Source of the DNA: Magnolia sinica
Lineage: Eukaryota; Streptophyta; Magnoliopsida; Magnoliales; Magnoliaceae
Assembly (NCBI RefSeq): GCF_029962835.1
Contig: NC_080582.1
Span: 76,504,177-76,568,176 of the forward strand
DNA: 64,000 nucleotides
Reading direction: 5' to 3'
Part shown: one piece after another, positions 1 through 64,000 of the stretch
Layout: every line of letters begins with the position of its first letter
Numbering within the stretch: the first letter of the stretch is position 1
The notes under the pieces: model-generated
What the model saw: only the letters and a program-made list of their open reading frames with translations
The model's database searches: none
What the model was told of the DNA's origin: nothing
Program-made: the position numbers and the translations under genes

Positions 1-165
1 AGTGTGGTCCACGTGCATTTTATCTAACTCATTTTTGTGCTCCTGCTCTAAAGCAGAGCTGTAAAAATGGATGGATGGTGTGGATAAAATACATCCTGGT
101 GGGGCCAACCGAGCACCATCCAGTAGCATCAGTAGGCAATTTGCCTCTATCTTTGATGGCTTGGG
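1..165 (+). repeat. Right arm of inverted-repeat (MULE-type) MITE, cut by window edge
   Basis: The stretch matches the right half of the complete elements at 9355-9889 and 29579-30109: a GTGGTCCAC block, a CTCATTTTTG block, then GGATGGATGGTGTGGATAAA and a GGTGGGGCC block. The left arm lies outside the window, so target duplications cannot be tested. Family membership is by eye against the other copies here. Confidence 0.6.
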
Positions 166-189
166 TGGAGTAACGCATGGGAGCCAAGC

Positions 190-285
190 TTTATTTTTTA
201 TTTTTTTAACCCCCACACCCACACCACATGGGCACTCGATCATATGATCTTTGAAACAGCCTGTCTACCATTGGGCCATGAAGCT
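190..285 (-). mobile_element. tRNA-derived SINE fragment
   Basis: Read on the minus strand this is a tRNA-like head with a degenerate A box (GGCCCAATGGTAGACAGG), a B-box-like block around ATGATCGAGTGCCC, then a GTGTGGGTG stretch and an A-rich end that appears as T-runs on the plus strand. The same arrangement recurs at 920-1069 and, in tandem, at 5600-6190. The SINE class is inferred from the internal promoter-like boxes and A-tail; the family name is unknown. Confidence 0.5.
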
Positions 286-299
286 GGACTTAAAATTTG

Positions 300-915
300 G
301 ACAATTTCTTGATTTGTTCATGTCATTCTTGTGCAGTGGCCATGCTAATCTTCTTTGTATCCTTCAATATTTGACTTGAAAGGGAGCAGGTGGTGGCCTA
401 TGGGATTTGAAAAAAAGGATACTTACTCCCGGCTTAGGCTGAATCACTTGATAGGTAGCTCTTTATATATATCATGATCCAGAACCTCTTTCAGATAATT
501 ATGTAACATTTAATGGCTTTTTTTTTTTTTTTTTCCTTCTTACTTTATAATGCTTTTATAAAGATAACCAATCTAAATATGGTTATTAACTATTGAGTTT
601 ACTGAGTCATCCTCAAAAAAAAGTTTATTGAGTCGAATCAGGTCGAGTCTGCCAGTTGACCCAACCCAAATGAAAATTGAGTCTAGAGTTGGAGTTTTCA
701 AGTTTTTAAAACCATCCAATGGGTCAAACTATAGGGCCCACGCTTGGGCTAGTAAATAGGGCCGGAGTGCGAGACTGGGCTTAAAATTAGGCCCGTTTGC
801 CCAGGCTAGGATCGATGCAGACCAATAATGAATGGTCCAGCTTGGTCTGTCAGCCCAGTCGAATGATTTAATGGGCCATAGTTATACCGAAAAAAGAATG
901 ACGGTTTAAAGGAAC
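300..915. other. Intergenic DNA, no gene seen
   Basis: There is no convincing coding sequence. A poly-T run lies near 519-534, and a stretch at 720-850 is rich in GGGCC/GGCCC words of the kind common across this window. Short frames here show no codon structure or domain motif. Confidence 0.5.
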
Positions 916-919
916 TTGT

Positions 920-1069
920 GAGAATGGCCAGCTGGTGATGGCCATGGTTGGGTTCGTACTCATGGCTCGTGAGTTTCAACACTGAGGTCATGGGTTTGAG
1001 TGCCCATTGTGGGGTGTGTGGGTGTGAGCACGTCTAAAAAAAAGAAAGAAAGAAAGAAAGAAAAAAAGT
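920..1069 (+). mobile_element. tRNA-derived SINE with A-rich tail
   Basis: A B-box-like GGGTTTGAGTGCC lies at 992-1004, preceded by GTTTCAACACTGAGGTCAT and followed by a GTGTGGGTGTG stretch, and the copy ends in an A/AAAG-rich tail at 1036-1068. The tail and the B box give the plus orientation. The A box is badly decayed. It belongs to the same family as the minus copy at 190-285. Confidence 0.6.
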
Positions 1070-1289
1070 GCCCTTAGATTTACTTTTTATTATTTGTTAT
1101 ATAAATCATATCCTTAGATTCATGTTTCAATTGTCAAAATCGTTTATACAATGGGATTCTTTTGTGGACTGAGGGAATACCTCCAAAAATTTCTTAGATT
1201 GGACTCATTCAGACAATCGATCATTTCAGCTAAGCCCAGGGCCAAGCCCTTCTCCAGCCTGATTAAGTCGCAGGTGGGACAAAGGCCAG

Positions 1290-1600
1290 GGCTTAGTGGA
1301 CCCATTGCCACCCCCCACCGAGAGCATCTCCCTGTTCAGATGGGTTAAGTTTTCATGGAATGAAGTAGGTGAGGAGGAGAAAGGTTTTGTAGAAAGTTCA
1401 ACAGGATGCTTCAGGGATAGTTTGGAGAAGTTGTATTTGGACTCCAATCTACAGCTTAAAAATCTCCTGCCTCATCATCTTATTGAAAACTCATTGTATG
1501 GCCCTATTCCTGACCGGTTCAGGCAGAGCTTCCAAATCTCCAATTTCTTGCTCTTTGTCAAAACTTACTGTATGGACCAATTCTTGATTGGTTGAGTTAG
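1290..1600 (+). pseudogene. LRR receptor-like protein fragment
   Basis: Plus-strand translation contains SLEKLYLDSN followed by NSLYGPIPDRFRQ at about 1480-1530, a plant extracellular LRR signature, and a second decayed repeat near 1560-1590. It resembles the NSLYDLIPESLG fragment found at 5518-5555, directly beyond the Copia insertion. I read it as the upstream part of the RLP pseudogene at 6200-7915. The upstream residues of this frame (proline-rich) are not LRR-like. No start, signal peptide or full repeat array is present. Confidence 0.45.
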
Positions 1601-2497
1601 CTTACAGGTTTTCAATATCCTGATCTTTTAGTATAAACTTTGTTGTCTTTTTGTAATAAAAATAAATTTCAAAAATAAAAATTATTTTTAGAAAGTAAAT
1701 AAATATATTTAATTATTTAAACTTTTCATAAATAGTGTGTATAGCTGGTTGGTAAGAAAAGGAGTTTTTCCTTCTGCAACAAAGTTTCAAATCTCTTCAA
1801 AGACAGTACAAAGCATCGTCTGTACGTGCGACCTAGGCTACTTAGGTGCACTTCGCATGGAGACAAAAGAGCTTTAATCTTTTTGGCACGTGGTTCGATG
1901 CAACTTGACTACCTTGAAGTATTATTAACCTTGGTGTTGATTGAGAGTGACTGTGACATGGTTGTACATGTGACACATATGCCACGTGTCACACATGTGG
2001 CAACAATTTTAAACTATTGGATGACATTTTTCTATCTAAAAAGGTACAAAAACAATTGCTATAGGACAAAGGGTCATGTCCTTTCATGAAAGGATGTTGT
2101 TTGCTATGAATGGGTGTGGATGTCTTGAGGAGACACTTTGGTATCTCTAGGGGAAGAACTCCATGACTATTCAATTGCTATAAATTCTGGATATTATAAT
2201 CTAGAAAAGTATTCTTCTCTCTCTATTGTGCAGTACTCTCGAATATGATATTATACTGTGTTTTTCAAATACATTAAAAAGGCATATCGGTGTCAAAACT
2301 AGAGATCAGTTCAACACCTAAATGTGCAAAGTTTCTTCTTGAAATTTAAATTAAGAGTTCATTATATCCTGAAGACAATTTGCAGATTTCCTTTGTTTGC
2401 ACTTGCTAGGACTACCAGAAAAAGAGCAGCAAATTTGTCTTGAGAAATTAACTATTCAAGTCAAGCCTTGAACCCGATATATCTGATTGTCTCATTA
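1600..2497 (+). other. AT-rich stretch, probably the decayed 5' LTR of the first Copia element
   Basis: No gene is seen. A TATA-like TATAAAT at 2179-2185 followed by a TTCTCTCTCTATTG tract and A/T-rich DNA looks like the promoter half of an LTR. The 5' end could not be fixed: TGTTG occurs at 1935 and elsewhere, but no copy is flanked by a 5-bp match to AACTC, the sequence after the 3' end at 5517. Confidence 0.35.
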
Positions 2498-2542
2498 TAT
2501 TTTTCTATATCCTCTTTGTGTTCTAGATTGTTACTTATCCAA
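2498..2542 (+). repeat. End of Copia LTR (5' copy), repeated at 5471-5517
   Basis: TATTTTTCTATATCCTC through TTACTTATCCAACA recurs almost identically at 5471-5517. It ends in CCAACA, the inverted form of the TGTTGG start usual for plant LTRs. It lies just upstream of the gag-like reading frame, so it is best read as the 3' end of the 5' LTR. Confidence 0.55.
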
Positions 2543-2569
2543 CATTCAAGACAAATTTTAACTCTAGTC

Positions 2570-3270
2570 ATAATGGAGATAATTCATTCCATTCAAGTTA
2601 TGAATCATGATTTTGTTCGACTGGATCGTTTCAACGGTCAATTCTTCTTAAGATGGCAATAGAAGATGTTTTTTTTTTGGATAACTCTTAAATTATCCTA
2701 TATTCTTAACGATGAACCGACTTCTCTGCCTGAGCCAAAAGACGATGACTCAGAACAAGTGAAGGCGAAACGGAGGAAAATGAAGGAGGATGATTTTCTG
2801 TGCAAAGGTCATATCCTAAACGCACTCTCTAACTCCATTTATAACTCATATCGTAAAATATCCTCTACCAAAGAACTTTGGACAAAATTAGATCAAAAAT
2901 ATAAAATTGAAGATGTCAGTACTCAAAAATTTATGATTGACAATTATGTCCACTTCAAGTTTAAAAATGATCAACCACTTCTCTCCCGAGTAATAGAACT
3001 TTAGAACTTGGCTGAAGAATTGAAGATTGGTAGTATAGATCTTCCTGAAGAATTCTTGATCGGTGCAGTAATAACAAAATTACCCCTATCATGGTTTGAT
3101 TATAGAAAGAAACTGAAACATGATGAGAAGAAGTTCACTCTTGAAGGGCTTCAACGACATCTTCATATAGAAGAAGAGTCCAGAAACCGAGACGAGAAAA
3201 AATGCTTCGGAAAATCATTCCAAAGCACATATAGTAGAAGAGGACAAGCCAAAATTTCAAAACTCTAAAT
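2570..3270 (+). pseudogene. Copia gag-like polyprotein region
   Basis: A frame with MNHDFVRLDRFNGQFFLRWQ leads, after a stop and frame change, to residues containing LCKGHILNALSNSIYNSYR and STKELWTKLDQKY (2810-2910), the retrotransposon gag (UBN2-type) pattern, then ITKLPLSWFDYRKKLKHDEK at about 3080-3130. A stop near 3002 interrupts it. This would form the capsid of the virus-like particle. It is followed directly by a zinc knuckle in the next segment. Confidence 0.75.
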
Positions 3271-3324
3271 CCATTCCTGCAAAGAAGGATACAATGTTTA
3301 AGAAAAATGAAAAGAAAAAGAGCA

Positions 3325-4640
3325 AGTGTCACTTTTGCAATAAGCCAGGACGCTACATAAATGAATGTTGACATAGGAAGAAGCAATTGAAAGCTCAGGC
3401 TAATATTGCAGAAGACTAACTTGTAGCAATGGTTAGTGAAGCCAACATAGTAATATCTGATGGTGGATGGTGGCTAGATACTGGTGCAATCATTCACATA
3501 TTAATGGACTGAAACGTCTTCAAGACCTATGAAGGTATTGCAAATGGACAAGAAGTGAAGATGAGTAACAATGTTCGTACGAATGTTGTTGGAAAAGGAA
3601 CAATGGAGTTTCAGTTTACATAAGACAAAAGACTGATACTAACAAATGTATTACATGTACCTGACATATCTAAAAATCTATTGTTAGGCAATCTTTTCAA
3701 TAAGAGAGGATTTAAAATAGTGTTTGAGTCTGATAAGTTGGTTATCACCAAGAATGGTATGTTTGTAGGTAAATGATATTCATGTAATGGTATGATTAAA
3801 TTGAATATCAATAATAATAATGATGTTTCCATTTATATAGTGGATTTTATTTCTTTATGGCATGCTAGACTAGGTTATGTTAATTATCATGCAATGAAAA
3901 GAATGATGATCCTGAGACTTATACCAAAATATGGAATAAAACAAGAAGAGAAATGTGATGTGTGTGCCCATTATAAAATAATCAGAAAACCCTTTACAAG
4001 TAGTATTAGAAAATTACAACTCTTGGAATTAATTCATCCCGATATTTGTGATTAAAATAGCACCTTAACTCGTGGTGGAAAAAGATATTTTATCACATTT
4101 ATCGATGATTTCACTAGATTTTCCTATGTAGACTTAATAAAATCTAAAGATGAAGCCTTTGAAATGTTTAAAATTTGTAAGGTTGAAGAAAATCAGTTAA
4201 ATACAAAAATCAAAGCCCTCAGACGTGATAGAGGGGGTAGGTACTCTTTCAATGAATTCAATTGCTTCTGTGAATCAAATGATATAATCCATGAATTTAC
4301 CGCTCCTTACACACCTCAACAAAATGGCCTAATAGAATGCAAAAATAGGACATTAATCGAGATGATCAACTGTATGATATTAAATTATGGATTATAACTG
4401 AATTTGTGGGGGGAAGCATTGTTAACAACAAACCGTATTCTAGATGCTATCTTACAAAAAAATTGGATGTATCCCTATATGAATTGTGGAAAAAGAAGAA
4501 ACCTGGTATTCATTACTATAACGTATGAGGAAGTATAGTAGAAGTCAAGATAATTAATTCTAAAAGAGTAAAAGTAGGTTCTAGAGGAATCAGGTGTACC
4601 TTTGTGGGTTATGGGATTAATAGTCCCGTATATAGATTTT
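3325..4640 (+). pseudogene. Copia zinc knuckle, protease and integrase region
   Basis: A CCHC knuckle CHFCNKPGRYINEC (about 3328-3370) is followed by the protease motif WWLDTGA (near 3470). The integrase zinc-binding part includes LWHARLGYVNYHAMKRM and CDVCAHYK (3855-3985). The DDE core follows: YFITFIDDFTRF (4085-4125), RRDRGGRY (4222-4245) and TPQQNGLIECKNRT (4310-4355). Stops at about 3369, 3512, 3622, 3774, 4054 and 4397 and several frame breaks show long decay. The family integrates cDNA; this copy could not. Confidence 0.8.
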
Positions 4641-4893
4641 TTGTTTTGGAACAATCTACTTATGCTGACAAAAACATGATTATAGAGTCTAGGGATGTTA
4701 TATTTTTTAAAAATACAGTATACAAAGACTATACAAATAATCATACAAAAAGGGAGGTTGATGAAATTATAATAGAACCAATGAATGAAGAACCTAATAA
4801 CATTTATGATCAATTTAACACTCATTCAGAAGAAAATGAACCAAAGAGATTGAAAAGGGTAAAAAAGGAACATTTTTTAGTCCGGATTTTTAT

Positions 4894-5470
4894 ATGTTCC
4901 TTATAGAAGGGGATATAAATGAAATAAGAAAAGAGATTACTCTACTACTAAGTATTGAAGGTGATCCTTTAACACTTAGTGAAGCTCTCTCATCTCCTAA
5001 TGTACAGTTTTGGAGGGAATCTATCGACGATGGAATGGATTCCATAGTCTCAAATAACACTTGGTGTTTGGTTGATCTTCTACCAGGTTTAAAGCCTATA
5101 GGACATAAGTGGATTTTCAAAAGAAAGTTCAATTCTAATGGGACTATAAATAAATTTAAAGCTCGATTGGTAGCCAAAGGATTTAAACAAAAGGAATGTA
5201 TTGATTTTTTCGATACATATGCTCATGTTGCTCGCATATCTACTATTAAGACTTTAATTGCTCTTGCAGCAATTCACCACCTAGTAGCCAAATGATGTAG
5301 ACAAAATGAATGTATTGATTTTTTTGATACATATGCTCATGTTGCTCGTATATATACTATTAGGACTTTAATTGTTCTTCTAGCAATTCACCACCTAGTA
5401 ATCCATCAAATGGATATCAAAATGACATTCTTAAATGGTGATATAGATGAGAAAGTCTATATGAAACAAC
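4894..5470 (+). pseudogene. Copia reverse transcriptase, N-terminal part
   Basis: The frame from about 4970 reads the canonical Copia RT opening: WRESIDDGMDSIVSNNTW, then KPIGHKWIFKRKFN, FKARLVAKGFKQK and ECIDFFDTYAHVARISTIKT. A 114-bp segment is then duplicated in tandem (5187-5414), with a TGA in the junction. The frame resumes with a HQMDIKMTFLNGDIDEKVYM-like region (5403-5467) and stops at the deletion joint. The catalytic YVDD motif is missing. Confidence 0.8.
5187..5414 (+). repeat. 114-bp in-frame tandem duplication inside the RT fragment
   Basis: GAATGTATTGATTTTTT starts at 5194 and again at 5308, and the two units match closely through CAATTCACCACCTAGTA. The 114-bp period equals 38 codons, so the duplication keeps frame, although the first unit ends in TGA. 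Each unit carries the same residues (ECIDFFDTYAHVAR). Confidence 0.85.
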
Positions 5471-5517
5471 CATATTTTTTCTATATCCTCTGTGTTCTAG
5501 ATTGTTACTTATCCAAC
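5471..5517 (+). repeat. 3' LTR stub of the first Copia element
   Basis: This 47-bp stretch repeats 2498-2542 (one or two differences) and ends in CCAACA. It is joined directly to RT coding sequence. Homology beyond it stops at 5518, where LRR-type coding resumes (NSLYDLIPESLG). It marks the element's 3' boundary. Confidence 0.6.
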
Positions 5518-5599
5518 AAACTCATTGTATGACTTGATTCCTGAATCTCTTGGGAGGATTTTTATCTTTGAGATAATTGTTTCTCGATTGCGACAACTT

Positions 5600-5965
5600 G
5601 ACAACTTGGGCACTAGAACCTATTATCTCAGTGTTGAAACGCACTCTCTATCTACCACTGAGCCATGGGTTGAAACCAATCTTGAATGGGACTTCTTTTA
5701 TTAATTATTATTATTTTTTTTCACACAGACCTCACATTTATTTTTTATTTTATTTAACACACACCTTACATGGGCACTAGAACCCATGACCTTGGTATTG
5801 AAACACCCTCTGTTTATTATTGAGCCATGGGTTGAAACCCAACTTGAATGGGACTTTTTTTTTTTTACACACACCTCACATGGGTACTCAAACCTATGAC
5901 TTTAGTGTTAAAACACACTTTGTCTATCACAGAGCCATGGGTTGGAACCTAACTTGAATGGGACA

Positions 5966-6002
<37 letters not shown>

Positions 6003-6190
6003 CACACACACCTCACATGGGTACTTGAACCTATGACCCATGGGTTGGAACCCAACTTGAATGGAACTCTTACTCTCTCTCTCTCTCACACACACACACA
6101 AACTTCATGTAGGCACTCGATCTCATGACCTCAGTGTCAAATGCACCCTGTCTACCACTAAGCCATGGGCTGGAACCCAACTTGAATGAT
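5600..6190 (-). repeat. Tandem array of about five SINE 3'-part units
   Basis: Five degenerate units (about 5608-5692, 5720-5852, 5860-5961, 6000-6065, 6090-6188) each contain, on the plus strand, CTCACATGGGCACT-type words, a CATGACCT..GTGTT block, CTGTCTACCACTGAGCCATGGG and an AACTTGAATGGGAC joint. On the minus strand each is a SINE body with A box (CCATGGCTCAGTGGTAGAC) and B box (GTCATGGGTTCGAGTGCC). T-runs and CT/CA runs separate the units. This tandem amplification is unusual for a SINE, which normally inserts singly. Confidence 0.7.
5967..6001. repeat. (CT)n microsatellite
   Basis: About 17 CT units, followed by a short CA run, lie between two units of the SINE array. A shorter CT/CA tract is at 6072-6100. 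Confidence 0.95.
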
Positions 6191-6199
6191 ACTTTACCC

Positions 6200-7915
6200 C
6201 TTTGTCTCGGACAACTTGGAGCTGATAAGTTTGGAAATATCTTTTAATTCGTTGGTAGGTAGAGTATCTTTAGTACACTTTGCCAATATAATGAAATAAG
6301 AATCGTTAGACCTGTCTTCAAATTCCTTTGTTCTTGATGTTAGCTCCAATTGGGTTCTTCCTCCTTTTCAACTCAAACTTATCAGAATCAGATCTCGCTG
6401 GTGGGGCTCCATTTTCCTGCATGGCTTCGCAAGCAAAGAGATTGTTTGTACTCGACCTCTCCAATGCTCAAATTTTAGAATCCATACCGGACTGGTTTTG
6501 GAACATGTCTTCTCCAGTCTCTTACTTGAATCTTTCTCACAACGAGATCAAAGTTGAGATCCTGAATTCATTGCAATTCAGTAGAAAGACTTACTTCAGC
6601 ACAAATTATTTGAGTTCCAGCAAAAGCGAGGGTCCATTGCCACATTATGTTACTCATTCGAGAGTTTTGGAACTATTCAATATTTTATTTTCTGGACCCC
6701 TTCTCATGAGCATGGTTGAAATATGCACATTTCTCATTGCCACCTATGTACTTATCACTTTCTCATAATTGTTTAAATTGTAGCATTTCCATCTTTATGT
6801 AAAATGGAAGCCTTAGGACCGTGGATCTTGTTGTGTCGGTGGAAATGTCTCCAAAAGGAAAACGTGTTTCCTTTTCTATCTTTGACCATTCGTATGTTTG
6901 TATTGCTAGGCTCTCTCTGGCGTGGTCTATATAAGGAGATGTACCGTGTAGAGTGATATATTCCATTATTTCATCTTTTAGGGTATTCTTTTGTGAAAGA
7001 TTTCTTGTACAAAGGAAGAGTGAAGAGAGGTGACTCTTGTAATTTTATTTTATTTTTTCTCTTTCTTTCATTTCTAGTAAAGAAGAAAGCTTTATGTTTC
7101 TGCCCTATGAAGTATGTATATTGCCGAACCACGTAAATCCTTATGCCTCGTCTTGTTTTGGTTTGACCATTTTCTTTTATGGTTTTGGCTTAGTTTACAT
7201 TGATCTTGTGTGTGAGTTTTTTTGCAACAGATCTCTTATGCTATCAATTAACAGAACTTTCTTGATGTTTGGGTGACTTGACTCAATTTAGAATGATGAA
7301 TTTGGTAAAAAATAATCTCTATGGAAACATAATTGGATGTTTCAATTTTATACTTATGCTTAAATGGTTGCACTTGACTCAATTGAAAACTATGAAGTTA
7401 GTAAAAAATAATATCTATGGAAATATACTTGGATGTTTCAGTTTTATGTGTATGCTTACCTGTGCAATAATAATTTTTCAGGTAACTTCCCTGCATCCAT
7501 GAGAAACAGCCCTTCTTTGATAACTGTTGGTCTCAGCTGGAACAAATTCTCTGGAAACATACCAACACGGATAGCAGAAAGCTTATCAATTCTCTGGATT
7601 CTCAACCTTCGGTCCTTACTTCTCTACAACTATCCCATCTTACTTCTCTTCAGATCTTGGACCTCGCACACAATAATCTGAGCCATACCAAGGTGTTTTG
7701 GTAAATTCAGTGCCATGCAGCGTGGACATATTTTGAAATATACTTTATGCTATGATGATGATCAGTTTGTAGCATACAAGAAGAACATAATTAACAGTCC
7801 TTATGAAAGGGTCCTTGATTATGCTAAGATACTTTCCTTTGTGATGGTTATAGACCTTACAAGCAATTGTTATGATGCCCAATGTCATGGGTTAGTTTTC
7901 TTAAATTTGCTTAGT
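6200..7915 (+). pseudogene. LRR receptor-like protein (Cf-9/RLP type), broken
   Basis: Three-frame plus-strand reading gives the conserved C-terminal LRR run of plant receptor-like proteins: LGQLGA and NSLVGRVSLVHFANITK (about 6210-6300), LDLSNAQILESIPDWFWN with YLNLSHNEI (6455-6555), KNNLYGN (7308-7328), NNNFSGNFPASM and LSWNKFSGNIPT (7470-7570), LDLAHNNLS followed in another frame by IPRCFGKFSAMQ (7658-7720), and YDDDQFVAYKK with a VIDLTSN block (7750-7870). Intact relatives are membrane-anchored extracellular receptors without a kinase, often in immunity. Here frameshifts, stops and a solo LTR (6829-7229) destroy the frame, and no membrane segment is seen. Upstream pieces at 1290-1600 and 5518-5555 probably belong to it. 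Confidence 0.8.
6829..7229 (+). mobile_element. Solo Copia-type LTR with exact 5-bp TSD
   Basis: The 401-bp segment starts TGTTGTGTCGG and ends TTTGCAACA, and is flanked on both sides by GATCT (6824-6828 and 7230-7234). TCTATATAAGGAG near 6928 is a plausible TATA box. The GAACCACGTAAATCC block near 7124 resembles the U5 region of plant Copia LTRs. No internal retroelement sequence accompanies it, so it is a product of LTR-LTR recombination. It lies inside the RLP pseudogene. Confidence 0.85.
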
Positions 7916-7916
7916 T

Positions 7917-8080
7917 GTTAATAATAATCTTTATATATGGAGAGATTCCTTAAATAGAGTCTAAATTATGTTTGGCGAGTTGTTGGATAAGAGTCTCATG
8001 TTAATAATAATCTTTATATATGGAGAGATTCTTAAATAGAGTCTAAATTATGTTCAGCGAGTTGTTGGATAGAAGTCTTA
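7917..8080 (+). repeat. 83-bp tandem repeat, two copies plus decayed third
   Basis: GTTAATAATAATCTTTATAT starts at 7917 and 8000, and the two units are nearly identical through AGAGTCTAAATTATGTT and GAGTTGTTGGATA. A weaker third unit follows to about 8215. Words such as GAGTTGTTGGATAAGAGTC suggest an LTR origin (inference). Confidence 0.8.
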
Positions 8081-8239
8081 TATAGATCCTTATTATTTTA
8101 GATAGAGTCCCAAGCTATATTAGGAGAGTTGTTCGATAAGAGTACTATATAAATTTATATTACCTTAGAGTCTAAGATATAGAGTCTGAGTATGAGATGA
8201 GAGTTGTCAGCTAAGAGTCTCACACACACACACGTGTGT

Positions 8240-9345
8240 ATTTGTTTGGTTGGAAATAAAGAAGGATGATAACTTTTCTTTACTACTCTTGTAGTTGGAT
8301 GTCTAAATAGTTAGATAGCAGATAGAAATAACTTTTAGTCAGACTTTCTATTAGAGTCTCTTCATTCTGCTGCTATGTCTTCTTTTGAAGGATATAACAT
8401 TCATATCAACAATGAGCTTGATTACATTCATAATAATTTTCACTTTATCTATGAAAGTGTCATCAATTTACATGCCCAAGTCACTGAACCAAAGCTGTTT
8501 TAAATATCTAGGAGACCCTAGCTACAAAGTTACAAGTGCCACCACCTTTGGGTTCCTCCTGACCTCTATCTCATCCATTGTCCACTGATCACACCTCACT
8601 TGTGCTATCATCCAACCTCCCACTTCCAACACTAGAATGGGACCCACAATTTGGATGGTCCGGATAGCTATAAACCAGTGTTACAGGGGAGGAGATGAGT
8701 CACCACTTTTTTAGATGGTGCAAAACTAACATGAGTCTAGATAGGCATCTAAAATATATTCATAGAAGAACTTCTAGCAAGACACTTTATGTTTGATGGG
8801 CCCCACCAAGGATGGGCCATGTCCCAAAGATCAACTTGATCGATAATCTTAACTCTTTGGGTGGTGGCCCGGAAATAGACGGTTCAGAAACAAACCATGA
8901 TAGCAATCCACGCTCAGCTGAAAAAAAAAGGCCAAAAATTCATGAATTGATTGTACAACGAAATTTGCGATGATTGGATGGATGGGATCTTCCCGTAAGT
9001 GCAAGTTTTGTCTTTATGGACGGTCCACATTGAGGCCCACCTGGTTAACGGTGGATGTGCCAAGGTCCTGAAAATTGCAATGATCAGATGTTGGTTATTT
9101 CAATTTGCAACTCAATGAGGGACTATTGGTCCGGATCATCTGATCAATGCAACTGTTGGGTTTGGTCACTCAAAATCAACGGTGGGATCGGACCGATCAG
9201 CGTACGCCAGGTGTTACCATTGACCGTATTAGCCGTTGCCAGCGCATTAAGTAGCAGGTCAAAGGCACAAGACACGTCCTAAGGCTTATTTTATCAACTG
9301 ACACCATCCTTCCTTGTTGCTTGAATCATGTGCTGCCACGTGGGG
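8240..9345. other. Intergenic DNA, no gene seen
   Basis: No coding sequence is recognised. From about 8630 the DNA carries GGGACCCAC/GGGCCCCACC-type words and GATGGTCCGGAT blocks like those in the window's MITEs, so it is probably decayed inverted-repeat elements without clear ends. A (CA)n run is at 8220-8233. Confidence 0.5.
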
Positions 9346-9354
9346 TCGCTTTAG

Positions 9355-9889
9355 AAACGGATTGGCTATTCCCCCTGCCACTAGCCCGGTGGCTAGTGGT
9401 CGGTGCTCTGCGGGCCCCACTATGAAGTATGTATTTTATCCATGCCGTTCATCCATTTTTACAGATCATTTTAGCACTTGATGCCAAAAATGAGAGGGAT
9501 ATAAATCTCATTTGGACCACACCATAGGAAAACAATATCGATTGGATATCCACCATTAAAATCCTCCTAAAGCCCACTGTACTGTTTATTTGACATCCAA
9601 TCTGTTGATTAGGTTATACAGACTTAGATGAAGGGAAAAAATAAAGATCAGTTCGATTCAAAACTTTTATGGTCCCCAATTTTTTTTTAATGGTGGACGT
9701 TCAATAAACACTGTTTCCTGTAATGTGGTCCACTTGAGATTAGGATGTATCTCATTTTTGGGCTCATAACATTAAATGATCTAGAAAAATAGATGGACGG
9801 CATGGATGAAACACCTACATCATGGTGGGTCCCACAGAGCACCGACCACTAGCCATTGGCTAGTGGCAGGGGGAGTAGCCAATCCGTTC
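9355..9889. mobile_element. MULE-type inverted-repeat MITE, complete (copy A)
   Basis: The element is 535 bp with matching 32-bp tips (left tip begins AAACGGATTGGCTA; right tip ends TAGCCAATCCGTTC, two mismatches overall). It is flanked by an exact 9-bp duplication, TCGCTTTAG (9346-9354 and 9890-9898). The two halves stay inversely complementary for about 190 bp, so nearly the whole element folds back, leaving a middle of roughly 150 bp. There is no coding. A 9-bp duplication with long TIRs is typical of Mutator-like elements; the class is inferred. Confidence 0.9.
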
Positions 9890-9898
9890 TCGCTTTAG

Positions 9899-10825
9899 TA
9901 GGCGGTGGACCCCACTACGCGCCAAAAAAACTGTTTTTATAGCCGTTTGTAAAAGGCAGCAAACGAGGCTTGTGAATTCCACACGCGTGTGGGAGCCCTC
10001 TCCATCTCCCTCCAGCACACGTTCCTATATGAAACAAGTGTGTGAGATCTGAGCTTTTCATCAGGCGGGTTACACTCTTTAGATCTTCTGGATTGAATAT
10101 CAGGCCACTTTACGAATCAGGTGGGCAATGGCGTGCAAAACAAATGGACGGCCACTAACATTGTTTTAACCGTCAGTTGAATTTGTATGCTGTGGCCCAC
10201 CTAAAGAGTCAACGGTCTGATTTTTGTGTCAGAAGATCTAAGATGTACGGATTTTTCACACGTGTTTCATATTGGCACGTGTTAAATGGTAGGGTTCAGC
10301 GCGCGCGAAATTAGCCAGCAAGTCTCGCTGCTAAGAGGGTTACGCTTTGGAGTACGCAATAGGAGCACTGAATCTGTGCTCTACTGTATCTTGTTTCACT
10401 CGTAAGTAAGCAGATGAAAGGTGGGCCCACCGTGGATGGACTGAAAGTCAGAACCATTCCCAGTTATCATAACCATTTACAATGGTCGGACTCGTTCTTG
10501 TTGCATTTGAGCCGTTGATTTTTATTATTATTTAACCATCTATTTTAAAACAGTTAGGATCATCCAGTTGGTTTGATTCTTATCCCACGACGTATACATG
10601 CGTCTCCTTCGATTTGAACGATCCCGATCACTTTACATGTATCCAAAGATCTCATGGAGCACAGTTTCTCTTGCTCCCGAGGTGTATGTTACGAAAATGT
10701 CGTTTTAATATACAGTTAGAAATCTAACCGTTGTATTCTTCCATTAAAAGGACCCAAGATGCAATAATACAAAATCGGTGGCCCTTTTTCTCAACTAGAC
10801 GTTTGACTTTCAAAATTTTTAAAAT
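9899..10825. other. Intergenic DNA, no gene seen
   Basis: No coding sequence. ACGCGTGTGGGAG near 9983 and CACACGTGTTTCATATTGGCAC near 10257 and neighbouring words form a weak inverted pair, so another decayed inverted-repeat element may lie at about 9980-10310. It was not resolved further. Confidence 0.45.
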
Positions 10826-10833
10826 TTTAATAT

Positions 10834-11334
10834 TTGAGAAATGCTTGAGTGCTCCCAATGGGACTCTTAGACAGTCCAATCAACCGATCTGAACTGTCCA
10901 TTAAATCTAGGATACCCTTCATGGGCTACAGTGCAAAAATCACATGGATGGGATGATCCAATCTCACCTTGATTTGCTCTTATTTTCTATACCCATCCTT
11001 TTTCCAAGGCATGGATGGGGTACTGGTTAAACAACTGCCTAACAAAATGTGATTCTTTAGAATTATAAGCATCCATGATGATTGATGGGTCCCAACGTAT
11101 GGATGGGTAAATGGTTGGTTGATCTATTTTTTGTGTAAATGATCTAGGCCGTCCATATTAAAAGCTATTGATCAAATGGTATTTTTCAGATTAGTTGATG
11201 TTTACATGGTAGCCCATGAAATTTTCCATGGACCTAATGAACAGTCTAGATCAATGGATTGGACTGTCCAAGTATCTAAATGCAACCAGGAGCACTAGAA
11301 GTTAGAGTGCTTTGAGAGCATTGGAGCATTTCTC
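10834..11334. mobile_element. Inverted-repeat MITE with 8-9 bp TSD
   Basis: The left tip GAGAAATGCTTGAGTGCTC and the right tip GAGCATTGGAGCATTTCTC are inversely related, and GACAGTCCAATC/GATTGGACTGTCC lie further in. Both sides are flanked by TTTAATAT (10826-10833 and 11335-11342), extending to 9 bp with one mismatch. The element is about 500 bp and non-coding. A related, more decayed copy is at about 28997-29480. Confidence 0.8.
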
Positions 11335-11751
11335 TTTAATATATATATATTTTTTGAAAGATGGGGAATCTTCTTTCGATACAAATATAGGAAGTTGGTT
11401 TTCATTTACAAAGATCATGGGTTCTTTCTCCACTGTCTGCTTCTATTTTCTTCCTCTTTATGCAAATCTAACAAGTGGGTCTTGTTTATTGTTAGCTGTA
11501 TTTGTGTGTTTGTTGGGCCTTTTCGAGTAGAATTCATTTGTTCAATTGATTTTGGCAATCGGTTCGAAGTAAATTCTGTTTTGAGGTTGTGCTTAAAAAA
11601 GATTTCTTGATTTTGATAGGCATTCTTTTCGATCCAATTCTCATTTCAAACGCCAATTCCGAATCTGTCGAGACATTATCAGGTAATGCTTCATCATCTT
11701 TATCTTTGCACTTCTTAGAATTTATCAACTTTGTATTTCTTTTAGTTAGAA

Positions 11752-11910
11752 TCATCATCATCATCATCTAAGCCTTATACTAACAAACTGGGTTGGCTAC
11801 ATGAATCCTTTTCTGCCGTTCCACTCTATCAAGAGCCATAGTTCAGACCATAGGCCGTCATGTCTTTTCTTACTATCTCCACCCATGTTGTTTTGGAATG
11901 CAATATTGTT
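11752..11910 (-). mobile_element. RTE-type LINE 3' end
   Basis: On the minus strand this fragment ends in GTAGCCAACCCAGTTTGT, then AGTATAAGGCTTA, then (GATGAT)n. That matches the 3' tail of plant RTE LINEs as I know them: a short tail followed by a GAT-type microsatellite. The stretch GAACGGCAGAAAAGGATTCA just upstream also fits. About 160 bp remain, 5' truncated as usual for LINEs. Confidence 0.65.
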
Positions 11911-12049
11911 TGAATTCATGTTACCTGATGCAACCCTCCTATATCCGGGCTGGGGACCGTTACGACCTCATTGGCAAATGCAAGAATTACAGATCTTAGG
12001 CAAGGGGAAATGATCATAATCTATGGAGTTAAGAGTATTTTTTTTATTG

Positions 12050-12186
12050 GGTCCTTACTCTTGCCCGGTTGGTAGACTCTCAGGAGTTTCAACTCCCGGT
12101 CAAGGGTTTGAGTACCCATAGGTGGTGAGATTCCACCAGCGTGAGTGTGTGGGGTGTGTGTGCGTGTGTTAAAAAAAAAAAAAAAG
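12050..12186 (+). mobile_element. tRNA-derived SINE with poly-A tail
   Basis: The A-box-like GCCCGGTTGGTAGAC (12062-12076) is followed by TCAACTCCCGGTC, the B-box-like AGGGTTTGAGTACCC (12103-12117), a GTGTGTGGGGTGTGTG stretch and a 15-bp A run ending near 12185. A second copy of this subfamily lies on the minus strand at 47620-47745. It differs in the middle from the subfamily at 920-1069. Confidence 0.75.
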
Positions 12187-12189
12187 AGT

Positions 12190-13118
12190 ATTTTTTATTT
12201 GAGTTTAATTTCTATTTTATTATGTTATCTTTTTTGGGTGGACCAGCTAATTTCTATTTTATTAAATTACCATCTTTAGGAAAACCGTTACATAGTAGAT
12301 TTTTATAAACAAGTGTAATCCCTTCTTACAAAGTAATGAATATCTATTGGCTTCTTCTTAGAAGTTTGGAGGTTCTGAGCTCTCCCTTATATAGAGATCC
12401 AGAGGTACATATCTCCCTCTAATGAGATGTATCATCCGTTTTAATTCAGTTAAATCATCTTGCAACGATTAGCATTGTTACAGGGACCGGCAATGAGAGC
12501 ATAAAACTCCCATGGGTGCAATGTAATAGACTATTGCATAGGTTGCTTACAATCAAGCATTATCTAATATTCTAGTACATAGGTTGATAACAATCAACGA
12601 GTTTTTAGTTAGAATTACGCATGCACTAATTAGTAGCATGTTCTTCAGCTACATTCTCACTTGCAATTTTTTAAAAATCTAATTTCTGGGAAACTCGCTT
12701 TTGGGAATTGGGTTTTCACATTTTCAGCTCAAGATGCTGTGTTTTGGATTTATTTTTTTAAAATTTTGTTTTTTTTTTGTTCTAAATTTTCACTGGATTT
12801 CTCCTCTATATTTGATCCATGCTTTGCTTTTGTGATATCTTTGAGTAATGGGAATCTCAAATTGTGTGATGACTATGAAGAAGGGAAATGGAAGTTTGAT
12901 TAGTGCTCATTCCATTTTTTCACGAAGTCCCAAACAAAATCACTCAAACCATTATTTAGCACTACATCCAAATGCTACCTAAAATTTTGTGACATATTAG
13001 GAATTTTGTTTGTGCGATTTTAATGCATTCATTTTTTGTTATGCTTTTGATACAGATTGATAGGACTTGTTCTTCAACTCGTGATCTTAAGATCTAGAAC
13101 TTCGTTTTGTTTGTAAAC
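12190..13118. other. Gene-upstream DNA, possible 5' UTR and promoter of the DUF593 gene
   Basis: No protein-coding exon is recognised. The DNA is AT-rich with T-runs. GATACAG near 13050, after a T-rich stretch, could be a 3' splice site of a leader intron just before the start codon at 13119, but no donor was identified. Transcript data would be needed to place the promoter. Confidence 0.35.
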
Positions 13119-15486
13119 ATGAGTGAATGTTTTGTGGCAGAAAATAGTATTTGTTCTGCAATGGCTGAAACTGAGGTGGCTGCTCTAAAAGAAGCCCTTC
13201 GAGCCCAACATCACATTTTGCCAAAACTCGATGTTGATCTAGAAGAGGAGAGAGAAGCTTCCGCAACGGCGGCAAGTGAAGCACTATCCATGATCTTGCG
13301 CCTGCAGGAAGAGAAGGCCGCGGAGAAGATGGAAGCGTGCCAATACAAGAGAATGGCAGAGGAAAAGTTGAGACACGTTGAGGAATCTTTGGCAGTTTTT
13401 GAAGAAATCATGCTTAGGAAGGAAATGGAGATCGTTTCTCTCAAATTCCAAGTTCAGGCTTATAGGCACAAATTGTTGAGTATCGGTTTTCCGGATCTCG
13501 ATGTTGGAGAAATGGGATTTTTAGAAAACAGGTTTCTTCACAACAAGGATGTTTACTCAGATAATGTGATCGTTCATGGAACTGTGAGAAGGTACACATC
13601 TCTGCCTGCAATGAGATCTAGAGGCTTGAATCGTGAGAAGTGGGGCTTTGAAAGAAGGCCTTCATTTTCACTGAGGCGAGAAAATGACAATGGCATGGGC
13701 TGTAAGTTTGATGTCCGATGTGTAACTGGATCCTCCTTTAATCATGAAAATTCCAGTCGGGCTTATGAACCGTTGCAAAATGTGTCTGAAGAATCTGTGA
13801 TTGAAGACTGCATTTCTCCTTCAGAAGAAATTGTGAAAGATCCATCATTGCACAACAAACCCATTGATGGAGAAAACCAATTAGAATGTGTTTCAGAAAA
13901 TAAGGAGCCTCAAGCGACGATATCGGCAAATACCCTGTGTTTGGGGATTGGACTGATGTCTTGTTCACATGGGCCATTCTACAATTTAACAGGAGGAAGA
14001 ATTATTAAATTGGACAGTGAAGGTTCTTGCTTGTGTTCACATTCTCAAGCTGAAGATCTGTTGAATTTTTCAGACTTTGATGTGAACATGGATAGTGAAG
14101 TAAATGGAAATTCAATCCAGTCCATAAGCATTCAAGATATCTTTGAAATCCCACAAAACCATGAATGTTGTGAATTTCTTAAACCAAAGAAGGAAGTCAT
14201 GCAAAAGTTGATATTGGAAGCTGAGAATCGGCTTGGGATGCAGGATTTAGCATTGAAGGGAACTCTGGAATACTATTTCGAAGATGAAAAGCAGCAGACG
14301 AAGAAGGCGTTGATATGTGCACCTCATCTCAGCGAATTGTGTATGAAACGAAATGGGATTACAGTAGATTGGGCTCTTGTGGATTCTGGAATTATGCTTT
14401 CTCCATCTCAAGTTGAATTTCAGCAGCTCAATAAACGGTTGCAGCTACTCGAGGACGACAGCCAGATTCTGAAGCAGGAAGCTTCCGATAGACGGAATGA
14501 AGAATTGAAGTTGTTGGGGAAGATATGTGAACAGCTCCAATCGATAGAATTCCAGATAAGAAGTAAAGAAGCTAAAAAGAGGTCTTTAATGGATGACTTT
14601 GCAATGGCCTCTGTCATGAATGTATGTCTACGTTGCATCATGACTTGAATTTTGCTTTGTTTGAATGGTTACCAACAGATGCCATGATTTTATTCCTAGA
14701 TGCCCATCTTATCAATCTTTCTCTTCTGTTCTAAAGAGGAATTATTGGGTTGTGAGAGTGGGACTGGGACCCATGCTCCATGAATTGAGACCATTGATCT
14801 CATAGCCCCATTATCCCCATTATGATGGTGATGCCCCGGAAATCTCCCAGAATGGAAGATCTTAACCCTTTGGTCATCAGCCTACAAAAAGAAGGTTAAG
14901 TAAAAAAAAAAAAAAAACACATCAAGAGTCCACATTCAATGGAAAATATGCCAAATATTGAAGGGTCTGGATATTCCAATGATGTTCTGAGGCATCCCCA
15001 CTTTCACAGGTGGGCCCATCAGAACAGTGATCTCGATTACATGTACATAGTCCACTGTGGTACATCAAGAAAAAAAGAGCCAACTTCCTCTTCTCTGGCT
15101 AACCATTTTCTCTAGAATTTGTTTTACTATAACATTACAAGAGATATAGGAGAACATGATCTGATTGTGTTGTGGATATTTACAGAGTGTTTGAATGCAC
15201 CATTGAATCAAATTACTCTCCAAATTGCAATTATGTTAAATTCAAGTTGTAGTTGGGAAGAATGTAACTGCAATTTGAGGGCCACTTCCTAGTTGTGAAT
15301 ATCAGTGTAATCAAAGAGTCAGTCCTCTCCTCTCTATTGAACTAATTATCGTAATTCAATCCAATAGTGCATCCAAACACAGCCTTAGTGGATTTCTTAA
15401 ATGGGTTGTAATTTCACTAAACAAGTACACATGTCTCATGGTAGAGTTTATTGTGTGAACAGGCAATGCTACGTTATATGCTTTAG
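13119..15486 (+). CDS. GTD-binding (DUF593) coiled-coil protein, putative myosin-binding type
   Basis: Coding is join(13119..14621, 15463..15486), giving 508 aa. Residues about 19-121 are the GTD-binding (DUF593) domain, a long coiled coil with the family core REASATAASEALSMILRLQ and KMEACQYKRMAEEKL, ending SLKFQVQAYRHKLLS. Known members bind the globular tail of plant class XI myosins or, in maize, zein-body proteins; the cargo here is unknown. A second coiled coil lies at about 430-492. The middle is acidic and low in recognisable domains. The intron 14622-15462 runs from AAT|GTATGT to GAACAG|GC in phase 0; the last exon encodes AMLRYML and TAG, fitting the short hydrophobic ends I recall in this family. 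No N-terminal membrane segment is seen. The start could instead be the Met at 13161. No breaks. Confidence 0.85.
15186..15384. mobile_element. MITE in the DUF593 gene intron
   Basis: The left tip GTGTTTGAATGCACCATTG and the right tip CAATAGTGCATCCAAACAC are inversely related over about 20 bp, with AATTGCAATT-type words inside. The element is about 200 bp and non-coding. It lies 79 bp upstream of the last small exon. Target duplications are not clear. Confidence 0.6.
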
Positions 15487-17042
15487 ATGATGGAAATAGT
15501 TACTATATCAGTCAGCAGCCATTGACCTCCACACATCATGAATTTTCAGATATGATTCTATCTCCGCCATGCTTCTCGACTAATCAGAAATTGTGGAAGG
15601 GCTCTTTCGGTTTGTGTTGCATAGCAGGCGAATCGATTGTTGTATTAGATTTTGTATCTCTGAGATGAAATATGTACAACGTGTGAATTCCTTACTGTAG
15701 ATTGGTTTTTGTATCTTTCTGGTGCAAAATATATACCGTGAATGTAAACTACATACTTTAGAAAGTAAACTTGTAATTGTGTATTCCTGTTACCGAAATG
15801 TTGGGAGATTTATATTGGATTCATGATTGAAACATTCTTTTACATCAATTGTCATGCTTTTAAGGTTTGTATATATTTCCGTCTTATGTTTGTTATTTCG
15901 AATAGGGGCGCGTTTGGATGCAGTATAAATAATTGCATTTGTTAGTCTAAGAAAGTGGAAATAACCAAATCGTAATTTCCTTCCTTAGCATTCATATTAA
16001 TTGTCTGGGCCCCAAGTTGCATCTATGCTAGTTTCAACATGGCCATGAAGGAAAATAATGCAATTTTGGAGCTGCTTCCTCGTTACGAATACTAGAAAAA
16101 CATGGCCTAGATTCTTTTCTTTTACTTGATTATGTACGCATTTTTCATGTTCACTTTACATGGGCTCCTGCATTACATTTCATTAGACATTGATGTGATG
16201 TGGCACCCAAAAAAAAAAAAAAAGAAGAAAAGAAAAGAAGAAGAAGAAGAGGAGAGAGAAATGCAACATTATGTTGATTGAGTATACCAAAAACAAAAGT
16301 AAATAGCAGAAGTTGCTTAAATGTTTTTCCAACAGTCCCTCAATCAGAAGACTCTGAGAATCTTAAAAAATTGAATTCATCACAGTAACCAGTTTCTTCA
16401 GTGCAAATTTATGCTCTTTTCATCAATCTGGCGGATGATTTGATACCTCTCTTCAACAAGATTCTATTTAAATAGAATCATCTATACATGGAAAGACTCC
16501 ATCTATAGCTATCAGTAGCGAGCAGCAACGGCCATGCTAGATTTGAAAGAATTGGGGGAGAATTGGCAGTCTGTCCCAATCTCTGCGATACAGATGGTCC
16601 ATGGTCAGTGACCAGAGCTGCTCATCTAGTAGTTCCCATCTTGGATGGAGCACAGGCCACAGTTTTCCCCAAATGAATGATACTAACCATCAGATCTATG
16701 GGCACTTTCCTGATATGTGTGAAGTGTTGATAGTTTTCATTTTAACCATCCTCTTGCGGGCCACTGATTGAGCATTTAAGATCATCAGACAGGTAAAAGT
16801 TCTGGGTTGTGGTCCATCCATATGAGGGACCCATGTTATGAATGATTCTGATCACAGCTAATTTGTGAGCTAACAAATGACCCACTAAACTCAAAACCAA
16901 GCCATCATCACTACTGCAATCTAACAGCGAATAGACTTTGTCTGTCCCTGTTAAACAGGCTCATTGCAACATCGATCACGATCTTGAGAAGCCCAAAGCA
17001 ATTGAACTCAAAATCTGAAATGTGACTCATGTCTCCAACAGA
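15487..17042. other. Region between the two convergent host genes
   Basis: Contains the 3' UTR of the DUF593 gene (to perhaps 15840; AT-rich with poly-A-signal-like tracts) and, from the other side, the 3' UTR of the receptor kinase. A decayed MITE of the GCGTTTGGATGCAG type is at about 15905-16115. An A-rich stretch followed by (GAA/AAG)n is at 16209-16255. No additional coding sequence is recognised. Confidence 0.5.
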
Positions 17043-20000
17043 CTACCCATCATAACCTCCAGTTATAGTAGAAGATGATATCCCAAGTGATGATGTGAAT
17101 GTTGCAGTTGTGTCGCCGGCAAGATACTTTTTCAGCCGTTCCAAGTCATCGGCAGCGTCGATCATGCTAGGCCTGGTCGAGGGGGCCTCCTGGGTGCAAA
17201 GAAGTCCCAGTTCAATCAGCTCAGAGACGGCGACCTCCCACATCCTCCTAACTTCAGAGCTCTGATCTCCCAACTCTCTTATAAGAGAGGAGTCAATAAC
17301 CTTCTCCAACTGACCATGATAATGGCGCTTAACCCATTTCGGCAAGCTTAGACCACCAATGAAAATCTCATCCATTGGTCTCTTTCTCGTCACCATTTCG
17401 AGCACTAAAATGCCGAAGCTGTATACATCTCCCTTTGTTGATGCACTTATTCCCAATCCATACTCTGTTGAAGTATTGTCACATTTCCAACAGATATCTG
17501 AAATAAGACTTAGCTTTCGAGTATTTTGTCTATGCAAAAAACCTTGAACCAAAGATACTGTAACCATACACCATATAACAACTGGTCTGATGCCTAGCAT
17601 TCCTCCACATTGTTTGCAATACATGGATGCATCAAAGACATCCGGCCAAACATTCTGATTGGAAAATCCTAACCATTTAATCGGTGGTGTACAAATGCAC
17701 ACAGAAAGATTATAGCAATTGGATGGTTATGATTGGCCTAGCAATGCAATTTTTGGTTAGTGGCCAACCACTTATGGGGAACAATCAATGAGCAGTCCAC
17801 ATTTCATACACATACGGCATTTGTATGGCAAATGATGTGGAGGAACGATACATCCCGTGCTTCCAGTAGCGTTAGATCAACATCCGTATTTACATATGCG
17901 CATACATACATGAAGCTGCGTTTGGACACTATTGAAGCGAATTGCAATAGTGTTCAATAGAGAGGAAATGACCACATTATAGTTGCCTCCCTTAGAGCTT
18001 GTTTGGGTGCCACCTAAAAATGATTTCATTTCATTTTGGTTAGTCGTTATCACGTAGTAGAGATTGTATTTCTTTTTGATAAGGATTAAAAACAATATTG
18101 ATAACCAACAATCACGATCTCTGATACATAACTACGATTAACTAAAATGAGAAGAACTCATTTTTAAGTGACACCCAAACAAGCCTTTGGTATCTACATT
18201 GGAAAAGTAGCACATGGCAGTTACTTTCCTTGCAAGGCATTTGGATCTAAGTCCCTCAACATGAATAATAAGGCAACTGCAATTTTTTCATACTGGATGA
18301 TTATTGCAATTCAATTAGATAGTGGACCAAACACAGCCAAAGCTGGTCACACTTTCAAAGACAAGCAATTCGAAAGCCTGTTGAAATTGGTACCTGGGGC
18401 AATGTATCCAATAGATCCACAAACCAGGTTTGCTGTTGAATTCGTCGTGTTCTCATCTATCCCATTTCCTTCAATCTTCATGATCAATCTAGAAATTCCA
18501 AAGTCCGATACAAGGGCGGTCATGTCATTGTTAAGGAGGATGTTGCTTGGCTTCAAATCACAATGGATGACTTGGACCGGAGAATGGTGGTGTAAGTAGG
18601 CCATCCCCTCAGCTACATCGTTACAGATATTCACTCGTTCGATCAAACCCAAGTCTGAATATCCTGGATTCTGTGTCTGCGGGTAGAGATGGCTTTCGAG
18701 GCTTCCATTAGCCATGAATGGAAGAACCAATGCCTTGAAGTCTGGAAGACTGCAGGCCGTTACAATCCTCATCAGGTTCCTGTGCCTAATTTGCTTCAAA
18801 ATCTGGCATTCTCGATTGAAAGTCTTTACAGAATTTCCAGCTTGCAGCTGTAGAACTTTGACAGCAATGATTGAACCATCTCTCAGCACACCCTTGAAAA
18901 CACGTCCAAAGCTGCCGGATCCAATCATGCGGCTCTGCTCGAATCCTTCTGTTGCCTCGACGAGTTCTCTATATGTGATTCTTGGGTAACTCAATTTCAA
19001 GGAGAGAGCGATCCTACTTGAACCCCTGTTTCTTATAAATGAAGGCTGTTTGATCTTTCTAAAACTGACCACACAACAGATTGTGATCAGAAAAGCGGAC
19101 GCAGACACAAGGCCAACAAGCAAGTACACGGATTTGCGAGAATGGAAGGAAGTTTCCTTGGAATTGCAACTTTGAAGCCCGGGTAATGACCCACATAGAC
19201 GCGGATTTCCTTGAACTGATTCGATGGTTAAAGAATCAAAGAGATTGCCACTCGGTATCGATCCGTTGAAGTCGTTGAATGAAAGATTGAGTTGGGCGAG
19301 AGTCTTACAATTCTGCAGTGATGCTGGTATCTCTCCAGACAAGAGATTGCATGAGAGATCCAAGGACTGGATGCTGATCAGATTGCCCAAGGATTTGGGA
19401 AGTGGGCCTTGAAGAGAATTGTGAGAGAAGTTGATCAGCTCAGCTTCCTGGCAGCCATCCAAATTGGGTGGGATGTTGCCGCTGAAACTGTTTGATGACA
19501 AATCAATTGCACGAGCAGTGTACATTTTACCGAGCTGCAGTGGCAATCTTCCTTCGAGGAAATTGCTAGACAGATTGAAGTATATTGTAATGCCCCTCAA
19601 GCCAGCGACTTCTGCCGGCACATTTCCTGTTAGCCTGTTGTGAGACAAATCTAAGATCTCTAAGCTTGTACAGCTTCCAAGGCTTGTTGGGATGCTGCCC
19701 GAGAGCAAGTTTTCGTTGAGGATGAGTTTCCTCAGTTGATTGAGGCTTCCTAGAGAGGAAGGGATGGCTCCAGAAAGTCTATTTCTCGACAGGTCTAAAA
19801 GTCCCAAGTGAGTTAGAACACCTGGAGGAGATGGAATTGCTCCATCTAGTGAATTGTTAGATAAGCAGAGTCTTTCTAGATTTGTTAGAAGCCATATCTG
19901 TGATGGTATGCTTCCGTTCAGACGGTTATTTGATAGATTCAACAGAGTTAGATTCGAAAGGTGGGATATACTTGGTGGGATTGGACCATAGATGAGATTA

Positions 20001-20929
20001 TCTTGAAGAAGTATTTCTGAAAGATTGACGTGCAGCTGGCCCATTACCGATGGAAGTTCACCTCCAAGATCGTTACCGTCCAGCTGAAGCTCCCGCAGGT
20101 GGGTCAAATTCGAAATGGCAGTGAAGAATGAGGTGAGATTTGTATTGCCGTCGTCACTCGATAGATTGTTATAAGAAAGATGCAATGTTTCCAACTGGTA
20201 CATATGCCTTACAATCTCCGACGGCAAGCTGTCCGTCAGGAAATTGAACTCCAAATCGAGATCGACCATCTTAGAGGAATTGGAGAGAGATGCTGGAATG
20301 CTACCACTCAGTTGGTTCTGATAAAGAAAGAGAGCTTCCAAATGAGTCAGATGGTTTCCAATCTTCGAAGGAATGAAACCAATGAAGGAATTGTCAGAAT
20401 GGTCGATATACATCAGCTCGGTGCAGTTGTAGAAGAGTGAGGGCGGGAGATGGCCTTGTAGCTGGTTATTGCTGAGGTCGATGTAACGAAGTCCTGTAAG
20501 TTGACTGAAGCTTTCGGGAATTTCACATTGAATCTGGTTCGAATGTAGGCTCAATCCCTCTAATCTAGTTAGAGTTCTGAGCTCATCAGGCAGGCATCCT
20601 TGAAGTGAATTTTCTGAAAGATCGAGCCGTTCAAGGTGAGTGAGGTTAGATAGAAATGGCGAAATAGTTCCTTGGAGATGTCCACCAGAGAGTATGAGCT
20701 CGGTCACTCTTCTGCTGTTAGGACTACACGTAACTCCGTTCCATTTGCAAACATGGCTCGAGCTATTCCAATTTCCAATTGTATTTTGAGGATCGACGAC
20801 TATGGTTTTCTTGAAAGCCAGGAGGGCCGATCTGTCTACGCTTATATCGTCGAATTGGCGGTTTTGGAGGGGAAGAACGAATGGGAAGGTGAGTAGGAGT
20901 TGGGTTATGGCTACAGTGAGAAGACCCAT
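17043..20929 (-). CDS. LRR receptor-like serine/threonine kinase, non-RD (subfamily XII-like)
   Basis: Coding is complement(join(17043..17464, 18394..20929)), 985 aa, the usual length for this class. In order: signal peptide MGLLTVAITQLLLTF (1-20), LRR N-cap with CKWNGVTC (31-70), about 20 extracellular LRRs with many NLSxN/NLT glycosylation sites, TM segment at about 600-622, and kinase from about 668. The kinase keeps GSGSFGRVFKG, catalytic Lys in IIAVKV (about 691), HCDLKPSN (about 789) and DFG (809-811). Cys before the catalytic Asp makes it non-RD, typical of pattern-recognition receptors such as FLS2, EFR and Xa21. The closest relative I recall is Arabidopsis At2g24130. The 929-bp intron splits Glu in GYIAPEYG, a position known in this class. 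The ATG at 20929 is chosen because the signal peptide starts there; the open frame continues upstream. No breaks. The ligand is unknown. Confidence 0.93.
17915..18337. mobile_element. Outer MITE in the kinase-gene intron
   Basis: GCTGCGTTTGG, then CACTATTGAAGCGAATTGCA, pairs with TGCAATTCAATTAGATAGTG, then CCAAACACAGC. The 423-bp stretch contains a second inverted element (17997-18184). It lies wholly inside the 929-bp intron. Tips of the GCTGTGTTTGG type recur in the DUF593 intron MITE. Confidence 0.65.
17997..18184. mobile_element. Inner MITE, nearly perfect inverted repeat
   Basis: GCTTGTTTGGGTGCCACCTA at the left end pairs with TAAGTGACACCCAAACAAGC at the right, and complementarity continues through ATTTCATTTT/AAAATGAG and the TATCACG/ACTACGA blocks toward the centre, so almost all 188 bp folds back. 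It is nested in the outer MITE. Flanking duplications were not found. Confidence 0.75.
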
Positions 20930-21005
20930 TTGGTAAGTCTGCTTGCTACTGTGAGTAATGGGAATGTTTCTCAGTATGATGCAAGAAAGACAATAGCAAA
21001 AGGGA

Positions 21006-21021
21006 GAGAGAGAGAGAGAGG
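21006..21021. repeat. (AG)n run in kinase-gene 5' leader
   Basis: A GA run about 80 bp upstream of the kinase start reads as (CT)n on the coding strand, as is common in plant 5' UTRs and core promoters. Confidence 0.8.
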
Positions 21022-21040
21022 TAGTGGAGAAGGTGACCAA

Positions 21041-21710
21041 TCAAACACCTTGTTTGAAGATGATTGGAAACCAGAAAACTAGTATGAGCTGGAGACCTAG
21101 AGCCATTGGGCTAGTGGGATGTAAATGTGCTGGATTTGTTTTCAGATGTGGTGGCCCATGATACATTTCTCAAGTGCAAGTATAGTTTGATGAGGCCTCC
21201 AGTTCTATCAATGTGGGGTCCATGGTTTAATATCTTGACCCTTGATCCGATTGGGCAGGCCATGGATGGGGGATGCTGCAAAAATTTCTTCGAGTGGAAG
21301 ATCCTAACCATTCGATCGGTGGCGTACAAATAGACAGTTTAGAAAAAAGCAGACCATTAGTCCATTTTCACTAGAGAAATGGTCAATGATCAAAGGGTTA
21401 TTAGGATTTTCCTATCTGGGATTTTTTAGTTCTCCCCATCCACTGTGGGGTTAATCAGATAAATGGCTTAGATCACCCAGAACTGTAGGCCCCACATTTC
21501 CTCAGGGCTCAATAATGGCAACCCATGGCCTCCAGTATAAAACCCACCACTCTATTATCTTTTGAATTTAGGAAAAGTGAAAAGACATTTGGTTACTATG
21601 AAGAAAAAGGAAAATCCTTCTCATTTGAGAACTAAGCTGTCTATGAAAAACAGCTGACGTGGTTTCCTCTTTGGTGGGCCATGTATAGACAAGCCATCAT
21701 TAGATGCACG
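21041..21710 (-). other. Upstream region of the receptor kinase gene
   Basis: No coding sequence is recognised. GGAAGATCCTAACCATTCGA (21297 on) is close to a block near 17664 in the kinase intron, so this is partly dispersed repeat. The kinase promoter should lie here; no TATA box could be assigned confidently. Confidence 0.4.
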
Positions 21711-22450
21711 GTTTGATTTTAAGTAGGTGGGCCATCTTGGTTTAGTCTTTTTGTTTTGAGATGCGATCTTGGCAATAGAGATAAATCAATCAGTCTGCCC
21801 TTTTCCTGGTAAAGATGATGAATTATGGGGCCCTTATCATAGCTCTAAAATTTGATGCTTGACTCAGAACTTGGCCGAGTCAACTCGACTCGATGGTTAG
21901 ATTTTAAGTAGGTGGGCCATCTTGGTTTAGTCTTTTGTTTTGAGATGTGATTTTGGCAATAGAGATAAATCAATCAGTCTGGCCTTTTCCTGGTAATGAT
22001 GATGAATTATGGGCCCCTTATCATAGTTCTAAAATTTGATGACTTGACTCAGAAGTTGGCTGAGTCAACTCAACTCGATGGTTCGATTTTAAGTAGGTGG
22101 GCCATCTTGGTTTAGTCTTTTGTTTTGAGATTTGATCTTGGCAATAGAGATAAATCAATCAGTCTGCCCTTTTCCTGGTAATGATGATGAATTATGGGGC
22201 CCTTATCATAGTTCTAAAATTCGATGGCTTGACTCAGAACTTGGCCGAGTCAAACCGACTTGAGGGTTTGATTTTAAGTAGGTGGGTCATCTTGGTTGTC
22301 TTTTGTTTTGAGATGTAATCTTGGCAATAGAGATAAATCAATCAGTCTGCCCTTCTTCCGGTGATGCCGATGAATTATGCTGCCCTGATCATAGCTCTAA
22401 ATTTTGATGGCTTGACTCAGAACTTGGTCGAGTCAACTTGACTCGGCTGG
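21711..22450 (+). repeat. 185-bp tandem repeat, four copies
   Basis: Units start at 21711, 21896, 22081 and 22266, each with TTTTAAGTAGGTGGG, TTGGCAATAGAGATAAATCA and TTGACTCAGAA followed by TTGGCCGAGTCAA-type words. The first three are each exactly 185 bp and very similar; the fourth is more diverged. No coding. The array lies about 780 bp upstream of the receptor kinase start codon. Confidence 0.95.
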
Positions 22451-22604
22451 TTTTTGGGCCTGAGTTGTGTGGACTTGTAATATATTAGACTCGGTCAACT
22501 CGATCTCAACTCAGTCTATTTGAATTAGAATGGTGATGAATTATGGGGTCTTGGATCCTCATGAAGACATCCTGGTGTGTATGTATGTCTCGTGCAGCAA
22601 TGAA

Positions 22605-23255
22605 TGTGATGAGGTCGATCACCGTCTTCCTCAAGGATAACTACTCCGAATCAATGGAGCTTCTCTAGACTCCTTACAGAGACTTCTGGAATCCACGAGG
22701 AAAAAAGCAAGGAAAATAGAAAATAAATTCTATAAAAATTGTAATTTGATTGATATATAATAAAAAGGAATTTACAACCCTTTAACTAGTGATACCAAAC
22801 CTTAGAAGTTTTAGTATCAGACTCCAACTCAAACTCCCTAAAATTCAAAACTTACTACAAATAGTAAATTTACTATTTATAGTAAGGGTCCTATGTGGCT
22901 TAACCACATTTTTTTCTAATTACTTTTCATGTTGGACACAAGTCCTAAAGCCCAACGGATGAAGAGTGACAATCAAACCAAAACTTACTATAAATAGTAA
23001 AAACGGAAATAAAATTGATTTTCGACCATCGATCTGATGGAATCTTGCAAATTCGGCTTGGGAAACCCCGCATAGCCGGGTTGGTGCTAAAATAGCTTCT
23101 CCTACCTCAAAATCAAATATGGTACGTCGAGTAACTCATTCCAGTTTGTGAGATATGCATGTTTTAAGGTTCGGACGGTCTCGATGAGTTCCACCTCCGA
23201 TCTAGCCTTCTCTGATCCATCTTGGACATGAAAAGTGTTCATGACCTGCTCTACA
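22605..23255 (-). mobile_element. LTR-like dispersed repeat, family R (copy 1)
   Basis: On the minus strand it runs from TGTAGAGCAGGTCATG to CGGTGATCGACCTCATCACA (TG..CA) with TTAAAGGGTTGTAAATTCC as a promoter-like block. Copies lie at 52389-53067 (same strand) and 43220-43636 and 46830-47503 (opposite strand). It contains the palindromic block ACTACAAATAGTAAATTTAC, continuing TATTTATAGTAAG (22855-22886). A solo LTR is the best reading; target duplications are not clear. Confidence 0.65.
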
Positions 23256-23660
23256 TCAATGTTCTAATCACGTCATCTATGCAAGTGGGGCCCAAAGTCC
23301 TGTGATACATGATGTTGATTCGATGGGCCTCACCATGGAAGGGAATCCCTGGAATTCATCCAGATTGGAAGATTCTAGCCATCCTAACGTGTCTTTAAAG
23401 TCTGATGATGTATTTTTTTTTAAAAAAATCTTAGTCATCTATTTGTAGCAAACTCATTGAGGGGTTAGGATGCTCCAGTCATGGAGATTTCCCATATTTG
23501 CTGTGGGGCCCATCAGATCGACAACCTGGATTACCAAACCATGGGACCCACTTAATTAGTACACATTGTTTTACCTGCATGGATTACCTTGGCATTTTCT
23601 CCCGTATTTTTGTTTGCCATAATGGTTTGGGTTTTTACCCCAAGTACACCCATTGTTTCA
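23256..23660. other. Intergenic DNA, no gene seen
   Basis: No coding sequence. It carries GATTCTAGCCATC and GGGGCCCATCAGATCG-type words shared with dispersed repeats elsewhere in the window. Confidence 0.5.
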
Positions 23661-23669
23661 ACGAGCACA

Positions 23670-26600
23670 ACAATAGCATCACTTTTCAAAACACTATCTT
23701 TCTACACAGGAAGAGACTGTTTACCTTTTTTATTTTTATTTTTATTTTTTAATTAAAAGGCTCCTAATCACAATTTTCAATTTTCAATGCACCTATACAT
23801 TCTTTCATCATTACTCTCCAGCAAACTCTTTAATAGAAACTCCCACCTCAGAAAAAACAATATTTTTTTCTTTTACTTTTACTTATTACGTTGAACTACG
23901 CTTGTTTAGGGAAAAAAAATAAGAGGAGATTAAATTTTAAAAAAATTATACATACTCCATTTTTAAAAGATTAGTTCTTATTTTTTCAAAAGATTTTACT
24001 TAGATGAGTCTTTTGTCAAGAAAAAGAAAAAAAGAAAAAAATAGATTAAAAGAAAATTTTATAAGATGGGTTCTTCTCCTTACAACAAAGATTATATTCA
24101 GATTAGTTTGCTGAGAAGAAACTGATATAAAAAGAAGAGAGATATTAAAAACTCTAGTTTTAAAAGATAGGTTCTTCTTCATTCTTTAAAATATTAGGCA
24201 TATATTGGTCTTTTACCAAGAACTGAACTTTAGGCTCACTTTTAAAATGTCAAATGATGTCCAATAAGATAATTCGAAATCCATTTGAAAGTTTATCGAA
24301 TTATCTTTCCAATGAGCTTAAGATCGCCTCATCCGACCTGTAATGAGAGAGTTATGAGCATTTTTTGTGGGACTGCGTGATGTATTAGTTAAACCATGAT
24401 TACTATTTTGAACCCACTTTTGAAATGTCAAATGGTCTCCAAATAATATGACTCTAAAACCATTTAAAATATCATTGAATTATCTTTCCAACAAGCATAA
24501 GATTACTTTGATCTAACCTGTAACAAGTGAGTTATGACCATTTCCATGGGACCACGCGATGTATAGTCCAAACTGCAAACTAGACATTGTCAAAATCATA
24601 ATTTAGACTAGGGATTTTTTAAAGAACAGACAATGTTTAAATGAGATGATACAAAAGCTATTTGAAAGTTTCTTATATTACCTTTCCAACCAAAATAAGA
24701 TTATCCTGATCCAACCTATAATGAAAGAGTTACTGTTGAGTATCAAATATTGCATATTTCTCCCTATTTATATCTTGGTTTTATGAACATGATAATGCTT
24801 AATGGGTATATTTTATACATGTTTGTATTGCGAGGTGAATCTAAGAGCTTGGATTGAAAAGAATGTTAAAAGTATGGATTTGATGCTCAAGAATCACCAA
24901 GGCAAGGGATAAATCTTAGGAGACCAAGATTGAAGATTTCAAAACTCCGAGATTCAAGAAAATCAAGTATAGAAGGAAGTCGAAAGTGCAAAGTACAAAA
25001 ATTTAGAGAATCTGAACTTCACTGTCTATGACATCGACCACCGGTCAATGACATCGAGAATTACATGAAAATCGAGTTTGGTTGCTAGACAAATTGGATG
25101 CATTTTTTGATGACATCGAATCCATGTTCGATGACATCGAGATTTTTGGAGCAACTCGCTGGAACATTTTAGACACATTTTGATCACTCGAGCACCCTTC
25201 GATGACATCGAAAGTATGTTGGATGATATGAAGAGTTACGCAGCGTGAAAAGGCGAGACTTCCATATTCGATTTACATTCGATGACATTGAAGGCGTTAC
25301 GTGGAGTGTGTAAATTTGAGGCGGTTTCTAAAGATGGTTGGACAAAGGCTATAAATATGGATTCTTTCAAGAGTTCTAAATACGAATTAGGTTTCAAGAA
25401 GCAGAGCAAAAGGGTGGATCAACCTCCCAAGAGTTTTTCTTCTTCCTTAATTTATTTTTAATATTTTGTTTAAGGGTTTTAGTCTTAATCATGTCTATGG
25501 TTAACTAAACCTCTTAACTATGGCTAAAAGGTGAAGCTTGTAGTGTGTTGAGATGTTTATCTTGCTTTGATTCTTATTTATGTTGAACTTCATTGATTTC
25601 TAATTTGAATTTAATGAATATTTTCAGTTTTTTATGATTTATTGTGACTCAAATTACAATACATGCTGTGATAGCTTTGAATATCTATATGTTTTGAGAT
25701 TATGAGATTGGTAAAATTCGTGATTCACCATTGTTTCCTAGGCATGGTGGATGGATGAATTTCATACCAATCATCATAATACCCTTTCATGTATAAACTA
25801 ATTCAATGAAAAGTTTAGATTTGATTTAATTGCTTCATCTTCCAATTGGATAGGATAAGACTTTGATTCCAGTTATGTTTATTGAATCAAGTAAGGTAAC
25901 ATCTTGATAGTTACAAGTAGATTCTTTGCACTCTAGTTTCCTTTTAGATTGTTGATACTTTATTCACAATTACTCTCATTTATTTTAGATATTGTTCGAG
26001 TTCTAGTTTTAGTTATTTTTAGAATATGTACAAGTTTAGTCCCCGTGGATTCGACCTCGGTCTCACCGAGTTATTACTACATCGCGACCCTGCACTTGGG
26101 GTTGTGAACAGTTATGACCATTTTCATTTGATTGTGTGATGTATTGTCCAAATCATGATTATTATTTGGTTCAAATTGTAATGTAAACTTCAGACCCACT
26201 TTTAATGGTATACAAATGAGGTGATTTTAAAATCATTTGAAAGCTTGTTGAATTACTTTTCCAACGAGTACAAAATCACCTCATTCTGACCTATAATGAG
26301 TGGGTTATGCCCGTTTCCATGGGACCCTGCGATGCATAGTATAAACCGCGATATGGGAATTACCTAAATCACGATTTTTGAATTTGAGCATACTTTTGAA
26401 AGGTCAAATGATCTCTAAATGAGCTAATTCTAAAGATATTTGAAAGTTTGTAGAATTATCTTTCCAAAGAGTACAAGAGCACTCCAATCCGACTTGTTAC
26501 TAGGGAGTTATGACCATTTTCGTGGTACCGCAAGATGCATCGTTCCAACCACGATATAGGTTTTACCCAAATCGTGACCTGACCTTTGGGCTCACTGTTA

Positions 26601-28319
26601 AAAAATATGAATGGTTTGTAAATAAGATGATTTTAAAGTCATCAAAAGTTCATCGCTTCTCTTTCCAACAAGCATAAGATCACCCTGATCTGACCTGTAA
26701 TGAAGGAGTTATAACTATTTTTGTGGGACTACGTGATACATTATCTCAACTGTGATGTGAGTTTTACCAAAATCCTAATTTGTACTTTGGGCTTACATTT
26801 GAATGGTCAAATGATTTCTAAATGACATAATTCAAAAGTCATTTGAAAATTCGTCGAATTATCTTTCCAGTGAGCATAAGATCATCCCAATCCAACCTAT
26901 AACGAGGGAGTTATGATTGTTTTTGTGGGACTGCGCCATGTTAGAAAAACTGCAATCATAACGCAATTTGCAGTTTAGACAAATTGTGATCGCGGTTTGG
27001 CATGGTCTCATGGAAACAGACATAACTCCCTCATTACTAGTTAGAGTGGGGTAATCTTGTGTTCGTTGGAAAAATAATTTGATGAACTTTCAAATGTATT
27101 TAGATCTCATTTGAATACCATTTGACTTTTCAAAAGTGAGCCCAAAGTATAAATTATAATTTGGACAAAATAACAATCATTGTTTAAACAATACATCTCA
27201 CAATCCCATGAAAATGGTTATAACTTCCTTGTTACTAGTTAGATTGGGTGATTTTATACTCATTGGAAAGATAATTCAACAAACTTTGAAATAGCTTTGG
27301 AATCATCCCGTTTGGAGACTATTTGACCTTTTAAAAGTAAGCTCAAAGTCAATATTGCGATTTGGACAATGAATAGAGTGCGGTTTAGACTGTGCATCGC
27401 GTAGTTTCATGAAAATAGTCATAACTCACTTGTTACAGGTCAGATCAAGGTGATCTTATGCTTGTTGAAAGATAATTCAACAAAATTTCAAATAGATTTG
27501 GAATTACTTCATTTGGACATTGTTTGAAAAGGTAAGCCCAAAGTCTACATTACAATTTCGACAAAATAGTGATTGCACTTTGGACAATGTATTACATGGT
27601 CCCACGAAAATGATCATAACTCCCTCGTCACGGGTCAGATTGGGGTAATCTTATACACGTTGGAAAGATTATTTGATAAAATTTCAAATGACTTCATAAT
27701 CAACTCATTTGGAGATTGATTGACATTTTAAAAGTGGGACCAAACTCGTAATCACGATTTGGACAATGCCCAAATTGCGGTTTGGACCATGTATCGCACA
27801 GTCCCACTAAAACGATAATAACCCTCCTATTATTGGACATATTACGGTGATCTTGTACTCATTGGAAAGATAATTCGATGACATTTTAAATGGCTTTAGA
27901 ATGATCTCAGGTGGAGATCATTTGACTATTCATAAGTTCGCCTAAAAGAAGGATCATGGTTTAAGCAATGTATCACACCATCCTAAAAAATACTCATAAC
28001 TCTCTCATTATAGGTCAGATCGGGATGATTTTAGGCTCATTAGAAAGATACTATCGATAAAATTTTAAATGACTTTGAAATCATCTTATTTGAACAATAT
28101 TTAGCACTTCAAATGTGGGCTCATAGCTCAACTCTTAATAAAAAGGCTAATTTAAACCTAATCTTTTGAAGAAAGAAGAAGAATTTATCTTCTAAAAGTA
28201 GAGTTTTTTTTTTTAATTATTTAATTTTCTTTTAATTCTCTCATCTTAGTTTCTTCTCAAGCTAACCCGTCTTGGCATGAACTTTGTAGAAAGAAGAAAA
28301 ACCCATCTTCTAAAAGTGG

Positions 28320-28354
<35 letters not shown>

Positions 28355-28700
28355 TCTATTTGTTGTTTACTAAAAGACCCATTTAAGTAAAATCTTTTGA
28401 AAAAAAAAGAATAATATATATTTTAAAAGTAAAGTATTTGTACTTTTTAATCTAATTTTCTTTTCAAATAAGTCCAATTCAACAGGATAAGTAAAAAGAA
28501 TAAAAGTCCATTTTTATGAGTTTATAGTTTCTATAAAAAGTTTGCCAAAGAGTAATGATACAAGAAAGTAAAAGTGCATGGAAATTTTTTTTTAAAAAAT
28601 GATTATATAAAAAAAAAAGATACTTATAGGCGTTTTGATATGAAAAAGGTAACCAATACTCTTCCAAGGTAGAAAAATAATGATTGAAAAACAATGCTAA
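23670..28700. repeat. 5-kb foldback element: giant imperfect palindrome of ~200-bp subrepeats
   Basis: Left arm (about 23670-26960) and right arm (about 26975-28700) are inversely related from tip to centre. At the outer ends, ATGCACC...TCATCATTACTCTCCAGCAA (23787-23826) pairs with TTTGCCAAAGAGTAATGATA...GTGCAT (28541-28579). At the centre, GGGAGTTATGATTGTTTT (26906) pairs with GGAAACAGACATAACTCCC (27012-27030). Both arms consist of units of about 180-205 bp with GAGTTATGACCATTTTC, ATGTATAGTCCAAAC-type and GAATTATCTTTCCAACGAGC words: roughly seven units left and six right. A solo LTR interrupts the left arm. No transposase coding was seen. Confidence 0.85.
24734..26110 (+). mobile_element. 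Solo LTR (Gypsy-type) inside the foldback, 1377 bp
   Basis: The LTR starts TGTTGAGTATCAAAT and ends GGGGTTGTGAACA, flanked by GTTAC (24729-24733) and GTTAT (26111-26115), a 5-bp duplication with one change. CTATAAATATGG near 25349 is a TATA candidate. Its start and end resemble the LTR at 59123-61016 (CACCAAGGC..GGG, GTGGATTCGAC and TTACTACATC blocks), so the two are one family. It carries repeated ATGACATCGA motifs (25028-25291). Confidence 0.88.
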
Positions 28701-28719
28701 TCCTATAGATTTCTAAAAA

Positions 28720-29569
28720 AAAAATGACTAGTTTGTGAAGGCCCAAAATGATTTTTTTTTTTTTTTTTTGGAAGGACAAACCAAAAAAGAATTATTAATG
28801 GTGGACCACACCATTTCTTCACAGGTCCACTGCTTGCGTGCCGATCCAAACCATCCAAATTGTAGGCCCCACGGTCGATTTAGCATGACCCCCCAAATCA
28901 CACATATTGAACTCCTCTAATCGTCACATCGATGGATGAATTTTCCATTAAAACTAGACATCTAACCAGTGCCTTTTTAACCGTCGGTTTGATGGACACC
29001 AATCAAATTTAGGGTCGTTTGGTTAGTTCCATTTCTTGCGCTATGATCACCCAAATAACCAATCTGGGCTGTCCATTATGTCCAACAACATCTTTCACAG
29101 GCTACCATGTAAAAATCATCACTACCAAAAAATTGCAACCATCTTGATTATCAATAACCTATAAAATGGACGGTCAATATCATTTAACGAAAAATAGGCC
29201 TCTCAATAATTCGACCCATGGATTTGTTGACACCAATCATAGATTGCTTATGGTACTAAAAAACCGCCTTCATCAGATAATCTTAACCATCCAACACATG
29301 GCTTGAAAAAATGCTATAAATAAAAAGGCCAAATTATTCATTGATCTGATCATTGTCCCAAGAACATTTGTCCTACCCAATGAAAGGTCCGGATCTATCT
29401 CCTGGACTGTCCAAGTGAGCTGATGCAAGTAGGGGCACTACAACTTACAGTGCTCTTTGAGGGCACTGGATCATGATTTCTCATGATCATATCTCAAATG
29501 AAACTCTTGCTCTAGGTGGGCCACAACCATCATGCAAATGGCCTACCCATGATTTGATCTTTTTCGTCC
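28720..29569. other. Non-coding; decayed MITE at about 28997-29480
   Basis: No gene. GGGCTGTCCATT near 29069 and TCCTGGACTGTCCAAGTGAG near 29400, with AGTGCTCTTTGAGGGCACTG at the right, match the element at 10834-11334, so this is a second, more decayed copy. A T-run lies at 28752-28769. Confidence 0.5.
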
Positions 29570-29578
29570 TCAAATTTC

Positions 29579-30109
29579 GGACGCGGTTTGGCTAGTGACC
29601 CCAACACCAGCCATCTACCTGCTGTCAAATCTCTGTGGGCCCCACCATGATGTATGTGTTTATCTATGCTGTCCATCCTTTCTGTCAGCTCATTTTAAGG
29701 CATGAACCCAAACATGAGGCGGATCCAAATCTTTTCTGGACCACACCACAGGAAATGGTGGGAATTGAATGCTTACCGTTGAAAGCTTTCCAGGGGCCAT
29801 AGAAGTTTTGGATGAAACTGTTATTTGTGTTTCCCTTCGTTGAGGTACGTGTGACTTTATCAAAAGGTTGGATGGCAAATAAACGTTACAGTAGGTCCTA
29901 TGAAGTTTTTAATGGTGGACATTCAGTTAACACTGTTTTCTGTTGTGTGGTCCACCTGAGATGTAGATTTGCTTCATTTATAAGCTTGTATCCTTAAAAT
30001 AAGATGAAAAAATGGATGGACGGCGTGGATAAAACACATACATCATGATGGGCCCACAGAGCTTTGACACCAGCTAGCTGATGTTGGGGTCACTAGCCAA
30101 ACCGCGTCC
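29579..30109. mobile_element. MULE-type inverted-repeat MITE, complete (copy B)
   Basis: The element is 531 bp with tips GGACGCGGTTTGGCTAGTGA and TCACTAGCCAAACCGCGTCC, perfectly complementary over the outer 20 bp. The flanks are TCAAATTTC (29570-29578) and TTAAATTTC (30110-30118), a 9-bp duplication with one change. Arms of about 190 bp carry the shared core (CACCATGATGTATGTGTTTA; GGACCACACCACAGGAAA). The outer ~35 bp differs from copies A and C although the core is the same. Confidence 0.9.
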
Positions 30110-30189
30110 TTAAATTTCACAATCTAGTGCAGATAGCTTTATTCAAGAACAAAGTTAGTGGACGTCTGCATTACTACCTAATTAGCGGA

Positions 30190-30460
30190 GACTTTTGAGA
30201 TGCGGTTTTGGCGGATCCGAGATCCACGGACGTGGTCCACTGTGATAAGTGTGTATTATATCCCAGCCGTCCATTCCATTTTGACAGCTCATTTTAGGAC
30301 ATAATCCTAAAAATAAAGTATATCCAAGTATCATGTGGACCACACCACAAGAAGCAGTGGTGATTGAATGCCACCGTTAAAAACTTCTTGGGTGCCACGG
30401 TAATGATTATTTGCCATCCAAGACTATACAAATATCAGCTTGATTCAAGACTTTTTTGGC

Positions 30461-30498
<38 letters not shown>

Positions 30499-30510
30499 TA
30501 ATGGTGGGCA
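30190..30510 (+). repeat. Left part of a MULE-type MITE, right arm missing (copy D)
   Basis: GATGCGGTTTTGGCGGATCC followed by GTGGTCCACTGTGATAAGTG and GTGGACCACACCACAAGAAG matches the left arm and middle of copies A-C. It lies only 80 bp after copy B in the same orientation. Homology stops just after an (ATT)n run (about 30464-30499) at TTTAATGGTGGGCATG. Confidence 0.7.
30464..30499. repeat. (ATT)n microsatellite
   Basis: About 12 perfect ATT units replace part of the right arm of the truncated MITE. Confidence 0.95.
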
Positions 30511-30519
30511 TGTATGCCG

Positions 30520-33500
30520 GGCATGTCAGAGTGGGATGCGGCTCGATTTGAACCGAACTTCTTTTGATAGACCAATTAAGATCGTATTTATGAAGATCAA
30601 CCATCTATCTAACCACCCATGTTATGAGATCAGGTGATTTATGAAGATGAGGGTTTCTTCTTTAAATGAATTTTTTTCTTACCTTCAGTTGAAATGACTT
30701 TACCATTCAGGTGATTGCAATCATTGTTTAACGATGGAATAATAGAAAAAGTAGATATGACTAGAAAAGAGTTCAAAGCATTTTATTAATGATCTTATAT
30801 TATAAATGCTCACAATCAGCTTGTGGAACGATGATTCGTTCATCGGCCAACATGGAATGAGCTTCATAGTAGGATGATTGTGAAGTGCGGAATAATTGTT
30901 TGCTTGTTACTTGATCGAAAATTAGGTCTAGTGATGAGACGCACGATGAAAGCCAGATTTTCGACAATTTGTTCATTGCTGGATCAAAATTAAGCTTTAT
31001 GACAAGATAGTTGGTGAGATAACAGTATGTTCGATGCGTAGTGGAAACCAAAGTATATAGTAAGATGGTCGTGATTTGATTATTTGTTCGTTATCTTGTA
31101 TGAACAAAACTTCATGTTAAAGTTGCCATGGATTCATTTAGCACGTAGCAGGAAAGCCTCGTGGCTTTTCGTTTGAAACTTAGCGATCTTTCGTAAGATC
31201 TAGTGGGATGTCGTGAATGAATGATGTAAAGATAAACTAATAATAAAAACTATGGCCCCTTGTTATGAGCAGCGTTACACTGGCAAACTATGGAAAGTTA
31301 GAATAAAATAAAGAGATAATCTTTCATAAGGGATGAATATACAAGTAATGTCATATTGGATTTGGTTCTAATGGTGTGTGAGCTAGGGCTCTTTTTTCTG
31401 TGCTCTATTTATAGAGTGGATAAAGGGTAGAGAGAAACTAATAATAAATATTATGGCCCCATATTAAAATAAAATAAATATAAAAGTGTCCATGAGAAAT
31501 GTATGGATAAGTTGAGTTTTGTTGGATTTAGTTGTGTTGGCATATAGGCTAGAGCTATTTGTTCTATGTTTTATTTATATACGAGGTGGCGGACTTTAGC
31601 AATCTTCAAGAGCATGAGAGATTGTTTTCACGTTGCAGGACGCTTGGCTTAAATGATTTTGCTAAAGAGTCACTGTTGTTGGAGAGTGCGGAGAATTGCT
31701 TTTATTGGTCTTTAACATTTAATGCTTAGTAGAGAATTATTTTAGTGGGACTCTCGCATTAAATGCTTGCCATATATACATGTTTACACTAGGCCCAAGC
31801 CCTTTCCATTACGGTGGAGAGATAGAGATGACTTTTTAGGAAAAGGTTCGAAGAGAGTGGGATGCTAATGAGGGTAGTTCTTCAAAATTCAGAATTTTCT
31901 AATCTAGTGAGCGGGCTGAGCTGGATTGGGCTGGGCTGACCGGTTGTCATAGTTGGCCTGAGCCCATTCTGTTTAAAAATGGGCTTTAGATTTTGGCCCG
32001 AGCCCATTCATTAAAAAACAGACTTGGAAGGTAGGCACGAACTTGGCCCGTGGGCCTAATAATGCAGTCCAAGCCCAGCCCATTGACTGCCCTACATATG
32101 GCTGCCAGGTGGCTTTTTTTGTGCCGTCTGATGTGGCCGTGACAGGTTAGGGATAGATACACTTAGGAAAAGGACAACGATGATAAGACCTCGAGTTATA
32201 TTCGACATATTCATCAAAGGGGTGACCTGGCAATGGACCCGAATCCAATGTGTGTCAAGCTTCACTTTCTTTTATCGGGCCTGAAATTAAGGCCCAGATT
32301 AATGCATCAATAAACACACAGGGACCCACTAAATTAAGGGTTGAAATGAGCCCGTGGTGTAGAGGCCTGAAAGCCCTAAGTGGGCCAACAATGATTGGAG
32401 GCCGTCAATTTACAACTGCCATGGAAATGGGCCACAATGGACCGAACTGAACTGGGCTCCTAATGGCCAGATATAACGGGCCTCATGGGCCAGATGGCCC
32501 CATCTATAGTCGGGTCTTCAGTACCAAGTGTAATCGGGTATTCACTCCCAAGCCCAAGCCCCCACATAAACGGGCCTCTTATCCGGCTTGGGTCAGTAGA
32601 AAATTTCGCAAAAACAGGGCCCCTGTCCAACCCTTTATCATTTAACCCATGTAAGTGCACGAACTCAACCCTTGTGGGTCCAGGTACCAAAACGGACGGC
32701 CCGATCCGTTCGATCCTAAACTACTTACTACAGGGACGATAACTACGGTGAGGATGCTTTGGAGGAGATTTTTTTTGATACGCCATTAGAGTGATGGCTC
32801 ATACACATGCACTCAGAAATTGTACACGTTCCGTACACGTGGCACAAACTAAACCGTCCAAATCATAGGGACCTATTTTATACGGTTTGCTAACAACAAA
32901 TATGACTCAAATCATGTTCTAACTAGCCGATTAGTCGACATCTTTTCGACGGTCGAAATCAAAAGTAGTAAACGGTCTGGATCCAACAAGAAAATTTTCA
33001 CTAATCAGAGTCAAAATATTCCAATCGATCAATAAGTTATAAGATATGGACGGTTTGATTTGAGCTTCATGCATGTGACGTGTACGAGTTCCAACTGCAT
33101 GCGTATGGACCGTCATATAATTTCTGACTTCTGAGTGCATGATGAATTTCAATCGGAGATCATGCATAACATCCTTCGGTCTTGAATTTTAATCCAGACT
33201 GTTGATCTGATAGCCCCAAATCTGGATAGACCATGCTAAAAAAATATCCTGGTTTGGAAAGTCCTGGCCGTCAAATATTTGGCCTTTTTCAGATCGAGGG
33301 TTGACTGGGTTTATATTTTATTCTTAACCATCTATTTGCAGGCCATGGATCCAAGGGTTACGATTGTTCCACAGCGTACAAGGATCATAATCTTCCAGGA
33401 TATCAAATACACCGCAAGTGCACCTTTATTTGGTACTCACCTCTCACGAGTGGAAGTGCAGCAAATGCAGGCAAGATACAAGCTGACCAACAGTCGGCCG

Positions 33501-34380
33501 TCAATTTGTAGATCCTTTTCTATATAATAAACAATATTTGATGATCATGTGGGCCGCATATTTATAGAAGAAACTGACCGTCAGATTCCTTCTAATGAAC
33601 GGTATGGATCTTACACCCATGCCACGATTCCACGTGTGAGAGGCGAGCGAGTACCAAAATTAAAGAACTTGCACGTACTTTACCTACAAACTTTGGTTTT
33701 ATGGCACAACCCCACATGCTCGTACTTGTAGTGCGCACCGCTGCGTGTACCACAAAACCGGTGGGCCCCACGAACACGTAGATCTTACCCTTGATAGCAT
33801 CATGCACGTGTCGACATCAATGCGTGGAGGCAACCACACGCGCGAAAATGACTATGACAACGATAGATAAGGAAGAGTTGTTCGGGAAGAGGACTACGTG
33901 GCGCGATTCCTGACACGTCGATGGTGAGGACTTAATCATGGCTGTCCATCGAGCTGGTCCTGTCCTCCATGGCTTTAGATTAAAATCACATCGAGCGGAT
34001 GATATTAATTTTTACCGTTGAATCTATTTTATATGATCATTCGTAAAATCCCTTCCGTAAGATTTTCACCCAAGAGACATCCACTGATGATGGACAGTCT
34101 GGATCCACCATACGACCTGCCATATGTTAGGTATTGTGTGATGAATATCCGTCCTGATCCAACGCGGATGACCAAACGATGCAGCTCACTTCCTACTCCG
34201 TAGTATGTGGTGGACCCTACTATCCAATATCCACTGGAAATCATGATCTGATTGTAATCAGGGGTGGCAATGCGCCGGACCGAGATGGGCACGAGAACGT
34301 ACCGTGTTGCACGTGAGAAGTGAGATCCTGTCTTGGCCCAAAAGTCAGACCTGTCCACTCAAAAGTTGGGCCACATTCTC
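30520..34380. other. 3.9 kb intergenic DNA, no gene recognised
   Basis: Short frames here lack codon structure. A diverged direct duplication of about 200 bp lies at 31210-31600 (AAACTAATAATAAA..TATGGCCCC at 31233 and 31435; GGATTTGGTT../GGATTTAGTT.. blocks). A GGGCC-rich stretch is at 31900-32740. At 33160-34380 there are many GATCTGG/GACGGTC/GGGCCCCAC words typical of decayed elements here, without boundaries. Confidence 0.5.
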
Positions 34381-35190
34381 AAAATGGATGCAAGCCAAAC
34401 AATATAATTGGAAAGAAGTGAAAAGAGCCATTGTCTAGAGCTTTTAGTGATTTACAAAGAATAAAAGGAATCTCTTACAAGTAAGGTTGGTGGTTGTATT
34501 ATATTGGAATATTATAACATTATGATATATAAAATACTTATTTTTCAAATATTAAATGGTTACATGGTTTGGTAAAATCTAATTTTCCAATAATTATGAA
34601 AAGTGAGCTTGATATCTTAATGCAACTTATATATTAAGTATTAACTGGATATGAATTGAATGCTATACTAATATTATTGGATAGTATATGGTTATGTTGA
34701 TTCAAATGTGATAATTGAAATGATTTATGCGACACAAGATTTATGATTTGCATAACACGTGCTGAATTTCTGGGGGATCTTCCTGAATGATATACTTAGT
34801 AGAATTATTACCAAAAGTTCACTATACTAGTGAAAGCCTACTTAATGAGTAGATGCAAGCCTTATCTATGCTTACCAAATGGTAGAAGCCCGCCAACGGG
34901 CAGATGCGGGTTGACAGGTTTCCAACTCATGCAAGTGGACGGATTCCTACTTGATGCATTCATATATTACATAATATTTGAATTTTCTTTCTAAACTTCT
35001 ATTATGTATGATTGTTAATCTATTCTAATTTGATATGAAGAACTATGTCGGAACTTCTCACTAGGCTTGGCTAGCTTACCCTGTATTGATGCAAAACCGT
35101 ACAGATGTAATTGAGGGTGAGCCAATGGCTTAAGAACAGCAGTACATGGTCGAGTTGGAAAAAGGACTCAAGGGATACGTGACCCTACTT
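34381..35190 (+). repeat. LTR-like sequence X, left copy, broken at a joint with a Copia LTR
   Basis: AT-rich DNA leading to TGTATGATTGTTAATC (35005) and CTCACTAGGCTTGGCTAGCT. It ends GATACGTGACCCTACTT (35190), where it joins Copia LTR sequence. The segment 35005-35190 is repeated, at roughly 84% identity by eye, at 42478-42665 on the far side of the Copia element. The class is uncertain; a Gypsy LTR is likely. Confidence 0.5.
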
Positions 35191-35439
35191 CAGGTGATGC
35201 ATCGCGATCATCTGCTGACTTTGCATCTTAGGGCTGGAATGCTATAGCTGTCTTACGCAGACAGCAATTTGAGTTGCACTAGGATGTTACAATGTGGAGC
35301 GTGGGAGAGAGAGTTGTGATGGGTTTCAAACTCTCTCTCCATAGATTCTATAAAAGAGAGCTGGGTCCTCGATCCTACACCACAGCAGAAATTCGAGTCC
35401 CATCTTGTGATTTGCAGAAAGGGTGTGAAGGAGAGGAAG
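35185..35439 (+). mobile_element. 5' LTR of second Copia element (first ~92 bp missing)
   Basis: The stretch from ACTTCAGGTGATGC to GTGAAGGAGAGGAAG matches 42223-42477 at about 95%. It has TATAAAAG (35349-35356) as promoter. The first 92 bp present in the 3' copy (from 42134) are absent and replaced by sequence X, so the 5' LTR is a recombinant. The true 3' end of the LTR is uncertain because the match stops at 35439 without a CA end. Confidence 0.75.
35349..35356 (+). promoter_or_regulatory. TATA box in the Copia 5' LTR
   Basis: TATAAAAG follows a CTCTCTCTCCA tract and precedes GAGCTGGGTCCTCGATCC; the identical arrangement occurs in the 3' LTR at 42389-42396. Transcription would start about 25-30 bp downstream. 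Confidence 0.7.
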
Positions 35440-35490
35440 ATCCTAAGCTCTAAAGGAATTCTGATATTCTGGTGTTCTTATCCGGCTTCC

Positions 35491-35509
35491 ATGGCGGCGT
35501 CTCAGCTAG
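35491..35509 (+). other. Possible first coding exon of Copia gag
   Basis: ATGGCGGCGTCTCAGCTAG is followed directly by a strong donor, GTAAGC. Joining it to 37571 (after TTATATTTCAG) gives an unbroken frame: six codons and a split Val, then SIPTNTHQVPALNGSNYTQW, an ordinary Copia gag start. The codon phase matches exactly. This is inferred from splice signals only. Confidence 0.45.
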
Positions 35510-35689
35510 GTAAGCTATCTGAACCCCTGATCGCCATGTCCCATGCACAGATAGATCCGTGGGCCTATTCCGCATATAGATTAAGTCCCACGTTTTCTTC
35601 CCAAACTCGACTCTCTCCAAATCTAAACGCAATTTTCGGATGTTCCTGGATGCAAATTGGAACCCATATTAGCAATCAGCTGATTCGAA

Positions 35690-36060
35690 ATTAGAATCCC
35701 ATATCTGCTATTAGGGATTTTGATATTCGAATCCCACATCTAGAGATTGGGGATTTCGAACTCTTAATTAATTTTGGGAATTTCAAATCTAGAAACCCCA
35801 AATTCAGACCGAAATTAGGGTTTCCAAAATCTCAAATCTAATATTGGGGATTTTTGAATCCCTGAAATCAGAGACCATCAATTAGGGATTTCGAGTCCCA
35901 AATTTAGTATATGGGAATTCCAGAAATCCCAAATCCCTAATTAGGGATTTCCGAAATCAGATCCCCAAATACAGATTAATTAGGGATTTCGGAATCCAGA
36001 TCCCCAAATACAGTTTGGGAAATTTCGGATCAGACGCCCAAAATTCTTCTCATTAGGGTT
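35690..36060 (+). repeat. Degenerate short repeats with TTAGGGATTT words
   Basis: TTAGGGATTT or a near variant (GGGGATTT, TTAGGGTTT) occurs about ten times in 370 bp, mixed with AATCCC/CCCAAAT complements such as CCCCAAATACAG (twice). Units are irregular, 20-45 bp. Confidence 0.7.
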
Positions 36061-36392
36061 TTCCATACCCTCACCTGTGTCTTCAAAGGAGATAGCCGTG
36101 AATACCCTATTCACCGCTGGAGTTATGCATCATCTTTGACTCCAGCAGATCCGAGGTTACAACCTCCATTGATGGCCGACTGGATCCTTGTATCCACCAT
36201 CTTCCATCCATGGCTAAGCGAATATAGAACTCATTCAAACCCTCACGATGCTCCATTGTACACCAGTTGTGTTCTTCCCTGGCCGCGGTGGCCATCATCG
36301 TGACTAGAGATTCTTCCCGTCGGTCTGGTGATGGATGTCGATCGTCCGGTCCCAAGGATGTTTGGCAGTGGCGACTGCTTCGAGGCTAGGGC

Positions 36393-36422
36393 GAGCAGTA
36401 GCAGCAGCAGCAGCAGCAGCAG
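36393..36422. repeat. (AGC)n microsatellite
   Basis: About nine AGC/GCA units followed by a T-run. Confidence 0.9.
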
Positions 36423-37570
36423 TTTTTTTTTTATTGGAACAGAAACAGCTATTAGAGGCAAGGATTTAACCTACCCAAATTTTTTTGGGTTATAGGACCC
36501 GAACTGGATCGTTTTTTGGTTACAGACTATTGATTGGGGGGCCCTGATATCTTTCTAGGCCCATTAATCCAAGTGTCTGGTTCACTCAATAACATTAAGT
36601 TTTATTTTGGTCTGAACCATCTACGTGTTCAATTACGAGCATTTAGTCTGCCACATTCAGGAGGTTATGAGCTGTCTATTTTGATATGGGCTGTCTATTT
36701 AATCATGAACTTCCATCTATAATTAGACTTTGAGTTGATCTGTTCAACTCATGAACAACCATACATGAATCTGCCCATCAGATTATATAGTCCATCTATC
36801 ATTAGAATGATAGTAGCATGATTTAGTTTCGCTCATTTGAACTAGTACAGATCAAATAATAGTTTTGATTCGGCCCTATAGTTGGCCCATCACCCATCTT
36901 TAAGTATTGATATGGACCGTTGGAATATAAGGTATGAAACCTATTTATATGTTTCACTTTAAGGATTTTCAAAAGGTCAAAATCAACTAACTTATGGACC
37001 GCATCAGACTAATTAAGATATAATCCATATAGAAGCAGGATTATAATAGTAATCCTAAAGTCTATATTTGTAGTTTTGGATTCGGTTGTGTTAGCCACCA
37101 TAGTGACCTCAATCGATGAAAACTTTACAAGTACAAACTTGTAACATTGGGATAAGGAGGATTGCATACAGTTGCGTTCACTTTTTCATGCGTACGGTAA
37201 CGAAAACACAGACGATTACCGTTTGGCAGTCAAGTGAACGGGTGAAGTAAATGGTTCTGGTAATGTAAAGTTGAAAGACTCATCTCACCCACAGGTGTTG
37301 AGTGTCTCAGATTTACATGACTTACATCACTTAGCTTCATATTCAGGAGGATCACTAACATATTGTTATTACCGCCCACGGGAGGAATGATAATGATGTA
37401 AACAGATCCTCACTAGGATGAGATGGTTGGGCCCATTATCATCCTGAATGATTCAGTTAATGCCTCCCTTAGCAACTGAATCAGTTATCTTTGCCTGATA
37501 TTTTTGTTTACTAAACTGTTTTGTGAAATAATGAACTAATGTGAGTATATGTGTATCTCTTATATTTCAG

Positions 37571-38395
37571 TCTCAATTCCAACTAATACGCATCAAGTCC
37601 CTGCCTTAAATGGGTCTAATTATACTCAATGGAAGAACGCCATTGAAGTTGTACTGGGCTGTCTTCAATTAGATCTTGCCCTGATAACACCAGAACCGCC
37701 AAAGCCATCTGATAATGCCACTGAAGCTGAATATAATAGATGGGTTGCATGGTTTAGATCAAATGATACATGCCTGAAAGTCATTAAGTATTCAATTTCT
37801 GAATCGATGAAGGGTGTCATGCCTGAAACAGATAAGGCCAAAGTTTTCCTGACTGAAATGGAAAAATATTTTAAGAAATCTGATAAATCTGAAGTGTGCA
37901 TTCTTCTAAATAAATTGACTTGCTCATCCTACGATGGAAAAAGGAACATCCGTGAATACATTGTAGAGCAGATCGAAGTTGTTTTTAAGATCCGTGCTTT
38001 AGGGCTTGTACTCACTGATGATCAATTGGTTCATTTGATTATGAATACCATACCTCTCCAATTCGGCACGTTCCTAGTAAACTATAACACTCTAAATGAT
38101 ATGTGGACATTAGATGAACTTATCACTCGGTGTGTTTAAGAAGAAGACAGGATCAGGCACGTGGTCAAAGTTCAAAATGTTAATATTGACTTCAGGACAA
38201 AAGCATGGGCAATGGAATAAAGGTAAAAGGAAAAGGAAACAATGTTCTAATAATGGATTCTCTAGTCCTCCATCTGGAAACCGTGAGAATCAATTTGGAA
38301 ATAGATCTAAACGCAAACGGGTTAAAGGCAAACTGTGCTTCTTTTGTAAAAAGACGGGTCATCTAAAGAAAGACTGCGAAGGTTTTAAGGATTGA
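37571..38395 (+). pseudogene. Copia gag with zinc knuckle (second element)
   Basis: ALNGSNYTQWKNAIEVVLG, WVAWFRSNDTCLKVIKYSIS, NIREYIVEQIEVVFKIRALG and a MNTIPLQFGTF block make a clear Copia gag up to 38139. One frameshift near 38125 moves the continuation to another frame, ending in a CCHC knuckle KLCFFCKKTGHLKKDCEGF (about 38330-38390). An ATG at 37549 lies just inside the putative intron, so translation could start there without splicing. It would encode the capsid and nucleocapsid. Confidence 0.85.
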
Positions 38396-38452
38396 CTCAT
38401 AAAGAAAGGTAATCATTCTGTTATTGTCTGTTTTGAATCTAATCTGACCGAT

Positions 38453-38845
38453 GTGTCAACAAATTCCTGGTGGATAGATTCAGGAACTACTATTCACATA
38501 TGCACTTCTATGCAGGAATTACTACAAGCCAGGCCACCAACTGATGCGGAGCGCTCAGTATACGTAGGCAATGGTGTCAAAGTTGACGTGGAGGCAATAG
38601 GAGTCTATAGGCTTAAGTTGAAGTCTGGTCATTTTTTGAATTTAGTAAATACATTCTGTGTGCCGTCTATAAGGCGCAATTTAGTTTCAATTTTCTATTT
38701 GGACAAGTTAGGATATTCGTTCCACTTTTGAAATAAAAGTTTTAGTATTTACTTTAATTCGATTAAAGTTGGAACTGGCTCTTTAGTAAACAACTTATAC
38801 CAGTTAGACTTGATTGCCTCTCACGTTTATAATATTAATACCTTG
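38453..38845 (+). pseudogene. Copia protease region (second element)
   Basis: NSWWIDSGTTIHIC carries the retropepsin active Asp (DSG) and is followed by the VYVGNGVKVDVEAIGVYRLK and CVPSIRRNLVSI blocks usual in Copia protease. A TGA at about 38392 separates it from gag, and TGA near 38729 ends the frame before the integrase head. In intact elements this cleaves the polyprotein. Confidence 0.8.
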
Positions 38846-39776
38846 CATGGAAATGTAGTGGGATCCAAGCGAAGACTAGACTATGAGAATTCCTCCATGT
38901 TGTGGCATAGGCGGCTATGCCATATATCTCGTGAGAGATTAAACAGGCTTGTGTGAGAAGAAATTTTACATTCTCTAGACTTCTCTGACTATAAAGTATG
39001 CATTGATTGCATAAAAGGGAAACAGACTAGAACGAGAAAGAAAGGTGCAACCAGGAGTGTAGATCTATTAGAGGTTATACATACAGATATCTGTGGACCA
39101 TTCCCTACAGCCTCATGGAGTGGCCACAAATATTTCATTACCTTTATACATGACTACTCTCGCTTTGGGCACCTATACCTTATCAGTGAGAAATCGGATG
39201 CCCTGTATGCTTTTAAAATCTATAAGGCCGAGGTTGAAAATCAACTCGATAAGAGAATTAAAGTTGTCAGATCTGACCGTGGTGGTGAATACTATGGCAG
39301 ATATGACGAATCAAGACGCAATCCAGGGCCATTCGCTAAATACCTGCAGGATTGTGGCATTGTTGCTCAGTACACTATGCCTGGTACTCCAGAGCAGAAT
39401 GGAGTTGCTGAGAGACGTAATCGCACCCTTATGGATATGGTGCGAAGCATGGTCAGCAATTCAACATTGCCAGAATCTCTGTGGGGTGATGCGATCAAAA
39501 CTGCAGTTCATATATTAGACAGGGTTCCCAGTAAAGCAGTAAGCAAAACTCCTTTTGAGTTGTGGAATGGGAGAAAACCAAGTCTCCGATATCTACATGT
39601 TTGGGGTTGTTCTGCTGAGGCCAAAATTTCTAACCCGCATGAAAAGAAGCTTGATCCTAGAACCATAAGTTATTTCTTCATTGGATACCCAGAAAGATCA
39701 AAAGGCTATCGATTCTCTGTCCTTCCCACTCCATTAGGATTGTTGAGACCGGGAATTCTAGATTCATTGGGACACT
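38846..39776 (+). pseudogene. Copia integrase (second element)
   Basis: The HHCC zinc-binding head is visible (MLWHRRLCHISRERLNRL, then CIDCIKGK), with a stop at about 38953. The DDE core follows: HTDICGPF (39085), VRSDRGGEYY (39266-39295) and TPEQNGVAERRNRT (39380-39425). SKTPFELWNGRKPSLRYLHV and an FFIGYPERSKGYR block come next. A frame change near 39700 ends it. The catalytic D, D and E are all present, so decay is mild. Confidence 0.85.
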
Positions 39777-39806
39777 GAAACAGTGGGAGCACGAACATAA
39801 GAAATT

Positions 39807-41639
39807 TTGTATTTGAGGAACAAAACTCTTGTCATAGTCAATCTAGATCACGTGTACATTAATGATGAAGTCAATTCTGCAGTCACTACAGAGCACCACG
39901 TAGAACCTCATATACAAACCATTGATGAGGAAAATCAAGATCAGACCCAACAAGCTAAACCATTGAGAAAATCTGAAAGAGAGAGAAGGCCTATAAATCA
40001 AGATGATTATATCGTATACTTACAGGAGCACGACTTTGACATAGGGGTGGAAAAGGATCCTGAATCCTTTACACAAGTCAAACAAAGTGTTGATCCTTCT
40101 CGTTGGTTTGATGCTATGAAAGATGAGTTAAAATTCATGCAGGACAATAAAGTATAAGATCTTGTAGAATTACCCACTAGAATAAGGCCGATTGATTGTA
40201 AATGGATATTTAAAACCAAACAGGATTCCAAAGGTAATGTCGAACGATATAAAGCCAGACTTGTTGCCAAGGGTTTTAACCAACATGAGGGCATTGACTT
40301 TAAGGAGACTTTCTCACCAGTATCCAAGAAAGACTCATTCAGGATCATAATGGCTCTTGTAGCTCATATAGATTTAGAGTTACATCAGATGGATGTAAAG
40401 ACTGCATTTCTCAATGGGGATCTGAATGAGAATGTGTACATGTTGCAGCCCGAAGGTTTTGTAGCTACTGGCTCAGAACATTTGGTTTGCAAACTTAAGA
40501 AGTCCATCTATGGGTTGAAACAGGCATCGCGACAGTGGTACCTTAAGTTTCATGAAGTAATTTCTTCATATGGCTTTGTAGAAAACACTGCAGATGAATG
40601 CATCTACATTAAAACCAGTGGGAGTAAGTTCGTTATGATGATTTTGTATGTTGATGACATTCTGTTAGCTAGCAGTGATACCAGGATGTTGAGCGACACC
40701 AAGAAATTCTTATCTCAAAGGTTTGAAATGAAAGACCTTGGTGAAGCTTCTTACGTCATCGGCATTGAGATTCGCCGTGACAGAACACTTGGACTGCTCA
40801 GCTTGTCACAGAGGGCCTATATTACTAGGGTACTCGAAAGGTATGACATGCAAAATTGTGCTTCAGGAAAGTCGCCCATTGTGAAGGGCGACAAATTTGG
40901 TTTATTTCAGTGTCCAAAGAATGATTTAGAAAAGAATCGAATGAAAGAATTTCCGTACGCATCAGTAGTAGGGAGCATCATGTATGCTCAAGTCTGTACG
41001 CGACCGGACATTGCCTTTGTCACTGGAATGTTGGGAAGATATCTATCTAATCCAGGAATGCAACATTGGATAGCTGCAAAGAAAGTATTACGGTATCTTC
41101 AGAGAACGAAAGACTTCAGACTCACATACAGAAGATCTGATCAGTTGAAGTTGATCGGATATTCAGATATAGACTTCGCAGGCTGTGTTGATACTAAGAA
41201 ATCTATTTCAGGATACATCTTCATGATGGTGGGAAGAGCCGTGTCGTGGAAAAGCGTGAAATAATCTACTACAGCCTCATCCACTATGGAAGCTGAATTT
41301 ATTGCCTGTCATGAGGCATCTAATCAGGCACTATGGTTACAGAGTTTCTTCTCAGGTTTGCGGGTACTGGAGCATATCCCGAAACCATTGAGAATATTTT
41401 ACGATAATTCGGCTACTATTTCCTTCTCTAGTAACAACAAGCATTCGTCAAGGTCGAGGCATATCGACATCAAGTATCTTGTTGTAAAGGAAATGGTTCA
41501 GAATCATCAAGTGTCCGTGGAATTCATCGGCACTAAGCAGATGATTGCAGATCCGCTCACTAAAGGGCTCCCTATCACGCCATTTCAGGAGCATGTAACA
41601 TCCATGGGAGTCATTGATCCCACAGATGTTTTCAGTTAG
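39807..41639 (+). pseudogene. Copia reverse transcriptase and RNase H (second element)
   Basis: The linker ends in RKSERERRPINQDDYIVYLQ. RT opens with SRWFDAMKDELKFMQDNKV and a TAA at 40155 where Trp is usual, then CKWIFKTKQDSKG, YKARLVAKGFNQ, MDVKTAFLNGDLNENVYM and the catalytic YVDD (about 40648). It runs on to SISGYIFMMVGRAVSWKSVK, with TAA at 41262 replacing an expected Gln codon. RNase H continues MEAEFIACHEASNQALWLQ and SRSRHIDIKY to the stop at 41637. Apart from two stops the frame is continuous. Confidence 0.9.
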
Positions 41640-42118
41640 TGGGAGTTGAGCGTACTTTGATTTTCACAGACACTTAGAGATCTCGTTTTATACAGTTTGT
41701 TTGGATGATTTTGATATAAAGATTTATTTCTACTTCTCTATATATATGCGCAAATTTTGAGTAAGTAGAACTACAATCGTGTCTCGTTGGAGACATGTAA
41801 AAGCTTCAGGACCTCTTAAGGATAGGCACATATCATCACACTAAAGTGTGTAATCCTTATACCACATTTCCTAGTTCGTGATCTATGTCGTTAAGATTGA
41901 AAGTACTCGTGATCGCGCTTAGTCTCACTTCGCCTAAATTAAATGTTGTGATGACTACCTCGTTTCAATACTGACAGTCTTAATGGACTAGATTGAATAG
42001 CATTACTCATATTGTCTAACTGTTTTCATTGGTTAACCATTTGGATATTTTCTTAAAATATCAAAACTTGTTTACAAAATTATTATATATATGACTATCA
42101 TTGACGTTGCTCAATGAC

Positions 42119-42133
42119 GCCCAAGTGGGAAAA
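42119..42133 (+). other. Polypurine tract of second Copia element
   Basis: CAAGTGGGAAAA lies immediately before TGTAAGAACTC at 42134. This purine run primes plus-strand DNA in LTR elements and fixes the start of the 3' LTR. Confidence 0.75.
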
Positions 42134-42477
42134 TGTAAGAACTCTATTTAGTGGGCCTTACTGATCAACGGTCTGGATTATCATTCAATTGGACTGGATG
42201 ATTGAGTAGACTAGTAGGCCCCACTTCAGGTGATGCACTGCGCAGTCTATCTGTACAGCTTTGTGTACTAGGGCTGGAATGCTATAGCTGTCTTACGCAG
42301 ACAGCAATTTGAGTTGCACTAGGATGCTACAATGTGGAGCGTGGGAGAGAGAGTTGTGATGGGTTTTAAACTCTCTCTCCACAAATTCTATAAAAGAGAG
42401 CTGGGTCCTCGATCCTACACGACAGTAGAATTCGAGTCCCATCTATTGATTGCAGAAAGGGTGTGAAGGAGAGGAAG
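42134..42477 (+). mobile_element. 3' LTR of second Copia element
   Basis: Starts TGTAAGAACTC just after the polypurine tract and carries TATAAAAG at 42389-42396. From 42223 it matches 35185-35439. It ends at GAGGAAG (42477), where sequence X resumes. No CA end or target duplication was found, so this end may be truncated. Confidence 0.8.
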
Positions 42478-43014
42478 TGTATAATTATTGGTATTCTATT
42501 ATAATTTGATGTGAAGAATCATGTCGGGAATTCTCACTAAGCCTAGCCAGCTTACCCTGTATTAATGTAAAACTGTATAGATACGATTGAGGGTGAGTCA
42601 GTGGCTCAAGAATAAGAGTACGTGGTCGAGCCGGAAAAGGACTCAAGGGATACGTGACCCTACTTGATAGAGGAAGAAGTTGCTGCCTTGGACTGATAAT
42701 GATTATCACTTTAATTATATTTGATGTTCTTAAATTGTTAATTACTTGTTTCAAATTGTAAACAAAATTTATTTCATTTCATAAGACCTCAAATGAGAGG
42801 GTCCTTAACTATATTTATAATTAATGGTTAGAACAGATGATCAATTTTTTATTTATGAGATGTTGTTGAGTATGAATGAAACTTAGATCTATGATAAAAC
42901 TACTAGCTAGACAAAATTTTATAACCATATCTAATAGTTTAAGTATACTTAGTGACATGGCATGTTTCTCGGGTTCAAAGTATACGCCAAGTACCTAAAA
43001 TTTGGATTGTGATA
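42478..43014 (+). repeat. LTR-like sequence X, right copy
   Basis: TGTATAATTATTGGTATTC, CTCACTAAGCCTAGCCAGCT and GATACGTGACCCTACTTGAT repeat 35005-35190. The segment continues AT-rich to about 43014 and ends in a CCTAAAATTTGGATTGTGAT block that looks like an LTR terminus. Confidence 0.5.
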
Positions 43015-43019
43015 GTTAT

Positions 43020-43190
43020 TTATTGAGCTGATATTTGTGTTTTTCCTTCATCCATGTCTGTGTAACTTTATGAATAATTTGGATGGAAAATAGACATTAC
43101 AGTGGGTCCTAGGAGAGTTTCAACGGTAAGCATCCTTATCATCACTGCTTCCTGTGGTGTGGCTCATTTGAGATTTGCATCTTCCTAAAA
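43020..43190 (+). repeat. MULE-type MITE fragment (middle and right arm start)
   Basis: GAGCTGATATTTGTG, ATTACAGTGGGTCCTAGGAG and CTTCCTGTGGTGTGGCTCAT match the centre of copies A-C. Both tips are missing. Confidence 0.65.
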
Positions 43191-43219
43191 TTTTGTCATA
43201 TTCTATAAAATTCTTCAGA

Positions 43220-43636
43220 GAGAGTATAACTTTTGATCCTTTGAGTTGTGGAAGTCATGCCCAATATGAAAAGGACTTAGAAAAGTTAGGAGAAAAATCT
43301 CGTTAGGCCAAATTGGATGGTTACTAATTTTGGCCAAAAACGACGAAATCAAACAGGAATAGACGTCATCTATAAATATTAAGTTTACTATTTATAGTAA
43401 GCCACATTTTTAGAATATTTGAGTTTAAGTCAAAAACTACATCCTAGGTTTGAGTTTCTTATTTAAAGTGTTACAATTTCATTTTTTAAATGATTATTCG
43501 ATTTATTTTGAATTTATTAGGGAATATTCATGCTTTTTATCCTTTGTGGATTCAAGGAAACTCTCTGAGGAGTCTAGAGAGCTCTGTGAATTCAGAATAG
43601 TTATCCCTTGCGAAGGACGATGATCGACCTTATCAT
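43220..43636 (+). mobile_element. LTR-like dispersed repeat, family R (copy 2, 5' truncated)
   Basis: TATAAATATTAAGTTTACTA then TTTATAGTAAG, followed by CTTATTTAAAGTGTTACAA and the GATCGACCTTATCATA end, parallels 46830-47503. The first ~250 bp of the family are missing. Confidence 0.65.
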
Positions 43637-43684
43637 AGCCCTCCAAGCGCCATGCTAGGAGTGGGCATTGAGCACATACATTTC

Positions 43685-44525
43685 TGCATTGGTTATGGAT
43701 GAATTAAATATGCTTTTATAAAAAGAGATCCCATGGGGTATATTGTTTGTAGATGACATAGTTTTGATGACAATATAAGGGAGGACATAAACGTAAACTT
43801 AAATTTATAAATGGTGTTTTAGAATCTAAATAATTTAAAATTAGTTGAACAAAAATAAAGATATAGAATGTAATTTTAGTATGAGTGGAAACGAATAATT
43901 AATTACGATTTTTGACCAATAAGTTTTTCAAAATGACTACTTTTTATATCTTAACTTGATAGTGCACAGGCTAGAGAGATTGAGAATGATGTTGCTAATA
44001 TAATTTGAACAGAGTGGAAGAAATGGATGTGTGCCTTTAGAGTTCTATGTGATTGTTGTTCACCTCTCAAATTGGAAGTGTTTTTATTTATTTATTTATT
44101 TTTTTAAGGACATCTTTAAAACCAGCCATATTTTATGGGAGGGGGAATGTTGGATAGTTAAAGAATAACATATTCATAAGTTGAATGTAGCTGAAATGAG
44201 GATGTTGAGATCAATTGGCAGTACAGCATGATAGAATTAGGAATAAATGCATTTAAGGAGCTTAAGAGCAACACCTATAGGTAATAAGATAAGAAAAAAA
44301 ATACACTTAGATGGCTTAGTCATGTGTAATAGAGACTCAGGACTGCCAATTAGACGGTTGAACTGGTACAAGTTAATAGTTTTAAAAGGGTAAAAGAAAA
44401 AAAGATCAAAAGGATGTGAGTGGAGGTAGCAAGAAAAGACTTGATGGAGTACAATGGCAGAATATGATTCACATAACCAATTCCAATTAGTTCCAATAAC
44501 GCTTCGATGATGATGATGAAAACCA
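43685..44525 (+). pseudogene. RTE-type LINE reverse transcriptase remnant and 3' end
   Basis: Plus-strand reading gives PWGILFVDDIVLMT (about 43730-43771; the F-A/V-DD catalytic motif), later ECWIVKE, HIHKLNVAEMRMLRS (44143-44215), DGVQWQNMIHI (44443-44475) and a GATGATGATGA run (44508-44519), the tail type of plant RTE LINEs. Many stops and frame breaks. RTE elements encode an endonuclease plus RT; only the RT second half is left. Confidence 0.75.
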
Positions 44526-44529
44526 TTTT

Positions 44530-46320
44530 CAAACCAAACAATGGAATTATTGTTGGATTCCATAAATTTTCATTACTACTTAAGGATTCTATAGGAATTT
44601 TTAATGTCCACAAGGTTTTTTTTTCTTGTTCTTTTCATTCCACAGGGAGGTTGTTAGATTGACTCTTTCATTTACCAAAAAGTGAGCAAACATCTGAGGT
44701 GGTTTGTTCAATTGCTGCCACTCTAATAAATGAAGTGGCTTGATATTCTACATGTGGAGTGATCATGGGAAGGCCCACCAAATGAAAAGTTCAGATCAAA
44801 TTAAAGATGTCCATGTTGGCATATGTGGGGAAACATTTTGCAACATGGTCTAGTAGCACTTTCATTCAATGATAAAGAACAAAATCAAATTTTCTTGGCG
44901 CATGGCTTCATTTCCAAGAAAATCATTGCATTGACATCATAATGTGGGCTTTTAGTGGGCTTCGGTGAAAATAATTTAAGGTTATCATCTAGACGTGCCA
45001 ATAATTTATCTTTCGTATTTAAATGGTTGTCCCTTTTAACTAAAAAGTGAAAAGTTTGTTTATATTCTAATGTTGTTTTAATATTTTATATTATCAACCA
45101 CTATCGTATGCGCTTCAACCGTACCAGCAGGTACCAACATACCAAACAACGTTGGCAAGACCCATGTTTGGCCTTAAGCTAGAAATCGAGCCGAGCCAAA
45201 GCTTAAGTGGGCTGCACCACAGAGAACAATTGGGAGGAAAATATGTTGAAATTTGTGGTTTTTGAAAAAAAAAATTCAAATTTTCTAAAATTTGCCGTTG
45301 AAACATTTTTTGAAATTTCAAATGGAAGAGTGCGGTGTGTACTTTTTGCCCCACCTCAGAAATGATAGGAGAAGATTTGAGGTTTATATGTGGATGTGTT
45401 TGTAGTATTCTTACATGGAGTTCTGGAGACTATGACGCTCGGGTTGCACAGGAACACAGACGCGTTCGGGCACGGGCATGGGCGAGGGCGTGGGCAGTGT
45501 GGTTGTAGGAACTTAGGTGCGATGGGTCTGAACGGTTAGATCTTCTAATCCGTTGACCAAAATTGGCTGAAATTAATGAGCAATTGTCAGAAACGTTTTT
45601 CAAACGGTTCTAAACCATTGATGGCTACTTAGCAACGGTCCACTCCCTGACACCTATATAAACTGGACCATTCCGGTCTAAATTTCATAATCTCAAATAC
45701 AAATCTCTCCCTTTCCATTAGTAATTGAGAAGGGAGCGAATCACGCTTTAAGGACATCGTATATAAATTTTACGTGATTTAGCCTACTAAAACAAAATAA
45801 TTGAACTTTATTTCATTTTAATTTTAATTTTTTTAGTATATCCAACATAATTTTCCAACAAAATACTCATTCAAGAGACCATATTTTTTATAGGCCACCA
45901 GGAGTTCCCCAAATGATGAAGAGACCCTAAAAATTAGACCGATCGAAAACTCAAGTGAGTCGCACCATTTGAATTTGGATGTTTGAGTTATGATTTTACA
46001 CGATTTCGTATGGATTTCTGGCTCCCTTGTAAATATAAAAAGAAGCATGCTTGACAAGCTGACTTGAAGCCACATAGACATCACGATTATTACAGCCAAC
46101 CCTACCTGATTTTTATTTTTTGTGGCTTATTTTTTGCTCATAAAGAATCGAAAAGAAAATGATAAGAATCTGCCTTTGCAGTTTGAAGATGAGACCTTAA
46201 TGTTGAAGATACATCTACTAATTAAGGCCATGTTTGGATACTTGAATCCCAAGAAATTAATCTCAAGAAAAATGTAAAACTTTTTTTTTTGATTTGAAAT
46301 GCAATTATATTTGGGTGTTG
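44530..46320. other. 1.8 kb intergenic DNA, no gene seen
   Basis: No coding sequence is recognised. It is AT-rich except a GC-rich patch near 45420-45500 with GGGCACGGGCATGGGCGAGG. Short frames are without motifs. Confidence 0.5.
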
Positions 46321-46829
46321 ATGACTGTTAAGGGATTGATGAAGCAAATTTTGAATTCAAACCAAACACACGAAAGATAAACACAGCAAAGCATGCACAC
46401 GAATACACAATTTTACCTGGAAAACTATTGCAGAAAAAAATCACGGCATAAAACGACAACAAATTCATTATGAAAAACGAATTACGATAGATAGATCTTA
46501 CTTACAAATGTGAAACCCTTTCAAAAATCATAACCTCCTTTTAGAACAAGCCCTTCAATATTTCGATACCCTAATTTCATTTTTACACCCATATATACAT
46601 ATAGCATTATAATTGGAATACGAAATAATTCTTGCAATTATGTAAAACTGTGTGCACCGTCAATGTAAGCATTCGATCGATTGACACGCCCACTAATTGA
46701 ACAACCTTCAATCGATCGAGCATGAACGTGGGTAAAAGCATCCAGAAATTTAACCAATTAATTCAGAGTTTTCTCGATCAATCGATTCGACTTGTTGATT
46801 GATGAATAAGTCATTAAGTTCGTAGATGA
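46320..46829 (-). repeat. Copia-type LTR fragment
   Basis: On the minus strand, TCGATCGATTG-rich DNA is followed by a CTATATGTATATATGGGTG promoter-like block, then TTTGAAAGGGTTTCAC and TTTCTGCAATAGTTTTCCAG, the layout of an LTR of the SIRE/Maximus kind. Ends were not fixed. Confidence 0.45.
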
Positions 46830-47503
46830 TGTAGAGCGGGTCGCGGACAGTTACATGGCCAAGATGGATCAGAAAAGGCCCAGTTGACCACAGAAGTGAT
46901 CTAGACCATCGGACCTTAAATCAGGCATATCTTGCAATCTAAAATGAGTTATCTGACGTAAAATATATGATTTTGGGGGTAGAACGAGCTACTTTAGCCA
47001 ACTCGCTACGCGGGTTGCAGCCGAAATTGCGAAAAACCCCTGGATTGACGGTCGTTTCCCTATTTTAATTTCGTTTTTACTATAAATAGTAAGTTTTAGT
47101 TTGATTATAACTCTTCATCCGTCGGGCTTTAGGAGTTGCGCCCAACGTGAAAAGAGCTTAGAATAATTAGGAGAACGGTTTGGTGAAGCCAAATAGGACA
47201 CTTACTATTTTTGTGAAAACCTTGTGCACTAGTAGACATCACGACCGTCTATAAATAGTAAGTTTACTATTTATAGTAAGTCGCGGATTCTAAGAGTTTG
47301 AGTTGTAGTTTGATTCTAATTTCTTTCCCATTGCTTGGTAGCCCTATTTAAAGGGTTGTAAACTCGTTTTTATTGATCAATTAATCAATTTCGAATTTAT
47401 TAGAATTTATTTCTATTTTTTGCTTTCTTTCCTCGTGGATTCGAGAAGTCTCTGTGAGGAGTTCGGAGAAGCTCAGTGGATTCGGAGTAGTTATCCTCAT
47501 CAC
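46830..47503 (+). mobile_element. LTR-like dispersed repeat, family R (copy 3, near complete)
   Basis: Starts TGTAGAGCGGGTCGCGG, contains TTTACTATAAATAGTAAG (47080-47097) and the palindromic block TATAAATAGTAAGTTTACTA, continuing TTTATAGTAAG (47250-47280), then CCCTATTTAAAGGGTTGTAA (47341-47360) and ends at CCTCATCAC. Relative to copies 1 and 4 a 20-bp piece near the 3' end is deleted. The promoter-like block supports this orientation. Confidence 0.7.
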
Positions 47504-47507
47504 GTTC

Positions 47508-47508
<1 letters not shown>

Positions 47509-47540
<32 letters not shown>
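47509..47540. repeat. (TA)n microsatellite
   Basis: About 16 TA units, exactly at the joint between the family-R repeat and a minus-strand SINE region. Confidence 0.95.
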
Positions 47541-47542
<2 letters not shown>

Positions 47543-47619
47543 TCAAAAAAAGAAGAAGAAAAAAACGCACCTATTATTGCACCGAAGATTGAGATTTCTA
47601 TTTTTTTATTTTTTTATTT

Positions 47620-47745
47620 TATTTACACACGCACACATACCCCCACACACTCACACGGTTGCGGGATTTCACTGCCTATGGATACTTGAACCCTTGACCG
47701 GGTGTTGAAACGCCTGAGAGCCTACCACCGGAGCAAGAGTAAGCA
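47620..47745 (-). mobile_element. tRNA-derived SINE
   Basis: On the minus strand: CTCCGGTGGTAGGCTCTCAG (A box region), TTTCAACACCCGGTCAAGG, B-box-like AAGGGTTCAAGTATCC, then GTGTGAGTGTGTGGGGG and a tail (T-runs at 47595-47620). Same subfamily as 12050-12186. Confidence 0.7.
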
Positions 47746-48099
47746 TCCAAGATTGAGATTTCTATTCATGAAACGAACATAACTCCGGAAGATAAATCCA
47801 TTTTTCACCAAATAATAAAAATAATCAGTGCTTTTTCATTTTTAGACGTTGAAGTCCGTTTATCCAAATATAGCTAGAAGAATCCATATAACATTCCGAA
47901 TATAGAGTTAAGAGTACCAGAGGTGATGTATCTCAGTCACATGATTGTATAAGTTTTTTAACTTTCAAAATAATCCTAATTGGATGATCTTAGCGGTCCA
48001 ATTAGTGTCCATCGAGCCGATCACTGAAACTATAAATGGATAGTGGTGAGGATCATTTGATTACTGTGAAATGGGGCTATATATGCTCAATCTGCACGG

Positions 48100-48490
48100 T
48101 CCAGAATGGTCTACAACACCTGTTCTATGTGGAGATAGAAACAACCATGCTCTTTGGGGCCACCATGTTGTTTATGTGAAATCTACTCCGTCCATCAGGT
48201 GACAACCCATATCTTCACCGTACATGTAGTAGATCATCTATACAAAAACCCAAATGGTTTACAAAAAAACAATTTAAATTCATCTCAACCCTCTTAAGTT
48301 CAATGAACGTATTTTATGAAAGATATACTCAATGGTGCAGTTGGCGTCCCATCCCCATTGTTCCCTGTGGTGTGGTCCACCTGAGTTGTGAAGCTGGTTG
48401 ATTTTTGGGCCCACTGCCGAGGACCGTGGAGAACACCTGATGGACGGAGTGGATTTCAGCTACACAACATGTTGGGCCCCAAACGGCTTG
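48100..48490. repeat. Decayed inverted-repeat element
   Basis: GGGGCCACCATGTTGTTTAT, then CTACTCCGTCCATCAGGTG (48155-48203), pairs with CACCTGATGGACGGAGTGGA, then CACAACATGTTGGGCCCC (48434-48480). The right arm has CCTGTGGTGTGGTCCACCTG as in copies A-C. Tips are decayed and there is no duplication. Confidence 0.65.
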
Positions 48491-48604
48491 GGTTATGCAA
48501 CCCACGGGCAAAATCCTGCAGTTTGTATTGCGGCTGATTCCATCCATGGACATAATTTCTAGTTGGTGGGGCTCACCACCTTTTCCCTCGTGCGTTAGCA
48601 GTGG

Positions 48605-49131
48605 GGGAGTGGAGTAAGCGAGACCCCGGATCCATTGAGGTGGGTGGGACCCCTGATGTTGGGGCTCACAGCGATGTATATACCTTAAATACACACCGTC
48701 CAAACATTTTGAAAGCTTATTTTAGGGCATGATCTTAAAAATGAAGCTGACTCAAATCTTAGATGGACCACACCAAAGGAAACAGTTGTGATTGAATCCC
48801 CACCATTAAAAACTTCATAGGGGCCACCGAATGTTTATTTGCCATCCAACCTGTTGATAAGGTCACAAAGATCTGGATGAAGAGACGACACAAATCTCAG
48901 CTTGATCCAAAAATTTTGTGGCCTACAAAAAGTTGTTAATGGTCGATTACCACCGTTTCCTGTATTATGGTCCACTTAGATTGGATATGCTTTATTTTTT
49001 TGGATGATAGGCTAAAATGAGTTTTCAATACGGATGGACGGCATGGATGTAGTCAAATACATTACAGTGGGCCCCACAGTCAGGAGTCCCACCCACCTCG
49101 GTGGATTCGTGGTCGCACCTAATCCGATCCC
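48605..49131. mobile_element. MULE-type inverted-repeat MITE, complete (copy C)
   Basis: The element is 527 bp. Left tip GGGAGTGGAGTAAGCGAGAC; right tip reads inward GGGATCGGATTAGGTGCGAC, then both carry GAGGTGGGTGGGACYCCTGA. Flanks TAGCAGTGG (48596-48604) and TAACAGTGG (49132-49140) form a 9-bp duplication with one change. The core matches copies A and B (GGACCACACCAAAGGAAACA). Confidence 0.88.
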
Positions 49132-49140
49132 TAACAGTGG

Positions 49141-50430
49141 AAGCTCTTCCTCCTATATATTTGCAATAGAATAAGGAAGAAACGGTGGTGTGATACTCGT
49201 TTAAGAGGGCCCACGGATAAGATTATATAAGAGGGAGAGAGTATTTATTTTGAGAAATGATCACCTACAGCCGGCTGCATGCAAACTTAGCATCCAACCC
49301 TTCTTTCCCACCAACATATCACTTATGCAGGAGATCTGAGCCATGTAAAATGGTGGACCCCACCACGTAGATCACCTGAGAAATCAGGTCGGTGCATTCC
49401 TTGACCAGGCCACAACATCTCAATCTACGGATGTTGCCCACGTGGTAAGCTGATCATCCTGATTTGCAAGACAGGTAGTCTTCACAGCAGGGCCCACCTT
49501 TTGCATGGATCAGATGTCCTACACGTGTGGTATGTAGGTGGAAAGATGGGGCCACCTGCTAAGTAATAGGTGCAGCCGTTTGGCCATCCGTTCTCTATGT
49601 TGTACTTGCATTCTTCTATCTTTAGACCGCCCATGTGTGGCCCACTAGACATGTTCGTGCTACAATCACTATTTCTGAGTGGTTTCACTATCATTGCGCA
49701 CCCATCATCACACTTTCAATCTTGTAAATCTATTAACACAAAACAAATGAGAGATATTTGGTCTTTCCATACTAAGAAAATGATACACTCCCTTGAAAAG
49801 GGATATGTGGTCCTCCTACCCTATGTGAAAATGGGTGGGCCCCACATTGCCGATGGCCCAAAAATCATGCCAGTGGGACCATAATAACGCATAACACGTA
49901 GGGAGATGTCACATCTGAATAAGCGGTTTGGATCACTGAAACAAGGAAAAGTCCAAAACCAATGGCTAGAATTCCAATGTATCTTAGTGCAATTTGTCAG
50001 AATGTAATCTTCTGTATGTCACCTTTATATTGGATTGCTGGAGAAATCTCCCCTCTTTTAAAGATGTGTGCCAGATTCCCCTACACAAGGAAGTTAACTT
50101 TTAGCAATTGATTATTAATTTACCCTTATCTCATATGCAACTAGGTACATGCTTGTGGCCCATTATAGTGCATGTTTCATCCAACCCATTGAGCATGGTC
50201 ACTCCATAAAAATAAGACACTGCAAAATCAGTCGGATCCAACCATTAGTTGGGCCATCATGGTGGAATATGTAGATTTTTAAGTGGTTGTCATTGATTTC
50301 TATGTTGTGGCTCACTTAATGATTTAATTAGTCTGTATTTTTTTGAGAAGGTTTGTTTGGATGTATTTAAAGGGAATTGGTGTATGACATTGGCAGCAAC
50401 AACTTTTATATATGGAAAACAAGATGGACT
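49141..50430. other. 1.3 kb intergenic DNA, no gene seen
   Basis: No coding sequence. GTGGACCCCACCACG, GGGCCCACCTTTTGC and similar words suggest eroded elements, without paired ends. Confidence 0.5.
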
Positions 50431-50715
50431 ATGTGAGTCCCTTCATGATGTATATGTTTTATCCATGCCATCCATTCATTTGGCCAGATCATTCTAGGGT
50501 ATGCCTAGAAAATTGAGATAGATCCAAAGCTCAAGTGTACCACATTATAGGAAGAACATTTAAATAGTTAGCATTTAATCTCCGGTATTTTATATAATGT
50601 GGCTAACTTGATCTTTGAATTTGCCATATTTTTGGGCCTATGCCCTAACATGATCTGTACTAATGAATGGATGAAGTGGATATAACACACGTGTCATGGT
50701 GGCCCCACCAAGTTT
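50430..50715. repeat. MULE-type MITE, internally deleted (copy F)
   Basis: TTCATGATGTATATGTTTTA, then CCATGCCATCC, pairs with GGATGAAGTGGATATAACAC, then GTGTCATGGTGGCCCCACC. The middle is reduced to about 30 bp, so the two arms almost touch. Tips are decayed. Confidence 0.7.
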
Positions 50716-51139
50716 TGGTTTCAAATTATTATAAAATGATCGGCCAAACTCCTCTTCACTTTCAAACGTATGTAACTTTGTTTGATGTATGCGTTATGCT
50801 AATTTGAGAGAAATTACATGAAAATAAATATAATCACGTTAAAACAAAGGACTTTATTGTGAGTCCTTGGTTGACAGGTTAGATATCATTTATTTTAAAC
50901 CAACCCATGTGCAAAATAAAAGGTTAAGTAAGATGGGGACGTCCAGGTGGTTTGAGAGTCAACTTGAGCCCAACTCAACATTAAATAGGGTTAACCCATC
51001 GCCCAACCCAACATTAGGCCAACCATATCCCAACATTAACCTATCTTGAGTTAGGTTGGTTTGTACAAGTTGGGCTACATTGGTTCGAGCTAGATTGGAC
51101 AGTGCACTTTACTAGTATTAGAAATTTGGTATCTTGTAT

Positions 51140-52026
51140 TGTAAGGCCTATCCCCAAGACATATGATATTGTCCGTTTTGCCGAAGCTCACGGATTTAAA
51201 AACACGTCATCTGAGAAAAGGATGCTGGTAGCTCACTTAGGCCGGATCAGCCCCACCCACATTAGCACCCACCCCTTCAGATATTGTCCAACTAATTGTT
51301 ATCCGAGTGCGCAACGGTGGTTTTGTTTGTCACTAGACACAGGTTCACCTGTTATAGGCACGACGTGTCATGACTGTTAAGGAATGAACCTAACTTATAG
51401 TCACCACAACTTTGGATGACGCTTCCGATGTGGGACAAAGTTCCACCTTTACTGTTTACACGGTAGCCTGCTAGTCACGCAGTAGCCTGCCTGCCACCTT
51501 AAGGCTCGCTCACATATGTGCCCACCCATGTGTGCCCGCCCACATGTGACCATAGTGATGGGGCGTCACAATATCCCCCACTGAGGGCAGAGCCATCCTC
51601 GGCTTTGATACCACTTGTAAGGCTCATCCCCACAACACATGATATTGTCTGCTTTGCCAAAGCTCACGGATTTAAAACGTATCATCTGGGGAAAGGATAC
51701 TGGTAGCTCGCTTAGGCCCGATCGGCCTTGCCCACATCAGCACCTACCCCTTCAGATATTGTCCAACCAACTGTCATCAGAGTGCGCAACGGTGGTTTTG
51801 TTTGTCACTGGACATAGGTTCATCTGTTTTAAGCATAACGTGTTATGACTGTTAAGGAAGGAACCCAACTTATAGCCACCGCAACTTCAGACGACGCTTC
51901 CGATGTGGGACAAAGTTTCACATTCACTGTGTGCATAGTAGCCTGTCGACCACCTCAGGGTCCGCCCACATATGCGCTCGCCCACGTGTGTCTGCCCACA
52001 TGTGACCACAGTGATGGGGCATCACA
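51140..52026 (-). mobile_element. Miniature LTR retrotransposon with a 45-bp interior (TRIM-like)
   Basis: Two direct repeats (51140-51570, 431 bp; 51616-52026, 411 bp) read on the minus strand as LTRs starting TGTGACGCCCCATCAC / TGTGATGCCCCATCAC and ending GCCTTACA. Between them, minus strand, is AAG, then TGGTATCAAAG (51603-51613), complementary to the initiator tRNA-Met end and the usual Copia primer site, and then AGTGGGGGATAT, a polypurine tract directly before the next TGTGACG. The interior therefore holds only primer site and polypurine tract. Flanks TGTAT (51135-51139) and TATAT (52027-52031) form a 5-bp duplication with one change. The LTRs carry TTTGTCCCACATCGGAAG. Any movement would need proteins supplied by another element. 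Confidence 0.88.
51603..51613 (-). other. Primer binding site of the miniature LTR element
   Basis: TGGTATCAAAG on the minus strand differs from the common Copia primer site TGGTATCAGAG by one base and lies 2-3 nt after the LTR end. Confidence 0.8.
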
Positions 52027-52388
52027 TATATTATACACACATTAATATAATAATTCAAATGATGTAGGTGATAGAGGTTTTGAGTTTAGGTTGGGTTGGG
52101 TTGCCAAAGGCCTCAACCCATGGCCAACCCAACTCAGGAAGTTCAAGGATTTCTAGCCCAAGCACGATCCATCCTCAACCCAACCCAACTTGACCCAACC
52201 ATAATTTCAGGTGGGGCCAGTTGGTTCGGGTTGAGCCCAACCTCTGTCATAAAGTCTCCAATTAAGAGAGATAACTACAATAATCCAAAACAGAGGAGAG
52301 CTAAGTATAATTATCATATAATTGAGGAGAGGTAGTAGGTCCCATGGTGTTGTAGAGCGGGCCGCAGGCCTATTGACGCAGGGAAGGA

Positions 52389-53067
52389 TGTGATGAGGTC
52401 GATCACCGTCTTCCTCAAGGGTAACTACTCCCCATCCATAGAGCTTCTATGGACTCCGCACAGAGATTCCTCGAATTGATGATAAATAAAATAAAAATAA
52501 TTTCTAATAATTCAAAATAAATTGGTTGGTGATAAAAAATGAAATTACAATCCTTTAAATAGTAAACTCAAACCTAGGAAGAAGTTTTAGGCTCCAACTC
52601 AAACTCCTTAAAAACGTGACTTACTATAAATAGTTAATTTGCTATTTGTAGACTGTCATGATTCCTACTAGTTTTTAGCCAAAAATAGTAAGTGTCTAAT
52701 TTGGCCTCACCACGTAATTCTCTTAATTTTTCTATGCCCTTTCATGTTGGGCACGACTCCTAAAACTCAAAGGATCAAAAGTTATGATCGAATTAAAACT
52801 TACTATTTATAAAAATGAAAATAAAATGGACTTTTGACCATTGATCTAATGGAATCTTGCAAATCCAGTGTGGGCATATTGGTATAGCTAGGTTGGTTCG
52901 CTAAAGTAGCTTCTCCTACCTAAAATCATATATGTTACATTGAAAAAATCATTCCGGTTTATGAGATACAACTGTTTTAATGTTCTGATGGTCCTGATCA
53001 CTTCTGCCTCTAATCGGGCCTTCTTTGGTCCATCTTTCCCATGAAAGTGTCTGCGACCCACTCTACA
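52389..53067 (-). mobile_element. LTR-like dispersed repeat, family R (copy 4)
   Basis: The plus strand runs TGTGATGAGGTCGATCACCG to GACCCACTCTACA. It carries the partly eroded palindromic block ACTTACTATAAATAGTTAAT, continuing TTGCTATTTGTAG (52619-52651). Same orientation as copy 1. A tract at 53270-53625 resembles the promoter and U5 part of this family on the plus strand. Confidence 0.7.
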
Positions 53068-54830
53068 TCACCTATTCTTAGCACAACTGGACCGATAGAA
53101 GCTCGAATGGAAGCGGACATAGTCTGTTAGATCTGGGCACAGTCCTATGTAGGGCATGACATAATTGGGTCCCATGTGCGTTCGGATCGAAGAAATTCAT
53201 TCTATATATAGCGGGTACTGTTACACCCTTTTGTGAGAAAAAAAGTTCCTTCCAATTCAAAATCATAGTTTTAGGATATATCTCATTTGTTTTAGAGTTT
53301 TAGTATATGCAATTTTCTTAGAATTTATTTCTTTTCATGTTAGGAATCATTCGACATCATTAAATTAGGATTTCTTATTTTTAGTAAATGTTACTGTGCC
53401 AGATAAATTTTAATTTAGTCAAATTGGGACTCATAATTAGAGTTTCCCTTTCTATATAAGTGATGTAATAAGAAGTTTGAGCATTATTATTGATTAATAA
53501 AATTCTGAATTTCTTATTTTCTTCTCTTGTGGATTCAAGAATAACCTCATGAATTCAAGGTTTTGCACACTTGAAGTAGAAGGTGATAATCTTACTTATC
53601 ACACCCTTTCCCTGCGTCGCTTGAAACAAATCTAAGTATCATCCATTCCAATCAGGATTCTAAATCACTGCATTTATCCATGTGCCGATGTTAGCCATGC
53701 TCATCACCTCTGGATTACTTGAATAATCAAGTGTTGATTTCGAACTTATCTCATTTTTCTTCATTTTTCATTTTTTTAATTTATATCGACGGTCCTTTTT
53801 ATTTATTTATTCTTTTTAATCTTTTCATTATTTTCCAATCTTTTCATTATTCATGACATTTTTGTCGATCTCACTATTTTTAACTGGTTCTTTTCATCTT
53901 TTTAAGGTGGACAAAATTCTCCAGACTTGATTCTCAATATCTATCAATGATACACATACTAACAATGAGAAATTCTAGTATAATTCATATAAAGCAAATT
54001 GAATATGGCTTATGATTTAGATTAACATAATATTCAAACTTCCTATTAATCAATTAAATGTAAGAACTTAAATGATAGTCTACTCGGTTGATCAAACTCC
54101 AACAATTCAAAACTCAATCTTTATCTTATTATTATACTCAAAGCATTCTTAAATACACAAACTATCACTTTCCGAATAGGTTTTTAATTTGAGAAATTGA
54201 AAATTTTCAAAAATTTTGCTCAACAACTAAGAAAACACTGATTAGTTTACCTAATCCACACCCCAACCTAAAATCTACACTGTCCTTAATGTAAAAGATA
54301 TAAACATATAATGTACATGAGACAACGAAAAGAAAGGAGAAGTGATGGAAAGGTAATACCTGAAGAAGGATAATTGAAGCTTTTCCAAAGTTCTCAACAT
54401 GTAGATGGGTTAGCATGAAGATTAAACTCAAATTAAAACAACTATCCTAATCCTAGGAAAACAAGAAATCTAATCCTAATCTAACAATTATCCAAAGGCA
54501 ACGGTTCTTCCTCCCACAGTTATCTTAATAGATTTCTCGATAAAGTTTTCAACAAGATCATCAAGAAACTTACTTTGGAGTAAGTTTGGATGTCTTGGAC
54601 CGTCATCAGCCAGAGAAATCTAAGCACCTCATTAAATAATTTATTTTTTAGGTCTTAGGGGGTCCAAAGAGTGTATGTTTCACCTGCAACATAAAAATAT
54701 TCAATGTTAGTGGGTTGCAGTGAATAAGAGACCATAAACAATTGAATAACAGAAAATTCATTCGTCGTCGTCTCTTTAAAATTCAAAGTCTAGACTTCAA
54801 TTCAGAAAGCATCTCCTCCACCTATAATGG
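53068..54830. other. 1.8 kb AT-rich DNA, no gene seen
   Basis: At 53270-53625 lies an LTR-like tract (CCCTTTCTATATAAGTGATG; CTTGTGGATTCAAGAATAAC). The remainder shows no coding and no RT or integrase downstream of the protease gene that reads into it from the right. Confidence 0.45.
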
Positions 54831-55750
54831 TTAGAATTCAGTGTTAGTGGAAGGAGTATCATTAACTTCTTGGCCAATATTAGGCACTGGGACACAATCC
54901 GGCAAGGCATCCACTTTGTGTTGTATCATAGGATCGTTTGAATCCGCAAAATGTGCCACGCAAACTTCCAGAGATTCAGGAGTTTCAATTGAAAGAGGCT
55001 CATTATCTTCAAATGTATCAATCAAGTTTATTTCATAGGTCAGGTTCTCATCCTCTAATGGTTTGTGTAAATGAAACACATTCAGTTTTATAGTCATATT
55101 CCCAAAAGATATTTTCGTTATTCCATTCCGGCAATTTATGATGTCATTGGCAGTGGGTAGGAATGGCCAACCTAATATGATAGGAATTTGAGCGCGCATA
55201 TTTGGAACTGAGTGTGTGTCCAAGATGATGAAATCTATTGGATAGTAAAATCTATCAGCTTGTACCAACACATCTTCTACCATACCCCTCGGTATTCTAG
55301 TCGAGCGGTCAGCTAGTTGTAATCTTGTTTTGGTGGGTTTTAACTCACAAAGGCTTAACTGTTCATATACTGAGTATGGTATCAGATTAACACTTGCCCC
55401 AAGGTCTAAAAGTGATCTATAAACTCTGAAGTTTCTTATCACACATAAGATCGTAAGACTTCCAGAATCCTTATATTTTGGGGGGGAGTGTTTTGATTGA
55501 TTATGGCGCTCACTTGTTTAGTTAAAAATCCTTTCTTGTGTATGTTCAACTTTCGCTTTATCGCACACAGATCTTTCAGGAAATTAACGTAAGATGGGAA
55601 CTGTTTAATTGCATCCAACAAGGGGATGTTGATCTTGACTTGTTGAAAAACCTCTAAAATATCTTGATTCTCACTCGGCCTTTTTGATGTGATAAGACAT
55701 TGGGAAAATGGGGCCATCGGTATGTATCCCTGCGTGATTCTTTGTCATAT
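54831..55750 (-). pseudogene. Ty3/Gypsy gag end and aspartic protease
   Basis: On the minus strand, MAPFSQCLITSKRPSENQD, VKINIPLLDAIKQFPSYVNF and LKDLCAIKRKLN lead to a FLTKQVSAIINQNTPP block. A run of C (seven G on the plus strand near 55483) then shifts the frame by one base. In the next frame NFRVYRSLLDLGASVNLIPY carries the retropepsin active Asp (LLDLGAS), followed by LKPTKTRLQLADRSTRIPRG and the QIPIILGWPFL end motif. An acidic tail follows to 54831. No RT, RNase H or integrase follows. The 5' part of gag lies at 58930-59122, beyond a solo LTR. Confidence 0.85.
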
Positions 55751-55755
55751 AGAGC

Positions 55756-58700
55756 TATAATGCCTTGGAAATCGGGGGTCGTGCATACACTCGACTCCCG
55801 AGTTCCTAAGTGTCACTAATCATCAATTTTATAGTTTTATGATTAATCAAGTTTAATTGCGCAACTTAGAATTACTTGGAGCATGAAATACAACCACAAC
55901 TAGTCTACTAGAATGAAAGAAACACACACACACACACATATATACAGGTCTAAAAGAATATAAACGGGCGCACAAGGTGACGCCTAACAAAATCACAAAA
56001 AAAGAATGGCATGACAAAAAAGATAGTGCTGAGCCGCTGCTCAGTGATCCAACGACCCATCTACTGATCCGACGGGGTCCCGCTCATCAGCTGGAAGTAG
56101 GAGAACTCATCCTCCTCCTCGAGACTCTCATTATTAGGCTCCTCATATTCAGTATTACCTGTATCTAATGGAGGGTCTGGTTGGTATTTTAAAACACCGC
56201 CCCAGAGTGGGAGTGAGTGATCTACTCAGTGGGTACTATTAGTCTTAGATTGTAACAAGCAGCAGTTATAATATGAATTTAATGAAAAACGTTCATTCAC
56301 AGGGACTAAGCAAATATTGTTAATGCGTATGCATGATGAATGATATGATGCATGCCCATGCCACAACACTCCCTCAAGCAACTCCATCTAACGATCGCGT
56401 ATGACCAACACTCCCTCAGAGCGTCCTCGACTTCCGAGTCGCCACCCTAACTAGTGCAATGCAATGTAAATGTGTTAGCCGAGTTCTTAGTTAGGTCCAT
56501 TCATCCAGCAAGTTGGGGAATTTGATACACCTCATATATCAAATGCCCTCAACTGGTTGCAAGGCCTAGGCCCCTCAACGCGTGAGGCCGAGACCCCACA
56601 GTCCGTGATCCCGTCGAGTTCCTCATCCCCAACTTCAAGCACATGAGGAGTACCGAGAGAAAGGGATCGCTCGCGGTCACTATGGGGAGGCGCAGTACCC
56701 CAGCATAGGCCGACAGCTCAGACACGGTGTCCCATTCTACCATGCCTAGCTTACGAGACTGTGGACCAGTGTCAAGTGAGTTATTGATGGGCTACAATGG
56801 TTGTAGGGTGGATCAGGTTCCATACATATGTGAGCAAACATGGTTAATAATCACGATTGGCCAGTGAGTAGGCTAGACCGCACGAGTCAGGCGAGCATGC
56901 GACGAACGGCATCGAGCGCAAGAGGCCCATGTAGTTGAACTACTGCCGCTCATGCGCACCCGCCCAAATCCATGGGTTTAGCCTTAGGGTAGCCCTACCA
57001 ATGGGGCTACTGTCTCTCCTCATATTTCCTAACCAACCCATAGGTTTGAGAACGGTTCATAATATGCCAACATCAAGGTTATCAACAAGCATAACAGTAT
57101 CATGTTCACATATATCTCATCATATGATTCAAATACTCCTATCGAGCAAGCTACAACATCATGATTAAGGTGTAAGTGAGTAGGGTAGATTAGGGAGGAA
57201 GTTAAGCACTTCTTACACCTCAAGGGATCAAATATACATGAGCAATGAATCCTACACACTAGGAAGCAAGCACATATGAGAGAAATCAATCAAACATGAG
57301 CATATAATCATCCATATACCGAATCATGTGAGAGGTAATATCAATCATCAAATGAGAACCAAACATGCAAATCCATACAATTCCAACAATATGCCATTCC
57401 TAGGTTTCCTCTAGATTCTTCAATACAACATTCCAAAACAAACAAAATCATTAAACTCCTACTATAATTGGTACTAAGCCACCTAAGGATAATAGTCCAC
57501 ACCTATGGATCGTTGAAGACTTGGAAACGACCTAGGAGTGTGGATTTTGGGGTCGATTGGCCGGAATCCCTAAAGCAAAGCATTGCATGTTAGAATCCCA
57601 TGTAAACCCCTCCTCATCACAAGATTTTCAAGAACAATGGGTGATGGTTCTTACCTAGGTGATCAACGGAATGAAATGGCGGTCGAGGAGGAGGGTTTCC
57701 TCTTGGACACGAGGTAGGGAGTTGTGGGGTTTGATTTCCTTGGGCCCCACCTTGATCTAGGGTCCACCTTGCTCACCTTCACTCTCTCTTCCTCCTTTCT
57801 TCTTTCTCCCTTTTTTCTCTTCTCTCTTCCTTTCCTTTAGGGCAAAATCGTATAGGGAGAGGGGGTGCCTAAATGAGGCCCTTTTATAATGCCAGATTTG
57901 GCGTAAATGGCCCCAAGGGCTAGTTTTTTAATATACTAGACCTATAGGAGGGTCTTTCTAAGCTCTAGGGCCCAGTATGGGGTGTACACATTGATTTAAA
58001 CCATAGGATAGTTAGCCCTAATGATGATCTATGCATAGATTGATCGGCCTGCCATTTGGATGCGCCGATCAACAGATATGATTAGAAGTCTGTTCAATAG
58101 TCACTGATAGTCGATCGGGGCCGCGACTATACGGATATGAGCAGGGAAATATTCTTACTCCAAGTGTGAAGTTTGGTCACAAACCGACGGTCCAAAATCT
58201 TCAACTTTGCATAAGAGAGGATGACCCAATTCACTTAAGTTCCAGCTCCTTTCTTTAGGGTATTTGCACTTCTCATGCATTTGTCCATCGACTCAAGTTG
58301 AGTGGTTCTGGACAGCACCCAGGTCTGACTCCCGCGATGGACGTCAAGCCCAGTAAGATGGACATTACTCTATTATTTTGGGACTAGTGGCCCACCAATG
58401 AGCGGTCTAGGGCTTGCTTGGAAAATCAAGGTATTTCTGAAATGAATTAGGTATTCGGATTTCTCATGAGCAATGATTAGGGTTTGGATTAATTATGTTC
58501 ACAATGTGACCTATTTATAACTAGTAAAAGTAGAGATTTGGTTAAGATTACTCTAAACCGTCGGTTTTAGGCTAAAAGAGTAACGGTGTTGATTTAGTCT
58601 ATTATTCAAGATCCGGGCCTTATCTGACTCGGCTTCGGTTAGATCTTCAATTTAGTCATGATTGTCTTGATTAGTTAGTGATGGGTCGGTTAGATTTGGG

Positions 58701-58929
58701 TCCTACGTGAGTAAATCATGGGGCTACACCTGATGTTCAAGTGATCGGACGGATTTGTTGGCTTTCTACAATTGATTAATTGGACTTGTGCGGTTCTTTA
58801 CTGGTACCACCCCTGTATAAACTAACATTGAGTGCTAATGATCATTAAGTGATATTATAAGTTAATTAATAAAAAAAACTTTTCAAGGATTTTTGAAAAT
58901 TCAAAACAGTGAAAATCAAGGATGTTACA
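55756..58929 (-). mobile_element. 3174-bp solo LTR (Del/Tekay-like) inside the Gypsy remnant
   Basis: On the minus strand it starts TGTAACATCCTTGATTTTC and ends near TTCCAAGGCATTATA. Flanks on the plus strand are AGAGC (55751-55755) and AGCGC (58930-58934), a 5-bp duplication with one change. CATTATAAAAGGG (minus, near 57890) is a TATA box, followed by CT/GA-rich leader. Gag coding resumes on both sides, which proves insertion. LTRs this long beginning TGTAACA are typical of the Del/Tekay Gypsy lineage as I know it; the lineage is inferred. Confidence 0.8.
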
Positions 58930-59122
58930 AGCGCATTGCTAGATTCACCACCATCCTTTAAATTTTTAGACTCCTAAGGTTTCTTAACCTTTCTCCAAAT
59001 CTTTTTGTCTATTTCATTTCCACTTCTCAGGGTGGTGATGGCTTTAACATGTTGTACACGTTGAGTTGAAGAGTTGAGATTACTTTCTCAAATTGTCCTT
59101 TTGGGTTAGGTTGAGGCTGGGC
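58930..59122 (-). pseudogene. Gypsy gag, C-terminal linker fragment
   Basis: Minus-strand reading gives AQPQPNPKGQFEKVIS and, after a frameshift, KAITTLRSGNEIDKK, the conserved gag-protease linker of plant Gypsy elements; a stop and SKNLKDGGESSNAL follow up to the solo LTR. It is the continuation of 54831-55750. Its upstream end is cut by the LTR at 59123. Confidence 0.75.
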
Positions 59123-61016
59123 TGTTGAGGGTCAAATCTTGCATATTAGACCCCAGTTATTGTCTGGATTTAATGACTCATTTTAATTGTGTTTGTTATA
59201 TTTACGAGCTTGGACTGAAAAAGGGTGATAAAAGCATGAATTTAACGCTCATAAATCACCAAGGCGAGGGACGGACCCAGAGGACCGAGATAGAAGATAT
59301 TACACGCCAGAGATCCAAGAAAACCAGGCCACACACATTTAAATGGGCCTGAAAATTGTTCATAATGCAAGATTACAGGGTTGCCACTATTCGTTCGGCT
59401 CGAAACTTCATATATGGTCTGAGGACCATAAATTAACTGTCCACGTATAATTTTAACCACTGGATCTTCATGAAAGTGGCCCAAATGACAAAGCAGCCAC
59501 TAAATCTTTGATTTGGGGCCCACTTGATATCTGGATAAGCTTCAATTTTGGTCTCAACGTGTTAAATGAGATGACAATACAGATGGATGTAGAGGATTTC
59601 TCATGAACATCTCCGTAGGACCTCATGTACATCACATGTGCACGGTGCACAAGTGCACCAGTCGTGCACCGAATTGAAGTATGATGTTTTCATGGGGCCA
59701 AACCGAAATCAATCCAATCTCGCCATTCCCGGACCATTTTTCGTCGTGAAACTAATGGATGGAGTGGATTTATCCATCACTGTCAATCTGGGACCCACCG
59801 ACCATCACAGCGCGAATGCGCAGGCTCTGTTTCGCAAACAGAGGCTGCGGACGGAACTTGTGGGCCACCATCAAGGCCTCAAGTGGTTGATCTGGACTGT
59901 CCATCCTGTTTGGGGCCTCTTTCAATACAAAACCACAAATTCTGGAGGATTCATGCAAGACGTAGCATGTGCAGGCACAGTCGCAAGGGAAACAACTTCT
60001 TTTTGTAACTGGAAGATCTCGGTTGTTCTGTGATCAGCGGGCCATTTTATGGTGCGATTAGGACTGTAAAAACTTATCCCAGGGGACAACTGACTAAGGC
60101 CAAGAAGCCTGACTGGTCAGATCTTGTATCGGGCTCTCAGTTTCGCCAAGACAAAATTCTTGCAACACAAAGTCGGTTGCAGTTTCTTTTCCGCTGCGTA
60201 AGCTGTCGCACCGGATTGACAGCTCACTGACTTTCTCCACCACCTCCAGGCTTCTATAAAAGAGATCAAGATCATTAGGAGAGAGAAAGTTCGGCCGGCT
60301 GGTTCCTTTTCTTCCCTGTTTTTCTCAATTTTAATTGTTTTAAAGATGTTTAGCCTTACCATGTCTATGCTCGACTGATTGTCAGCACAGAATTTGGTGA
60401 TCGAGATTCCTGAGAATCCGATTTTCGGGTTTGGGGCGTGACAAGATCTGCGATGACTTTGAGTATTTCCTTTTCCTTATTATGATTATGACGTCAAAAA
60501 GACCTGTTGTTTACCATTGTCTCCTGAGCATGGTTGGATGACAAAACCCTTCCCAACCTTCATATATCTTTCTGATTGGTTATATATTGGTTTAATTATG
60601 TTGTTTACTTTGTCTCCTAGGCATGGTTAATGACGGAATCCATTCTAATTCTTATACCTCTCTTCTCTTGAAAACTAGATCAAAGGAAGTTCAAATTTGA
60701 TTTTCATGGTTACACCTTCCAACTGGATGAAGATGGGACTCTAAGTCTAGTTGAGTTCTTGAATCAAGCATAAGGATCTCCCTGATATCTACAAGTGGAT
60801 CCTCTAAAACCTTAGTTTCCTACCTTTGAATTTCACGAGTTTTAGTTAAATAAATTCACAATTATTCCCTTTCTTTTGCCTGATTTAGATATCATCTTAT
60901 CCTAGTTCTAATTCGATTTATTTTCAGATTGCGTGCAAGGTTCAGTCCCTGTGGATTCGACTTCGGTCTTACCAAGTTTATTACTACATCACAACCCTAT
61001 ACTTGGGGTGTGAACA
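59123..61016 (+). mobile_element. 5' LTR of a Gypsy-type element
   Basis: The 1894-bp segment starts TGTTGAGGGTCAAATC and ends CTTGGGGTGTGAACA. CTTCTATAAAAGAG (about 60251-60264) is the TATA region. The start (AAATCACCAAGGCGAGGG) and end (CCTGTGGATTCGACTTCGGT; TTATTACTACATC) match the solo LTR at 24734-26110, but this copy is about 500 bp longer. A primer site follows at 61023. The 3' LTR lies outside the window. Confidence 0.85.
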
Positions 61017-61022
61017 AGTTTT

Positions 61023-61040
61023 TGGCACCGTTGCCGGGGA
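61023..61040 (+). other. Primer binding site, tRNA-Asp type
   Basis: TGGCACCGTTGCCGGGGA lies 6 bp after the LTR end. It differs in one base (A for G) from the TGGCGCCGTTGCCGGGGA site common in plant Gypsy elements of the Athila/Tat group. Confidence 0.85.
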
Positions 61041-61611
61041 TTGACGGTTACGTTTTCTGAAATTAACTAGTTTTAGGATTAGCTTAAGATTAGGATTTTT
61101 CTAATTTTAGGTTAGAATTTTTTCTGTTTGATTTATAGAAATTAACATGTTTTCCTTTTTTGTAGGATCCTGACGTAAACTTCTACTTTGGTAATCCCTT
61201 TCTAATTTCTCTACTTTTTCTATTTTTAGGATTAGGGTTTTATTTTCTATTTTTAGATTATTATTTTTTAAAATTTATTCTATGATTTCTTTTAATTTTA
61301 TAAACTAACATTACTTTCTATTTTAGGGTTTAGAAACTTTCCATTTTAGGAACTAGTTTATTTTTAGAAACTTTTTAATTTTAGGTTTAAATTTTCTATT
61401 TTTAGAAACTGACCTGTTTTGTTTTGTTTTTCAGGTTTTAACTTCGGAATATCTAATATGGTAACTTCTTTCTAACTTCTCTTACCTTCCATATTGCTGT
61501 AAGAATGTTTTTCTTTTGTTTTTAGAATTGGATTCAGAGTAGGGTTTTACTATGTAAGAGTTGGAACATGTGTATACTGAGATAGCCAAGAAATCTTGAG
61601 AAAGTTTTTTA

Positions 61612-63295
61612 ATGCATGATGATTATGATGGGAAACAACCTATGCTTCAAATATTTTCTGAAAATTTCTTTAACCAATCGAAATATGATGCTCCACCGAT
61701 TAAGAAGTCATTCAGTGATTATCTGCGGGAAAATAATTGCATTCCACGAGTTAAGAAAACAATGCTTGATTATATTATGAGTGATAATATATATTACCAA
61801 CCATCAGATTCTCCCACCTATGATCTGTATGACTATAATCAGTGGAAACATCAATGTTGGGAAGATGAACTAGCAATATATCAGAGTGATAATTCTCTTG
61901 GGTCCTCTACCTTTGAAACCCAATCAAAAATAATTCAAGTGGATTCTCTTCAGAAACTCATGAAAGCACAAGAGCAGTTCAATCAACTTGTCATACAATC
62001 ATGTGAATTGCTCAAATCCTCAATTTCAACAATTCAGTCACACCTTATGGCAAAGGAAGAAGCTAGGGTACCCCAGCTTCATCCCAATCTAGAAGCACAA
62101 TGTGAAGAAAGTGATCATAACTCGCTTGTGGAAGAAAATGAAATGACAAATGAGGAGTTGGATTCCATTAATGAGCATATGGTTCAATTACTCGATAAGT
62201 CAATTTCGATAATTGTCCACAGGAATGATCAAGAGACGTGGGTGTCTTTCAAATACAATGATAAACTTCACTCAGATAACACACCTGATTTTAATAATGA
62301 GGAAGATGTTAGTTTATTCGAACCTCAACCCAATCTAAAAATAGAATGTGAGGAATGTGTTCCCATCCCAATTAAGTGTATACTGCACTGAATTGGATGA
62401 TGATGAGTATTGGGATTCAATCTCCATTTTGGCCCATATCAATGATCAAGAGATTCAGGAAGTTGTCAACTATAGTGACCTACTCCACCAATCTGACATG
62501 ACCAATTTAAACGTGGAGAATGAACCGCTTCCACCTAAACTTTCCAACCTTTATGATGCATGTATTGGCTACTCCCTTGAATTGAATGATGATATAATTC
62601 AGGAGATGGACGAGTCGCCCGATATGACTTTGGGAATTGACACCATTCAGTTAAGGTCACCATCTGAGTTGTCGACTCTTGACAATACAATGCCTTTACT
62701 GGATGGTACCGATGAATAGAGTCCTCACATCAATATTTTGTCTACTGACCCTCAATCTGTTTGTGTAGGGCTGGAGCAAAAGAGCATACCTCCATTTCCT
62801 TTTAAAGACGATGGAGTCCTTGAGCATCTCATTACAAATTTCAATGTGGAAAATAAGTCACTCTCAGTTGAATTTTCCAACTCTTTAGATGATTGCTTGA
62901 CATATTTTTTATATTCGAACGATCTTATGACTAAAAAAATAGTAAATGCCTTGCAAGAGAATATCTCGGTAGTTGTTACTAATCGAGAGAACCCTTATTC
63001 TGAAGCCCCTCCTTCCCCAGATCTTGAATGTCTAATATTAAAAGAGGAGGAGCTAGAAATTGATCCAAAGTCTGGAACTTCGGAATGTGTTGAGACTACA
63101 TCTGCTGAGAATTTTCCTGAATTTTATTTACTTAGAGTCTCCAATTCACCATGGGATACTAACTCTAAAACTTTTTATGTCATAGGTGAATCATATATCC
63201 TTTGGACACCTCAGGAAATTAAAAGGAAACCTTATGCTGAGGTTCATAAATTTCTTTGGAAATTCATGCTCCAAGGCATCCAAGCCTATTATTAA
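61612..63295 (+). pseudogene. Unrecognised retroelement-borne reading frame, broken once by frameshift and once by stop
   Basis: Three pieces: 61612-62391, 62348-62719 and 62738-63295. The last two share a frame and are split only by a TAG at 62717; the first is joined by one frameshift near 62370-62390. Restored, it would be about 550 residues, acidic, with no zinc knuckle, DTG/DSG, YVDD or DDE motif, so it is not gag, protease, RT or integrase as known to me. It starts MHDDYDGKQPMLQIFSENFF; a short unit recurs inside (LNVENEPLPPKLSNLYDACI at about 62508 and FNVENKSLSVEFSNSLDDCL at about 62840). HPNLEAQCEE and QPNLKIECEE are a second repeat pair. It ends KFLWKFMLQGIQAYY. The position, 570 bp after the primer site, is that of gag. 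Function unknown. Confidence 0.6.
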
Positions 63296-64000
63296 AAGGG
63301 CTTTTAAAAGATTTTGTTGAGAAACCTACTGAAAAATTTATCAAGATACTGGCCGGAAGAGGAACCTTATGGCATGACTGAGTAGTTTTTCCCTACTTTC
63401 ATAGGACTAGGGTAGTTTGCTTTTTACTGTTCTAAGATAGTCGGTTTTATCCCATTAGGCTAGTTTGCTTTTTACATTGTTTTATGATAGTTTGCTTTTG
63501 TTAGTTTCACTCTTGTGCCGAGCCGCTCTCATCCTGCGATCTCTTGGTAAAAGCTTCTTGATTTTTTCGTCCAGTTACTATCTTCCCATCACTTCTCATT
63601 TACTTTCATTGTCTCATATGCATTGCATGCTCATATCTGAAACGTTGAGGACAACGTAGATTTTAGGTTGGGGGTGAGAGATTAGGTTACCTAATTAGTA
63701 TTTTCTTGGTCTTGAGCAAAATTGTGAAATTGTGAAAAATTTTAACTTTTTCTAGAAATTCTTGTGAATTCGAAGTGATTTTGAAGGATAGTCGTGATTT
63801 GAGAAGTATCAGATACGTAATGTTGGTAATTTATGACTCTTGAATTCATTTATCTATTAAATTTCACAGTTAAGTTTGAATTGTCAATCCATGATTAGAA
63901 GTTTTAAACATTGATTGAGTCATGATTTCACATGTCACATCTCACTTACACATTAAGGTATTAATTTGATATTGAATTGTTAACTTGGTGATCATTAAGC
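63296..64000 (+). other. 3' part of Gypsy-type element interior
   Basis: No coding is seen. ACGTTGAGGACAACGTAGAT (63642-63661) followed by TTTTAGGTTGGGGGTGAGAG resembles a sequence I recall downstream of pol in plant Gypsy elements, before the 3' LTR. A partly repeated TAGGCTAGTTTGCTTTTTAC/GATAGTTTGCTTTT block is at 63410-63500. The element continues past the window end. Confidence 0.5.

Follow-up and report, generated by a model that had tools for sequence, protein, structure and literature searches.

The question raised by this locus is whether two long terminal repeats (LTRs) separated by 45 bp belong to an element that has multiplied in this minimal form, or are the product of an isolated deletion or a local duplication. 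The locus lies at 51140-52026 of the window, the 64,000-nucleotide stretch of the Magnolia sinica genome analysed here. The preliminary description had proposed a miniature LTR retrotransposon with two direct repeats of about 420 bp with TG..CA ends, an initiator-Met primer binding site (PBS) followed by a polypurine tract (PPT) on the minus strand inside the 45 bp, and TGTAT/TATAT bracketing the whole. We located the following features.

51140-52026, minus strand: whole element, a TRIM-type non-autonomous LTR retrotransposon, 887 bp
51616-52026, minus strand: 5' LTR, 411 bp
51900-51910, minus strand: TCCCACATCGG box in U3 of the 5' LTR, from the motif count in the LTR set
51869-51874, minus strand: TATAAG in the 5' LTR, read from the sequence, a presumed TATA box with a putative promoter role
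51688-51848, minus strand: 161-bp segment of the 5' LTR missing from the 271-bp LTR class, from alignment with the L011 5' LTR
51571-51615, minus strand: interior, 45 bp, AGTGGTATCAAAGCCGAGGATGGCTCTGCCCTCAGTGGGGGATAT
51601-51613, minus strand: PBS TGGTATCAAAGCC, beginning two bases past the 5' LTR
51583-51600, minus strand: spacer between PBS and PPT, 18 bp
51571-51582, minus strand: PPT AGTGGGGGATAT, abutting the 3' LTR
51140-51570, minus strand: 3' LTR, 431 bp
51425-51435, minus strand: TCCCACATCGG box in U3 of the 3' LTR, from the motif count in the LTR set
51394-51399, minus strand: TATAAG in the 3' LTR, read from the sequence
51135-51139, plus-strand letters: left copy of the target-site duplication, TGTAT, matching the right copy at 4/5 positions
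52027-52031, plus-strand letters: right copy of the target-site duplication, TATAT, matching the left copy at 4/5 positions

This structure agreed with the proposal in each of these respects. The repeats are LTRs of 411 and 431 bp that are 86% identical (K2P 0.163), and both start with TGTGA and finish with TTACA. On the minus strand the interior reads AG, PBS TGGTATCAAAGCC, the 18-bp spacer and PPT AGTGGGGGATAT, that is, the two priming sites in the order claimed, and the 5-mers that flank the element are equal at four of five positions. A K2P of 0.163 would mean some 6 My if the rate were 1.3e-8 per site and year, and some 54 My if it were 1.5e-9; we assign no date to the insertion. With up to two mismatches, the TCCCACATCGG box was present in 71 of 74 LTRs and in 0 of 74 shuffled LTRs, and the TATA-box pattern GGCTATAAGTTGG, with up to three mismatches, in 57 of 74 LTRs and 9 of 74 shuffled ones. 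The PBS of the window copy has an A as the second base of AAA where most family copies have G; TGGTATCAGAGC is the conserved tRNA-complementary PBS of Cassandra (PMC7215508).

We searched the window's own assembly (1.84 Gb, 127 contigs) for further copies. The 887-bp element as query gave 1505 first-look candidates, the best 40 of which were scored (109 matching pieces), and a query of the interior plus its junctions gave 636, again with the best 40 scored and 30 of these 40 places fetched. The PPT with the LTR start, allowing up to three mismatches, matched the genome 783 times and a reversed control 0 times, part of these matches belonging to a larger family, LARGE1. The exact two-anchor pattern PBS-N{0,30}-PPT-LTR start, which sees spacers of 0-30 bp only, gave 128 matches in the genome and 0 in the reversed control. 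Among the 100 listed of these 128 matches, 96 have the spacing of the window copy and four are off by 1-2 bases, and the prediction of many copies with the same 45-bp interior was thereby confirmed. Distinct interiors found by motif (n = 65) are 45 bp long in 61 cases, 46 bp in two, and 44 and 39 bp in one each; the motif finder missed L002, L005 and L010, and L103 yielded no interior by motif. The gap from LTR end to LTR start, mapped by LTR end pieces with boundaries that jitter by 1-2 bp, was 37-47 bp in 39 of 40 element-query loci and exactly 45 bp in 27, the opposite of a situation in which all relatives have long coding interiors; these queries score whole-element or junction matches first, so that long-interior relatives are under-sampled, which searches from the U5 side and the PBS side offset in part. 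End-piece mapping detected a single LTR end at L005, and L036 has additional gaps of 216-244 bp between LTR fragments.

Independent insertion should be visible in the flanks. Among 44 delimited elements and arrays, a set that omits nine locus/strand entries with too weak an LTR end (L006 twice, L013, L014, L015, L025, L055, L062, L063), a perfect 5-bp duplication was found in 17 and a 4/5 match in 11. The 37 single elements comprise 15 with 5/5, ten with 4/5, six with 3/5 and six with 0-2/5. Pairing the left flank of one single element with the right flank of another (1332 pairs, the seven arrays being left out of this null and of the divergence analysis) gave 5/5 in 0.23% and 4/5 in 1.7%. The independent 5-bp duplications that the preliminary description had named as the mark of a family are therefore present: 25 of 37 single elements have 4/5 or 5/5, far above the null, and the family copies are independent insertions with a 5-bp duplication. 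With 128 pattern matches against 0 in the control, and true flanks that outmatch mismatched ones, the arrangement of PBS, PPT and flanks is not due to chance. The LTR pairs of single elements differ by a K2P of 0.048-0.210 (median 0.129; transitions/transversions 4.5), a spread that indicates insertions of differing age. Of 211 interior differences, 177 are C-to-T or G-to-A, an excess that would fit silenced, methylated copies.

Across the family the LTRs range from 219 to 666 bp and the interior is nearly constant. LTRs of 219-293 bp are found in 34 of 37 single elements and LTRs of 381-439 bp in the window copy, L003 and L004; the 5' LTR of the window copy equals the 271-bp class plus the 161-bp segment, at LTR positions 178-339. 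The longest LTRs, 661 and 666 bp, are the outer ones of the composite L101, and both contain about three tandem repeats of a 135-bp unit that matches the 161-bp segment. The composite has two interiors of 45 bp each and is bracketed by a perfect CCTTG duplication; its middle contains a 267-bp short-class LTR and then an inverted LTR. At L101:2076-2579, the 267-bp LTR and PBS are followed directly by the inverted LTR. All 37 single elements measure at most 923 bp; the arrays and the L101 composite are longer.

We also considered extra constraint on the interior. Transversions between 34 single elements were 0.023 in the interior versus 0.048 in the LTRs. In the 26 element-query elements from loci not fetched via the interior query, the interior (0.027) showed no difference from conserved LTR blocks (0.031 and 0.036), with bootstrap ranges spanning zero, which gives no support for extra constraint. 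At the LTR rate 15% of interiors would be expected to have an indel versus 4 of 65 seen, in a set where motif detection favours intact interiors. The fixed interior length is adequately explained by common descent. A candidate hairpin over the PBS, CAGAGCCG-AGGA-CGGCTCTG, could form each of its pairs in 82-100% of 61 interiors; the window copy folds like its shuffles (z 0.26), and the hairpin was dropped.

Some copies are joined into arrays of the form LTR-int-LTR-int-LTR (n = 7: L018, L020, L027, L036 twice, L052 and L054), an arrangement also described in Cassandra, Wukong and further TRIMs (PMC7215508, PMC4528315, PMC4717578) and in larger LTR elements (PMC11899658). Their outer duplications are perfect in two, 4/5 in one and at most 2/5 in four, and AGAAG stands at both outer ends of L018 and of L027. 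L018, L020 and L027 have four LTRs and three interiors and lie in a segment present three times on contig C5, the copies being 87-94% alike. The four LTRs of L018 are pairwise equidistant (p 0.131-0.152). Between L018 and L027 the third LTRs differ by 0.039, the fourth by 0.004 and the first two by 0.13-0.14, and this unequal divergence indicates that exchange within the array has happened; the fourth LTRs are 0.4% apart versus 14% for the first, a pattern that conversion or exchange confined to part of the array might leave. At C2:78728865-78730182 and C7:40707223-40708757, family interiors lie close together in opposite orientations, which suggests inverted arrays or neighbouring insertions.

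We then looked at possible sources of the family and of its proteins. LARGE1 is a much more abundant larger LTR family (11815 first-look candidates, best 40 scored), of which copies L071, L072, L073 and L097-L100 were examined on contigs C1, C2, C6, C11 and C18. Its PPT is identical to the TRIM PPT and is preceded by TCTRCCCTCGG in L071 and L073 and, with 1-2 changes, in L072 and L097. Over its first 220 bp the LARGE1 LTR matches the TRIM LTRs, at about 71-82% where most of this stretch is aligned, and the similarity stops just past the TATA box; the L071 LTR is 944 bp long, ends in ATGACA and has a tail with GATTGTCGAGGCC-type repeats. Because the 45-bp interior looks like a PBS end joined to a LARGE1-like PPT end, this comparison of sequences suggests that the TRIM family arose by internal deletion of a larger element. 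Sense open reading frames (ORFs) of at least 110 aa were found in five of six LARGE1 copies within the roughly 6-7 kb read upstream of the 3' LTR, and pol was not recognised by eye in those of four copies. The ORFs compared with Pfam were three from L073, two on the opposite strand of L072 and one from L097. The L073 ORFs match Gypsy RNaseH, an integrase zinc-binding domain and an SH3 domain. They have the orientation of LARGE1, whose PPT follows about 5 kb downstream, and because a PPT/LTR-like junction intervenes they were judged to be probably a separate element. LARGE1 may have a coding member.

The LTR tip with the PBS, CCTTACAARTGGTATCARAGC, occurred exactly 48 times in the genome versus 0 in the control. 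Twenty-six of these sites are at known family copies and 20 were fetched: eight are TRIM family members (interiors 44-46 bp), nine are Gypsy-like with a gag start past the PBS and three are others; the remaining sites are one Gypsy-like and one in the L101 composite without a PPT. G1 is a low-copy Ty3/Gypsy family with this LTR tip and PBS (L124, L122, L105, L107, L108, L110, L115, L116 and C96:23123) found over 141 bp at nine places with 94-100% and four with 71-73%, which carries a Retrotrans_gag domain and in some copies in-frame stops. In the 665 bp before the PBS no similarity between G1 and TRIM LTRs beyond the tip was found, the best match being 24 bp at E 0.004. By its LTR tip and PBS, G1 is a possible helper. 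At C12:74659573-74660482 two G1 copies are about 0.9 kb apart and face each other. With the second half of the window LTR as query there were 171 first-look candidates (best 40 scored, 52 matches). Outside the L101 composite, neighbouring matches on the same strand were spaced by about 225-490 bp; another same-strand pair, C1:44488535 and C1:44508861, is 20 kb apart, and its first member lies next to a listed 45-bp interior. No long-interior relative with this LTR half appeared among the best 40 of the 171 places. The larger relative that had been proposed to supply proteins was thus not established, as the LARGE1 region read held no clearly linked coding sequence and the Gypsy family shares the tip and PBS only.

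The LTR pair, PBS, PPT, duplications, dispersed copies and arrays are all directly visible in the DNA. In the life cycle that we propose, transcription from the TATA box in the 5' LTR would give an RNA with U5, the 45-nt interior and U3/R, which would be packaged by the Gag of a helper element. tRNA-iMet would prime at the PBS, two bases past the LTR; after strand transfer the PPT adjoining the 3' LTR would prime the second strand, and helper integrase would insert the TRIM DNA with a 5-bp duplication. Since the interior is made up of PBS, 18-bp spacer and PPT, any other cis signals, packaging included, would need to be located in the LTRs or to coincide in part with the priming sites. That 45 bp is about the natural minimum for LTR retrotransposition, with other cis needs including packaging met by LTRs of about 220-666 bp, is a possibility that we put forward tentatively and consider rather doubtful.

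Other histories of the locus have to be weighed against a mobile family. The interior does resemble the two ends of a larger element joined, as it would if the window copy alone had lost the interior of a coding element. However, the same interior length is found at 96 of the 100 listed of 128 places, many with their own duplications, which puts the deletion once in the source and not at the window locus, and an isolated derivative is extremely improbable. A local tandem duplication, or arrays spread by recombination alone, would account for the seven arrays, four of them with poor outer duplications, and for L018, L020 and L027 sharing one segment thrice present on contig C5. Against this, 37 of 44 delimited units are single, the flanks of 25 of these 37 match at 4/5 or 5/5, and perfect outer duplications bracket L018 and L027 (AGAAG) and L101 (CCTTG); dispersed singles with their own duplications are the reverse of a local duplication without independent insertions elsewhere, which makes such a history very unlikely. 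Judged by copy number, interior length and own duplications, the element did not arise as a lone deletion product or by local duplication, and it is very probably one old, decayed copy of a dispersed, protein-less TRIM family in its own genome.

LTR size, a Met PBS, arrays and smallness are common to some retrozymes, Cassandra and Helenus elements (PMC4918200, PMC7215508, PMC10853983, PMC10886601), and the locus might be one of these, with a ribozyme or Pol III promoter in its LTR. Rfam returned no hammerhead, 5S or tRNA match for the window copy at E up to 1 (two weak microRNA matches) or for 12 other loci at E up to 5 (five weak microRNA/snoRNA matches), and ARAGORN found no tRNA within the window. 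Retrozymes are alike in having LTRs of 300-400 bp, a Met PBS and no coding sequence, and share only end boxes with Ty3-gypsy, as the TRIM family does with G1, but are described with a hammerhead ribozyme, a 4-bp duplication and a central region of 300-600 bp (PMC4918200), whereas the duplications here are of 5 bp. Cassandra is similar in its Met PBS, tandem arrays and LTRs of about 200-400 bp (PMC10853983, PMC7215508) and differs in the 5S promoter in its LTR, which had no match here, and in Asteraceae interiors with a median of 82 bp (PMC10853983). The tRNA-like LTR sequence of Helenus was not found here (Rfam, window copy and 12 loci; ARAGORN, window). Membership in one of these groups is therefore highly unlikely, and a TRIM family in its own right remains our reading.

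Among TRIMs, Wukong of maize is close in its LTR pair, PBS and PPT, very short interior, 5-bp duplications and arrays, and differs in measuring 532 bp with 230-bp LTRs and a 72-bp interior (PMC4528315), versus LTRs of 219-666 bp and 45 bp here. SMART/FRetro129 of grasses is likewise noncoding with a PBS, a PPT and a 5-bp duplication; it is smaller overall (292 bp, 85-bp LTRs) and has a longer interior of 122 bp (PMC3281118). OsajRetroS10 of rice resembles the family in its shared LTR tip plus PBS (ACAAGTGGTATCAGAGCC) and in an origin by internal deletion from a larger element, but has 115-bp LTRs in 408 bp, leaving an interior of about 178 bp, and a known coding Copia parent (PMC4717578). PMC4528315 quotes a narrow definition by Witte 2001, with LTRs of 100-250 bp, an interior of 100-300 bp and a total below 540 bp; the window copy, with LTRs of 411 and 431 bp and a 45-bp interior, falls outside this range. 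It fits wider later limits on total size, and its LTRs exceed the roughly 350 bp given in one later definition. In the broad sense of a noncoding LTR element below 1000 bp it is a TRIM, with TG..CA repeats, PBS and PPT in place, a noncoding interior, a length of 887 bp and copies dispersed with target-site duplications.

The statement that TRIMs are known holds; the statement that their interiors are usually 100-300 bp needs narrowing, since published ones also measure 72 bp in Wukong, a median of 82 bp in Asteraceae Cassandra and 85 bp in Helenus-1_SMo (PMC10886601). The 45-bp interior is at the short end of the published range, below the at least 72 bp of the TRIMs compared in these sources. 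An interior as short as 45 bp was not found in the portions of the TRIM literature compared, which stop short of the 289 subfamilies in the supplement of PMC4717578, and no description of this family was found in the TRIM literature for Magnolia and Liriodendron. The kind of element is thus long known, and the family itself appears to be new and, among those compared, extreme in interior length. It sets a natural bound on how short the inter-LTR sequence can be with priming, strand transfer, packaging and integration still possible, and with more than 100 copies, varied LTR lengths and one interior length it offers a replicated system for locating the remaining cis signals. LTR-finding programs with a larger minimum interior would probably miss such elements.

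Elsewhere in the window, a 114-bp unit is tandemly duplicated at 5170-5425, where one frame resembles a Copia reverse transcriptase by eye, and a tandem repeat of 185 bp x 4 with 90% matches lies at 21710-22453.
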